Assembly (NCBI RefSeq): GCF_026151205.1
Contig: NC_087072.1
Span: 14,548,169-14,608,168, forward strand
DNA length: 60,000 bases
Source of the DNA: Bolinopsis microptera
Taxonomy: Eukaryota; Ctenophora; Tentaculata; Lobata; Bolinopsidae
Direction of reading: 5' to 3'
This document shows positions 1 through 60,000 of the stretch, piece by piece. Below the pieces are notes generated by a model that worked only from the letters and a program-made list of their open reading frames with translations, searched no databases and was not told where the DNA came from. Every line of letters begins with the position of its first letter. Positions within the stretch are counted from its first letter, which is position 1. The position numbers were made by a program, and so were the translations under genes.

Positions 1-1293
1 TGTCGTAGTTTTTATAGTTTGTTGTTTTCATTAGAGCCCTCCATGGTGGAAGGCTTACCAAAAGAGTGATCCAGGACTCGAAAGAGAACCTGTTACACAT
101 TGGAACTTAATCTTACCTCAATAAATGTAATAGATTTGTAGTGTTGTAATTAGTTTAAAACTGAGGCGGGAGTTAGATTGAGGGAGCTTATAGTATGGAG
201 CAAGATCTTTCCTTGCGTTTGACAAAATAGCTAATGAGGTCTGATAAGGTAATTTGAAACGGGGCGCTGCAAGCAGCTTGCTGGCTGACACGACCCAAAA
301 ACATAATGTTTTCGGTTTTGGTACGATAGAAAGGTTGAGAATGAAGCTGGTTTGATGATAGCTGCCGAGTGGCAGTTAAAATCGCCGATACAAAGACAGA
401 GATGGACCAGATTTAAGGAACAGATTGAGGTGGTTGTCGTAGTTTTTATAGTTTGTTGTTTTCATTAGAGCCCTCCATGGTGGAAGGCTTACCAAAAGAG
501 TGATCCAGGACTCGAAAGAGAACCTGTTACACATTGGAACTTAATCTTACCTCAATAAATGTAATAGATTTGTAGTGTTGTAATTAGTTTAAAACTGAGG
601 CGGGAGTTAGATTGAGGGAGCTTATAGTATGGAGCAAGATCTTTCCTTGCGTTTGACAAAATAGCTAATGAGGTCTGATAAGGTAATTTGAAACGGGGCG
701 CTGCAAGCAGCTTGCTGGCTGACACGACCCAAAAACATAATGTTTTCGGTTTTGGTACGATAGAAAGGTTGAGAATGAAGCTGGTTTGATGATAGCTGCC
801 GAGTGGCAGTTAAAATCGCCGATACAAAGACAGAGATGGACCAGATTTAAGGAACAGATTGAGGTGGTTGTCGTAGTTTTTATAGTTTGTTGTTTTCATT
901 AGAGCCCTCCATGGTGGAAGGCTTACCAAAAGAGTGATCCAGGACTCGAAAGAGAACCTGTTACACATTGGAACTTAATCTTACCTCAATAAATGTAATA
1001 GATTTGTAGTGTTGTAATTAGTTTAAAACTGAGGCGGGAGTTAGATTGAGGGACCTTATAGTATGGAGCAAGATCTTTCCTTGCGTTTGACAAAATAGCT
1101 AATGAGGTCTGATAAGGTAATTTGAAACGGGGCGCTGCAAGCAGCTTGCTGGCTGACACGACCCAAAAACATAATGTTTTCGGTTTTGGTACGATAGAAA
1201 GGTTGAGAATGAAGCTGGTTTGATGATAGCTGCCGAGTGGCAGTTAAAATCGCCGATACAAAGACAGAGATGGACCAGATTTAAGGAACAGAA
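1..1293. repeat. 434-bp satellite, about three copies, continuing off the left edge
   Basis: Copies begin at 1, 435 and 869, a period of 434 bp. They look almost identical; the clear difference is a G to C in the third copy near 1054. Homology stops at about 1293, where copy three breaks into unrelated sequence. The unit contains short self-complementary stretches (CTGCC-GAGT-GGCAG, and a GCAAGC palindrome) but no ORF and no snRNA, 5S or spliced-leader signature that I recognise. The first copy starts at base 1, so the array probably extends outside the window. Confidence 0.95.
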
Positions 1294-1762
1294 TGGGGTG
1301 ATTGGGATGGTGAAAATTATTTATTAGATTATTTTTTCGGGTTAAATCATTGGTATTGCACTTTTTTTTTCAGTTAATGATGACAGAAGCCATGGTGGTG
1401 TAACATTCCTGCTGCTGAGACTTTGAGTGAACCACCAAGATTTTACCACCTAACAGACAAGGTAAAAATTGAGCTGTGATAATATTATTATAGAGTAGTT
1501 ACAGGTACGTCATGGCTTTAGCGTACCACTGCTAACATACCATAATTTCATAAGTTTTGACTAATTGTGGCGATACTGTGCTTCTTATTAGAAGTACCTG
1601 ATAATTAATTGATTGCTAATTGTTTTATATGGCATAAGGGACAGTATTTGCAGAGCGTGGGCCGTTTGTTATCATACGTAAAATGTACATTGTACATTGT
1701 ACATTGTACTATATAGTAATGAGTTGTTTCACTAAAAGCATATTGGATCGGATTGCGTAGGT

Positions 1763-1834
1763 GGCTGCTGTTGGATTTGAACCAACGATTCACTGTTCTT
1801 TAGACAATTGTAATAACCACTATACGAAGTAACC
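1763..1834 (-). tRNA. tRNA-His-like sequence with an AAA anticodon loop; pseudogene or SINE head
   Basis: Read on the minus strand it folds as a tRNA. The acceptor GGTTACT pairs with AGCAGCC apart from one A-C mismatch. The D arm reads GTATAGTGGTTATTAC, the anticodon arm ATTGT-CTAAAGA-ACAGT, and the T arm GTTGG-TTCAAAT-CCAAC. The D-arm region matches metazoan tRNA-His, but the anticodon position reads AAA, not GTG. The segment GGCGTGGTTACTTC at its 5' side recurs at 2137-2150, so this is probably a tRNA-derived repeat, not a functional tRNA gene. No CCA is encoded. Confidence 0.55.
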
Positions 1835-2115
1835 ACGCCACTTAGCCGACATATCAGGAGATATTGTAGCTATCTTATATGTAAGCCTTGCAATGTTATA
1901 ATCGTACTGTAGTTAATTCAGCTGTTCTGCTTTATAAATATAAGTTGGCAAATAGGCGAAATTTAGTTATGAGATTTAATTACCATTTTGGATGAAGCCA
2001 TAAGTAATGTAATTTTGTGCAGTAATATGAATTATGACAGAGGCTGGGTAAACTCTCTAATAACAGCGCACTGAGGCACTAAACTACAGATTGGACGGTG
2101 ATACAACAACTCGCA

Positions 2116-2150
2116 CATTGTACTAAACCATTACATGAAGTAACCACGCC
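2116..2150 (-). repeat. Second fragment of the tRNA-derived repeat
   Basis: On the minus strand it shares the GGCGTGGTTACTTC lead with the element ending at 1839, followed by a tRNA-like D-arm (TAATGGTTTAGTAC). The anticodon and T arms are not recognisable, so this is a degraded or truncated copy. Confidence 0.45.
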
Positions 2151-3357
2151 CTTTGGAATGACTAATCGGTTTTCGTCAACAATATAATATTAACAAATTT
2201 TCTTTCTAAATTTTCCAATAATTGCAAAATTGAAGGAAAAATAAAACAACCGTATGCAGATAAAATCATCAAACTATATGAGCATAGTTACAGAACCCAT
2301 GCTCTCAAACCACGATGTGACATCTTCGGATAAACCATTTTTACATCCAGAAAACTTAAATAAAATTTCCCTGAAACCCAAAATAGTGAATAAGTCCGAA
2401 AAACATTATATAAAATAACTAACTCAAATAATAAAAAGCCGAAAATAAACTTGAAATGTCACAATCCAAATTATATACAATTTGACGAAACACTATACGT
2501 GGAACACCTACGGATAAAAATAAACATGGTACCATTCCAAAATACAACGTGTTTTGGTTTTCTGATACATACAAAGATTTTCTATCCACATTTTTAAGAA
2601 TTAAAGTAATCTAAAATTGAGTGTTTTGAAATTGCTCTAAATGATAGAAGATTAAAATTAACGCACTACTCCTTATTACGTGATAGTTTTTGTCTTTATT
2701 ACATTAAACATTAAAATGTGCATCAGCTCCCTGTCCTCAGGAAATCCAGATCATCGAATGGTTTGAACTTTGAGGCAGCTTGAAGTTAATCAGTTTTCTG
2801 AGTCGTATCTGAGTTCCTTCGTCCTTCCAATTGTTGAAAGAAGTTGCACAATCGTTCAACCAAAATAATCTGACGATAATAAATATTAGTTGTTCTGGTA
2901 GGTGTGTTGACAAAAAGGTTAAGAACATATTTTCTTCAATCATCTACCTCAGATCATTGCTCAATAATTATAAACTCATTTTAAAGACAGTTAACAACAA
3001 GTTCTTACTTATGCAGTTTCTTATCAGCTGACTCTCTCGCAGGGTAAAATGTTCACGCATTTATCCTGATTACCAGGTTGCAGTTCGCACACATCAGTTA
3101 CAATCCCTTATTCAACTTCCAGTGTTGTCACAATCTCTATCATGGTACCTGACACTTCTGACACGAGCAGTGGAGGATTGTTATCTCCACACTGATGGTG
3201 CCAGCTCATTAGTTTAATACATACTGGAAATCGTCCCACCGATTTCCAGATAATTTTTGAAAGCTACCTATTTATTTGGTCTTTACCCTAAAATGACTGG
3301 CATGTATAGTGCCCTAAATACATAGTCAGTATTTAAGGGTAAAACGACCATCTTATT

Positions 3358-6300
3358 TTAAACGTTACCTGTGTAGTCAAATAAATGAAAAATACTTACT
3401 AAAACACTTTTCAAATCCATAACCAGACTTGTGACCCATTGGACACCTTTCGCAAGTGTTCCCACTTGAGCTATGATATGTACTTGGTGAACAGATCTTA
3501 CAGAATTGTTCATCTGTGACGATTTTTTTCGGTTCTCGACACAGAACTTTTCCACCGGCACACTAATAGAAGGAATATTTTCAGTAATTTTATGTGCTTA
3601 CATTATCATATTATTTTCATTACAAAAATACAAAAATAGGCAGAATTGATATTTTGGTTAATTATTACTTTTTTCGGCTCTTTTCCTACTTATCCGACAA
3701 ACTGTTAATATTTCTAGCGAATATATCTGTGACTGCATTTTGACTTTTACATTGTTTATTTTAAACTCGCTTACCAGAACTAGGTGACTTACCTCCCACT
3801 CGGTACATGTCATGATTGAACCTGTTTTACAGGAATAACTGATTTCACCAATTTCTCCATCGTACCACACATCTGAAGAGATTACATTTTTAATTATAAG
3901 CACAGCATCGATTATTTCTGTTTATTGTTATATTTTCTAAGAAAGAAAAAAACAAATAAAACGTGAATTTATAATTATTCTTGTAGTTTTTACCTTTTTT
4001 TAGTACAATACCCAAGTCGTCTGGCAGTTGTTCTTTTACATTACAATCTGAAGCGAAATTGATTTGTTAGCTCTGTAATTTGTATCAGAAGAAATAGAAA
4101 TTACCCAGATTATCGATGTTCCATCATATGACACAAATTTGCCGATCAGGTATCAGTAAGATATTTAACTCACCATTTTTACCGACACATATAAATGATG
4201 TATCATTAAAGTCCATGTCACCACTCGCATTACAAGCTGCAATAGTAGTAGTTGTGTGAGATGAATCGTATGGAATGTAACCAGAAGCACAAGTGACTTT
4301 CACAGTTCCTCCTGATTTTACCTTGTCCACAGTTTTACCCGTAATTTTGAAGATAAATCTGGAGTCGTTTGAACATGCTGAAATTTCAATAATTAAGTCT
4401 TATATTTGAATAACACAGCACAGTACCGTTTATATTTGGCTATAATAGTTTCCTTTACTTGCACGTTTATATCATGGTTCCTGATTTGACAATTCACTTC
4501 TACTCCTCTCAGTTTGAGGAAGAAAAAAATTTGAAAGTCACACATATTACTTTACCGTGGACAGTGATCTGGACATCAGTGTTAGAAGGTGGGGAATGAG
4601 GGAACTGTCCAGATGTGACTCTACAAGTAAAAGTGCTGTCTTCTGTAACAGCAGCTCCCGTCACCTCCAGAGTTGCTGTTTGAATGCTGTTATCCACAGC
4701 ACCAGGGTTTATAGTGTATTTAGGATCATCTGAGATAACATTGCCTGAAGGATCCAGCCATTCCACACTTACTTGGTGTGTAATTCCTGTTATCACACAG
4801 GAAATAGCAGCAGCTGTACCGGACATTACCTCAGCGCCCTGGCCTATCACCTCTGATGAATTGGAATGATTCGTTAGCAATAAATATTTTGGAACTTACT
4901 TGGTAGATGATCTCTAATATATGTTAGGTGATAAAGTAAATATCAATTTCTTGGTAACCCACTCTTCTAAACGATCACTTAAAATCCTAGTTCAATGAAT
5001 TTCTGTCAAATTGATTAAGTTATTAAATTACAAAAAGGATGACATACCGTAAACATTAAGGTGGACATCAAAATGTCTTCTGTCTGATTCAGTGTTTTGG
5101 ATTGAGGACACAGTACAAGTGTACGTTTTATCGGAAGGTGACTGGACAGTAAGGGTTCCTGTTTGACTGTTGGATTCAAGGTCGTATGATCCTGAACTTT
5201 TCACATATTTGCTCTCGTCCCCTTCCGCAAATCCAGTCCATTTAATGGACATTTTCTGGGTTATTCTTTTAATCTTGCAAGTGAGTGTTGTTGGTGTGTT
5301 GAGGAGCACTTCTCTGCTTGATACCTCCACAGCTGAGGACACATTGATAAGATGTGAAAAAAGTAAACCTTTATTCATTGAAGTTCACTGTTGACAACTT
5401 TCAAAACCTGACTAAAACGTAAAAACTTACCATACATTGAGTGAAAAATGTAATTTTAACTAACCAGAACCCGTCTAACTCTGAAGTGGTGTGATGAGAC
5501 AACGGTATTTATTTATTTTGTGATGGGTTGCAGGTCAGGTTTTGATCTATAAGGTTGAAACTTAACTTACTGATTTCCTTACCCTGACTGTCTTCGCCTT
5601 CTTTTTCTTCATCTTCATCATCATCGTCATCATATTTTTCAGTTGTGATAGATGACAATGAAGACGTAGATGAAGATGAGCTGCTACTAGATGAAGTAGC
5701 CGCCGTTGAACTTGAAGACTCGTACGTCGATGAAGATGATGTTGTTGGGGTCGTTATTGAGCTGGAAGGACTTGATGCCGTACTCGATGTCATTGACAAT
5801 GAACCCGTTGTACCAGAGGAAGTTTTTGAAGAAGAGGTACTATCAGCTGCTGTTGAAGATTTAGATGAAGTCGGAGTCGAGGAGGAGGTTTCTACTGTCG
5901 GTGTTTTTGGAGAAGAACTTGACGAAACTGGAGAGCTTCCTCCGGTTGAGGAGGTGGAACTAGTAGGTGTTGATAATGGTTTACTCGACGACGAGGACGA
6001 TGTAGGTGTTGATGAACTTTTCGGTAGCGTTATCGTCGTTGAAGTACTTGATGTAGATTGTGTTGTTGTTGTTGAAGTACTTGATGTAGATGGTGTTATC
6101 GTCGTTGAACTACTTGATATAGATGGTGTTGTCGTCGTTGAACTACTTGATTTAGATGGTGTTGTCGTCGTTGAAGTTGATGACGAAACCGACGACGTCG
6201 CCGAAGAATTGATTTTTTCCACTGGGGAGTTGAGTCCTAAATGACTTTTACTCTCATCTTTACGTTGAAAAGGCACTATATATTTTCACAACTACAATTA

Positions 6301-8692
6301 ATAAATTTATTGAGTATTTTTTAATGGGATGGAAATGTTAAAATCAGGTGAAGCTAGTCCACATCCTAGCTCCATAATATTTTGACAGCACTCTGTCACA
6401 ATATGTCACATTATAAGTTTATATTAGACTTACCTATTGGCCGTGTAAAACGGCAGTAAGAGTTAATGTAATCTGATCTCGTCTCACTATCATCCCAAAT
6501 CCACTTTGCTTCTCCAGAAATCTTCCCAATCACACCCCACGGATCCATCCCGTGATTTCCTATCTCCTCAGCTGGTTTCCAAACGTCTACATCCTCCTGA
6601 AACCCAGCCTTAGTCCATCCCTCCTGCTCCACACTCGAACACCTCCATGTGCTGTCCGTTACCAAGATTTCTTCTCCTCCTTCCTCTTCTACTGAAGCTA
6701 AAATACCTTCCTCAGAATACCTGTCATAGCAATGTATAGCTATCGTCTTGAAAGAGTCTGATATTTTGAAGATCTTCTCTTCCCTCCAGTCTGAGTTCTC
6801 CCCGGATGATGGTTGTTGTTGAGCTCCGTCAATGTACATTGTCATTTCATTATCACACGTTGCACGGAGAGTGTAGGTATCTGGAACAATTGGTTTTGAA
6901 ATATTGGTATCAAACTAGATATACAGGAAGAAGCTAATAGTATTCTTTGAAATTCATTTTTTACTGCATCAAAAAAATCCATTGTTACGAAGAGCACTAA
7001 ACACAACGAATAACCACCACCCCACCCCCTCCCCCCCCCCCCCCCCCCCCCCCCCCCCTCACGGTCCACACATGACAATATTAAACACAGGCTTACTGAC
7101 TGCAGTGCAGGGTAATACATCTTTCAAGTCTTCAGAATTTGAGCTTAAATTTTCAGTGCGGAATTTCCCGTTCTAGTGCAAAAGAATGGCTTTGTTAACG
7201 TCGGATTGCTCTTGCATAATACAGTGTACCGGCGATCGTAATAAGCATGATGTTGAACTTCATATTGACTATTATAGATCACAAACTTGTATTCAGAATA
7301 CGCAGTTACATCACATCCATAAGATCCTGACCCTGCAATTTTATGTTGAATGATGACTACTTTAAAATTTACTTTACTTGTATGGTTTTATTTAAAATGT
7401 TATGAAAATTTCGAAGCTCCGCATCAAAGTTCTGGCTAATTTTCAAAATATCGACTTATAAATGCTCTCTTGAATATAAACATACCTTAAGAACGACAAA
7501 TTTAGTCTACCATAAATTTATTCAAACTTTTGACTAAAATTGTTGTAAACCAAATTTCATAAGACTAAATTTATCGACGACTAATTTTAAAGGAGACCAA
7601 AATTTCAGTAGAGCATTATATATGACATGACTATTGAATATTATTAAGCTTACATTTCCTACATTGTTTATAGGGCTTTATAATTAATATAACGACATCA
7701 CCGTTCCTACTGTACAAAACCGTACCAAATTCCTATTGCACTTAAAGGGTTAGAGCTCCTCTTGGACATTACATTTTTAATCGATCCATCCCAATGCATG
7801 CGCATGGTCTATTGAAACGGCTGAAGGATCATATCGACATAAATGATAAACTAGGTCGTACCGACAGAAATGATAAAGTCAAAAAAGGGTGAAAAAGAAA
7901 CCGAACAGCGTACTGAAGAACTTAGTGACACAGAGTCACAGACTCTGGATATAATATGATGTTATTGATATTCCTGAGTAATGCATTGCAACTTAATCTG
8001 TAATCTGCAGCTTAATCCGTTCAGACGGGTGCTCATTGTCGAATTGATAGATCACGTCCGTCTATGTCCGCTTGTCACATACAATCCAAAAAGGACAGGA
8101 CAGGACATTGCCGGACATTGACGGACAAAAGTGGACAGCAAAATTTGCTAAATTTTGCTAAATTTTGCTATTGAGGCAGGCGGTGATGATTTTTTTTTTT
8201 AAATTCAAATTGTATGTGGTTCATTCTGTAGATCCTGTTTTAAATGTATATTGGGGAACGAAGTGAGATGTTCAGGACTGTTGTACTTGGATCATACAAG
8301 ATCCAGGTAACCTTGTGACGCATTGAGGCACTGAGGCCCTTGAGGCACCACTTTGAGGCCCTTGAGGCACCACTTTGAGGCACTGAGGCCCACGGAAAAC
8401 CATGCACAATAAAAACTCTAGAGCTTAAAAAGGAAAAACGTGTTTTGTAATTTACCCTGGTCACAATCAGTTAGAGAGCTCGCAGTCCATCCACTCCTTG
8501 CTGTTATGTGTGTAGTGCCCACCAGAAAGCACTCTCGGTCAGTCCAATTCTCGGGACTCACGGCTACTCCTTTACAGCGGAGAGTATCATCACACCATTC
8601 CTGACAACTCTCAAAACTCCGGAACCGTCCCTGTTTTAATTTCTGGGAGTCCGGAAACATACCAACATTCTTCTCGTAGCTTGTATAACAGC
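3358..8692 (-). CDS. Modular secreted/surface protein: PAN, DNEM-WIW domain, mucin, Ig-Ig, CCP-CCP, Cys-rich repeat (5' end not found)
   Basis: Ten exons on the minus strand splice in one frame with GT-AG borders: 8692-8456, 6880-6434, 6236-5571 (alternative donor at 5583), 5332-5048, 4852-4556, 4377-4183, 4047-3994, 3872-3793, 3562-3400, and a tentative 11-bp last exon 3368-3358 ending in TAA. Most are phase-1 symmetrical, typical of shuffled extracellular modules. In order: a six-Cys PAN/apple-like domain; a 149-residue domain with TCDNEMTMYIDG and a terminal WIWD...CRF; about 220 residues of almost pure Ser/Thr with a DDDDDEDEE tail (mucin-like); two Ig domains (VEW...TFTCRV and IKW...YTCTV); a CCP/sushi domain; a small split second CCP; and a CxxC...CERCPMGHKSG repeat like the GCC2/GCC3 or ephrin-receptor Cys repeat. 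No transmembrane segment or signal peptide is seen, so the 5' exons (above 8692) are missing and the 3' end is uncertain. The role is inferred only: extracellular binding, possibly adhesion or immune-type recognition. Confidence 0.8.
7031..7058. repeat. Poly-C run, 28 nt
   Basis: Uninterrupted C run preceded by CCCCACCCCCT inside the 6.9-8.45 kb intron of the modular gene. Reading-frame calls across it (poly-Gly or poly-Pro) are artefacts. Confidence 0.95.
7867..7985. repeat. Direct repeat, copy 1 (partner 8764-8893)
   Basis: Both copies share TAAAGTCAAAAAAGGGTGAA through to GAGTAATGCATTG and AATCTGTAAT, with a few substitutions and a small indel near ATATAATATG. They flank the PAN exon at 8456-8692. 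Confidence 0.85.
8316..8392. repeat. Short GAGGC-rich tandem repeat
   Basis: Degenerate repeats of CTTGAGGCACCACTTTGAGG just 3' (minus-strand sense) of the PAN exon. No coding meaning. Confidence 0.8.
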
Positions 8693-8763
8693 CTGAAATA
8701 TATTATAGATACGTTTGCGTACCGTGTCTATACATGTGGTCGCAGTTTATAATTTAAAACAGA

Positions 8764-8893
8764 AATGTTAAAGTCAAAAAAGGGTGAAAAAGAAACCGAA
8801 CAGCATACTGAAGAACTTAGTGACACAGAGTCACAAACTCTGGATCCGATGTTATTGAAATTCCTGAGTAATGCATTGAAGCTTAATCTGTAA
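8764..8893. repeat. Direct repeat, copy 2 (partner 7867-7985)
   Basis: See the partner copy. This one lies immediately upstream (minus sense) of the PAN exon's acceptor. Confidence 0.85.
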
Positions 8894-9469
8894 TCCTCAG
8901 ACGGGGAAGACTAAATTTGTCGTTCTTAAGGTAAATGGAATGGAAAATTGTCTCGAAAAGCCGAAAAATGTGACTAAAATTGTTGCAGACTAAAAATTTT
9001 CGAAATGTGTGACTAAAATTATGGTAACCAAAATTATGGTAACCAAATTTATTGTGAACCAAATTTATTGGCCCTAAGGTATACTAACTAAGCATTGATA
9101 CATCATTAATCTAGTTTGCGAAAAGAGAAATCGGAATGGCATCTTTTCCGAAATTAATAATTTAAAATGCTAATCGTTTTGGTTTAGATTAGGTGTGTGA
9201 CTAACTTTTTCTCGCTGATGTTGATCCAATGCTCATCAATAGAAGAAATATCCCCAATTGATTGTTTCTTGACATCTCTAAAACTAAAATGCGAAGTTTG
9301 AAGATATAGAGAAAAAGAATACATTACAATAAGCGTTAAAATACGGTTGAAATGGAGGTATCCGTGTCCTTTTAGCTGGCTCATTATCAAGATATTCGGT
9401 CATGTCCCCCGAAATATGAAACAAAACGCTCTATACCCTAAAGCTCTAAAGGTATTTATTTAGTCTATG

Positions 9470-9492
9470 ATATATATATATATATATATATA
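9470..9492. repeat. (TA)n microsatellite
   Basis: Alternating TA over about 23 bp. Confidence 0.9.
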
Positions 9493-9801
9493 TCTAATGC
9501 ACCTACAAACTAGTCATCTACAGCTATGTAATACAATAATACCTTGGCTGTTGAGTGCTACGGGCGATAATGCCCGACGCTTTAGCGAAGGGAAAGCCCG
9601 GCACGATAACTTAACCAAGGTATTATTTTTATCAGAGTCTACGACTTTTCGGGGAAATAATTCCCGGAAAATGTTATAACCGCTAACAGCTATGTAACCT
9701 GAAGTGTTGAAATTAATAGGCTACAGGAACACTAGACTGCCAAAAACTGTCCGAATAAAAATAGTTAGAGCTATTCTGAAAATAAGTCAGTAATGTAACT
9801 T

Positions 9802-9878
9802 ACTGGGCCGCGCTCAGCCTGTCATTCCGCCAAATCTATATTCGTTAATGAACATAATAGCCTGGGGTCCTCAGGTAA
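9802..9878 (+). mobile_element. 77-bp miniature element, copy A, with 11-bp target duplication
   Basis: Begins ACTGGGCCGCGCTCAG and ends CCTCAGGTAA, with imperfectly inverted ends (TTACCTGGGG versus ACTGGGCC). It is flanked by the perfect direct repeat TAATGTAACTT at 9791-9801 and 9879-9889. Close copies are at 33190-33265 (also with an 11-bp flanking repeat) and, reversed, at 19577-19672. Confidence 0.8.
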
Positions 9879-10668
9879 TAATGTAACTTAGAAGGTTCAG
9901 TAAGTTGAAATCTACTGAGAAACAAATCTGTGAGATTCGTATCGTGCTAACTGCTAATAAGGGTAATAATATAAATAACAGGTCACACGATAGCTACAGA
10001 TAAATTTTCATGCGGTTAAACTGTAAATGTGTTCCACCGTTCCACCGTTAATGAACTTACTTTATTTATTTTCATGAAATGAAGCGAATTTCACATTACT
10101 TAAAGTTAAATAATCAGAAGATGGTGAGGATGTTTTCTCCCTAAAAAGAAGAAGTAAGACTAAAAGACTAAGAGTTGAATTATCTTTAATAATAGAAACC
10201 GTAAAATTAACTGATGATTATGAGCAGCCTCTTAAATGCTTCGAGTGCATGACTATAATCATGTCTGGGACTCTGTAGACTTAATATACAAATTATCTGC
10301 TTTTGAAACAACAGCTGGTGTCAATTACTAACCTTCTGTTGGTTTGAATCTATAACAGGTACTTAGTCTGAAGGTCTTTAAATTCCATAATTATTTTCAA
10401 TCTTATAGAAGCCTGTGTCATTCCCAAAAAATATAAATAGCCATAGTAATCATGGTAGCCATGGTAGCCATGGTAGTCATGGTAATCATTCTCGCTAAAA
10501 ATTCACTGATAATAAAACTTCTACAACTAATAATCTTTAGTTTTAACACCAGGTTTTGTGAAATTCTTGTTTTCTGAGAATGCAGAGGAGAAAAAGTTCA
10601 TTGAATTATTGTTCTGAGCAACATTCAATATTAATATATTTATCAATACGTTGTGAAACAAATCATAC

Positions 10669-10744
10669 CTTATCTGACGTAATTTGGAGTTGGACGGACA
10701 TTGCGTGTATGGACATAATTCTGATTGAACACAATTATTGAACT
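10669..10744 (-). other. Possible Cys-containing exon, minus strand
   Basis: A 76-bp open stretch between ATTTGTAG and GTATGA encodes NNCVQSELCPYTQCPSN, with three cysteines. Its outgoing phase (2) does not match the incoming phase (1) of the PAN exon at 8692, so it cannot be spliced directly to it. It is either an exon followed by another I cannot see, or chance. Confidence 0.2.
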
Positions 10745-11222
10745 CTACAAATAAAAGGTACCTCCGAACCTTTGAAAAGTTTTCATTCTTAATATCTTTA
10801 CTTATGAAGTAAAGTGGAACAGAGATGATAGAGGGTAGATGCAAATAAGTTAACTAATCTAAGCAGTCATGTATATTATACTGTGTGTGCACAGGACACA
10901 GGTTGGGGAAAACCTATAGGCTAGGTAGGCAGGTAAAACTCAGTTTTTACCATATTATAAGGCACAGCATTAATACCAGAAAAGACTGTTAAAATCATCA
11001 GAGATAGGTCGTAATAATACGCAATATCGGAACTGTTCTATTTATCACAAAACAAAACGAACAAAAAATTGGATTGATAACAGCATGTAAATGGAGCTAT
11101 ATAGATAAGCTATAATATATTAATGAAAGGATATTTTTCGCTCTATAGCAGCCGACCCAGGCCGAGTCTATCGAGCACAAAATAACAGGACGAACCATTT
11201 TACCTGTGTCCTATATAGAGTA

Positions 11223-14200
11223 ATAGTTAGGGCAAGAGTTGATTTTTCTGTGAACAAATTCGTAACAAAGGTTTGTCTACAGGAATGTGTTGTCCATAGT
11301 CCCAGGAACCACCAAAAAAACCGTCCAGCTGAAACTTTTGGGCAAAAATTTGTATAGTCATTTTTCTCCAGGAACCCATACGCCCCACCCCTAATATTGG
11401 TTATTCGGCTCCCGAAGGTCTTGAGATCTCCATAGGGGGTGCAAAATGACCGCAATGGCCACATTATGGCAGGCGAATGATAGTTTCAGAACGATTGGGG
11501 CTTTATTTTTCGAAATAAATGGAATTTTTCGAAATTTTTCTCAATTTTATTGAAATTTCGAAAAAAATACACCAAATTATTTTTAACGCTTATTTCAAAT
11601 CTTACTCGGGAAATAACTTCAATTAACAAATATCAAGGTTAACTAACAAACAACAGATTATTGACCAACCCCCAGACAGCTATTCGACGGTACATGCTAC
11701 TCTGGTTGAATGTCTTAAGTTATCCTACAGTGAGCCGATGATAATCACATTCGATTTGCCATTGTGGATTAAGGCCACCCGAATAGTACTGGAAACTGGG
11801 ATGCATATTGTGGTCAGGGTTGGGGGCTTCCACACTCTCACGAGTTTTCTTGGCTGCATAGGCTATATAATGGCAGACTCGGGTTTAGAGGAGCTCATCA
11901 AACTCGTGTATCCTGGAGACGTCACGCATATATCGGATGGATGATCTTACTATAAAGCGTTGAGAGCCCACTTTCTGATCGACGCCGCTCTTTGTTGTTT
12001 CATTATAGAGGAAGAAGTTTACGACGATGAACTAGTAGACTTGGAAGGTTACATCAACAAATGTGTGAACGAAAATATAGGCGTTAACTTTAAGACTAAA
12101 TCTATTCAGGATCTATCAGAGAAAATAACTCTGCTTCTAAAGAACCTGTTTTCAAACAGTAGAACAGCAGCTCTATGGGTTACTTACCACAACATGATAA
12201 CACTAGTAAAGGACTTCATAAGAGCAGAGAGGTTGCACGACTACAATATGCATTTATCAGCAGTAGCTTTGATGCTGCCCTACTTCGCAGCAGCTGGGAG
12301 GGGACAGTATGCAAAAGCTTTAAGACTGTATTTGGAGCAGGATGCTATTTTTAAAGTCAAGTATGGGGCGCTTTAAAAGACCTTTAAAGTAACTGGGCTT
12401 CACACGGTTTGTTACAACGACCACGAGTGGGCCGGAGTGTGGCCTGACCTCTCCATAGAGCAGAGTCTTATGAGGGCAGCTAAATCTAGTGGTGGATTAA
12501 CAAGTGGAAGGATGCGTAATCGTGAGTCCGCTCACAAGTTATGGGTGGCCACCCTGAATCAGATGGCTTTAATAAATCAGTCTTTTGGAGATTCATTAGC
12601 TAATTCATCGAAGCGAGGAGTACCAACTAAAGCTGCCATCCACTCAGATCTTACCAAGTCATCAATCAAGAAAAACTGTGATGTATTTGGAAAATTATTA
12701 ACTTGGTTTAAAGTTACTGTCGACTTTACAGAATCCGAAGATAAGACTAAGTTAATATCTTTTTCGACTGGTCTTATATCACAGCCTGGGAACGATGAGG
12801 TGAATCCCGAGGAATGTTTGGCCGTTGGGGCTGTCCTTCAACGTGAGCTAGATGGGTTGACATTCATCGGTAAGATAAGTATCAAAGGTAAAGCAAAGAA
12901 CTTGACACAACTAAGAAAGCAGGTTAAAGTGAATAATAAAAGCGTTGCAGTCGATCCGTTGAAGTGTTTTAACCGTCTAGTCTTGGTTGCTGATAGAGAG
13001 ACTTCAATAGAGGAATGCCTAACATACGAGTTAACTGTGGTGCCGATGAGCTTATTTGATCAATATCAGATGATGAGGAAATCTAATAAGGCTGCTCTTG
13101 GTATAAACCAATCTACACTTAAATCTTTCAGCTTCACGATCCCACTAGTCATTGATGGAGGTTGGCTAATTCACCAACTAAGCTCATTTAAAGGGTGGGA
13201 CAGTTATGGTGTGGTAGCAATGGAGTACTTGAAGCTTATCCCTAAAAATCGGGAAGTTACTGTGATTTTTGATGGATATGAGCCTTCTACTAAAGATCAC
13301 GAGCACAAGAGGAGAGTAAAAGCGTTCTGTGCTAATATTGCTGTAAAAAAATCCACCTTTTGTACTGTCACCAAAACAAAATTTCTGAGCAACAACAATA
13401 ACAAAAAAGAACTGATCGACCTTATCTCAAGCATTTTTACTGTAAATGGTATTGAAGTGATCAGAGCTTGTAACGATGCTGATACTTTAATTGCAAAGAA
13501 AACATTGGAAATGTCATTCCTTGGCGATGTTGAATTGAAGGCAGAGGATACCGATATAGTTCAAGTCTATTAGTACATCATTTCAACAGTGACCATCACA
13601 ATGATATTTATCCAACAACGAAGAAGGGTAAATATTCAATCAAAGAAATATCAAGTCATCTAGATCATAAAGAAAAGGAGATACTTCTTCTAATTCATAG
13701 TATTTCAGGTTGTGATAGCGTCAGTGGACTGTTTGGTTTTAGCAAGGTTAAAGTGCTAAAGAAAGCTCTCACCTTTGATGAGCAAGGTCAGTTGGCTTCA
13801 TTGCTTTCGGTTAGAGAATCAAAAGAAAAGATTATTGAGGCAGGCCTCTGTTTCTTGCAGTACATTTATGGTGACAAGAAAAAGACTCTTTTTGCTTTGA
13901 GATTCCTAGCATACAATAGGATGGTAGCGAAAAAGAGTCTCAATCCGAATAGGCTACCTCCAACAATAGCTTCAGCAACGGAGCACATCCTTAGAGCTTA
14001 CTTACAGTACCATAACTGAGTCCTGCTTAACACTGACAGTCTGAATCACCTTGACTACGGCTGGAAATTGGCTCCTGGTGGCACTTACGAACCAGTTGCA
14101 CCAGAGTCTATTTTGAACCTTATATGTTGTAACTGTTCTGTGATCTGTCGATGTGGAACAGGCCTGTTTGACTTTCAGATGTTCATGTAGGAAATATGGC

Positions 14201-14764
14201 TTCAATTGTTTGCCAGCTTGTGGACGATGCCATGGTATGAACTGCACAAACATTAGACATGATGAACCTGAAGAACAAGCGAATTTTGATTAATATTAAC
14301 TGTGTATTAATAATTGTCGTGGTACTTACTGAGAATACACATTTAAGATTAACTGTATTTGTTATTTGTAGATAAGTTTTTGAATAGATTTAAAATAAGC
14401 GTTAAAAATAATTTGGTGTATTTTTTTCGAAATTTCAATAAAATTGAGAAAAAATTCGAAAAATTCCATTTATTTCGAAAAATAAAGCTCCAATCGTTCT
14501 GAAACTATCATTCGCCTGCCATAATGTGGCCATTGCGGTCATTTTGCACCCCCTATGGAGATCTCAAGACCTTCGGGAGCCGAATAACCAATATTAGGGG
14601 TGGGGCGTATGGGTTCCTGGAGAAAAATGACTATAAAAATTTTTGCCCAAAAGTTTCAGCTGGACGGTTTTTTTTGTGGTTCCTGGGACTATGGACAACA
14701 CATTCCTGTAGACAAACCTTTGTTACGAATTTGTTCACAGATTGACCCATAAACAGCAATTCTT
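11223..14764. mobile_element. DNA transposon with about 380-bp terminal inverted repeats, copy 1
   Basis: About 11223-11604 is the near-exact reverse complement of about 14386-14764. The outer ends read TAGTTAGGGCAAGA and TCTTGCCCTAACTA. Between the arms is one decayed gene of the PIN/FEN-like family (next entry). A TA target duplication is possible but merges with the repeat ends. The outermost part of the arms differs: the right arm has a different stretch between TTCACAG and TTGCCCTAAC. I do not recognise the superfamily. Confidence 0.8.
11627..14190 (+). pseudogene. Transposon-borne PIN/FEN-like nuclease-domain protein, decayed, copy 1
   Basis: Open segments 11627-11944, 11945-12376, 12377-13573 and about 13566-14019 form one protein. 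The first three are in one frame, interrupted by TGA at 11942 and TAA at 12374. A one-base shift near 13565 leads into the last, then TGA at 14017. Motifs: DQPP and FDLPLWIKA at the start; VIDGGWLIHQ, VIFDGYEPSTKD, NDADTLI and EDTD (acidic residues of a PIN/FEN-like nuclease fold); then SISGCDSVSGLFGF after the shift; and a Cys-rich end (ICCNCSVICRCG). I recognise this as the widespread invertebrate repeat-encoded family with GEDTDLLI and FTGCDTTS motifs, usually 900-1100 residues. The N-terminus is missing and no intact copy is present. Nuclease activity is inferred from the motifs. Confidence 0.75.
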
Positions 14765-15088
14765 GCCCTAACTATAAGCTCATGGTATAACTTGCTGAGT
14801 ATTACACGTGATGAACTATTCTCACTTTCTATCACGAGATCCAATCATGTCCTAACATTCCCTACTCAATATCCCATTATCCGTAATTGTAAACCTAAGA
14901 AGGTACATGAAACGTGTGTGAACGATGTTCCGTTACCCAGCTATTGTCGTGCGAAGTACCTACAGCTTTTACACGTCATGACTCACGAGGCACACTGTTC
15001 TTACTCGAGTACTGTATCCTACACATCTTCTCTCCACATATATATATATATAATACTCTTTATTCAGGAAATACTATTGTGTATAGTA
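14765..15088. other. Flank of the transposon included in the duplicated unit
   Basis: Repeated at 18404-18707. Contains a (TA)n run near 15040-15053. No gene seen. Confidence 0.7.
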
Positions 15089-18000
15089 CATTATGGCAGG
15101 CGAATGATAGTTTCAGAACGATTGGGGCTTTATTTTTCGAAATAAATGGAATTTTTCGAAATTTTTCTCAATTTTATTGAAATTTCGAAAAAAATACACC
15201 AAATTATTTTTAACGCTTATTTCAAATCTTACTCGGGAAATAACTTCAATTAACAAATATCAAGGTTAACTAACAAACAACAGATTATTGACCAACCCCC
15301 AGACAGCTATTCGACGGTACATGCTACTCTGGTTGAATGTCTTAAGTTATCCTACAGTGAGCCGATGATAATCACATTCGATTTGCCATTGTGGATTAAG
15401 GCCACCCGAATAGTACTGGAAACTGGGATGCATATTGTGGTCAGGGTTGGGGGCTTCCACACTCTCACGAGTTTTCTTGGCTGCATAGGCTATATAATGG
15501 CAGACTCGGGTTTAGAGGAGCTCATCAAACTCGTGTATCCTGGAGACGTCACGCATATATCGGATGGATGATCTTACTATAAAGCGTTGAGAGCCCACTT
15601 TCTGATCGACGCCGCTCTTTGTTGTTTCATTATAGAGGAAGAAGTTTACGACGATGAACTAGTAGACTTGGAAGGTTACATCAACAAATGTGTGAACGAA
15701 AATATAGGCGTTAACTTTAAGACTAAATCTATTCAGGATCTATCAGAGAAAATAACTCTGCTTCTAAAGAACCTGTTTTCAAACAGTAGAACAGCAGCTC
15801 TATGGGTTACTTACCACAACATGATAACACTAGTAAAGGACTTCATAAGAGCAGAGAGGTTGCACGACTACAATATGCATTTATCAGCAGTAGCTTTGAT
15901 GCTGCCCTACTTCGCAGCAGCTGGGAGGGGACAGTATGCAAAAGCTTTAAGACTGTATTTGGAGCAGGATGCTATTTTTAAAGTCAAGTATGGGGCGCTT
16001 TAAAAGACCTTTAAAGTAACTGGGCTTCACACGGTTTGTTACAACGACCACGAGTGGGCCGGAGTGTGGCCTGACCTCTCCATAGAGCAGAGTCTTATGA
16101 GGGCAGCTAAATCTAGTGGTGGATTAACAAGTGGAAGGATGCGTAATCGTGAGTCCGCTCACAAGTTATGGGTGGCCACCCTGAATCAGATGGCTTTAAT
16201 AAATCAGTCTTTTGGAGATTCATTAGCTAATTCATCGAAGCGAGGAGTACCAACTAAAGCTGCCATCCACTCAGATCTTACCAAGTCATCAATCAAGAAA
16301 AACTGTGATGTATTTGGAAAATTATTAACTTGGTTTAAAGTTACTGTCGACTTTACAGAATCCGAAGATAAGACTAAGTTAATATCTTTTTCGACTGGTC
16401 TTATATCACAGCCTGGGAACGATGAGGTGAATCCCGAGGAATGTTTGGCCGTTGGGGCTGTCCTTCAACGTGAGCTAGATGGGTTGACATTCATCGGTAA
16501 GATAAGTATCAAAGGTAAAGCAAAGAACTTGACACAACTAAGAAAGCAGGTTAAAGTGAATAATAAAAGCGTTGCAGTCGATCCGTTGAAGTGTTTTAAC
16601 CGTCTAGTCTTGGTTGCTGATAGAGAGACTTCAATAGAGGAATGCCTAACATACGAGTTAACTGTGGTGCCGATGAGCTTATTTGATCAATATCAGATGA
16701 TGAGGAAATCTAATAAGGCTGCTCTTGGTATAAACCAATCTACACTTAAATCTTTCAGCTTCACGATCCCACTAGTCATTGATGGAGGTTGGCTAATTCA
16801 CCAACTAAGCTCATTTAAAGGGTGGGACAGTTATGGTGTGGTAGCAATGGAGTACTTGAAGCTTATCCCTAAAAATCGGGAAGTTACTGTGATTTTTGAT
16901 GGATATGAGCCTTCTACTAAAGATCACGAGCACAAGAGGAGAGTAAAAGCGTTCTGTGCTAATATTGCTGTAAAAAAATCCACCTTTTGTACTGTCACCA
17001 AAACAAAATTTCTGAGCAACAACAATAACAAAAAAGAACTGATCGACCTTATCTCAAGCATTTTTACTGTAAATGGTATTGAAGTGATCAGAGCTTGTAA
17101 CGATGCTGATACTTTAATTGCAAAGAAAACATTGGAAATGTCATTCCTTGGCGATGTTGAATTGAAGGCAGAGGATACCGATATAGTTCAAGTCTATTAG
17201 TACATCATTTCAACAGTGACCATCACAATGATATTTATCCAACAACGAAGAAGGGTAAATATTCAATCAAAGAAATATCAAGTCATCTAGATCATAAAGA
17301 AAAGGAGATACTTCTTCTAATTCATAGTATTTCAGGTTGTGATAGCGTCAGTGGACTGTTTGGTTTTAGCAAGGTTAAAGTGCTAAAGAAAGCTCTCACC
17401 TTTGATGAGCAAGGTCAGTTGGCTTCATTGCTTTCGGTTAGAGAATCAAAAGAAAAGATTATTGAGGCAGGCCTCTGTTTCTTGCAGTACATTTATGGTG
17501 ACAAGAAAAAGACTCTTTTTGCTTTGAGATTCCTAGCATACAATAGGATGGTAGCGAAAAAGAGTCTCAATCCGAATAGGCTACCTCCAACAATAGCTTC
17601 AGCAACGGAGCACATCCTTAGAGCTTACTTACAGTACCATAACTGAGTCCTGCTTAACACTGACAGTCTGAATCACCTTGACTACGGCTGGAAATTGGCT
17701 CCTGGTGGCACTTACGAACCAGTTGCACCAGAGTCTATTTTGAACCTTATATGTTGTAACTGTTCTGTGATCTGTCGATGTGGAACAGGCCTGTTTGACT
17801 TTCAGATGTTCATGTAGGAAATATGGCTTCAATTGTTTGCCAGCTTGTGGACGATGCCATGGTATGAACTGCACAAACATTAGACATGATGAACCTGAAG
17901 AACAAGCGAATTTTGATTAATATTAACTGTGTATTAATAATTGTCGTGGTACTTACTGAGAATACACATTTAAGATTAACTGTATTTGTTATTTGTAGAT

Positions 18001-18403
18001 AAGTTTTTGAATAGATTTAAAATAAGCGTTAAAAATAATTTGGTGTATTTTTTTTCGAAATTTCAATAAAATTGAGAAAAAATTCGAAAAATTCCATTTA
18101 TTTCGAAAAATAAAGCTCCAATCGTTCTGAAACTATCATTCGCCTGCCATAATGTGGCCATTGCGGTCATTTTGCACCCCCTATGGAGATCTCAAGACCT
18201 TCGGGAGCCGAATAACCAATATTAGGGGTGGGGCGTATGGGTTCCTGGAGAAAAATGACTATAAAAATTTTTGCCCAAAAGTTTCAGCTGGACGGTTTTT
18301 TTTGTGGTTCCTGGGACTATGGACAACACATTCCTGTAGACAAACCTTTGTTACGAATTTGTTCACAGATTGACCCATAAACAGCAATTCTTGCCCTAAC
18401 TAT
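15089..18403. mobile_element. Long-TIR transposon, copy 2, left TIR truncated
   Basis: Identical to copy 1 apart from one homopolymer base. The left arm starts at CATTATGGCAGGCG, so only about the inner 140 bp of the left TIR remain against a complete right TIR. Confidence 0.8.
15254..17817 (+). pseudogene. PIN/FEN-like nuclease-domain protein, decayed, copy 2
   Basis: Same sequence as copy 1 with every disabling lesion at the matching position: TGA at 15569, TAA at 16001, frameshift near 17192, TGA at 17644. The lesions therefore predate the duplication. Confidence 0.75.
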
Positions 18404-18780
18404 AAGCTCATGGTATAACTTGCTGAGTATTACACGTGATGAACTATTCTCACTTTCTATCACGAGATCCAATCATGTCCTAACATTCCCTACTCAATAT
18501 CCCATTATCCGTAATTGTAAACCTAAGAAGGTACATGAAACGTGTGTGAACGATGTTCCGTTACCCAGCTATTGTCGTGCGAAGTACCTACAGCTTTTAC
18601 ACGTCATGACTCACGAGGCACACTGTTCTTACTCGAGTACTGTATCCTACACATCTTCTCTCCACATATATATATATATAATACTCTTTATTCAGGAAAT
18701 ACTATTGAGAATATATAATATATTATAATTTATATATTAATACTATCTACTATTCCAATATTTAGCCTCGTTTACTGTTA

Positions 18781-18860
18781 GACACACGATGTTATGAAGT
18801 CGCGTGATGTTATGAAGTCGCGTGATGTTATGAAGTCGCGTGATGTTATGACGTCACGTG
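18781..18860. repeat. 18-bp tandem repeat, about four copies
   Basis: Unit GATGTTATGAAGTCGCGT, repeated with the last copy diverged (ACGTCACGT). Confidence 0.9.
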
Positions 18861-19576
18861 ATATTATGTATGGACTGAAGTATATACTTGGGGACTATGA
18901 AGCATGATAACATTTGGTATTACACGCAATTGTCTTAAAATACCTTGTTGGTGGATTGAACATTTCGTTTTCTTATAACTAGTGATTTGTCAGATGAATT
19001 TGCTTTAGTTTTTAAATTTATCTTTATTTTTAATTGATTTTATTGTCCGGGTTTTGTGCTTTTTAAAGGAATACATATATATAATGTTGACACTTAATAT
19101 TAATAATTGCTAATTAATTGGATTCTGTGTAACGTAGATTTCATTTTCCAGCTTCGACTTAAAGTTAAAGCTGTGTCCAACCGATTGTGTTTGACCATTT
19201 TGTTTTCTGACAACTTAAAAGCTCAAAAATCAAACCGTTTTTAACGTCCTACGTACACTAAAAACCCGATTCACCGTACAATTTGCGGGAAAAGTTAATA
19301 GTAAATTGGGGTTTTACTGTACATGGTTTCGAGAAAAACGAAATCGTCAGGACTATTTTCAGAGCATGACGTCATGGTCGATATTGCGAAATCCTTATTA
19401 GAGGCCATTCTATTTTTACTGTTGATTATTAAATTCTATAAAGGAGGTGGTTGGCAGAACCACCTGTATTTAATTGCTGTTGTTACTCAGTTAGAATTAA
19501 ATAGTATTCACAAACTTTATAATGTCATTTTATTTAAATATCACTGTGATTTTAGCTAATGATAATCTACGAGCAC

Positions 19577-19672
19577 TTACCTGGGGACCCCAGGCTATAA
19601 TGTTCATAAACATATAATAAAGATTCCGCCGAATAAAGATTTGGCGGAATTACAGGCTGAGCGCGACCCAGT
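19577..19672 (-). mobile_element. Miniature element, copy B, reversed and 96 bp
   Basis: Minus-strand copy of the element at 9802 and 33190. It has TTACCTGGGGACCCC at the left and GCGCGACCCAGT at the right, plus an internal ATTCCGCC...GGCGGAAT hairpin. I see no matching 11-bp flanking repeat here. Confidence 0.7.
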
Positions 19673-20016
19673 AAAGAAGCACCTGCTCAAATTTCCTTTT
19701 AAGTTCAATCATAAAATCGATTCAATGATTTCTCTCCTAACAGCAGAATAGGCACTAGACATTAGTGCCATAATATATTTGATTTTGTTTCCATCACAAA
19801 TATACATATACTAATACAGTAACAAGTAGTATATTTTGTGAACTCTCGCTTGATTAAAGGTCTATGTAGCAAATTATTTGCAGCCGACAAATCTGGTAAT
19901 GAACACACCTGGCTCAGATTTGAATAATAACAATTTGACAATATTTTAATTCAAATTCCACTCACTTTCACTCATGAAACGTACAGAAATGTGTTTTCCA
20001 GGGAAAAAGTCAAAAA

Positions 20017-20034
20017 GGGGGGGGGGGGGGGGGG
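20017..20034. repeat. Poly-G run, 18 nt, in a G-rich tract to about 20130
   Basis: Direct reading. Flanked by GGGGTGGGGT and further G-rich repeats. Confidence 0.95.
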
Positions 20035-21331
20035 TGGGGTCAGGCCATTATTACTTAATTTTGCTGTCAGAAGGGGGGTGGGTCTTGATTACGGTTGATT
20101 ACGGTTGATTACGGAGGGGGGGATGGGGGTAAAAATTGCTAAAATATTGAGTACGTAATATGTGGACGACCCCCATGTGTTGAGTACGTAATATGTGGAC
20201 CAGCCCCATGTGTTGAGCTAGAAGAAGACATTATTGTGAACAGCAGATTTTAGAGACTGTGTTTTATTTAGAATTTGTGTGATAGTACTGTATGCTAATT
20301 GCTAATATGTTCTGATTTTATAAGATTTAAAGTAGTGTGTATTGCAGTTATATGCATATTTCACTCCTTCATTATGGATTTGGAAACATATTGCTAATGT
20401 TTTCAAAATGCAAAATGTTGACTATTGACTTTATGAATCGTTTGCCTCGATGCCAAATATTTTAACTATTCCGACCGAAGCGCCAAAAAGTCATCTTTTG
20501 ATAAAACATAGAGATGGAATGGAATCTTTCCGTCAAGTCAAATATCCAGAATCGAGATTGTGTAGATTTTGAGAGATCGACAGTGGATGTAAAGATTCCG
20601 TCGTACGACAACTGCTATAAGTTTCACCTTGAGTGGCAGTCTTTTTAATATTTTTTCAACATATTCATATCCTAGATATTGATATCCTAGGATTATTCGG
20701 CTGGTGTTAAACAAGTCTCAGACCCTCACACAAAATGTAACTTGTACTTGTAACATTTCACCAACAGTCTGCCAACTGTAAACCTGAATGGTTTCTCTAT
20801 CATGACATTTTATCGACTGTAAACTGATGGTTTGTGGTTTAATCACCTTATTAGTACAGCATAAACAATATTTTAAGAACTCTCTAAAGTTACAAATAAA
20901 ACATTAAACCTTGATTCCTTCTCTGACTTTTCCAACTCCACTACGTTGATGTCTAACATAACATTAGCACCAGAGTTCTCAAAGTAGACAATCATTTCAA
21001 CTGCCATTAATAAGAATACACCGAGCTGTTCTCACTTAAATGTATTTTCCTTGTACTCCACCAGTTCAACACTCGGCTAAAGTAAAGGACCCCGAACCTT
21101 AGCCACCATACTGACTCTGAAATGTAAAATCCTGTGATTTGATGAGGCTGATTTTACACATTACTCTGACACAGCCACTGTCTAGTTAAGATTGACACCC
21201 CTCAAATTCCCCGATCATCAGCTTTACTGGAGAGGGAGACATCTTTTGGTGTGGTGCATGAAGACGTTGCTCAAGCTAACATCAGCTATTACGCTTCTTT
21301 TTCTCTATTTCGTTGATAATCAGCAGACACT

Positions 21332-24300
21332 ATGGATTTGCTGAAGTTATTTGCGTATCTTTGTTTGACTTTCAGTCTTACTTCCGCCGAGGGTAGCACC
21401 CAGTCGGAAACTGAAATAAGTAAGTTTGATTTGTACTAACACTAAACCTGAAACGGGGTTATCCTTAAATTAACACGTCTTTACCTTTACCCCGTTGGTT
21501 TGTTTATAATCTTTTAGGCTATCATAATGCTGAATTTAATATAAAGTTGAGAAATTGATCTAATCTCTGCTGGTAACTGAAATATAAACGTCATTATTTC
21601 AGTTGGTGATACTTATTCGTGTTTCACGGAATTCCAGTCCGTAGCAACTGACGGTTGTAAGTCGAGGATTGTGGACGACAATGGATCTATCGTACAGGCG
21701 ACCCTGTCTGATGTTGAGAACTCTGATTTCTGTGTCTCCGGTCCTATCTATGGACAAGCCAAACAAGGTTTGCTTCCATATTCTTACAGTTTTAGAAGAT
21801 TCATATATTATCATTTATGTTTTTTCTGAAATTTTTATTTTTTAACTAATGAAAAATTTATTAACGAATCCCCAACAAATAATGAACAATACACAGGTAG
21901 TTTCGGAAAGGCAAAGAACTACATTGCATCGGCAGACTTAAAAATGATTGACATGGGAAAATATTCTGCAAGTTACGGTTTCCTTGGACTCTCTTTCAAC
22001 ATGATCGATTCAAAGAATTACGATATCGCTTATGTCAGGTACTAGTATGAGCACTCAGCACTGTTTTATTATTTGATTCCACGCTGAGCTGGCAAAGTTC
22101 AAAGTTTTCCAAAATATCAGCTGTAGTAGAGTTATGTTTTAAAAAAATTGTTGTTTCTAACTAAAGACTTTTAACAGGAGAGTAGAGTAAAACAGTTTGT
22201 AATTAATTTCTCATCACTTAAACTAACAAGTTACCCTCTTTTAACCCTCTTTTAACCCTCTTTTAACCCTCTTTTAACCCTCTTTTAACCCTCTTTTAAC
22301 CCTGTCAGACCGCACGCTGACTCACATTGCTGGGAGTTGGGATATGTAGAGGACGGTCTCCTCTTCGGACGAGACTTCGGAACTTGCACTGAACCTGTTA
22401 GGAACCAGTTTAACTTGGCTATCAAAATCGAGAATGGAAAAGGTCAGTTCGTTAATTCTTTGTTTGGGTGTGAGTACAGAATTAGATGCTCAAATGCCAA
22501 ATATATAATTAGATTTGGTTTAGATTTTCTATATCTAATCCGTAATTTCAATCGGGGAAGCATTCACTGGATAAATTAATCAGTGTTTTATCAGGTGAAC
22601 TATATGTGAACGGAGGTCTGGAATCACAATTTACTCCCTTCTTCCCTCCCATCAATAAAGTGGCTACTGCCATGAGGAACAACATGGAATCCAAAATGAT
22701 CGTGAACAATATGCAAGTGTGCCAAGGTAATAGCACTTTAAATTACATGAGCAAGTTTATTGCAGTGTGTTTCTAAAATTATCAAAAAATTTAGACTTTA
22801 CAGACTTATTTCGTATTACGTTCTACTGGTTAGTAGAACAATGACAAGATAACCCTCAGAGCTGAACTGTGTGTCACGTGGTGAAGGGGGTAAGACAGTG
22901 GTGACCAGACCTGGGGAGAGCTACCAGGACTCCGGAATGAGCAAGTGTGAGTTTTGCGAGTGTCAGCTCTACGGACAGATCAAGTGAGTTCTGGTATTAT
23001 TTGGAAGAATGATGGAAATCTTATGATATCCGATTGATTAGACTTGGTGATATGACAGAAAATTTGGTGGTGAAATTCACAGTTGATTAGAGTTGAAATA
23101 GTATGATTAACAATGTCATCTTTTGACTTGAGGAGAAATAATTGTCTGGTGTGTCAGGTGCGGATGCAGATCTGCGGAGGATCAGGGGGTATCCTGTAGT
23201 GGAAACACCATCCCAGCTGTAGGACACGACTGTTGCGCCAGATGTGTTCCACGTGAGTAGCAGCCCTTTCTTACTGGTTTGATTGTCATGGCTGCAAAAC
23301 AACTTTTACCAACATAAAAATCTCATAGAGTCTAATAACTCAATTTTGTAAGCTAATTTCACTTTTATTACAGCCAGTGCCACGTGTTACGCTTCTGGAG
23401 ACCCGCATTACGTCTCGTTTGATGGCCGCGCTTTCGACTTCCAAGGAACATGTACTTACTGTTTGGCAAAAACCAATGACTTTGAAGTTCGAAACAAGAA
23501 TCGGGGTGGCCCCGTAGTTGCCTATGTAGAGTAAGTATAACATTAAAATAGTTTTCATTTTTCATTGGATATTTTTCATTGGATATTTTTCAACGGCATT
23601 ATTATTATTGGCAAAACAATATTTTTGAATCGCCCTGTATTTATTATAAATTGTTTATTATAATTGGCAAAATGATAAAGCATCTTCTGACAGAAATTGA
23701 AAAATACAAGTGAAGTTAACGATACAATCTCCTCCTAGTTACTGTCAAGTGTTGTTTGATGGTGATCAGTTTGAGATGAGAGGGGCGCTACTTCACACTC
23801 CAAAGGGCGAGGCTGAACGAAATGTTGCTACACCCTTCAAGAAGTTCTTCAACACCCAGGACTTTGTGTACTGTCCTAGTCCCCAATTTTGTGAGATCCA
23901 CATCAAGAACCAGAAAATGTTGAGGGTTCAATGTCAACCTGGGTACTACAATATCTGGGTGAGATTACAAATTCAGAAAACATGTACAAATACGTATGTA
24001 TTTTAGTTAGCAGTCAATGAAACACTCAAATAATCGTGAAATGCTTTTGCGATCATGATATTTTTGATAAATATAATCATTTGTTGTTGTGAAATTATTT
24101 TATTCCTACAACTGCAAGTCGTAATGAAATTTCTAACTATTAAGATATAAAATCTTATAAACCATCTTTATAAAACTTTAATGATCAGATTCATGGAACG
24201 TACTATGAAAGAACACAATGTATCTGCGGGCTCTGGGACGGAAACAAAAACAACGATTTCATGGACCGAGACGGTAAAGTGGTAGGATCACCCACCATCA

Positions 24301-27300
24301 TGGGTAACTCATGGAGGGTTTCTAATGATGACGGATGTCCCAACCCACCAGAGCCTGAAGACCCTTGTGATAAACTTTCCAGGGAGGAGAAAAGCTGGGC
24401 CGAGCAGTACTGTTCTAAGTTTAAACAGGAACCATTTAGGAGTTGTCCTGTTGATGCCACAGCTGCTTACAAGGTATATATAGTAGTGCCGGCCAGGATA
24501 CATGGATTTTAAGTATTAAATATATTTATTATTCATCTTCTTAATTAATTCCCAATCTATACATTTAGTACCAAGTACTCTACTTGAATTTCTTAAAGAA
24601 ACAACCTGGTGATAACCTGGTGATAACCTGCTCAAATCCTCAGGCTTGTTTGTTCGATGTATGCACAGAGCCAACTAAGGATGATAACGTCTGTGAAAAC
24701 GCCAAGGCTTATGCTGATAAATGTGCTGATGCTGGCAGTCCTGTTGTAGGTGGGTCAAAATGAAATATTAAACAATTAACAAACTCAAAATGATATGAAA
24801 AGAAAAATTCTACAATTTATCTCCAAATAAATCCAATAAATCGGAAATTTCAGCAGATGATATTCTCAATATTTTTAAAATCTTTTTCAAGCTTACATCA
24901 TCCGCAGGTTGGAGATCATCATCATTCTGCCCGATGGAATGTCCAGATACATTCGTATTTGAAAGTTGTGGTAAAGGATGTTACCCTACATGCGCTGACC
25001 CCTCACCAGACGATTGCAAAGAACAGTGTACTGAGGGCTGCTACTGCCCTGAAGGTAGCTCTTTGTCTGAAACTAAAACACAATCATAGTTGTAACTGTA
25101 TGATCCTTATAGTTGTAATGTTGTTAATTTTTTGACCTGGTCAGGAAAACTTGTGTTTTACTGTAGGATTTTATATTCGATATTTTCTAATTTAATTGTT
25201 TTAGGGACGGTGCTCCAAGATGGAGAATGTATTGATTCAGTCGACTGTAAGTGTATTTTCGAGGGCTCATTCGTAGACAACGGAGCATCATGGAACGACA
25301 CGGCAAAATGTGAAACGTGCAACTGCAAAGACGGGGGCATTATTGAGTGCGCCAAGACATCGTGTGCCTTGTGTCCCAAAGGACAGGTTGGATAATGGAT
25401 AATGATGAAAACTACATTTTCTGGTTCATTGGCCAAAGTATAGTCACCTTCAAACTAATAACTCTTGGATAAAATTACCTGAAACTGTCAAATAGCTATC
25501 CTCTGACCTAAACATGTCCACTGTCCAGGTACCAGTGAGCACGGTTGGAAGCTGCTGTCCGTTCTGTCTAGCTGACTGGACCGATGAAAGCAAGGATAAA
25601 ATAGAGGTGATGGAGACAGAGGGACCCAGCACTCTCCAGTGTAAACTTCATGACGAGGTTCTCGTCTCTCCAGATGATGTGAGTTTAGTTTATGATTCCC
25701 CTATCAATTTTAAAAGTGCTATCACAATGATTGTATAGTTTGTTAGTCAAATCAGTGTTCTTATTATGTTACTTTTTTAATTAGCACACGACTTTATATC
25801 GAAACTTATAACCTTATTGTAAGTAACTTTATATCTCCCAATTTTTGTTGTCCCTAAATTATGAAGTAAGATCTGCTCTTTGTATTAATATCCTCAGCCT
25901 TACATTTACCGTGCTTTTTTAGATCACGTGGAAATTCAAGCTGAGCGGGGAAGAGATAAATGATGACACCAAACCAGATAACTTTAAGTTCAGCGAAGAT
26001 AGACTGACCCTCACTATAGACGTAAGTTGAAATGTGTCTTTTGAAGATCAGCTTCAAGAAACACGGAAATTGCAGAATATCGCAGTAATAGTAGATAGAA
26101 CACCCAAATTACACAACTGAAGTTCTACTGGGTAAGTTAAACTTAAAGATTTACGAATTGATCAATTTCAGCCAGCAAATCTACTTGATGACAACGATTA
26201 CGTTACTGAAATAATCTTCAACGGTGTGGTCGGAGAATGTACATTTGACTTTGTTGTCAAACCTAAACCTACAAAGAATTACATCGACCTGGATGGAGAT
26301 AGTCCTAGAGTTGTTAAAGACGGAGAATGTCAGACCCTCTCGGTGTGTAACAGTGTAACACATTATAACACATTATAACACATTATAACACATTATAACA
26401 CATTATAACACATTATAACACATTATAACACATTATAACACATTATAACACATTATAACACATTATAACAAATCATAACACATTATAACACATTATAACA
26501 CATTATAACACATTATAACACATTATAACACATTATAACACATTATAACACATTATAACACATTATAACACATTATAACACATTATAACACATGATCTGG
26601 TTAAGTCGTGTAACACAGGAGTCATAAAACTACCAGTTTTATAATGTGTTAGTCTCAATACTAAAATATTGTCTTAGAATTATATTGTTGTAAATTGTTA
26701 CGTAACAGATTTTGGAAACTATTATTAATTACAGGTTAAAGTTAACGGTGATCTTGATTTCAAAACGAAAGACTTTGTATGGACCAAGGGAGTTGCTGAT
26801 GCTGCTGTCGACTTTGATGACAAAGACTTTTCTATCCTCGACGGAGGAAAAACTATTAAGGTAAAATGAATGTACAATTAATATGTAATGTATGTTTTAC
26901 AATTTTAAATCATTGGTTTATCTGTATTTTTAGTAGGTTTAGTTTCTAGTCGGTAACTCTGTGAATGTTTAATAGGTATTCCCCAACAGAATCATCACTA
27001 GCGATGTCCTCCCCCTGAGGAGTAGACAATAGTTGTCCATTTTGTATCCCAGTAATTCCACTAACACAACATTTCACCAGATATGTAACGCACAAGACGA
27101 AGACGAAGGAGAGTATCACGTTTGTGTCACTAAGGACGATATTCTGGACTGTGTGGACGTTGAACTTCAGGTTCTACAAGTCTGTGACACTGAGGATAAC
27201 AAGGAATATGTTGTGAGTATCTATACTGTATACTGTATTTATAAACTGTTTATAAACTGTTTATAAACTGTTCATCTGTTGAGTACCAACCAAACAGGCT

Positions 27301-30300
27301 TCTTTTCTATTCTGTAAGAAATAAAATGTAATTTATGATATCTTGACATAACAGAAATTATGAAAAGTGTTAAACTGTCACTTTAAAGGAAGAAGAAACG
27401 TGGATGAACGGGGAGTTTGAGTCGTGCTTGTGTACGGTAACAGGAGATGTGGAGTGTCATTGTATTGAGCAGGAGGTTACCTGTGATCCTGAGAAGGAAG
27501 AAGAGTACTACGAACAAAACTGCGAGCTCAAATGTTCTAGATGTAAGAATATATAGATTATGTAGAATATGCAGAATATGTAGAATATGTAGAATATGTA
27601 GATTACTTCACCTCACAGATTATGGTCTGTAGTCGTATGAGATGATTTACCAAATGTTATCGAGGTTTAGTCTAAAATAATAAATCCTCAGTGCCTGCCA
27701 CGTGCCTTGTGACGGGAGATCCTCATTACAAATCATTTGATGGTTACAGACACGATTTCCAGGGTGGTAACTGTAGATTTACCCTGGTAAGTTTACAAAG
27801 AAGATATTTCACAATGTTTTAAGTCTATAACACTACGATATCACTAAGTGAGAACACTATACTATATAGTATATACTATATACTAAGATAATTTCTGACA
27901 GTATATCAAGAAAATAAATCGAAAATAATTAAGAAAATCAAAATTAAAAATCACTGTAATCTTTAAAATAATCGGAAAGCTTCATGGCGTTATTCAAATT
28001 AATAAATTCTTGTTAACAGTTTGAGTTCTATCATCTAGGCAAAAACGAAAGATTTTACTGTCGTTGGAACTAATAAGCATAGAGGTGACAACGATAAGGT
28101 TGCTTGGAATGACGCTGTAGAAATTAACTTTAAAAGTAAGTAATACTTAATATTATTCTGTTCAACACCTAATATTTTGAAAAGTTCCGGTTTTGCATCC
28201 CAATTAGGCATTAGTGATTTCTTCTTGTATTCTTCCGATGTCAGGTCCAACTTGACTCTTGGTGCACCGTACAAATATCGCTCCAAAAACCCTTTTCTTG
28301 ACGACTTCTCGGAAACTTCTGTTCGTCAGAATGTAAATTATCGGGTTAAGGACTATATTCAGCGAGAGGAAGTGTGCCTGAAAAATGAAAAATCAAACTG
28401 AGAGTGGGACACCTGAAGCATCACAGAGGATCCTCAGGACGAAGGGGCTCCAAGAGAAGATGAAGAGCCAACACACTACGTTAACGGTGACGACTGCTTT
28501 CATGTTGCTGTCATCCCCTCCAGTGCCGGACATCATTCGCGCTCTTCTCCGTTTGTAACGGATGGAGGCGACCAGCATGAAAGTATTGCTCACTAGGATG
28601 CAGATCATCGGCACTCCAATCAAGATTCCAAGTGCGAGTAGCACAATAATGAACGTTGAGGAAGAGGTATACGCACTAGAGGTGCAGGAGAGTTTCTTAG
28701 GCTCGTAGTACACGGTGCTGGAAGTGCCCATTGAAATGACAGCTGGGGTCAGAGAGATGAGCCAGATCATAAGTAGCCCTATCTTTATCTTTACTGTAGA
28801 AACTCCCCTGAAGAGGAATGGATCTTTGAGCATCATCCCCCGATACAGAGAAATCACAGCCAAGATAAGAATCTCAGCAGTTCCTCCGACATTGGTCAGG
28901 TACAAAGCCAAAATGCAGCCAGCTTTTCCAAGAACCCATCTTTTAGCACAGAATGTGATATACACCGGCCAGCCCCCAATCACTGCTATCATTATGTCAG
29001 CAACCGCCACGTTCTCCAAGAGAACAGACGAGACACTGTCCATGTTCAATGAACCTAACTTAACAGAAGTGTAGATCACAATTGAATTACCTGTCAGACC
29101 TATAGATTGAACCAGCCAAAAGTGGAGGTGCATGTATGTGGCAGTCCAGGGGGTGAAGCCAATGTATTCTTGGGCATCAGGGTACTTGGTGTTGTTGGAT
29201 AGGTCTATCACAAGGTTCATCTTTTAGTTTGGATCACTTGATTTCCTTTTACTACTGATCTGGGAATGGAAATGTGATTTTAAAACAGGCTGGTAAAGCA
29301 AACAGTCTGACTGATTGAGAGAGTTAACAGCGAATTTACTTTTTTAGTCGTAAATTACAGAATTAACATATTCCACAACTCATTTCAGCGTTAAATGTAT
29401 ACCTTGGACCGGAAGGAGAAGTGAAAGTAAACGATGGATCAGTGTTCCTTCCTTATGCTAAATCGTGGAGAGGAAAAGAGTCGATGTCGATCGTAAAAGC
29501 TGGAAGCAGCGTAAGTATACCACAAACAGTGAATTTCACTTTCAGAGATATAAGCTTCAACTAAGTATATACATATTGAATTCCTATGTATATCTATTTT
29601 TGCTTATCTATTACTCAAGGTCATATTATGTGTGGTGGTACTAACCTCTGAGCGAAACTTTGATATTTCGAGTAGACATGCTCACTATTAGCTTTAGATG
29701 TATTCTAAAGTGTACACTTTACCCAACTTTAGGTAATAGTAAAGTTGTTGCTGGTGAACGAGCTTGAAGCTCTAAGTTTAGTTTGGGATGGTAACAGTAC
29801 AGTTTCCTCTACCGTCCACGGGAGGTACTTTGAGGGAACTTCCGGTCTGTGTGGAACCTGGGACGACAACACTGAGAATGATCAGATAACCAGGGATGGG
29901 GAAGACGGTGACCTCGGTGACTTCGGCTGGTCCTGGAAATATGGAGGTAAGATAACCGTGTGAGTGCTGTTTGCAAAAGTGTTCAACCTCTCTCTCTCAT
30001 TTCAAGTCTCGCAAGCAATAGGAATGTTAAATATTCTGTACTCTCAGATGACGAATGTGAGACTGAGCCCCAGCCTGCTCACCCGTGTGATGGTACATTC
30101 TTCCCTGACGCAGCACCCATCGCTGATGAGGCTTGTGACGTCCTTAAAGGTATGGGCAGCTTCATTCAGCTCTATTTTATACGTGTGGTATTTTTTTTTA
30201 TGGCCGTTATAACTTTTAAAAACGATTCTCCAGAGCCTTCTGCTTGGAAAGTTTATTTGAAAACATATTTATTTAAGCCTAAAAATGAATCAGCAACAAT

Positions 30301-31880
30301 ATGTATAGAGATGCTGTGAGATTACTTTAACTAAAACTACCTTAGAAGCACCATTTGATGCCTGTAGCGACTTAATAGACGTGGACTCAGCTATACACAA
30401 CTGTAAATACGACGTGTGTTCCTGTTATGACGCCTCGTGTGCCTGTCACGCCATTAAAAACTTTGTGAAGGAGTGCGTGGAGAAGGGAGTCACTACTTTG
30501 GGAGCCTGGAGAGACAAGGCCGCTTATTGCCGTGAGTTTGGGGGCTGTTTGTAGCAATCAGGGCCATTGTTGTACGCGATTACATTTCAATGTTATATTA
30601 CTAAGCCGTGACAAAGTAGTATAACAATTATTTCACCTCAGCACTGACGTGCGAGGAGGGACTGAGCTACGACTCGTGCGGAAGTTATTGTCCAGCAACG
30701 TGTGCTGACAAGAACCCAAAATGTGGTAAGATGAAGGGACAGTGTAACGAGGGGTGTTTCTGTCCCAAGAATACTTACCTGCAAGATGGCAAGTGTGTCG
30801 AGGCTGCCGAGTGTAAATGTGCTTTCGAGGGTGGTTTCAAGGATGTAAGTTGTTAGATTTCTCCTGATAATCAACTACTCAGTCACAATGATGTAATAGC
30901 TTAAAACTTGGACTTAGTAGTTAGTAAACATGATCGTTTGCAAATTTACTGGGTTACTTTGTACAGGTTGGTGCAACATGGCACGATGCCAACATTTGCC
31001 AAGACTGTCAGTGCAGAGAACAGGGCGAGGTTATCTGTGCCAAGACCGTCTGCAAAAAGTGCAGGAAAACGGTAAGTTTAGTAAAGTTTTGAAACAAATC
31101 TTACACTTGACTTTAATTGCTTGACTCGGCTACGTCGCCCAAGTATTAATTAGCTATTTTCACAGTGTCCAACCCGCCATAAGTTTACCAATTTCACATT
31201 TAATAACGAATGAATTTATACAGAGTCATAGGTTGAAGTGTAACTGGTGTTGATGTTAATAAATGAATGATCTAAGAGAGCCAATAATTGTCGTGCTGGT
31301 TCTGATCAGTAAGTTATGCACACTAATAAATACTTATCTTGTCATTCAACGACCCCTGTTTACTTCAGGAACAATTGGTGTACAAAGACGATGCTTGCTG
31401 TCCTGACTGTGTAGAGGATTGGCTCTGGGTAGAAGAAGGAAAAGAAGAGATCAAAGATGTAGAAGTAGGAAGTGACCTCACCTTGGAGTGTTCAAGTGTT
31501 GTCAAACCTAACAGTGTTGTTTGGTTTTTCTCCAGTGATGGCGGAGAAAATTTTACAGAACTTGAAGATGGTGTGAAGGGTCTCACGCTGAAAATCAAGA
31601 AAATCTCCGCTGATAACAATGGTAAGAGAAACGAAAAGTTTAAGTATGAAAAATTATTCTGAATAACCAATAACCATTTATGATTACCTTATTTGGTTGA
31701 TGATACAACTAAATTAGTAATTAACTAATTCCACTCGGTTCTAAAATATAATTCCTTGTAGGTCTGTACAGATGCAGAGCTAAGAAGAACTTCAGAACTA
31801 AAACAGCTGATATCACCGTCGAAACGGCTAGCGAGGCTCTTTTGAGAAGAAAACGATCGGGAGTTTACTATAAGGCCTAG
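21332..31880 (+). CDS. Secreted lectin-like/VWC/VWD-C8-TIL-VWC-Ig duplicated multidomain protein, 29 exons, 1434 aa
   Basis: The ATG at 21332 opens a signal peptide ([21 protein letters not shown]). Twenty-nine GT-AG exons keep frame to TAG at 31878. Exon starts: 21332, 21603, 21897, 22309, 22595, 22860, 23158, 23374, 23739, 24189, 24644, 24908, 25205, 25529, 25923, 26172, 26735, 27081, 27389, 27692, 28039, 29389, 29733, 30048, 30346, 30642, 30967, 31369, 31762; total 4305 nt. Domains: LamG/ConA-like region with a YDIAYVRPHAD motif (about 30-220); VWC (221-293); VWD with [11 protein letters not shown] and CGLWDG (295-460); C8 (465-549); TIL (550-615); VWC-like (616-665); Ig-like regions (666-885); Cys-rich link; second VWD with [11 protein letters not shown] and CGTWDD (937-1112); C8 (to 1208); TIL (to 1276); VWC; Ig (about 1330-1418); and RRKR near the C-terminus. 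VWD, C8, TIL and VWC are known from von Willebrand factor, mucins, zonadhesin and SCO-spondin. A matrix or adhesive role is inferred. The second Cys of the VWD CGLC motif is Trp in both copies. Confidence 0.9.
22233..22303. repeat. 11-bp tandem repeat in intron 3
   Basis: Unit CCCTCTTTTAA, about six to seven copies, running up to the acceptor of exon 4 and forming its pyrimidine tract. Confidence 0.9.
26361..26590. repeat. 10-bp minisatellite in intron 16, 23 copies
   Basis: Unit CATTATAACA in head-to-tail copies, one variant (AATCATAACA at 26471). It begins 18 bp after the exon-16 donor. Confidence 0.95.
27239..27275. repeat. 12-bp tandem repeat in intron 18
   Basis: ATAAACTGTTT repeated three times just after the donor. 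A second small array (GTAGAATAT) lies at 27556-27600 in intron 19. Confidence 0.8.
28204..29220 (-). pseudogene. Class A (rhodopsin-like) GPCR nested in an intron of the VWD gene; TGA before TM7
   Basis: Intronless minus-strand frame of 339 codons from ATG at 29220 to TAA at 28204, lying wholly within intron 21 (28136-29388) of the plus-strand VWD gene. It shows an extracellular N-terminus with NNT, TM1 ([13 protein letters not shown]), TM2 ([15 protein letters not shown]), the TM3 Cys (KAGCILAL), LYRG in place of DRY, a basic third loop (RYKRRRARM), TM6 ([11 protein letters not shown]) and TM7 ([14 protein letters not shown], the NPxxY motif). A single TGA at 28393-28395 splits TM6 from TM7, after which the same frame continues to a C-terminal tail. 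A 33-bp intron (donor GTCCCA, acceptor TTTCAG, phase 0) would remove the stop, but that is very short with a poor donor. It is therefore a recent pseudogene or null allele, or a gene with a minute intron. Ligand unknown. Confidence 0.8.
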
Positions 31881-32013
31881 TCTAAGAATACAACTCTTAC
31901 TATAGTTTCTTCAACAGACTAACCTGAAATATGAGCAATTCAAAAATTAGAATTCGATTGTAGTTTGCTTTTCATTTACTGCATTTAGAAGGTTGTTTTA
32001 TCTGTTTCCAAAT

Positions 32014-32063
32014 AATAAAAACAGTTTTGAGTTTACTGTCAGTGTTCTCCGGAGAAAAATAAA
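32014..32063 (+). terminator. Poly(A) signals of the VWD gene
   Basis: AATAAA at 32014 and again at 32058, 134 and 178 bp after the stop codon. Confidence 0.6.
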
Positions 32064-32099
32064 ATGCCTTGAAATTTAGGAATTTGAAGGGAAACTTCG

Positions 32100-33189
32100 A
32101 TTTGTATTAGTCGGTTAGTTGGTGCCTGACATGGAATAGCCTCACTTCTCAGTCAGTTGTGTTACCAGCATACTGGCTGTAATGGAGGATTACAGTTTAA
32201 TTACAACTGACACAGTCCGTAATCTTGAACTAAGCTTCTCTGTTAGTGTTAATCGTTAATCGTTGGCAGTTTTTTCTGCCGACAGCGCACAATGGTCAAT
32301 GGGGGTTGTTGCATGTGAAACTCTACCACATCATAGAACAGAGAGAGTAGGCTAAAGATTAGCACATGGGACTGATGGATTTGGTACATGGTATTTGTTA
32401 ATTTATTGGTATTTTTTAGCACAGCAAGGTAACCTTGCTGCAATGTTGGTGGTAAAGGAGTGGTCTTAAAAGTGATGTACAGTGAGAAAAGTGAACAGCA
32501 CTGAACATGATGATGCTTAATCACTCTACACTCGACTGTCACGTGACTTTTAAACACTCGAAGATCGACTTAACTGTAGAGTGATATAGCACGCTATATA
32601 GTAAGGAGAATGATGAATGAAGATGCGTGCTAAGTATTTCGGGTTTTGTGTGTTATTGATTATGTCCTAAATTGTACATCGTATTAAGTTGTTTACGGGT
32701 GATACTCGTAAAATATCTGTTCCATATACAGGACCGTCGACGAGTCCATGACTCGGCGCGCGTCCTGGTAGGTTGTAAACTTGACCATTGTTAATTGTTA
32801 ATGATCTGGCCCGGCGCACGCTACTTCGTAGCTCGTGCCGTCGGGCCATTTCGAGAAGAAAGCGGCGCGCGCTACTTCGAAGAAATTTAGACGAGTAACA
32901 TCCGTCAAGTTGTAAACCTACAAATTAAGTTGTAATATTAATAACCCCAGGCCTCAATCATCAATCAGTCAATGTTCTTCGCCACCCAGCTTGCAGATCT
33001 ATGGCCCGCTTCTCTCGAATATAGAGATAAAAATAAAATTAGAAACGAAATTGAAACGAAGGCTAGCAGAGGGAATGAAGCGCCACGAGGTAGTTATGTT
33101 TTTCGTCGCCATACCACATGCAGCATGGTCAATGGTATGGCTGGATAAGTTTGATTTTGTCGCATCATGCTTTGTCTCACTCTCACCTT
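32100..33189. other. Intergenic; solo end of the piggyBac-like family
   Basis: No gene seen. 32689-32781 holds one end of the element found complete at 46197-47053. Nearby GC-rich GGCGCGCGCTACTTCG repeats (32810-32880) resemble the sequence right of that element. Confidence 0.6.
32689..32781 (+). repeat. Solo terminal fragment of the TTAA element family
   Basis: CGGGTGATACTCGTAAAATA followed by CCGTCGACGAGTCC and CCTGGTAGGTTGTAAAC. The same blocks occur, inverted, at 46970-47053. Confidence 0.75.
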
Positions 33190-33265
33190 ACTGGGCCGCG
33201 CTCAGCCTGTCATTCCGCCAAATCTTTATTCTTTATGAATATAATAGCCTGGGGTCCCCAGGTAA
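33190..33265 (+). mobile_element. 76-bp miniature element, copy C, with 11-bp target duplication
   Basis: Begins ACTGGGCCGCGCTCAG and ends CCCCAGGTAA. It is flanked by the perfect repeat ACTCTCACCTT at 33179-33189 and 33266-33276. Confidence 0.85.
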
Positions 33266-34227
33266 ACTCTCACCTTGTAGACCCACCGCGCACGAGTGCT
33301 CGGCTGTATCGTGGCTTTCGCCCCGGCTCTTTCTAAATCGCTCGCCCAAACCGTAATAACAATTTCAACTTTTGCGCGTCTCCTAAATGCGCGTTAGTTA
33401 TCTGTGATAATTTAGCACCGGCGAACCACATGTTCTGCCTACTAGCAAAGTTCACTCAAAACGTTCCGCGCCCGCGGATAAGTCAATATTTGTGGTTTTC
33501 AGAGACCAGATATTGCCATATCTGGATCATTAAAAAGGCCACCTGATAAGTCTATACAGACATCAAAACTCTTTTTGTCAGTAGTCAGAGTGGTTCGTTG
33601 TCATTTAAGTAGTAGCACTTCCTTATTGCTAATATATAATTGGGAAAGCAAAATAATAGACTTCAAATATGCTTTCCACATTGGAAAATACAATTCTCTT
33701 TATATCTCCAATATTATTGGAAAATACAGTACACTTATCTCCAGTATTAATGGAAAATACAGTACACTTATCCCCAGTATTAATGGAAAATACAGTACAC
33801 TTATCCCCAGTATTAATGGAAAATACAGTACACTTATCCCCAGTATTATTGGAAAATACAGTACACTTATCTCTATTATTATTGGAAAATACAGTACACT
33901 TATCTCCAGTATTATTGGAAAATACAGTACACTTATCTCCAGTATTATTGGAAAATACTGTACACTTATCTCTAGTATTATTGGAAAATACAGTTTACTT
34001 ATCTCCAGTACTATTGGAAAATACAGTATTATTGGAAAATACAGTACACTTATCTCTAGTATTATTGGAAAATACAGTACACTTATCCCCAGTATTATTG
34101 GAAAATACAGTACACTTATCTCTAGTATTATTGGAAATACAGTACACTTATCTCCAGTATTATTTGAAAAATACAGTACACTAACCTACAATATAATTAA
34201 TGGAAAATACAGTACAGTTATCTCCAG

Positions 34228-34692
34228 CAGTAATCGACCGGGATTCCCGGCGCCGTGAAATCCCGGCGCCGGGGGAGCTATTTCTTCCCGGCCCCGGCCC
34301 CGGCCGATTTTCAATTTTTGCCGGGAATTTGGCCGGGAATTTTTGATCGAAATCGGACTAAAACTTTCATATAAATCTTAAAATGGATTTTCAATTTTGA
34401 AAGGATGATGTCCAGAGTGCCAACTTTTATTTACTGTTTCAGCTGAACAAAATTATTTTACCAAAATATATATGAAATCCAATTACCTTCTAAACTGTTC
34501 AATTGATACGAACATTATATTGTCATGTAAAAATAAGTTCAGATCCTAAGTCCTGAAAAATTCTAACTTGGCCGTGGATTTATTAAATTCACGGCTCCGG
34601 CCCCGGCCAAATTCCAGAACGGCCAATTCCCGGCCCCGGCAAAATTTGGACATTCCCGGCCCCGGCCAAATCCTACCCCCGGTCGTTTACTG
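34228..34692. mobile_element. Non-autonomous hAT element, 465 bp, with 8-bp target duplication
   Basis: Terminal inverted repeats CAGTAATCGACCGGG and CAGTAAACGACCGGG (reverse complement of the right end) match at 14 of 15 positions. The flanking duplication ATCTCCAG is perfect (34220-34227 and 34693-34700) and is itself part of the minisatellite unit. Subterminal CCCGGCCCCGGCC repeats lie inside both ends. No transposase. The 8-bp duplication and CAG start are hAT hallmarks. Confidence 0.9.
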
Positions 34693-34905
34693 ATCTCCAG
34701 TATTATTTGAAAATACAGTACACTTATCTCCAGTATTATTGGAAAATACAGAACACCTATCTCTAGTATTATTGGAAAATACAGTACACTTATCTCTAGT
34801 ATTATTGGAAAATACAGTACACTTATCCCCAGTAATATTGGAAAATACAGTACACTTATCTCTAGTATTATTGGAAAATACAGTACACTTATCTCTAGTA
34901 TTATT

Positions 34906-35321
34906 ATTATTATTATTATCAAACATGTCAATCTTACAAATGTCAACAATCCTAAAATAATTTAGAACCTAAACGTGATCCTTTGTAAGATTATATGTCC
35001 CAAAACTCAAATTGACTTGTACTCAAGTATAAAGTCGAACAATTTACTCCAGTAACCACGGTTACTAGCAAGTTCTCTCAAATGAAGAATATCATCATAT
35101 ACGACTCCAGCAAGATGAAACGCTTCCAGAGGTCAACCTTCAGGTGGTGTAGGAGGTTACGTCTGTGAGCCCCGAGTCTACCAACTTCACTACACATCTC
35201 GACAGCAAAGCACAGCGCAGCTTGAGCTGGTGATCTTTCATCGCTCCTCAGTATGTGTCCTAGCATCTTCCACCTAGATAACTCAGCACGCTCAGACATA
35301 GGGGTAGAGTTACTCTGTTTG
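34906..35321 (-). mobile_element. 5'-truncated LINE fragment inserted in the minisatellite
   Basis: On the minus strand it encodes the C-terminus of a reverse-transcriptase ORF (SERAELSRWKMLGHILRSDE at 35240-35299), nearly identical to 52394-52570. It ends in a (TAA)n tail at 34906-34919. The flanking repeat TATCTCTAGTATTATT (34890-34905 and 35322-35337) fits a LINE target duplication. It is the empty-site reference for the insertions at 50527 and 52080. Confidence 0.85.
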
Positions 35322-36825
35322 TATCTCTAGTATTATTGGAAAATACAGTACACTTATCTCCAGTATTAATGGAAAATACAGTACACTTATCCCCAGTATT
35401 AATGGAAAATACAGTACACTTATCTCCAGTATTATTGGAAATACAGTACACTTATCTCCAGTATTATTGGAAAATACAGTACACTTATCTCCAGTATTAT
35501 TGGAAATACAGTACACTTATCTCCAGTATTATTGGAAAATACAGTACACTTATCTCTAGTATTATTGGAAAATACAGTACATTTATCTCCAGTATTATTG
35601 GAAAATACAGTACACTTATCCCCAGTATTATAGGAAAATACAGTACACTTATCTCCAGTATTATTGGGAAATACAGTACACTTATCTCCAGTATTATTGG
35701 AAAATACAGTACACTTATCTCCAGTATTATTGGAAATACAGTACACTTATCTCCAGTATTATTGGAAAATACAGTACACTTATCTCTAGTTTTATTGGAA
35801 AATACAGTACATTTATCTCCAGTATAATTGGAAAATACAGTACACTTATCCCCAGTATTATTGGAAAATACAGCACACTTATCTCTAGTAATATTGGAAA
35901 ATACAGTACACTTATCTCCAGTATTATTGGAAAATACAGTACACTTATCTCCGGTATTATTGGAAAATACAGTACGCTAATCTCCAGTATTATTGGAAAA
36001 TACAGTACACCTATATCTCTAGTATTATTGGAAAATACAGTACACTTATCTCTAGTATTATTGGAAAATACAGTACACTTATCTCTAGTATTATTGGAAA
36101 ATACAATACACTTATCTCCAGTATTAATGGAAAATACAGTACACTTATCCCCAGTATTAATGGAAAATACAGTACGCTAATCTCCAGTATTATTGGAAAA
36201 TACAGTACACCTATATCTCTAGTATTATTGGAAAATACAGTACACTTATCTCTAGTATTATTGGAAAATACAGTACACTTATCTCTAGTATTATTGGAAA
36301 ATACAATACACTTATCTCCAGTATTAATGGAAAATACAGTACACTTATCCCCAGTATTAATGGAAAATACAGTACACTTATCTCCAGTATTATTGGGAAA
36401 TACAGTACACTTATCTCCAGTATTATTGGAAAATACAGTACACTTATCTCCAGTATTATTGGAAAATACTGTACACTTATCTCTAGTATTATTGGAAAAT
36501 ACAGTTCACTTATCTCCAGTACTATTGGAAAATACAGTATTATTGGAAAATACAGTACACTTATCTCTAGTATTATTGGAAAATACAGTACACTTATCCC
36601 CAGTAATATTGGAAAATACAGTAGGTACACTTATCTCCAGTATTATTGGAAAATACAGTACACTTATCTCCGGTATTATTGGAAAATACAGTACGCTAAT
36701 CTCCAGTATTAATGGAAAATACAGTACACTTATCTCCAGTATTATTTGAAAATACAGTACACTTATCTCCAGTATTATTGGGAAATACAGTTCACTATAT
36801 CCAGTATTATTTGAAATTATAGCAT

Positions 36826-37729
36826 ACTATCAGCGTGGTTCGCTGTAAGTGTACTCTCAATAGCATACAGCATTTGTGTATTAATAATCTATCAATTTGT
36901 TTGAGGTTGCTTTAACAACAATCCCAATAATGCTCGCTTGCTGTTTTTCTGAATATAATATTTGGGTAAGCAACTAATCCATTTTAATGACCTACTTGAA
37001 CAATGAACAGATACATTTTTCCTCTTTTAAGCGATCGGAGACTCATAATAAGTGTTACGTAGAACAGGGAATCAAGAGGAGATGGTTTCATTCATTATAC
37101 TGTATTAAAATGAGAACAACTTGTTTTGTAAAAAAGAAAAAATTAATAAAGCAATAAATGATGCAATAAAATAAAACAAAAATCAGATTTAAATTCATAA
37201 AATTCGACCAAATCATACATCATTCTCGAAATCAGAGTCTGATCCGAAACCATAATTTAGTTTCCTTTCGGGAAACTTTTTCGCTTTTTTTTGCTCGCTT
37301 TGGGAGCGAATCTGCGAAGTCCGTCCGCTTTTCTGCCCGAGAAGTCGTTGACAACAGTGACAAATCGTCCCGAGTTGCTGTTACCGTCATGTTAATCTTT
37401 GTCATCTCCGAAAGCCTGAATGTTAAATGTTTTGATACATCGTCGAAAAAATATATGTTCATTGCAATACACATATTTGAACAGCAAGATAGTAACATAT
37501 ACATAACATTAGCAGCGGTCATTAGCAACGGTCATTGTCCAGCTATAAAATACAAATAATATTTTTCAGTTTCACATAGAAACTGTATCACATGACAGTT
37601 GACACGTAAAGAACTGATTTTCACAATTTCACCTTTTCACAAATTCATAAATTGCTCGTTTACATGTTTACATATATAATAACATCTATAAACAAAAGAG
37701 CACCTAAAGAGGCTCAGCAAAGTGCTGGC
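36826..37729. other. Region without a gene
   Basis: AT-rich. A 98-codon minus-strand ORF at 37232-37528 has no recognisable domain. Part of this may be the 3' UTR of the LINE remnant on the minus strand starting at 37730. Confidence 0.5.
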
Positions 37730-39240
37730 CTATTTACGCTTACGAAGACTCATTCGTTCAATATGTCTCAAAGTAAATAAACTCCTCCATCCTACTCTAT
37801 CTCTTGCTAAGTTCACTAAGTTGGTAAAATCATCTTCGTTTTTCAAATAAATTTGTCTCTTAAATAGGTCCTTTTTCACAATAATATCATACAAATTAGT
37901 CCTATGTCTACCCACTCGTCCCTTTAGCGTTTGACATCCTAGTGTAGCAAATAACAGAGACTGGTAGGCAGGCGTGTCGTTGTCACTGCGTAGAACATGA
38001 CCTAGCATTGTCCACCGTGCCTTTTCCACTCTCTCGGAAAGGGGCCTGGTCTGGGTACGAGCGTAGAGGGCCTTGTTAGATATTGAGCTAGGCCAATAGA
38101 TGTGTAGGATGCGCTTGAGGTGCTTCCTCTGAAAAACATCTACAGACTCTAGAACATGCTGAGGTACGGCCCAGCAGCAGCAGTTGTACAGGAGCACTGA
38201 TACTACTAGTGAGTCGTAGAGTTTGATCTTTCTCTTTTCAGTTATCTGACTCCTCTCTGATCCCTGGCACCACAGCTTGTCAAATGACCAGAAGGCGGTG
38301 TTAGCTTTATTTATTCTATTAGTAACATCCTGCTCTGATCTAAGCTTAGTACCAAGAAGCGTCTCGTTTCTCCACTCCTCTTTTCCTCTTAGCTCATTAT
38401 CCCACTCGTCGCAGGCACCAACTTCTTCTAAATACACTCTGGTAAACTTTGTCTTTGTGTCATTGACAAAGAGACTCCATTCACTGAGAATATTCTTGGA
38501 GATCTGAAAGATATCCTGTAACTCCTCCATATCTTCACCAATCTTCTTTACATCGTCTGAATAGCCGGACTCAAGAGGCATGTGGTTATCGGCTATCGGA
38601 GGGTTGGGTCTTGAGGGGAGGACTGCTCTTATGTGCACTACAGCTCCAGCTAGATTGAGGGTAAACAATTTACCAGCTGTGCTGTCTCCTTGGGAGGCTC
38701 CTATGTTGAAAGAGAACATCTCTGAGTCAGTAGAACACACTCTGGCTACTAGAGTGGTGTTAGCCATGAGGTATTGTACAAGCCTCAGGTCGTCTCTGGA
38801 GCATCCTGCAGCTTCTAGTAGTCTGATTGTTGTACCTCTGCGGATGGCATTGAAGGCAGCTGACATGTCAATACTCACTTTGTTCCATTCAAACTCCTTC
38901 TTCATTACTACAAATATGAGCATGCTCTGTGCCCAAACTAGGTCGGCACAGCTCCTGCCAGCTTTGTAGGCAGCTTGGAACGGTCCGGTGAAGTTGTCCA
39001 CAGCTCTCTCTATTCTGTTTAGCACTATCAGTGACAGGATCTTTCTAGAAACATTCAGCAGGGTCAATGGTCATATCGACTTAACTGGGCCGCGAGTTTT
39101 ACCAGGCTTAGCCAGTGGTGTAAGGATGCCTGCTCCTATTGCTTCAATGTGAATGTTTTTCTCGAAAGACTCGTTGAACACTTTAGCTAGCTCTTCATGA
39201 AGGAGGGGGTTGTTCAGGGCTTTCATGACCTCGCATGTTT
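37730..39240 (-). pseudogene. Non-LTR retrotransposon reverse transcriptase, 5'-truncated, one nonsense codon
   Basis: Minus-strand frame. It begins near 39240 (VMKALNNPLLHEELAKVF), runs to a TGA at 39072-39074, then stays open in the same frame for 445 codons to 37730. RT motifs: PLTLLNVSRKILSLIVLNRI, FQAAYKAGRSCADLVWAQ, IDMSAAFNAI, GASQGDSTAG and GYSDDV (the YxDD box, usually A/V at x). The C-terminal half has LYDSLVVSVLLYNCCCWAVP and RWTMLGHVLRSD, as in the fragments at 34906 and 50454 but from a different subfamily. The endonuclease domain is absent. Confidence 0.85.
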
Positions 39241-39288
39241 ACATGGTGATTGTTAATTTTTTTTAAACCTTTGTGTTAAAGTGTTAAC

Positions 39289-40375
39289 TTGTTAAATATT
39301 CACTTTATCTATCTACTTTTGTTACTTTTGTACGCAGATGACACTCAACTGTACATTGAGTTTAACCCACTATTTCGAGATCTGTCAACAATCGAAGAGA
39401 GAATAACAAATTGTTTTGAAGATATTAAGACCTGGATGACCCAAAATAAACTCAAACTGAATCAAAACAAAACAGAAGCTCTTGTAGTACAGACCAAGAA
39501 CAGTTACTCTTCATGTCCAGTCGATTCAATACAACTTGACAATGCAGCTGACCCTGTGGATGCATCCCGCACAGTGAAAAGTTTAGGTGTCCTATTTGAT
39601 CAATTCCTAACATTTGAAGATCAAATAAATTCAATTATCAGTTGCTGCAACATCCATCTGAGGAACCTTCGAGTTATAGGCTCAAAGCTTAACTATGATC
39701 TAAAAAGACAGCTCATTCACTGCTTGATCTTTTCAAAACTAGACTACTGCAATGGACTCTTATACGGTTTACCCGATCTTCTCATAAAGAAACTCCAGAA
39801 GGTACAAAATTCCTGTGTTCGATTCTTGTTTGGTTGGAAAGCTATCAAAAAATGGGACAGTGTCACTCCATTCCTGAAAAAAGCCCATTTTCTTCCAATA
39901 CGACAACGAATAGAGTATAAGATTGCTCTAACCGTGTTCAAATGTGTCAACAACATAGCGCCGGAGTATATCACCAAATGTATTGACATCAAGAGTCAAC
40001 CTGTACGTGTACTAAGAACTGAAGAAGACTATTTCCTCCTAAATGTTCCTCCTATTTCAAACTATAGTAAAACCGAGAGAAGTTTCAGCTACTGCGGACC
40101 CTCTGTTTGGAATCAGCTTCCTTATCAATTGAGAACACTAACTGATATCGTCTTATTTAAAAAGAAACTAAAAACTCATCTCTTTGAAAACGTATTTGTA
40201 TAAGTATCATGTATTACCTTTCTCATAAAATCCATACTTCATAAAAATAAGTTCTTATGTACATGTTACTCATGAGTCGCTTTAGATGGTTTGAACTGAA
40301 TCTTTGGGTTTTGAGTTCTTTATGGCTATAAAGCGATGTATAAATTCCTACTTATTATTATTATTATTATTTAGT
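39289..40375 (+). pseudogene. CR1/L2-type LINE, 5'-truncated, intact 3' end
   Basis: The open frame 39316-40203 starts just before the catalytic YADD box (LLLLLYADDTQLYIEF). It continues through the thumb and C-terminal region (NKLKLNQNKTEALVV, LGVLFDQFLTFEDQI, LDYCNGLLYGLP, VQNSCVRFLFG, HFLPIRQRIEYKI, YCGPSVWNQLPYQLR, FKKKLKTHLF). The 3' UTR ends AAGCGATGTATAAATTC followed by a (TTA)n tail at 40352-40371, the classic CR1/L2-clade terminus. Everything upstream of YADD is missing, so this is a truncated insertion abutting the minus-strand LINE remnant. Confidence 0.9.
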
Positions 40376-41117
40376 TTATTTTACAAGAGGATGCAATGAT
40401 CAAACAACTAGTTTTACGCTGAAATAGGTTATTCATAATTACTTTAATGAAGCAAGATCCGTTTCTTACCTGAATGAAAGCGGAAGATCGGTCCATTCAA
40501 CGTTCGACTCACGAATAACCGCCAATAAAATGTTTGCACGGTAATTCGGGGTAAGACCTGAAGTTCAGGCAATCACAATGGACACTCGGACTGACGGTGA
40601 CCTGGAAATGTGGGTAATTAGTTATTGATTAATCTGATTGTTATTTAATACTCAATTAATTGATAGTAAAGTAAATGTCCAAAATACAAGTACAGGGAGC
40701 GTCGACGAGTGTTGTTAAGTAGGGGCGATTGTGCTCGTTATGGGACTACCAGTTATGTGCTAGTACTGAGCGTAAGGAACGCTGGTATGGCTAGGACCCT
40801 GGTATGGCTAGAACAGAGAAGGTACTTAGACTGGGTGGTGTAGCCGGTGACTGAAACGGTTTAAGAAAACATGTGAAGAATGTTTAGGGCACCCTGGCCC
40901 TGATAAGCAATGCTGAGTAATGTAGGTTTATTTGATGGCCTGGAAGTGCTAGGAATTGTTATTATATCATAATAGTCGTAAGGAATTAAAACACAGAAGG
41001 CACAAACAAGTTTACTTTGTCGCATAATCTTGATGATATCTGAACATGTGTGAAATTGAACAAATAATCATATACCAGCTTAAACCCCTTATATTATGTA
41101 CTATTAGAAAACCCGTC
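40376..41117. other. Region without a gene
   Basis: No credible ORF. Contains a small GGTATGGCTAG direct repeat near 40782-40810. An AGTTTACTTTGTCGCATAAT stretch at 41009 resembles part of the 302-bp repeat that follows. Confidence 0.5.
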
Positions 41118-42545
41118 TTATTATTAGACTTAGGTAATCGTCATCAGATTAACAGATCTTGTTCGTAGTTTGTATCGATTAATATAGGCAATAAAGCATC
41201 ATATGTCAATTTTAACACACTATCTTGATATTGTTGGGGCAGGGAAAGTTAATTTTGTTACATTTTCAGTGTCTTTGACAAATTTAACCTAAAATTATTA
41301 AACTTGAGCTCTGATGTTCTAGACAATATTCTACCAATCGTTTCTGAAAGAATGCTGAATTCCAATAGAGTTATAGATCTTCAAAATAGGCGCAAGACAT
41401 GTTTACTTTGTCACATCAGTTATTATTAGACTTAAGTAATCGTCATCAGATTAACAGATATTTTTCGTAGTTTGGATTGATTTATATAGGCAATAAAGCA
41501 GCCTATACTAATTTTTACACACTATCTTGAAATTGTTAGGGCAGGAAAAGTTAATTTTGTCACATTTTTAGTGACTTTGACAAATTTAACCTAAAATTGT
41601 TCAACTTGAGCTCTGATGTTCTAGACAATATTCTACCAATTGTTGTAAGCGTACTTTTGTGCTTTAATTTCAAGTGGGTCTTTAATTTACAATAAGAACT
41701 TTCTCTCTTTGTATTTGATTTACTTTGGATTTGGGTTTGACAAGGTATACAGTTGGATAGAAATTTACAAAATATATTATCAAAGTATAACTCTCAATCG
41801 ATTGATCCAACTCCGTTCTGAGCCCTTCGATCAGCATCCCGGCTTTACAAACTGCAGTGATCACGTGCTTTCTTCGTCACCACCGTCCTCCAATCACCGA
41901 GCTCCGCGACCAAGCTGCTTTCTTTCGAACTGTTGTTTTGTCCTCCGGGGTTAAGCCGTCAAAACAACTCTGTCTCGTCGCTGTGATCTGGAAGGGTGTT
42001 TTGGCTGTCTCTGTTTAACTGCGTGAGAAGGAGTGAACGGCTGAAATCGGATAACGGTTAATATTAACACAAAATCAAAATCACTGAATAATTTGAACTC
42101 GAGTAGAGATACCTAAATAGCTTAGGGATATAACACAATCGTTTCTGAAAGAATGCTGAATTCCAATAGAGTTATAGATCTTCAAAATAGGGGCAAGACA
42201 TGTTTACTTTGTCACATCAGTTATTATTAGACTTAGGTAATCGTCATCAGATTAACAGATCTTTTTCGTAGTTTGGATTGATTTATATAGGCAATAAAGC
42301 AGCCTATGCTAATTTTTACACACTATCTTGAAATTGTTGGGGCAGGAAAAGTTAATTTTGTCACATTTTTAGTGACTTTGACAAATTTAACCTAAAATTG
42401 TTAAACTTGAGCTCTGATGTTCTGGACAATATTCTACAGATTTTTTTCTGGAAGAATGTTGAATTCTAATAGAGTCATAGAATATATAGATCTTCAAAAT
42501 AGGGGCAAGACATGTTTACTTTGTCACATCGCATCAGTTATTATA
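41118..42545. repeat. 302-bp repeats, three copies plus a partial, interrupted by about 500 bp
   Basis: Copies start at 41118, 41420 and 42221 with TTATTATTAGACTTAGGTAA. They share AGGCAATAAAGCA, CCTAAAATT, GAGCTCTGATGTTCT and AAGACATGTTTACTTTGT. The unit seems to be 302 bp. Between copies two and three, about 41647-42140 is unrelated; CAAT is present at both borders. A partial copy ends near 42545. No coding capacity. Confidence 0.85.
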
Positions 42546-42959
42546 AGAGTTATTATAAGAGACTATTTCATTCTATAATCATTGTTTTTAACCTATTTAC
42601 GATTTCGTTTCATTTTTTGTGACAATGTAAACATCAATTGATCTTAACTTGCATCAACTACATTGTCATCATATGATAAAGTTTTCCCGCCTTTCAAACC
42701 AAAATCAGATATAAATAATTCGCCCAAAATTTAAAATTCCATATATTGTGACAGAATTAACCTCATTTCCCAATAAACAAGTGCCTGTATTAGCTAACTA
42801 TTCGAAACAAAATATTTTAGGTTTTTGAGGACACCTCACAGTAGAATAGAGGTATGGTATTCTGAGTGTGACAAAGTTACCCAAATATTGGCTTGTAACC
42901 GTTCGATGTAAATGAGCTTTTGTCATCATTAAAGTCTTACATATAAGTTACATATAAAC

Positions 42960-43652
42960 ATGTCCAAGTGCTGCTACATACACTTCAAACCCACCATGGC
43001 AGGTTCTAAGTTAGAGACTTTATCACACCCTGAAGTTGTATTAACTATAGACAACTTTCCAATCAAAAAGGTTTCATCCGCAAAATTTCTGGGTGTTATA
43101 ATTGACGAGAACCTATCATGGGAAGAGCACATTAAAGCTCTTAAGCGAAATCTAAATCATTCCACATCCACTTTATGTAGACTTCGCTGCTCCCTTCCAG
43201 AATTTCTACACCAACAATTATATTATACCCTGTTCGAATCACATCTTTCCTACTGTATATCTGTATGGGGTGGGGCAGCGAAACAACGTATAAGCTCATT
43301 ATTTACTGCTCAGAAGTACTGTCTCAGAGTACTATTTGGTGACAGGCTGGCATACCTTGACAAGTTTAAGACTTGTGCACGTACTAGGCCTATAGGACAC
43401 CAGAAACTTGACCAAAAAGTTTTCATAAAAGAGCACACCAAACCGATATTTAAGCATAATAATATTCTAGCTATACAAAATCTCTATACATACCACAGTT
43501 ACCTCGAGCTCTACAAGATAATGAAATTCCGTGCTCCAATATCCTTACATGAGGGTTACACATGTTCCTCGAGGAAACCCTGCCTTCTAATCTGTCAGGC
43601 AGACCCACCTGACAATCACAACACTAGATCAACCAAAATTTTTAACATTTAA
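42960..43652 (+). pseudogene. LINE reverse-transcriptase C-terminal fragment
   Basis: A 230-codon frame with KVSSAKFLGVIIDENLSWEE, HLSYCISVWGG, FTAQKYCLRVLFG and THTRST-like (HNTRSTKIF) motifs. This is the region after the YADD box in jockey/RTE-like ORF2 proteins. The RT palm motifs and endonuclease are absent, and the first Met is internal to the family. It belongs to a different LINE group from the two remnants to its left. Confidence 0.8.
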
Positions 43653-46196
43653 CCCCAAAATTCAGAATGACTGACTTTACTACTAGTGTAATGTGCTTGC
43701 GAGATAAGCTAAAACGTGCGCTATTAACGAATCAACATAATCACGCCCTGCTTGATAGGACTGTCAAAGATTTTGACTGCGCAAATCTTATTTCCCAAAC
43801 ATTATAACTGGCTGGTCACACACATCTCAAATAAAATTACCCTAGGCTACTGTTTTCCAAGTCTTGTCCTGTGAGTAAAGTATGTGTGAGGTGTGAGAAA
43901 GTTTTAATAAAATTATTGTATATTTACTTTTGAATTTTTAAAATCTAATTTGAGAATGAAGTTTAAAGAAATCTTAATTAGCACTGTATAGTTTAAGATA
44001 TTTATAGCTTATTATAACCATTGATACAAAGGCCATAATCTTTCGCCAGCTCTCCAATATCCACCTTGAAAGCTTGAAGCTGCATTTTTTATCCTTGGAC
44101 TACACATTACACAATATAAACTAAAGAATGTTTTAGTGTAGACTTTTTGTCACAACAAGACTGTAACCTATAATAACAACTATAAACAGAACCCCTAATG
44201 TCTGCTTACAATTTTTCTTCTAGTCCTAATCTGAGCCTTGTCTCTATAAACTTAACTGAACTAGCGTTTCGGTGTGTGCAAAAGCTTCCAGGCACGCGCA
44301 TTCCTTGCCCCGTTAGTTACCTGTCCTTCCAAAACCAAACTAGCAGTCAAGGACAAAAAGTCATACACCAAATGGGCATTATATTTTATGAATTGTTTTA
44401 CATCTTTTTATTCTGTAAAAATGTGCTAAAATTAAATTTCTTGTTTCATTGAATTTCTTGTTTCATTGAGCCCTTTAACCAATGTTGTATCATAATTGTT
44501 AGATTGACCTAATCTACTATATTTCAGACCAAGGAATGATAGTTAGACAACTGCAGTTAACTAAGTCACACAAGATGTGACATTTGGACCATTATAGTGC
44601 CTAACAACAATAGATTTTCTATCTGAGCAGTGCATATGGGAGTATGGGTTACGTGGCTATAATGACATGTTCAGAACTTCTGAACGTGCTATGTTAATAT
44701 ATGTCAAAATTAAGCCACTATCGTCGAAAATGCTATCATTTTTGTTTACCAATATCCTCAAACTCAAATGAACGTGTCCATATACATTGTTTGTAGTATA
44801 TTATTTGTAATTGTAGCGAGTTATCGGATGTTTTATCTTTGAGCGAGGCTATCTTTATAGGAGTAGTCAAGAAGCTTGAGTTTTGGCGCTATGACGTGCT
44901 CCAGATTTTAGAAGATCTAAATATAAAATCTTTTAATATAATGGGAATTGAGCAGTGAGATTGGTTTCCTTTCTATATGATAACTCATATTGCTGGTGCA
45001 GTGATGTTAGGCGTCTGAGTTTGGGTATTTTAAGGAGCACTCTCTTTGGGAGACCACTGTCCAATTATGATTTCAAATGATATTATGTTAAAACAAGCTG
45101 CGGGGAAGGTTTTGATAGTCAGCTTAAATAAATTGCGACTACATAAAATCACTTAGACAAGAACAACCATAAATAAGGAATGACAACAAATAACTTGAGT
45201 GTTCACTAACATTTACATTATTTACATTGCTGTCAATCGATATTATTACGTAAGCCACCTAATTTTACATACCAGCAAATTCATGGAAAAAACGACACTT
45301 CAAACCTCAAAAATATGATTAACAATCGAAACCAGAAACAGCTGCTTATAATGAAGTTGCACTGCTGAAAGATGTATGAAACAGTGATAGTGAAAAATCG
45401 TGATTGATAGAAGCTGGAGTAGAGTTGAATGGTGAAGGTAAGGTGTTCTAAGTGTACGTATATGTACCTTGTTTTTGATGAAGCTTTAGTGGGACACGAA
45501 TGGATGGAGACATCCTGATCCGGTAGATTTCCACAAAATGGTCAACCCAACAAAAACTCGGCAGTAAACCTGAAATTGTTAACGAAAGCACTAATTGACC
45601 ATCATGGCGATGAACTTTAAGTTTTAATCACTCGAAATTAACATGCTATACCTTTGATCATGAATCACAGACTTTTAATCGAGTAAATAGTGTAGTCAAA
45701 TATGAAGTATAGAATAACTGAATAGGGTGTTATTAAGGCTAGACGTTAACTGAGCTTGAAGCAAACTACTGAGGATATAGAACCAGCGCAGCACTCCTGA
45801 CAGCAAAACCAATTTTGCAATTTATCCAATGCGAAAATACGCATTAACAGTTAAATGAAAAAAGTTTGGGCGAGCGATTTAGTGAGCGCGTTTCGCCCCC
45901 ACTAATTTGTTGTACTTGTATCACGTTGTGACACCCACGGTCGTTTCACTAGGTGATACAGGGGGACTGACGATACAGGGGGAGCCGTGCACTTCGTGCG
46001 TGGCGGGTCATACAACGTATGACAATAAAATCACTCATTATATTAATGAATAAGTGTTAAAAATAAGATTAAGATAATAATATAAGCAATAAGATATGCG
46101 CGCGCCTGGTAACATCTGCATACAATGTTAATCAAACAAAGGATATTTTCACATTTCTTCGAATACAGAAAAGAATGTAAAAAACAAAAAAATTAA
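43653..46196. other. Region without a gene
   Basis: AT-rich, only short chance ORFs. GC-rich stretches at 45885-46000 (CGATACAGGGGGA twice) and 46095-46110 look like repeat debris. I see no gene. Confidence 0.5.
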
Positions 46197-47053
46197 TGGG
46201 TGATACTCCATACTCGTAAAATATTTGTCTACCGTTGTCGAGTCCAACTGTGTACCCAGAAAGAGTTACTGGCTGGTGGTGGTACTAGAGTTGGTTTAAT
46301 TTAAACAAACGGCTCGACCTCGCGTGCGACATCAAGCATGATTTGCACGCGTGGCGCATTCCACTGTTAAAGCAGCTAGCACGTGACACAATTCAGTCAA
46401 TCAGAGTACAGGAATCCGCAAAGTTAAAGCTGTGTACTTTTATAAGGCCCAAAATAAGACTTTTCGCGATAATTCAAAATCTACATTGTTTTGAATTTTC
46501 CCCCTGGAGGGGAAACGTTATTTTTACAAGGCGAACATTTTGTTGAAAACCAGACGTTTCTATCTTTTTTATTTTCGAAGTTAGGCCCCTACCAGTAAGG
46601 GTTGCTGGGAAGTGGTGCTCACGGTCTCACTTAACATCACTTATCGCTCAGTTAAGAGCGACCATAGTCTGCGACCAGACAGCCTGCAGGCATATGATCC
46701 GAATACGAAATATCCTTGTGTTCGGCATTTAGTAGCCCTAATTGGTTACTATTCGTATATAAGTAATGGACTTACCTAGCTTTGAGCTAGCTTGTAGCTA
46801 GGCAGGTTTATTTAACGCTTAGCTCTCACCAATCACAGATGTGCAGCTAAACCATAAACAAGAACAAAGAAAGCTTGAAATTCAAAAGCGCCACGCGCTA
46901 ATTCTTGCACCTTATCACTGCACTGATCACTTATGGCTACAGGTTGTATAGGTTGTATAGTAGGTTTACAACCTACCAGTGACCAGGACGCGCGCGGAGT
47001 TGGACTCGTCGACGGTCCAATACATGGAACAGATATTTTACGAGTATCACCCG
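46197..47053. mobile_element. Non-autonomous TTAA-flanked (piggyBac-like) element, 857 bp
   Basis: TTAA at 46193-46196 and 47054-47057. Terminal inverted repeats begin GGGTGATACTC at the left (46198) and, on the other strand, CGGGTGATACTCGTAAAATA at the right. Deeper blocks (GTCGAGTCCAACT left, AGTTGGACTCGTCGAC right) are also inverted. No transposase ORF. A solo end of the family is at 32689-32781. TTAA specificity is the piggyBac hallmark. Confidence 0.7.
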
Positions 47054-49138
47054 TTAACGAAGCAGAGCAACGATCGACGACGCAAGAATGCTAGTTCGCG
47101 CGGCGCGTCGAAGCGGCGAAGTCCTCCAAGACACAAAAATGATGCGAAGTAAGAATAATGCACGGCGCGGCAAAGCGGCGAAGTCCTCCAATAAATTTAC
47201 AATTTCCCTCATACACCCAATCTTGTATATAAATAAATAAAAGAAGCTAATGCCATAATAATGCACAAACCAGTAAACTGGGGAAGCTTACTATACCATC
47301 GATTGTTAACAGCGTTATAGCAAACTATCCCCTTTAACATTTAAACTCCACCATAACTTCGATGAATTTAACATTTAAGCAGTAACGCTACTATTTTATA
47401 TACTTGCTATTGTCCCCAGACCCTCAATAAACCGGCTACGTCTCACTACTAGTTTTAAAAAGTTATATACAGATACCAACTGCAAATTGAAAACGGAAAA
47501 TTTAGTTTTTATTCCAATTTTATTTCAAATATTAACAATCGACGCCGCGCGCAGCATTGAATTATTATATTTGTGCGTATGAAATGGCTAATTTCGGTAA
47601 GTCAGAATCGAGCGCTAGTACAAAATACTTTAATGTTCAAAAATTGATAATTAGATCCGCCCCTTGTGTCATTGTAGTTGAAGTTGGCCTCGATAATGAT
47701 GCTATTTTGTCCATGTCACTTTCACAGTTACGTCTTAGCTTTCTGGAGAAGCGAAGCCTGTCTTATGACCTTTTCATCGAAGTCCATTCAAACCTCGTTT
47801 TTTGAAAATTCATTTTAATATGTATATTTACTCCGCCGTTTTGTCACAGTGTTGCTTATTGAGCTATGCTCAGCCTATCGACACAGTGCAATAAATAACG
47901 CATGACACATCTCTACGATACAATTACAATAAAATGTATCCACCTGCACTTGCTCAACGTGTTGGCCCTGTTGGGTTGAGGGCCTAAGAGGTTCATCACC
48001 ACGAACCCCTTACACAGTCATGCGATTAGGGTTGACCTCTAGATGTTATAATAGTTCCGCCTCAAGACTTCGTTTTGTTGTCGATTGGTCAGGAAATTCG
48101 ACACAAGACGGGTGTTGAGAATTTTATTGAGGCTAGAGTTTTTCTAGAATTTATGTTTTCAACAGATCTTTACCTAATTTATCATTGTGACAGTACCTTG
48201 CGATACGTTGTGATGCACTACCCTCCAATGTTTTGTCCACAGGTGTCGTGATCATTAACTTTCCTTTCATTTGCTTCTACGCAGTGGGATATTTGTATTA
48301 GGTCAAGTTGCTGTCCTGTTACTTCTTCACGCCAGTAGTGTGACAGAAAGAATATTCAAACAATATACACATAACATAGCAATGGCCAATTGGCTGACTG
48401 TAAGGTCATGGCCTGAACAAACAATTTTTTTATATAGTCAAGTGATGCTAAAGCAGAGCACAAATGTGTAATAAGTTAATAGATTAAAAAACTGATTCAT
48501 GTGATGCATTACGCAGAGCACAGATAAAAATACTGATTCAATGATTAAAATTATAGCTGTGAGTGTCAATAAATTACTGTCATAAAAAAGGAACGATGTA
48601 CACGTGATCTGAGATACCAATATCTCAATATCAAAAGTATAGTGTCTAGAAACATTCATAGTCCAGTACCGCCAGTAGTGTGACTGTACGAAGCATCTTT
48701 CCTAATTCCACGAAATCCATGAAATGTTCTTACTTAGAGCTTCATGTGATAGCTTCCACAATTCTTTCTGCAACAGAACCAATGGGTTGTGACACAATTG
48801 CACATATAAGTTTACCTTATGGAACGGGAGGCTTCCCTACTTCCACACCCTCAATAATCCCTGATTGGTGTGTGTGTGCAGTCCAGTTGATAGTGGCCAA
48901 GGTAGCAGTTAGGGTTGAAGTTGGCTTAAACGACATTTATTGTTTCTCTATTTAGTACCTTAAATTTTCAATGTTTGCAACACATCATTTTCTACAATAC
49001 CACCAGTACATAGCAAACATCAGTCAAATATGCAATTTCGTTTAGTACTTGGTATTCGCCCTGTAACTTTCTTTTATAAAGAAATCAGATTGTGCTAAGT
49101 AACTAAATGGAGTTGTTCCACTTCAGATCGATCGTAGC
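47054..49138. other. Region without a gene; possible 5' part of the 49139 gene
   Basis: GC-rich direct repeats near 47098-47190 (GCGGCGAAGTCCTCCAA twice). The rest is AT-rich. A CACTTCAG acceptor-like site at 49120-49127 precedes the 49139 ATG, so 5' UTR exons are possible. Confidence 0.5.
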
Positions 49139-49936
49139 ATGACTGATAAAGACGTTGTTGGCCCTAGTCCTTTTGAAAAATATCTATCAGAACAACATGA
49201 TCTAGAAAAAGAGAACAGACCTTTACAGCCAACTGAATTGACCACGAGCACCCCTTACCCAACGAAAAGAGCACTTAGTTTTGGTGGCTTTGAAAGAGCA
49301 GCAAAAAAACACTGCAATAGCACTGACCCATCTAGCAGTAAACTGAGCAGGTCTCTTCCTTTAGCTGATAAGAAACGTTTGCATTCCTTGAAAATTATTG
49401 AAATAAAGGATGTTGAAAGAAGACTGGCTATGATAAAAGTTAAGAATGTTAAAAGAGTAAGCTCGTGTGTAAAAGCTGCCATCAGTAAAAGTTTCATACG
49501 CATGACAGGATCAGTGAGGCTGGATATGAATTGTAAGGTACACAGAGGTCTTCTGAGATGTGGTCACATGTGCACTGTCACCCTAACTGATGTACTGTAC
49601 CAACCTGACTTTGTGGGCATACAACCGAACACTTTACCAAGACTAGCCACCGTATTTTGTCCTTATTTCAAGAACGGTTTTTGTCCTGATGGCTGGGCAT
49701 TTGTAACAGGAATGTGCAAGGGAAAGCCACATTTTGATTGGACCGGTCGAAGCGTGAACCATTGTAAGAAGTGTGATTCAACTTTTGGGGAGTGTACAGA
49801 CGACTACAGATCTACTCACTGTCCTGAATGTGGTGAGCATTACTCTTCCTCTAGCTGCTCTAATTGTTATCCTGACACAGTTGTGGGTTCTGATTCTGAC
49901 CATTCTCTAAACTCTACTGATACTCTAATACTTTAA
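49139..49936 (+). CDS. Intronless Cys-rich protein of unknown function, 265 aa
   Basis: One open frame from ATG at 49139 to TAA. I do not recognise the family. The N-terminal 90 residues are polar and low-complexity (KENRPLQPTELTTSTPYPTK). A basic middle part (residues about 80-135) has helical potential (KIIEIKDVERRLAMIKVKNV). The last 125 residues carry about 18 Cys and several His, including HRGLLRCGHMC, VFCPYFKNGFCPDGWAF, HCKKCDSTFGEC and HCPECGEHYSSSSCSNC. These are CxxC pairs suggesting zinc binding. The protein ends in an acidic/Ser-rich tail. AATAAA at 50102 supports a transcript. It could be a domesticated or transposon-borne gene, since the neighbourhood is mobile-element rich. Codon use and length argue against chance. 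Confidence 0.6.
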   Translation: MTDKDVVGPSPFEKYLSEQHDLEKENRPLQPTELTTSTPYPTKRALSFGGFERAAKKHCNSTDPSSSKLSRSLPLADKKRLHSLKIIEIKDVERRLAMIKVKNVKRVSSCVKAAISKSFIRMTGSVRLDMNCKVHRGLLRCGHMCTVTLTDVLYQPDFVGIQPNTLPRLATVFCPYFKNGFCPDGWAFVTGMCKGKPHFDWTGRSVNHCKKCDSTFGECTDDYRSTHCPECGEHYSSSSCSNCYPDTVVGSDSDHSLNSTDTLIL

Positions 49937-50029
49937 CCCTGGCAACGTAAACTCTACTGATACTCTAGTACTTTAACCCTGGCAATGTAAACTCTACTGA
50001 TACTCTAATACTTTAACCCTGGCAACGTA
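49910..50029. repeat. 40-bp tandem repeat, three copies, overlapping the ORF's end
   Basis: Unit starts AACTCTACTGATACTCT. The first copy contains the final codons and stop of the 49139 ORF; the next two lie in the presumed 3' UTR. Confidence 0.9.
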
Positions 50030-50101
50030 CACCTTATTATTTGTTGTTTAGTATAGTATATATAGTACTTGGTTACCCAAATTGAATTTTACGTGTTTGT
50101 T

Positions 50102-50107
50102 AATAAA
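50102..50107 (+). terminator. AATAAA poly(A) signal for the 49139 ORF
   Basis: AATAAA 166 bp after the stop codon, followed by T-rich sequence. Confidence 0.5.
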
Positions 50108-50821
50108 TGAATTTGTTTTTAATTTGATTTTTGTTTTGTTTTTTAATTCTTTTATAGTAGTGAAGATAAAGAAGTTTCCTAGTTGTTGCAAAATACGACT
50201 TAGTTTCATGAGCCATGAAGGTTGTTAGTTGTTATTTAATTTTTGTAGTTTTTATTTCATATTCTTGTAAATTTTAACATCAGTTAAATTTTTAAAACAT
50301 CAGTTTTAACATCAGTTATATGTTAAAGGATTAGTTAGTTTGTTAATTATTAGTTTTCAATTATAATACTCTATAAATTCCCGTTTTCTTGATTGATTCG
50401 CATTATACATTGCTTTGTACAATCACCATACTCACAAACTAGGAAAGTATAATTATCAAACATGTCAATCTTACAAATGTCAACAATCCTAAAATAATTT
50501 AGAACCTAAATGTGATCCTTTGTAAGCAGGGGTCGACCGAGGGCAGGATTTTCGACCGAGGCCGAGGCCGAGGAAAATACAGTTAGTTAAGACCGAGGCC
50601 GAGGACAACCGAGGTTTCTTTTTTTGACCGAGGCCGAGGCCGAGGCCGAGGAGTGCAAATTTTGACCGAGGCCGAGGCCGAGGCCGAGGAATTTTGGCAG
50701 AAAAATTGTTGGGAAAAAGGGCATTGTTTATTAGGAAAAGCGCACTGTACCTAATCAGATTGTACTGTGTACTATACTGTGTACACACGTTACAATCATT
50801 ATGAAGGGGCAAGTTCGCCAA

Positions 50822-51683
50822 GAGTCAGGAGTGGGCATGCTAATAAGCAGAGCTATCCGAGGTACCGCGACAATTGACCCCCCGACAATTGACCCCCGAC
50901 AATTGACCCCCCGACAATTGACCCCCCGACAATTGACCCCTATGTAATTACACTGGGGTCAATTGTCGCGAAATCTAGGGTTTAGTACGACAATTGACCC
51001 CCCGACAATTGACCCCCATGTAATTACACTGGGGTCAATTGATCGGGTCCTGGGTCAGGGTTAGGGTTAGGGTTAGGGTTAGGGTTAGGGTCCTGGGTCA
51101 GGGTTAGGGTTAGGGTTAGGGTTACGGTTAGGGTCCTGGGTCAGGGTCAGGGTTAGGGTCAGGGTCAGGGTCAGGGTCAGGGTCAGGGTCAGGGTCAGGG
51201 TCAGGGTCAGGGTCAGGGTCAGGGTCAGGGTCAGGGTCCTGGGTCCTGGGTCTTGGGTCCTGGGTCCTGGGTCAGGGTCAAGGTCAGCCGTGGGTCAATT
51301 GTCGGGGGGTAAATTGTCGGGGGTCAATTGTCGGGGGGTCAATTGTCGGGGGGTCAATTGTCGCCAACCCCTATCCGAACCTTGCTGAGCGTTCAAGGAA
51401 ATATCTATCTGCGCCGGCGAGCTCAGCAGCACCAGAGAGATTGTTTTCTACAGCAGGGCACATCCTGAAGTTAAATCGCCTCAGCCTTAAGCCAACAAAC
51501 TTTGAGGGGTGCTTGTTTCTCAAAAAGAACATCGGAACATTTGGGGACAACTTCGGCCCCTGTCCAAATGAATTTGAAGCCCCAAATAAAGAGGACTGTC
51601 CCCCTTCTTCTGAGCTGTGCACAGAAGATTATTCTGATTCAGAGTGCTCAGATATTGTCATTTCATCAGACGATGAATCTTAG
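50822..51683 (+). pseudogene. hAT transposase C-terminal dimerisation region, interrupted
   Basis: The 3' part from 51379 reads NLAERSRKYLSAPASSAAPE, then RLFSTAGHILKLNRL and CLFLKKNI, the hAT C-terminal (hATC) dimerisation region. It ends in an acidic tail at TAG 51681. The upstream part (50822-50860) is in frame across the 510-bp insertion if one CTATCCGA copy is counted once. The catalytic core is missing, so it is a remnant. Confidence 0.8.
50861..51370. mobile_element. Foldback element with telomere-like repeats, nested in the hAT
   Basis: Flanked by the 8-bp direct repeat CTATCCGA (50853-50860 and 51371-51378). The arms are tandem CGACAATTGACCCCC units at left (50866-51015) and their inverse (GGGGGTCAATTGTCG) at right (51293-51363). 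The centre is TTAGGG, GGGTCA and GGTCCTGGGTC repeats (51050-51285). Confidence 0.8.
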
Positions 51684-52079
51684 ACTATGATATTTTTAGT
51701 TTTGTGTCCTGGTCAATTGGTCGTTTTATTTTCAATTTTACAAATTCGTTTACATTAACCTCACAAACCTTACAAAAATCCTCGGTCAAATCCTCGGTAA
51801 AATCGTCAAATTTCGCCGAGGCCGAGGAATTTCGAATCTATTTTTGACCGAGGCCGAGGCGAACCGAGGAATTGTCCTCCTGACCGAGGCCGAGGCCGAG
51901 GCCGAGGAAAAATCGCCATTCCTCGGTAAAACCGAGGCCGAGGCCGAGGACTCGGTCGACCCTTGTTTGTAAGATTATATGTCCCAAAAGTCAAATTGAC
52001 TATTACTCAAGTATAAAGTCGAACAATTTACTCCAATAACCACGGTCACTAGCAAGTTCTCTCAAATGAAGAATATCAT

Positions 52080-52338
52080 TTATTTAGAATATATATTCGC
52101 ATTTATCCACACTATATATATATTCTAAATAACTGATAAAATTATATTCCACACAAAGCATGAAATTGTGCTGTATATGAGTGGTGATTTCGCTCTGAGA
52201 ATCAGGGTCAGTAGCTCAATTGGTAGAGCAAGAGACGCGAAATCTCGAGGTTCTGGGATCATTCCCCAGTTGTCCCTAGTTTTTCAGAGTTAATCATCAC
52301 ATATAGACAGCATGAGAGTAGGCCTGGCCATCTCGAAG
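52080..52338. mobile_element. SINE-like unit with a tRNA-like core in a hairpin
   Basis: Flanked by the 13-bp repeat TGAAGAATATCAT (52067-52079 and 52339-52351), which is single in the uninterrupted LINE copy (near 35091). The left side has an inverted TAGAATATATAT motif. Sequences on either side of the tRNA-like core (about 52170-52204 and 52277-52312) are imperfect inverted repeats, so the core sits in the loop of a larger hairpin. A variable-length duplication suggests retroposition. Confidence 0.8.
52205..52276 (+). tRNA. tRNA-like sequence (CGA in the anticodon position), probably a pseudogene
   Basis: Acceptor GGGTCAG with TTGTCCC (one mismatch, one wobble). D arm GCTC-AATTGGTA-GAGC is intact. 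Anticodon stem AGAGA/TCTCG with loop CGCGAAA lacks the invariant T33. T arm CTGGG-ATCATTC-CCCAG has a degenerate loop. Ser(CGA) would need a long variable arm, which is absent. Confidence 0.5.
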
Positions 52339-53104
52339 TGAAGAATATCATCATACGACTCAAGCAAGATGAAACGCTTCCAGAGGTCAACCTTCAGGTG
52401 GTGTAGGAGGTTACGTCTGTGAGCCCGGCCCCAAGTCTACCAACTTCACTACACATCTCGACAGCAAAACACAGCGCAGATTGAGCTGGTGATCTTTCAT
52501 CGCTCCTCAGTATGTGTCCTAGCATCTTCCACCTAGATAACTCAGCACGCTCAGACATAGGGGTAGAATTACTCTGTTTGTAGAGGGTATCTTTGGACAT
52601 CATACTGCGTGGCCAGCTGACATTCATGATCTTTCTGAGGTAGTTACGGTGACATGCATCTATTTTGTCCCAGTACGATTTAGGCATTCCCCAGCAACTA
52701 GAGTTATACATGAGGATAGATACTACTTGGGCCTCATAGACCTTCAGCTTCTTCTGTAGGGGGATCTTACTCTGGCACCAGACCTTCTTGAAGTTCTGGA
52801 ATGCTACATTGGCTAACATGATTCTTCTGGTGACATCTTTCCTACTTTCTAGCAGAGAACCCAATAACTTGCTACTGCACCATTATAAGTATAATGATAG
52901 TTGATATCCGACCTTAAAACATAAGTTGTGTCATTCATCTGTCCAAGAACACTAAGCGACATTGTAATTCAGCCGATTTGAAAAAGACTTAAAATTGAGA
53001 TTATTACCGTGTTGAGTGCTTGTAAAAATTTAATTTCTGTGTCGATAAATCCTTATTTTCGTGTTTTATTTCCATATTATAAACTAACCCACTTTCTGAT
53101 TAGA

Positions 53105-53528
53105 ATGGCTCCTCAAATGGAGATGAGTGTGGGCCTGGAGAAGGGCCACAAAGTCACCAAACTTCCCAAGCGGGCAAAACCTTCCCAGCGAAAAGGACAC
53201 AGATCAAAGAGAGTTAAATTCATCAGAGATGTTATCCGAGAGGTTTGTAGTTTTTTACTTTTTTTTTTTTTTTACTACTTACTACTATGCTATCGGTCCT
53301 ATGTTATCGGTCCTATGTTAAGCTAATAGTAATATATCCAACAACCAGGTATCTGGATTCTCCCCATACGAGAAGCGAGTTATGGAGCTTCTGAAGGTTA
53401 ACCGAGACAAGAGGGCCCTCAAATTCTGCAAACAGAGACTCGGAACACACAAGAGAGGCAAGAGGAAGAGGGAAGAGATGGTTCTGTCTCTCCAGCAGAT
53501 GAGAAAAGCCCAGGCAGCCAAAGAATGA
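53105..53528 (+). CDS. RPL36: 60S ribosomal protein eL36
   Basis: Structural protein of the large ribosomal subunit. Two coding exons, 53105-53242 and 53349-53528, joined phase 0 across a 106-bp GT-AG intron (splitting DVIRE from VSGFSPYE); 105 residues, the normal length. Family landmarks: [49 protein letters not shown] and [13 protein letters not shown] choose the ATG at 53105 over an in-frame upstream ATG at 53009 because [16 protein letters not shown] matches the conserved N-terminus. TTCTGATTAG just before the ATG suggests a 5' UTR intron, common in ribosomal protein genes. The single intron seen here holds no snoRNA. Confidence 0.97.
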
Positions 53529-54002
53529 ATAACTTATTTCTGTTTTTATCTAATGCCGAGTTTTCTTGTTTTTTTGTGTCCTGAACGTTCAAGTTCAATG
53601 AAAAATTATAAAATTGGTATGCTTACTTGTTGATACTTGCAGCATGATAATTTTTTTGGCATGATAATTTTTTTGGCGAACTTTGGGAAAGTCCCCCAGG
53701 TTTCCTGAAGTTCCCCAAAAAAGTTCCCCAAAATTCCCCAAAGTTCCCCTTGGACTTTTCATTTCATAAAATTATGCAGTATGCTAATCATCCGAAAGTT
53801 TTGTGAAAACTTGCACCGTGTTATTGGCAATATACATGATTGGAAACATTAAGTGTAATTTTTTTTCATCTATAATTTTACCACCATAATGAATCTTAAA
53901 TTTCCTGGGCGTGATTGAGGTGTTGGGCAATATTTAATCTTTCCGTAATTTCAGATTTTTTGTAATATTCATGACAAAATTCGTACAATTTTAGCCCAGA
54001 AT

Positions 54003-56464
54003 ATGTTATCGACAGAAAGGCTTCCTCAAGCAGTTGTTACTATAAAGGATTCCTGTGGCAGACAGATTAACTCTAGCTCATTCTCATTTAATACTAAAAA
54101 TGTTGAGCAACAAATTAAGAAACTCTACAAGTTAACGTTGGTAAGTGATCATTGTTTATAATGTTGTATGAACGAATGTTCATTGAACTGCGAATTTGAT
54201 TACAAAGTACAGTATTCGAATGAATTCTTTGCAATATCTGATTTCTGAAGTGGACAAATTTCGGACTTTTACCATGGTGAATCAATACTAACTTAACTCT
54301 TTTGATAAGGAGAATGCCAAGATGATACTACTGAAAAACGAGAGTCAGGTATCATTTGATATTTTCGACCTGAAACAGACAAAGAGTTCCACCCCTCTTA
54401 TTCCTGATCGACCTAGTAATGGATCTGACGAACTCTTCTCGGTGAGGATTTTTGCTCTTTTAAAGTAATAAAGGGTATAAAGTAGCTATTATTGTTGAAC
54501 ATTAAAAACCCGTAAGAAGTGCAATTATTCAGTGTGGTGAACTATATTCCTCTCCAGTCTGATTTAAGTCGTCCAGATATGGGAAGTCTAGAACTGCAGA
54601 GCCATGGTCAGGCTACAGACGACATGGACACCCAACCTCCCCTTCTATACATGGACTCAAGGCTAGCAGACCAGGCTATACATCATGTATTGGAGGAGGT
54701 TTCTGAGGACGATGATGAACCGGTCAGTTTCAATCTACTTCTTCTCACTGTAATGAAATATTTGGGAACAATTGATTTTTGGGGGTTTTCCAATGATTAA
54801 AAATTAAAATAATGGATACCTTAAAGTCACTTATAAGTAATTATCGACAGAGTCAGCAATGTTCTGCAAGCTCCTGCGGCACGATATTAAACTCATTGGG
54901 AATTGACCATGGACGGAATGAGAAAGCATTTGGCGGAATCTTGCAATGTACCCCTACGGAGCCAATCGACCCTAGCCCTGAGATGTTTAGAGGTACGTCC
55001 TTTCAGACGTAGGAAATTCTTTGGATAGTTTCTCTCATAACACACAGAATATAGATATCACATTTAAAAGTTTCCCAAAGTTGAATACCTCTAAAAAACA
55101 GCCGTACTTGTACGTATATTTTGATTTTATTTTTTTAATGTATATATTTTTGTATATAATATCTTATTCCTAAACGTGGTATTCCCTTAGATCTAAAGTT
55201 CGTGTTGACATGCGAAGTAGAGAGATCACATGACAGCTTGGTGGGGTTTCGTAAGGAGCATTACACCAAGCGCCTTGTAGCAGGAGGAGGTTTGTAACTC
55301 TCTCCCGGTTTTTCTGAATCTATCAATTTGTTTCCAATATTTAGATAGTTTTCTGAATCTTTATCAAGTTAAGCTGTGGGAGCTATATTTATTAATACAA
55401 AGGATACCCATATTTTATATTTTAATCCACTCATCTTTGCACATTGCAGGTATAGTTTATGATGAGATACCAAGGGATGTGAAGAACACGATTCTCATAT
55501 CCAACGAGCACTGCCAAACATCCAAATACTTCCATGCTCTGTTGTTAGGTTCGTGATAGTTTGGGTTTAAAATTTTGTTCTTCATTACTAAACTTTCAAC
55601 GAGATCTTGTTTAGTATATATTCACAATGAACTTCTGTTTACCCAGTTTCTATTAGAGAATTCTATAGCATATTTGAATCTATCAGGTATTCCGTGCGTA
55701 TCTCACGAGTGGATAGAAGACTGTGTGAACAACAACCGAACATACGAGGAGTGCAGAATTAATAGGATTCAGAGAACACTTTACCTTCACCGAGGTTAGC
55801 TTCCCTTCTATTTAAAATTTGAATATCAGAAAACTTATCAGATCCCGTAATAGAAATATCAACTGAGTGCTTGATCAATAAAGTTTTGTAGTAAGTATAG
55901 CGGCCGTAGAAAAATAGAATTAGTTAAGAACCAACCAGTTCTATGTGAACGACCCCTTAAATTTTGTGTTTCAGGTAGAGATCTGGTAACAGAAAAGGTA
56001 GTCCGCCAGGATAAAGACATAAAAGAGCCTCTAAAACCATTTAAAAGGCAGATAGTTTACCTACAAGGTTCTAAGAAGTTTAAAGAATCCTGGACTGAAC
56101 TGGTTGAGACTGGGGGTGGGGAGGCTATCAAGGCATGGTTCAGAAGTAAGTCTTAAAATAATTGTTAGTGGGCAGCACCCAAGATGCTTGATACTTTGAT
56201 AATTCCTGGATCTAATCACTTTCTTTAAATATTGAACTAGGTAAAAACATATCCACTTAAACACCGATGTAAACAGAATCTAACCTGTTGTCACCATCAG
56301 ATACCAGCGAGTTATCTCTACCTACCATAGTCGCCTCTGACTGTACCTCCAGACCTTCGAAGACAACTGTAAACTTTAACGTGCCTATTGTTAATCAAGA
56401 TTGGCTAAAGCAATGTGTAATTCTTGGAAAGCTTGCTAACATTGATCCCTTCAAGCAAAACTAA
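54003..56464 (+). CDS. TP53BP1: 53BP1-like tandem-BRCT protein, short form, 405 aa
   Basis: Nine exons (54003-54140, 54310-54441, 54558-54722, 54851-54992, 55191-55289, 55450-55548, 55687-55794, 55975-56145, 56301-56464) keep one frame to TAA. The C-terminal 220 residues match the 53BP1/Crb2 BRCT pair: LISNEHCQTSKYFHALLLGI then PCVSHEWIEDCVNNNRTYEE in the first repeat; FKESWTELVETGGGEAIKAW and PIVNQDWLKQCVILG in the second. Vertebrate 53BP1 binds damaged chromatin through a Tudor domain and methyl/ubiquitin-nucleosome contacts, and binds partners through this BRCT pair. Here the N-terminal 185 residues are low-complexity with an acidic EEVSEDDDEP patch, and no Tudor is visible. The start is uncertain: TTTTAG precedes the ATG by eight bases, so upstream exons could exist, but RPL36 ends only 475 bp away. 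Confidence 0.85.
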
Positions 56465-57120
56465 CAGGTTAATTTGCAATTTTGGTGGTGTACTTTATGT
56501 TCTATAATGAATGATTGATTTCACTTTATTTGCTAAATTTTATTTCAATACCTTTAGCTGCTGCGATTCTACACAAAGTTTATAAAAAAGAGCCGGAGCG
56601 ATGATCGCCACTTTAATTGATAAATGTCACTCTCTTTGTTGCATAGCTGCTAGCTGTTTTTAACCGCGTAATTTTTAAGAATCTATGAATGTTTCGTCTC
56701 ACGGAAAGGCTACTATCTATATTTTATTTGCACATGAATGATGGCCAAGATTTTTAAGCTGTATTTTATTTAATTAATGTTATTACAACCAAAAACTGAA
56801 CTCTTTCACTGTTAAATTTGTACAATTTCAGACCGATTTTATTACTTTTCACAACAAATTTATTTTTCAAAATGAAATCAGCTGTCTTCTTTCTGTTTGA
56901 GTGCTGATATAAATTGATCGAATGTACCATTATTTTGCAATTCACAGCGACGATCTTAGATCTTCATTGTTAAGCCCCAAGCCGCGCTCAAATTGCGGCC
57001 TTGTCACACAGATTTTATGTCACTTACCGCACGCGCGGAAGTTAGTCCATTGAACAAAGTTCAAGACGCTCAACACTGCGGGACAAAATTTTCGACGCAA
57101 TTTCCAACGCGTGATGGGTA
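56465..57120. promoter_or_regulatory. Intergenic, with a CpG-richer stretch likely to contain the snoRNA host promoter
   Basis: AT-rich up to about 56970, then a locally GC- and CpG-rich stretch (56980-57125) with several CGCG and GCGC sites just before the first predicted exon of the snoRNA host. No TATA box is evident. Inference from position and composition only. Confidence 0.35.
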
Positions 57121-57290
57121 ACGCACTTCGGTTTGAAGTCTTAAACTCACTTTTTCTACATTATAATCTTACACTCTTCAGTTTCGTGAGTCTTTATAAC
57201 TCTTCGCTTTCACAGTTAAAGTGTCTGCTACACTGCTCCAGATTTTCACAAACATGTAAGTCTACTTTAATATCGTACTTCTCTTTTATT

Positions 57291-57360
57291 CGATCGAAAT
57301 GATGCTCTTACACGTTAGACTACTGAAAAACCATGTAGACAAAAACACTTTCTGATCAAC
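57291..57360 (+). ncRNA. SNORD104: C/D box snoRNA, predicted guide for the LSU site of human Cm1327
   Basis: Intron 57256-57420. Box C AATGATG (ATGATG at 57299), box D' CTGA at 57323, box D CTGA at 57352, GATC/GATC flanking pairing. The D' guide GTTAGACT (57314-57321) complements AGTCTAAC of the conserved LSU segment. The fifth base upstream of D' (G at 57318) then faces the C that corresponds to human 28S C1327 by my count from the SNORD18 site A1313. SNORD104 is the known human guide. The rRNA sequence and numbering are from memory. Confidence 0.7.
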
Positions 57361-57538
57361 TCTATAACACTCCGTACTTTGTTGCTCCCTTCGATCCGAT
57401 CTTACACCCTGAATCTTCAGGAGCTGTCTGAATAATAACACAAGTCATAGGAATTGTGGACAGTACAGTGAACAGATTGGTCTCAATGTCCAAGGTGCGT
57501 TAAGTTTCAAAGATATTACAATTTAAATAGCCACACTT

Positions 57539-57607
57539 TGTAACGTGATGATACTTGACTAGAGTCTCAGAAATATTATTTGATCGATAAGTTGCTACTG
57601 ATTACAA
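57539..57607 (+). ncRNA. C/D box snoRNA, paralogue 1 of a pair
   Basis: Intron 57495-57669. Terminal stem TTGTAA/TTACAA brackets box C GTGATGA (57545) and box D CTGA (57598). An internal GACTAGAGTCTCAGA holds a probable D' (CAGA). GACTAGAGTC is complementary to GACTCTAGTC, which I recall as an invariant LSU rRNA stretch. The methylated base is not assigned because the D' border is ambiguous. Confidence 0.75.
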
Positions 57608-57753
57608 CATTTTTATAAGTCTCCGATTCGCTTCTGATCTGTCACAATCTGACGATATTATCGTTACAGCCGAAACGGAGAGAACTGAAGATGGGACGCT
57701 CTGAATCCATTATGGTAAGTCAAGTTATGGTTAAGATGACAACTTCCCTCTTT

Positions 57754-57827
57754 TTAAAGTGATGATTTGACTAGAGTCTCAGATAAACCCTGATCGACAA
57801 ATTGTTAACGCTCCCTCTGATTACAAC
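57754..57827 (+). ncRNA. C/D box snoRNA, paralogue 2 of the pair
   Basis: Intron 57715-57883. Box C GTGATGA (57759), the same GACTAGAGTCTCAGA block, a GATCGA C'-like block, and box D CTGA (57817) followed by TTACAAC. It shares guide and boxes with 57539-57607 but differs between them, so it is a diverged local duplicate. Its D-box guide (TTAACGCTCCCT) differs from the paralogue's. Confidence 0.75.
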
Positions 57828-58013
57828 TTTTCTTAATTTTTCCCCTCAAACTTAATCCGTTATTTTTACCATTTTCTCCTCAGAAGTAAACATTGAAAGA
57901 CATCTACCTCTATGGCGTTATTAAAGCAGATTTCCAATCTCGAAACAGAACATTCTCGTAGCCTTAAGAAGGTATGAATATTATTAAAAGTTAACTCCTA
58001 TTTTTATGAGCTA

Positions 58014-58081
58014 CGTCGAATATGATGGTTTCAAGACGGGACTGATTTACATGATTGATATCTCACTTTGCTGATACGACA
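58014..58081 (+). ncRNA. SNORD21: C/D box snoRNA, predicted guide for the LSU site of human Gm1303
   Basis: Intron 57972-58142. Box C ATATGATGG (ATGATG at 58022), D' CTGA at 58042, C' ATGATTGA at 58051, D CTGA at 58071, terminal pairing GTCG/CGAC. The 13-nt D' guide GTTTCAAGACGGG complements CCCGUCUUGAAAC of LSU rRNA. The fifth base before D' (C at 58037) faces the G of CCCG, which falls at human 28S G1303, the SNORD21 site. Function: 2'-O-methylation with fibrillarin. Numbering from memory. Confidence 0.85.
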
Positions 58082-58261
58082 TTCCAAACTAGTCCTACAA
58101 TCTTGCGTTCTAGTGTAGTTTATTAAACTTATTTATCTTCAGGGTTAGACGGAGAAGAACTCTTGATTAATCTGAATCTTGGAATTACCGCGACCAGCTC
58201 CTTCTATCTTGTGTGACGGTAAGTCTTTCTTAGTCTTACAATCGAACGTTTAATACAGCTA

Positions 58262-58348
58262 TTTACTGATGACAATGCATAGGGACATATGATTAATATG
58301 ATTACCACACTATATATTTGATAGAGATATTAAATATTGTCTGAACAT
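58262..58348 (+). ncRNA. Possible C/D box snoRNA, weak
   Basis: Intron 58219-58409. Box C CTGATGA at 58266 and box D CTGA at 58341, with a weak flanking stem. D' and C' are not clear and I recognise no rRNA target. Supported mainly by position, one per intron. Confidence 0.4.
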
Positions 58349-58499
58349 TGGTTTAATATCTTGTTATGAATCGTATTTTACCGATATCTTAACGCACTTT
58401 ATATTTCAGATTTAACTACAATATAAGAAACACCTGGTAGTGAAGCTCTATTTTGATGGTAGGTCTAATTCCAACTTAACTCTCCCTTGCTGTGTTTTT

Positions 58500-58620
58500 A
58501 TAACATGATGACTTTGAAGGCATTTGTTTGAAGGAATATTTGGATCCGAACCGTTTCAAGTTTTTTGAACCGTTTCAATTTCCACTTTTCTTGTATGAAA
58601 TTACTTCTATCTGATTAAAC
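58500..58620 (+). ncRNA. Possible long C/D box snoRNA
   Basis: Intron 58459-58692. Box C ATGATGA at 58505 and box D CTGA at 58611. It is longer than its neighbours (about 110 nt) and contains GAACCGTTTCAA twice (about 58548 and 58567). No rRNA target recognised. Confidence 0.45.
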
Positions 58621-58797
58621 TGTACAGAATATTAAAACATATTTGATTAAACTCAGCGCGACCAGCAATTTTAATATCACCTTCATTTTCAGGAGTAACA
58701 TGAACAATAGCTCCAATAATATCACGGAGACTTCCCTCTCCTGAATGCTATATGATTGTAAAGGTGAGGATTATTTTTACAGCGTATCATTTGAAAT

Positions 58798-58926
58798 GTC
58801 AGATAGAGGGGTGTCGATCTCTTCAATGGATCAATTCCTGTTTAAATTTGACTAAATAACATCAGCCTCACTAAAACATTGGACTTGTCATTTTAGCAAG
58901 TTCGATACCTGTCTCGGGGCACAGTA
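58798..58926 (+). ncRNA. H/ACA box snoRNA, copy 1
   Basis: Intron 58764-59001. 129 nt. The 5' hairpin is closed by GTCAGA (58798) and TTTGAC (58847-58852). The hinge AAATAA (58854) fits ANANNA. The 3' hairpin has outer stem GCCTC/GGGGC and inner stem GGACTTG/CAAGTTC, enclosing an open pocket. ACA lies at 58921-58923, three bases from the end. All H/ACA hallmarks are present. A pseudouridylation guide role is known for the class; the target is not determined. Confidence 0.85.
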
Positions 58927-59123
58927 TTATGTTACTTCCTTTTCAATTTCTGAAGAAAGTTAACCTGAATACAAGATAGGTTAACAATCTTATATTTTCA
59001 GAACCTCTCGACACTCAAAGCTGGTTACGAAGATCCGAACTGTCTAGAAGCTTTTATCTGCTACTTGATCATTGCAGCAGGTTTGTTACATATATTGTTT
59101 ACTCTTTAATCCTCTAATATTTT

Positions 59124-59197
59124 AAAATTGTGATGAACCTTGCTACTCTTGACTGTTCGAATGACGACACTTTCTACCAAGATCGCTGAATTAAATC
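59124..59197 (+). ncRNA. C/D box snoRNA, LSU rRNA guide candidate (copy 1)
   Basis: Intron 59081-59255. Box C GTGATGA (59130), D-box CTGA (59186), AATT/AATT flanking pairing. ACCAAGATC before box D and TTGCTACT near the 5' end are complementary to neighbouring parts (GATCTTGGT and AGTAGCAA) of one conserved LSU segment as I remember it. The same snoRNA recurs from 59942. Confidence 0.7.
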
Positions 59198-59358
59198 GAC
59201 ACTGCAATACTTATTCAGCCAGAAAAACCTTTTCACTGATCGAATTTACCTACAGGCGGACGGTACGACGATATCTTTCAACCGAAGTACTCTTCCTTAA
59301 CTCTAACAAGGTAAGCTTGGCAACAACAACAAAAAACAAGTTTTTTGTTATGAAACTT

Positions 59359-59487
59359 GTCAGATAGAGGGGTGTCGATCTCTTCAATGGATCAACTCCT
59401 GTTTAAATTTGACTAAATAACATCAGCCTCACTAAAACATTGGACTTGTCATTTTAGCAAGTTCAGTACCTGTCTCGGGGCACAGTA
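59359..59487 (+). ncRNA. H/ACA box snoRNA, copy 2
   Basis: Intron 59311-59554. Nearly identical to 58798-58926 (three substitutions seen: T to C in the 5' hairpin, GA to AG beside the 3' pocket). ACA at 59482. Homology begins at GTCAGA and ends within a few bases of the ACA box; the flanks are unrelated. Confidence 0.85.
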
Positions 59488-59689
59488 CTATATAATCACA
59501 TGCTTCAGAAATAGAGTTTGTTAATAACGGGATTTTAAACCTTTAAATTTTCAGAGATACACCGGCTTTCGACTACTAATTTCGCAACTTGGAACTAGAC
59601 TGATAGCTGCTGTGATAACACAACTCTCAGTTCACAACTTCGAGGTATTTACTTTCTCATTATGTAGCTTTAAGCAGTTTCCAACCTCT

Positions 59690-59774
59690 GATATCATGAT
59701 GACAGTAGTACATCTTAATTGTCTCTGAAGACACCTGTACCACCAAGACCTGACAATTTGATAGTAATATCAAG
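59690..59774 (+). ncRNA. C/D box snoRNA, LSU rRNA guide candidate
   Basis: Intron 59645-59820. Box C ATGATGA (59696), D' CTGA (59725), D CTGA (59750), outer pairing TGATAT/ATATCA. The 11-nt stretch TACCACCAAGA before box D complements TCTTGGTGGTA of LSU rRNA as I recall it, the same region as the 59124 snoRNA. Confidence 0.75.
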
Positions 59775-59941
59775 TACACATTTTAATTCTACACTTCATA
59801 ACACTCTCAATGTATTTCAGTGTTCATAAATAACCTGAACAGTTGATGTGATCACCAACTCCTCGACCTGTGCTCCAGCCACGATTTGGAATCACTTGGT
59901 AAGTTACTAAACCTTTTCATCGGTTTCTAAATTAATTCCAA

Positions 59942-60000
59942 CACAAAATGATGAACCTTGCTACTCTTGACTGTTCGAATGACGACACATTTCTACCAAG
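59942..60000 (+). ncRNA. C/D box snoRNA, copy 2 of the 59124 type, cut by the window edge
   Basis: Box C ATGATGA at 59948, then ACCTTGCTACTCTTGACTG and onward as in 59137-59180 with one inserted A. Box D would fall beyond position 60000. Confidence 0.75.

Follow-up and report, generated by a model that had tools for sequence, protein, structure and literature searches.

A probable dedicated snoRNA host gene with 28 introns in the ctenophore Bolinopsis microptera

Introduction

Small nucleolar RNAs (snoRNAs) guide the chemical modification of ribosomal RNA, and host genes that carry one snoRNA per intron are known in flies and mammals. The question raised here is whether such a gene lies at the end of a 60,000-nucleotide stretch of the Bolinopsis microptera genome (NC_087072.1, positions 14,548,169 to 14,608,168 of the forward strand; the whole stretch is referred to as the window). 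A preliminary description had read positions 57121 to 60000 as part of a non-coding host gene with one snoRNA per intron, of both the C/D and the H/ACA type, that continues past the window end. The analysis presented below supports this reading on sequence grounds, and we estimate a probability of about 0.94 that the gene (gene 1) is a dedicated U-snoRNA host gene of the known UHG/SNHG kind.

Results

Architecture of gene 1

Gene 1 is modelled from window position 57121 to about 64.8 kb, beyond the window end. The region 57121-60000 contains 11 exons, 10 complete introns and the beginning of intron 11, with GT/AG borders; clean splice borders had been described for its short exons. Intron 11 is completed by downstream DNA, and the hand model continues to a total of 29 short exons and 28 GT-AG introns (I1 to I28) with a spliced length of 2236 nt. 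The earlier observation is hereby confirmed, and the gene is larger than first noted. All 28 introns end in CAG, and the donor is exactly GTAAGT in 12 of them (4 of the first 11). Each of the 10 complete introns in the window holds a snoRNA candidate (eight C/D and two H/ACA), so that both classes occur in one unit as had been claimed. The features inside the window, with exon borders from the hand splice model, are as follows.

57121..57255, + strand: exon 1; provisional 5' border, GTAAGT donor at 57256
57299..57355, + strand: I1 C/D snoRNA candidate; C box ATGATGC, D box CTGA lying 65 nt upstream of the 3' splice site; weak Rfam matches to SNORD78 (E 2.8) and SNORD52 (E 9.2)
57421..57494, + strand: exon 2
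57545..57601, + strand: I2 C/D snoRNA candidate, SNORD52-like (Rfam 26.8 bits, E 0.0081, gathering 45); D' guide GACTAGAGTC pairs with a piece of the genome's own 28S
57670..57714, + strand: exon 3
57759..57820, + strand: I3 C/D snoRNA candidate, second SNORD52-like copy (Rfam 27.3 bits, E 0.006)
57884..57971, + strand: exon 4
58022..58074, + strand: I4 C/D snoRNA candidate, sn668-like (Rfam 25.4 bits, E 0.032); D' guide TTTCAAGACGGG, 1 nt before CTGA, 12-bp pairing with human 28S
58143..58218, + strand: exon 5
58266..58344, + strand: I5 C/D snoRNA candidate; C box CTGATGA, D box CTGA, with D' ATGA and C' ATGATTA between them; weak match to snoMe28S-Cm2645 (21.5 bits, E 0.51); 9-bp D' guide; the strict C/D scan picked an inner C box
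58410..58458, + strand: exon 6
58505..58614, + strand: I6 long C/D candidate, 110 nt; weak SNORD15 match (17.1 bits, E 1.1)
58693..58763, + strand: exon 7
58798..58926, + strand: I7 H/ACA snoRNA candidate; ACA at 58921-58923; minimum free energy fold
59002..59080, + strand: exon 8; weak donor GTTTGT
59130..59189, + strand: I8 C/D snoRNA candidate, SNORD24-like (Rfam 29.6 bits, E 0.037, gathering 41); D guide CTACCAAGATC, 1 nt from CTGA
59256..59310, + strand: exon 9
59359..59487, + strand: I9 H/ACA snoRNA candidate, twin of I7; ACA at 59482-59484
59555..59644, + strand: exon 10
59696..59753, + strand: I10 C/D snoRNA candidate; D guide TACCACCAAGA, 1 nt from CTGA; target shifted 2 nt relative to that of I8
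59821..59898, + strand: exon 11; donor GTAAGT at 59899
59948..60000, + strand: I11 C/D snoRNA candidate, second SNORD24-like copy; truncated where the window ends, D box starting at 60005 (extended numbering)

Chaining of splice sites with generic matrices, without regard to snoRNA content, gave 26 introns on the gene 1 strand, 20 of them identical to the hand model, versus 2-3 introns on the opposite strand. The 22 background strands averaged 2.5-3.2 introns, with a single outlier of 20 'introns' that was traced to a 366-bp satellite array. Under a harsher chaining penalty 15 introns were kept in gene 1 (11 identical to the hand model) versus 1 on the opposite strand. Chance splice sites as the source of the gene 1 borders are rejected on the basis of the opposite strand, the background strands and shuffles. 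Separately, a stretch of exon 5 resembles, by eye, the complement of the 18S 530 loop.

C/D snoRNA candidates and their position in the introns

A C/D candidate is present in 25 of the 28 introns, and in all 25 the end of the D box and the 3' splice site are 63-78 nt apart; the optimum reported for C/D snoRNAs is about 70 nt (PMC8178906; PMC8162545). The position relative to the 5' splice site is narrow as well (22 of the 25 C/D introns), and 21 of the 25 introns are 165-196 nt long. A rule combining boxes and position, framed after inspection of the gene 1 introns themselves, fits 24/28 introns versus a mean of 0.92 and a maximum of 5 in 1000 dinucleotide shuffles. A strict C/D scan gave scores of 18 or more in 15/28 introns and in 0/28 antisense, compared with 1.0% of shuffled introns and 1.8% of random window 175-mers. 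The box pairs comprise 17 of the G-C type, seven of the compensated U-A type and one mismatch (I19). The preliminary description had called the candidates stem-closed, which holds in part: the terminal stems found are short or contain mismatches, and none was scored in I1, I10, I11, I26 and I27.

On another reading the snoRNAs form a cluster that is polycistronic or has a promoter for each member, is processed independently of splicing, as known from plants or yeast, and has splice-like borders only by coincidence. Such non-intronic clusters are established in other eukaryotes, but the strand asymmetry in splice-only chaining, the narrow spacing to both splice sites and the similar length of most C/D introns argue against this explanation, which we regard as extremely improbable for gene 1.

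All matches in gene 1 fall short of the Rfam gathering cut-offs, at which the window yields only two tRNAs; the prediction that gene finders would report the stretch as empty was therefore right. Below the cut-offs, matches in gene 1, some of them weak, were found to SNORD52 (two), SNORD24 (two), SNORD18 (three), SNORD88 (three), SNORD33 (two) and SNORA73. If the host-gene reading holds, annotation at Rfam cut-offs misses genes of this design.

H/ACA and U17-like candidates

The remaining three introns contain two near-identical H/ACA candidates (I7 and I9) and one U17/SNORA73-like RNA (I18). I7 and I9 are 97% identical, the twin match beginning at 59358, and their minimum free energy folds consist of a hairpin, an ATAACA hinge, a hairpin with a pocket and an ACA near the 3' end; the hinge and the ACA are read directly from the sequence. 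The pocket fits human 28S by eye and has no full match in the pieces of the genome's own 28S. I18 gave the best sub-threshold Rfam match in gene 1, aligning over its full length with RF00045 (SNORA73) at 70.9 bits (E 5e-16), below the gathering score of 74. RNAs of the U17/SNORA73 type act in 18S processing.

Complementarity to rRNA

Guides were defined as pairings of 11 bp or more that lie no further than 1 nt from the D or D' box and were scored for 15 C/D families. Against human rRNA, guides were found in 7/15 families, while 100 shuffles gave a mean of 0.32 and a maximum of 2. Against the genome's own rRNA, which is incomplete, 4/15 families had guides, a number reached by 0/200 shuffles; at 10 bp the count was 5/15, reached by 9/200 shuffles. 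The pairing of I15/I16 to 18S does not fall on the SNORD18 site and may be a chance match, and the own-rRNA count excluding I15/I16 is 3, equal to the control maximum. The guides of I4, I8/I11, I10 and I14 pair with human 28S but find no site in the genome's own 28S pieces, and I12, I17, I19, I27 and I28 have no box-adjacent 9-bp guide in the own incomplete rRNA.

Coding capacity

Ribosomal protein genes host many snoRNAs, including in sponges (PMC3412847), and gene 1 might likewise be a normal gene for a protein, such as a ribosomal-protein-like one, with snoRNAs in its introns by chance. The longest ATG ORF in the spliced model (104 aa) does exceed the shuffle mean of 65. However, 23/500 shuffles reach this length, the ORF extends into the triplicated exons E15-E17, which are recent copies of one another, and the second-longest ORF is 83 aa. 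On these grounds of ORF length and shuffles the coding gene was rejected, and we consider it very improbable. Gene 1 has no convincing ORF, in agreement with the earlier statement that its exons share none.

Paralogous introns and an exchanged box pair

Several snoRNA families of gene 1 are duplicated or triplicated. I27 has lost the guide of I20/I26 and also retains a fragment of a second snoRNA, and in I19 a C box UGAUU faces a D box CUGA, a mismatch. These features would fit an array of snoRNA duplicates that is falling into decay, the majority of them having lost their function. In the diverged paralogues, however, boxes and spacing are kept despite differing flanks, and most introns obey the box-and-position rule described above; we consider such decay very improbable. 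Paralogous introns share sequence whereas their exons do not, the exceptions being the recent copies E15-17 and E27-28. Conservation among I22/I24/I25 is highest between the C box and the D box, and a predicted 28S site (AAUUAAAACAA) adjoins their AUGA box.

In seven of the 25 C/D candidates, belonging to three groups, a C box UGAUU is paired with a D box AUGA. This combination is predicted to be a compensated swap from G-C to U-A in the kink-turn.

Proposed processing of the transcript

The architecture, the boxes, their spacing, the lack of a coding signature and, for some of the RNAs, guide complementarity have been demonstrated by computation, and on the preferred reading of gene 1 as a dedicated host gene they would be accommodated as follows. 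RNA polymerase II would produce one transcript of about 7.7 kb, and 28 splicing events would release introns that each serve as the precursor of one snoRNA (25 C/D, two H/ACA copies and one of the U17/SNORA73 type). The C/D particle would assemble while the intron is still in the spliceosome, which would explain the distance of 63-78 nt between D box and 3' splice site. After debranching, exonucleases would trim the intron down to the boxed RNA, and the spliced exons would be a by-product that is probably degraded. The 25 C/D RNAs are expected to guide 2'-O-methylation of 18S and 28S rRNA, and the H/ACA RNAs of I7 and I9 may act as pseudouridylation guides.

Further loci in the genome

Two more candidate host genes, both built like gene 1, were found. 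Gene 2 (C3) contains at least 31 introns with C/D candidates as well as another U17-like RNA (62.5 bits), and gene 3 (C6) has at least 14 introns with C/D candidates. In the scanned parts of both, SNORD36 is the sole match to pass an Rfam gathering cut-off (33.1 vs 30). One UA-type intron, an unconvincing 305-nt stretch in the 3' portion of gene 2, was left out of the counts. A match resembling I10 at C3:8456253 was classified as an isolated copy because no host-like structure surrounds it. Other near-identical pattern pairs are present on C4, C11 and C13.

Together the three loci yield some 70 candidate guide RNAs (28; 31 and a U17; 14). It is likely that this early-branching animal gathers many of its snoRNAs into few giant host genes, one of which carries the group with the UGAUU/AUGA kink-turn pair. 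If so, a non-bilaterian animal would make many of its rRNA guides from a few long non-coding genes, and the host-gene design would not be special to insects and vertebrates. The U-A pair would then serve as a natural experiment on whether the core snoRNP proteins of animals accept it where G-C is normal in C/D RNAs.

Comparison with known systems

The mammalian SNHG genes (GAS5, SNHG1, SNHG3, SNHG12) resemble gene 1 in their non-coding exons and intronic snoRNAs, but they hold fewer snoRNAs per gene. SNHG3 hosts U17, and SNHG12 mixes the two classes. SNHG transcripts have a 5'TOP start, and the spliced RNA undergoes nonsense-mediated decay. The mammalian relatives SNORD18, 24, 33, 52, 88 and U17 are scattered across many hosts.

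As described in PMC4430873, the Drosophila Uhg genes (Uhg1-5, 7 and 8) share with gene 1 the lack of a recognisable ORF, the dedication to snoRNAs and the single snoRNA per intron, two introns excepted. The largest number of introns in one of them is 16, and all seven together hold 48 snoRNAs, whereas gene 1 has 28 introns in one gene and the second locus 31 C/D candidates. Drosophila Uhg-46E3 is, like gene 1, a non-coding precursor that mixes H/ACA and C/D snoRNAs, in its case in equal numbers, but it is a small cluster antisense to eiger and is termed atypical (PMC5932544). The compensated UGAUU/AUGA pair is reported, within the literature searched, only from algal nucleomorphs (PMC6461891): GtNM-R12 to R14 of the Guillardia theta nucleomorph share the AUGAUU/AUGA kink-turn pair with gene 1, where the pair occurs in an animal and in 7/25 C/D candidates of one host.

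Architecture of the candidate snoRNA host gene

Gene 1, a candidate non-coding snoRNA host gene, was modelled in the window and the downstream DNA with 29 exons and 28 introns (I1 to I28), from about position 57121 to an ATTAAA signal at 64808 and a 3' end at about 64830 (extended window numbering). The preliminary description had counted eleven short exons in 57121-60000 and a gene that leaves the window; these are exons 1-11 of the model, and the remainder lies in the downstream DNA. Both snoRNA classes had also been reported in one unit, and the candidates indeed comprise 25 C/D introns, two H/ACA introns and one U17 intron. The introns are short and even in size: 165-196 nt in 21 of the 25 C/D introns and 222-250 nt in the remaining ones, 238 and 244 nt in the H/ACA introns, and 341 nt in the U17 intron. 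In agreement with the claim that the exons lack a shared ORF, the longest ATG ORF of the spliced model (2236 nt) is 104 aa, a length reached in 23 of 500 shuffles, and takes in triplicated exons.

Within the downstream DNA (L003; window position = L003 position + 55831), I27 looks chimaeric in the I26-I28 region (L003:8021-8768), with a 5' half like I28 and a 3' half like I26, which suggests that neighbouring introns have recombined. Directly 3' of gene 1 lies a 366-bp satellite array (L003 from about 9080, window numbering from about 64911, and L004:1-7502), of which L004 holds 20.5 copies at 99%. Elsewhere in the window, the ORF translations of two blocks (11627-14019 and 15254-17646) look identical, as in a recent tandem duplication, and 33482-36826 is a minisatellite-like array in which many frames read as IGKYSTLISS-type repeats.

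ORFs in the window that resemble reverse transcriptase fragments by eye
37730-39070, minus strand
39280-40203, plus strand
42933-43652, plus strand
52394-52882, minus strand

Controls against chance

Splice-only chaining, which joins donor and acceptor sites with generic matrices and uses no snoRNA information, returned 26 introns on the gene 1 strand, 20 of them identical to the hand model, against 2-3 on the opposite strand. Under a harsher penalty 15 introns remained (11 identical to the model) versus one on the opposite strand. The background of 22 strands had a mean of 2.5-3.2 introns and one outlier of 20, accounted for by a 366-bp tandem array.

All 25 C/D introns carry CTGA or ATGA 63-78 nt upstream of the 3' splice site, and in 22 of them box C lies 42-57 nt downstream of the 5' splice site (exceptions: I20, 70 nt; I26, 127 nt; I27, 101 nt). 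A rule combining a D box ending 63-78 nt upstream of the 3' splice site with a pairing-capable box C, derived from the same introns that it scores, selected 24 of the 28 introns, compared with a mean of 0.92 (maximum 5) in 1000 dinucleotide shuffles; the earlier claim that the introns hold boxed snoRNA candidates is borne out. The four introns not selected are I19, the U17 intron and both H/ACA introns. At a strict C/D score of 18 or more, 15/28 introns and 0/28 antisense introns qualify; the rate is 1.0% for shuffled introns and 1.8% for random 175-mers.

Families and guides of the candidate snoRNAs

At gathering cut-offs, Rfam found two tRNAs and nothing else in the whole window. Relaxed thresholds gave the matches listed below (E 0.0024-0.96 for the C/D families); remaining relaxed matches in the gene 1 scans were at chance level. 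I7 and I9 are candidate H/ACA RNAs, 97% identical, with a predicted hairpin-hinge-hairpin-ACA fold.

Rfam matches in gene 1 at relaxed threshold
I2, I3: SNORD52
I4: sn668
I8, I11: SNORD24
I14-I16: SNORD18
I18: SNORA73/U17, full length, 70.9 bits (cut-off 74), E 5e-16
I20, I26: SNORD33
I22, I24, I25: SNORD88

Because the 28S copies of the assembly are broken, guides were tested in two ways: against human rRNA (3878 nt, 28S as selected pieces) and against the assembly's own rRNA (18S, L010:7674-9403, and 28S pieces). A guide was defined as a pairing of 11 bp or more, with no more than one G-U, whose end lies 0-1 nt from a D or D' box. With the human rRNA, 7 of 15 C/D families paired, compared with a mean of 0.32 (maximum 2) for 100 shuffled rRNAs; at 10 bp the result was 7 versus a mean of 1.22 (maximum 5), and at 9 bp 9 versus 4.21 (maximum 8). 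With the own rRNA, four of 15 families paired at 11 bp, versus a mean of 0.59 and a maximum of 3 in the controls, where 0/200 reached four; at 10 bp five paired, a number reached by 9/200 shuffles. One of the four, the pairing of I15/I16 with the own 18S, uses a site different from that of SNORD18 and may be due to chance; dropping it leaves three families, the control maximum. A search of the own, broken 28S pieces yielded no site for the guides of I4, I8/I11, I10 and I14. Judged by eye, the I7/I9 pocket fits human 28S around GAGACAGGUUAGUUUUA, a site of the yeast snR34 and human SNORA65 type; the search did not find this site in the broken own 28S pieces. The rDNA itself (L010, L011 and L012 on contig C5) looks broken: a single 18S is nearly complete and leads into a run of N, and 28S occurs as several divergent pieces.

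A compensated U-A box pair

Seven of the 25 C/D introns (I20, I22 and I24-I28) have AUGA at the expected D-box place, no CUGA there, and UGAUU as box C. The 18 CUGA introns have UGAUG in 17 cases; I19 is the exception, pairing UGAUU with CUGA. According to PMC6461891, the first base of box D pairs with the final base of the UGAUG core, so the U-A type is a G-C pair turned U-A. The 24 introns selected by the box-and-position rule comprise 17 of G-C type and seven of U-A type; shuffles gave a mean of 0.71 (maximum 4) for the U-A type alone. By descent the seven introns form three groups (I20/26/27, I22/24/25 and I28) and thus represent no more than three independent cases. In I22/24/25 a long conserved block spans the C box to AUGA, and an 11-bp 28S guide, present with both the human and the own 28S, ends 1 nt upstream of AUGA. 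I5 also has the U-A pair, internally, as D' and C'.

Further candidate host loci

Gene 1 appears not to be the sole gene of its design, as two further candidate loci were found. Searching the genome with the whole of gene 1 recovered, besides gene 1, another U17 on contig C3 (80% identical) and an isolated fragment. A pattern search across the genome yielded 61 matches versus 31 with the reversed pattern, with clusters at gene 1 (4), gene 2 (4) and on contig C6 (3).

Candidate host loci
Gene 2, C3:15801000-15830999 (L022, L020, L023), minus strand: giant, 31 C/D introns, U17-, U14- and SNORD36-like RNAs
Gene 3, C6:12732000-12741999 (L032), minus strand: 14 C/D introns

The C/D-intron scan found 21 introns in gene 1 and none on its opposite strand, with four in the rest of the window on both strands. 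Around the C3 U17 it found 31 in 11.1 kb of the minus strand and none on the other, the gaps between them holding the U17 intron and other intron-like stretches. Rfam, applied to the middle 10 kb of gene 2 (L020), matched SNORA73, SNORD53/92, SNORD14, SNORD18 and SNORD36; of these, SNORD36 exceeds its gathering score. The C6 piece had 14 on one strand and none on the other, compared with three in total on both strands of six control loci; within these 10 kb of the candidate gene, several snoRNAs occur in three or four copies. Splice-only chaining gave 31 introns versus 5-9 antisense for gene 2, and 6-9 for gene 3 with a score inside the background range; it argues for candidate gene 2 and speaks weakly for gene 3. 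No convincing U-A type introns were seen in genes 2 and 3 with the scan, which scores this type lower.

Comparison with known host genes

For every step beyond the DNA we infer a likely course: Pol II would transcribe gene 1, the transcript would be spliced, C/D particles would assemble in a position-dependent manner about 70 nt upstream of the 3' splice site, the excised introns would be debranched and trimmed, and the exons discarded. Position-dependent assembly at this distance is described in PMC8178906 and PMC8162545.

Two glutamate receptor ORFs of the genome were compared with the PDB: the top match of one was ML032222a iGluR (E 5e-54), a protein of the ctenophore Mnemiopsis leidyi, which hints at a ctenophore source, and the top matches of the other were kainate 2 receptors. 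A literature search on ctenophores and snoRNA returned no paper on ctenophore snoRNA genes by title. For the AUGAUU/AUGA pair, PMC6461891 was the sole report found, and no animal case was among the matches listed, judged by titles and abstract openings. The compensated pair is the aspect of gene 1 that deserves follow-up. PMC6461891 describes the identical UGAUU/AUGA double change in the algal Guillardia theta nucleomorph RNAs GtNM-R12 to R14, and refers to mutants from archaea that regained binding once the pair was re-established. As to overall design, PMC4430873 describes Drosophila Uhg genes with no ORF and one snoRNA per intron, in up to 16 introns compared with 28 here, and PMC5932544 describes Uhg-46E3, which mixes C/D and H/ACA RNAs as the gene 1 candidates do. 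Because these genes share its design, gene 1 is best regarded as a candidate host gene of the already known Uhg kind, of unusually large size.
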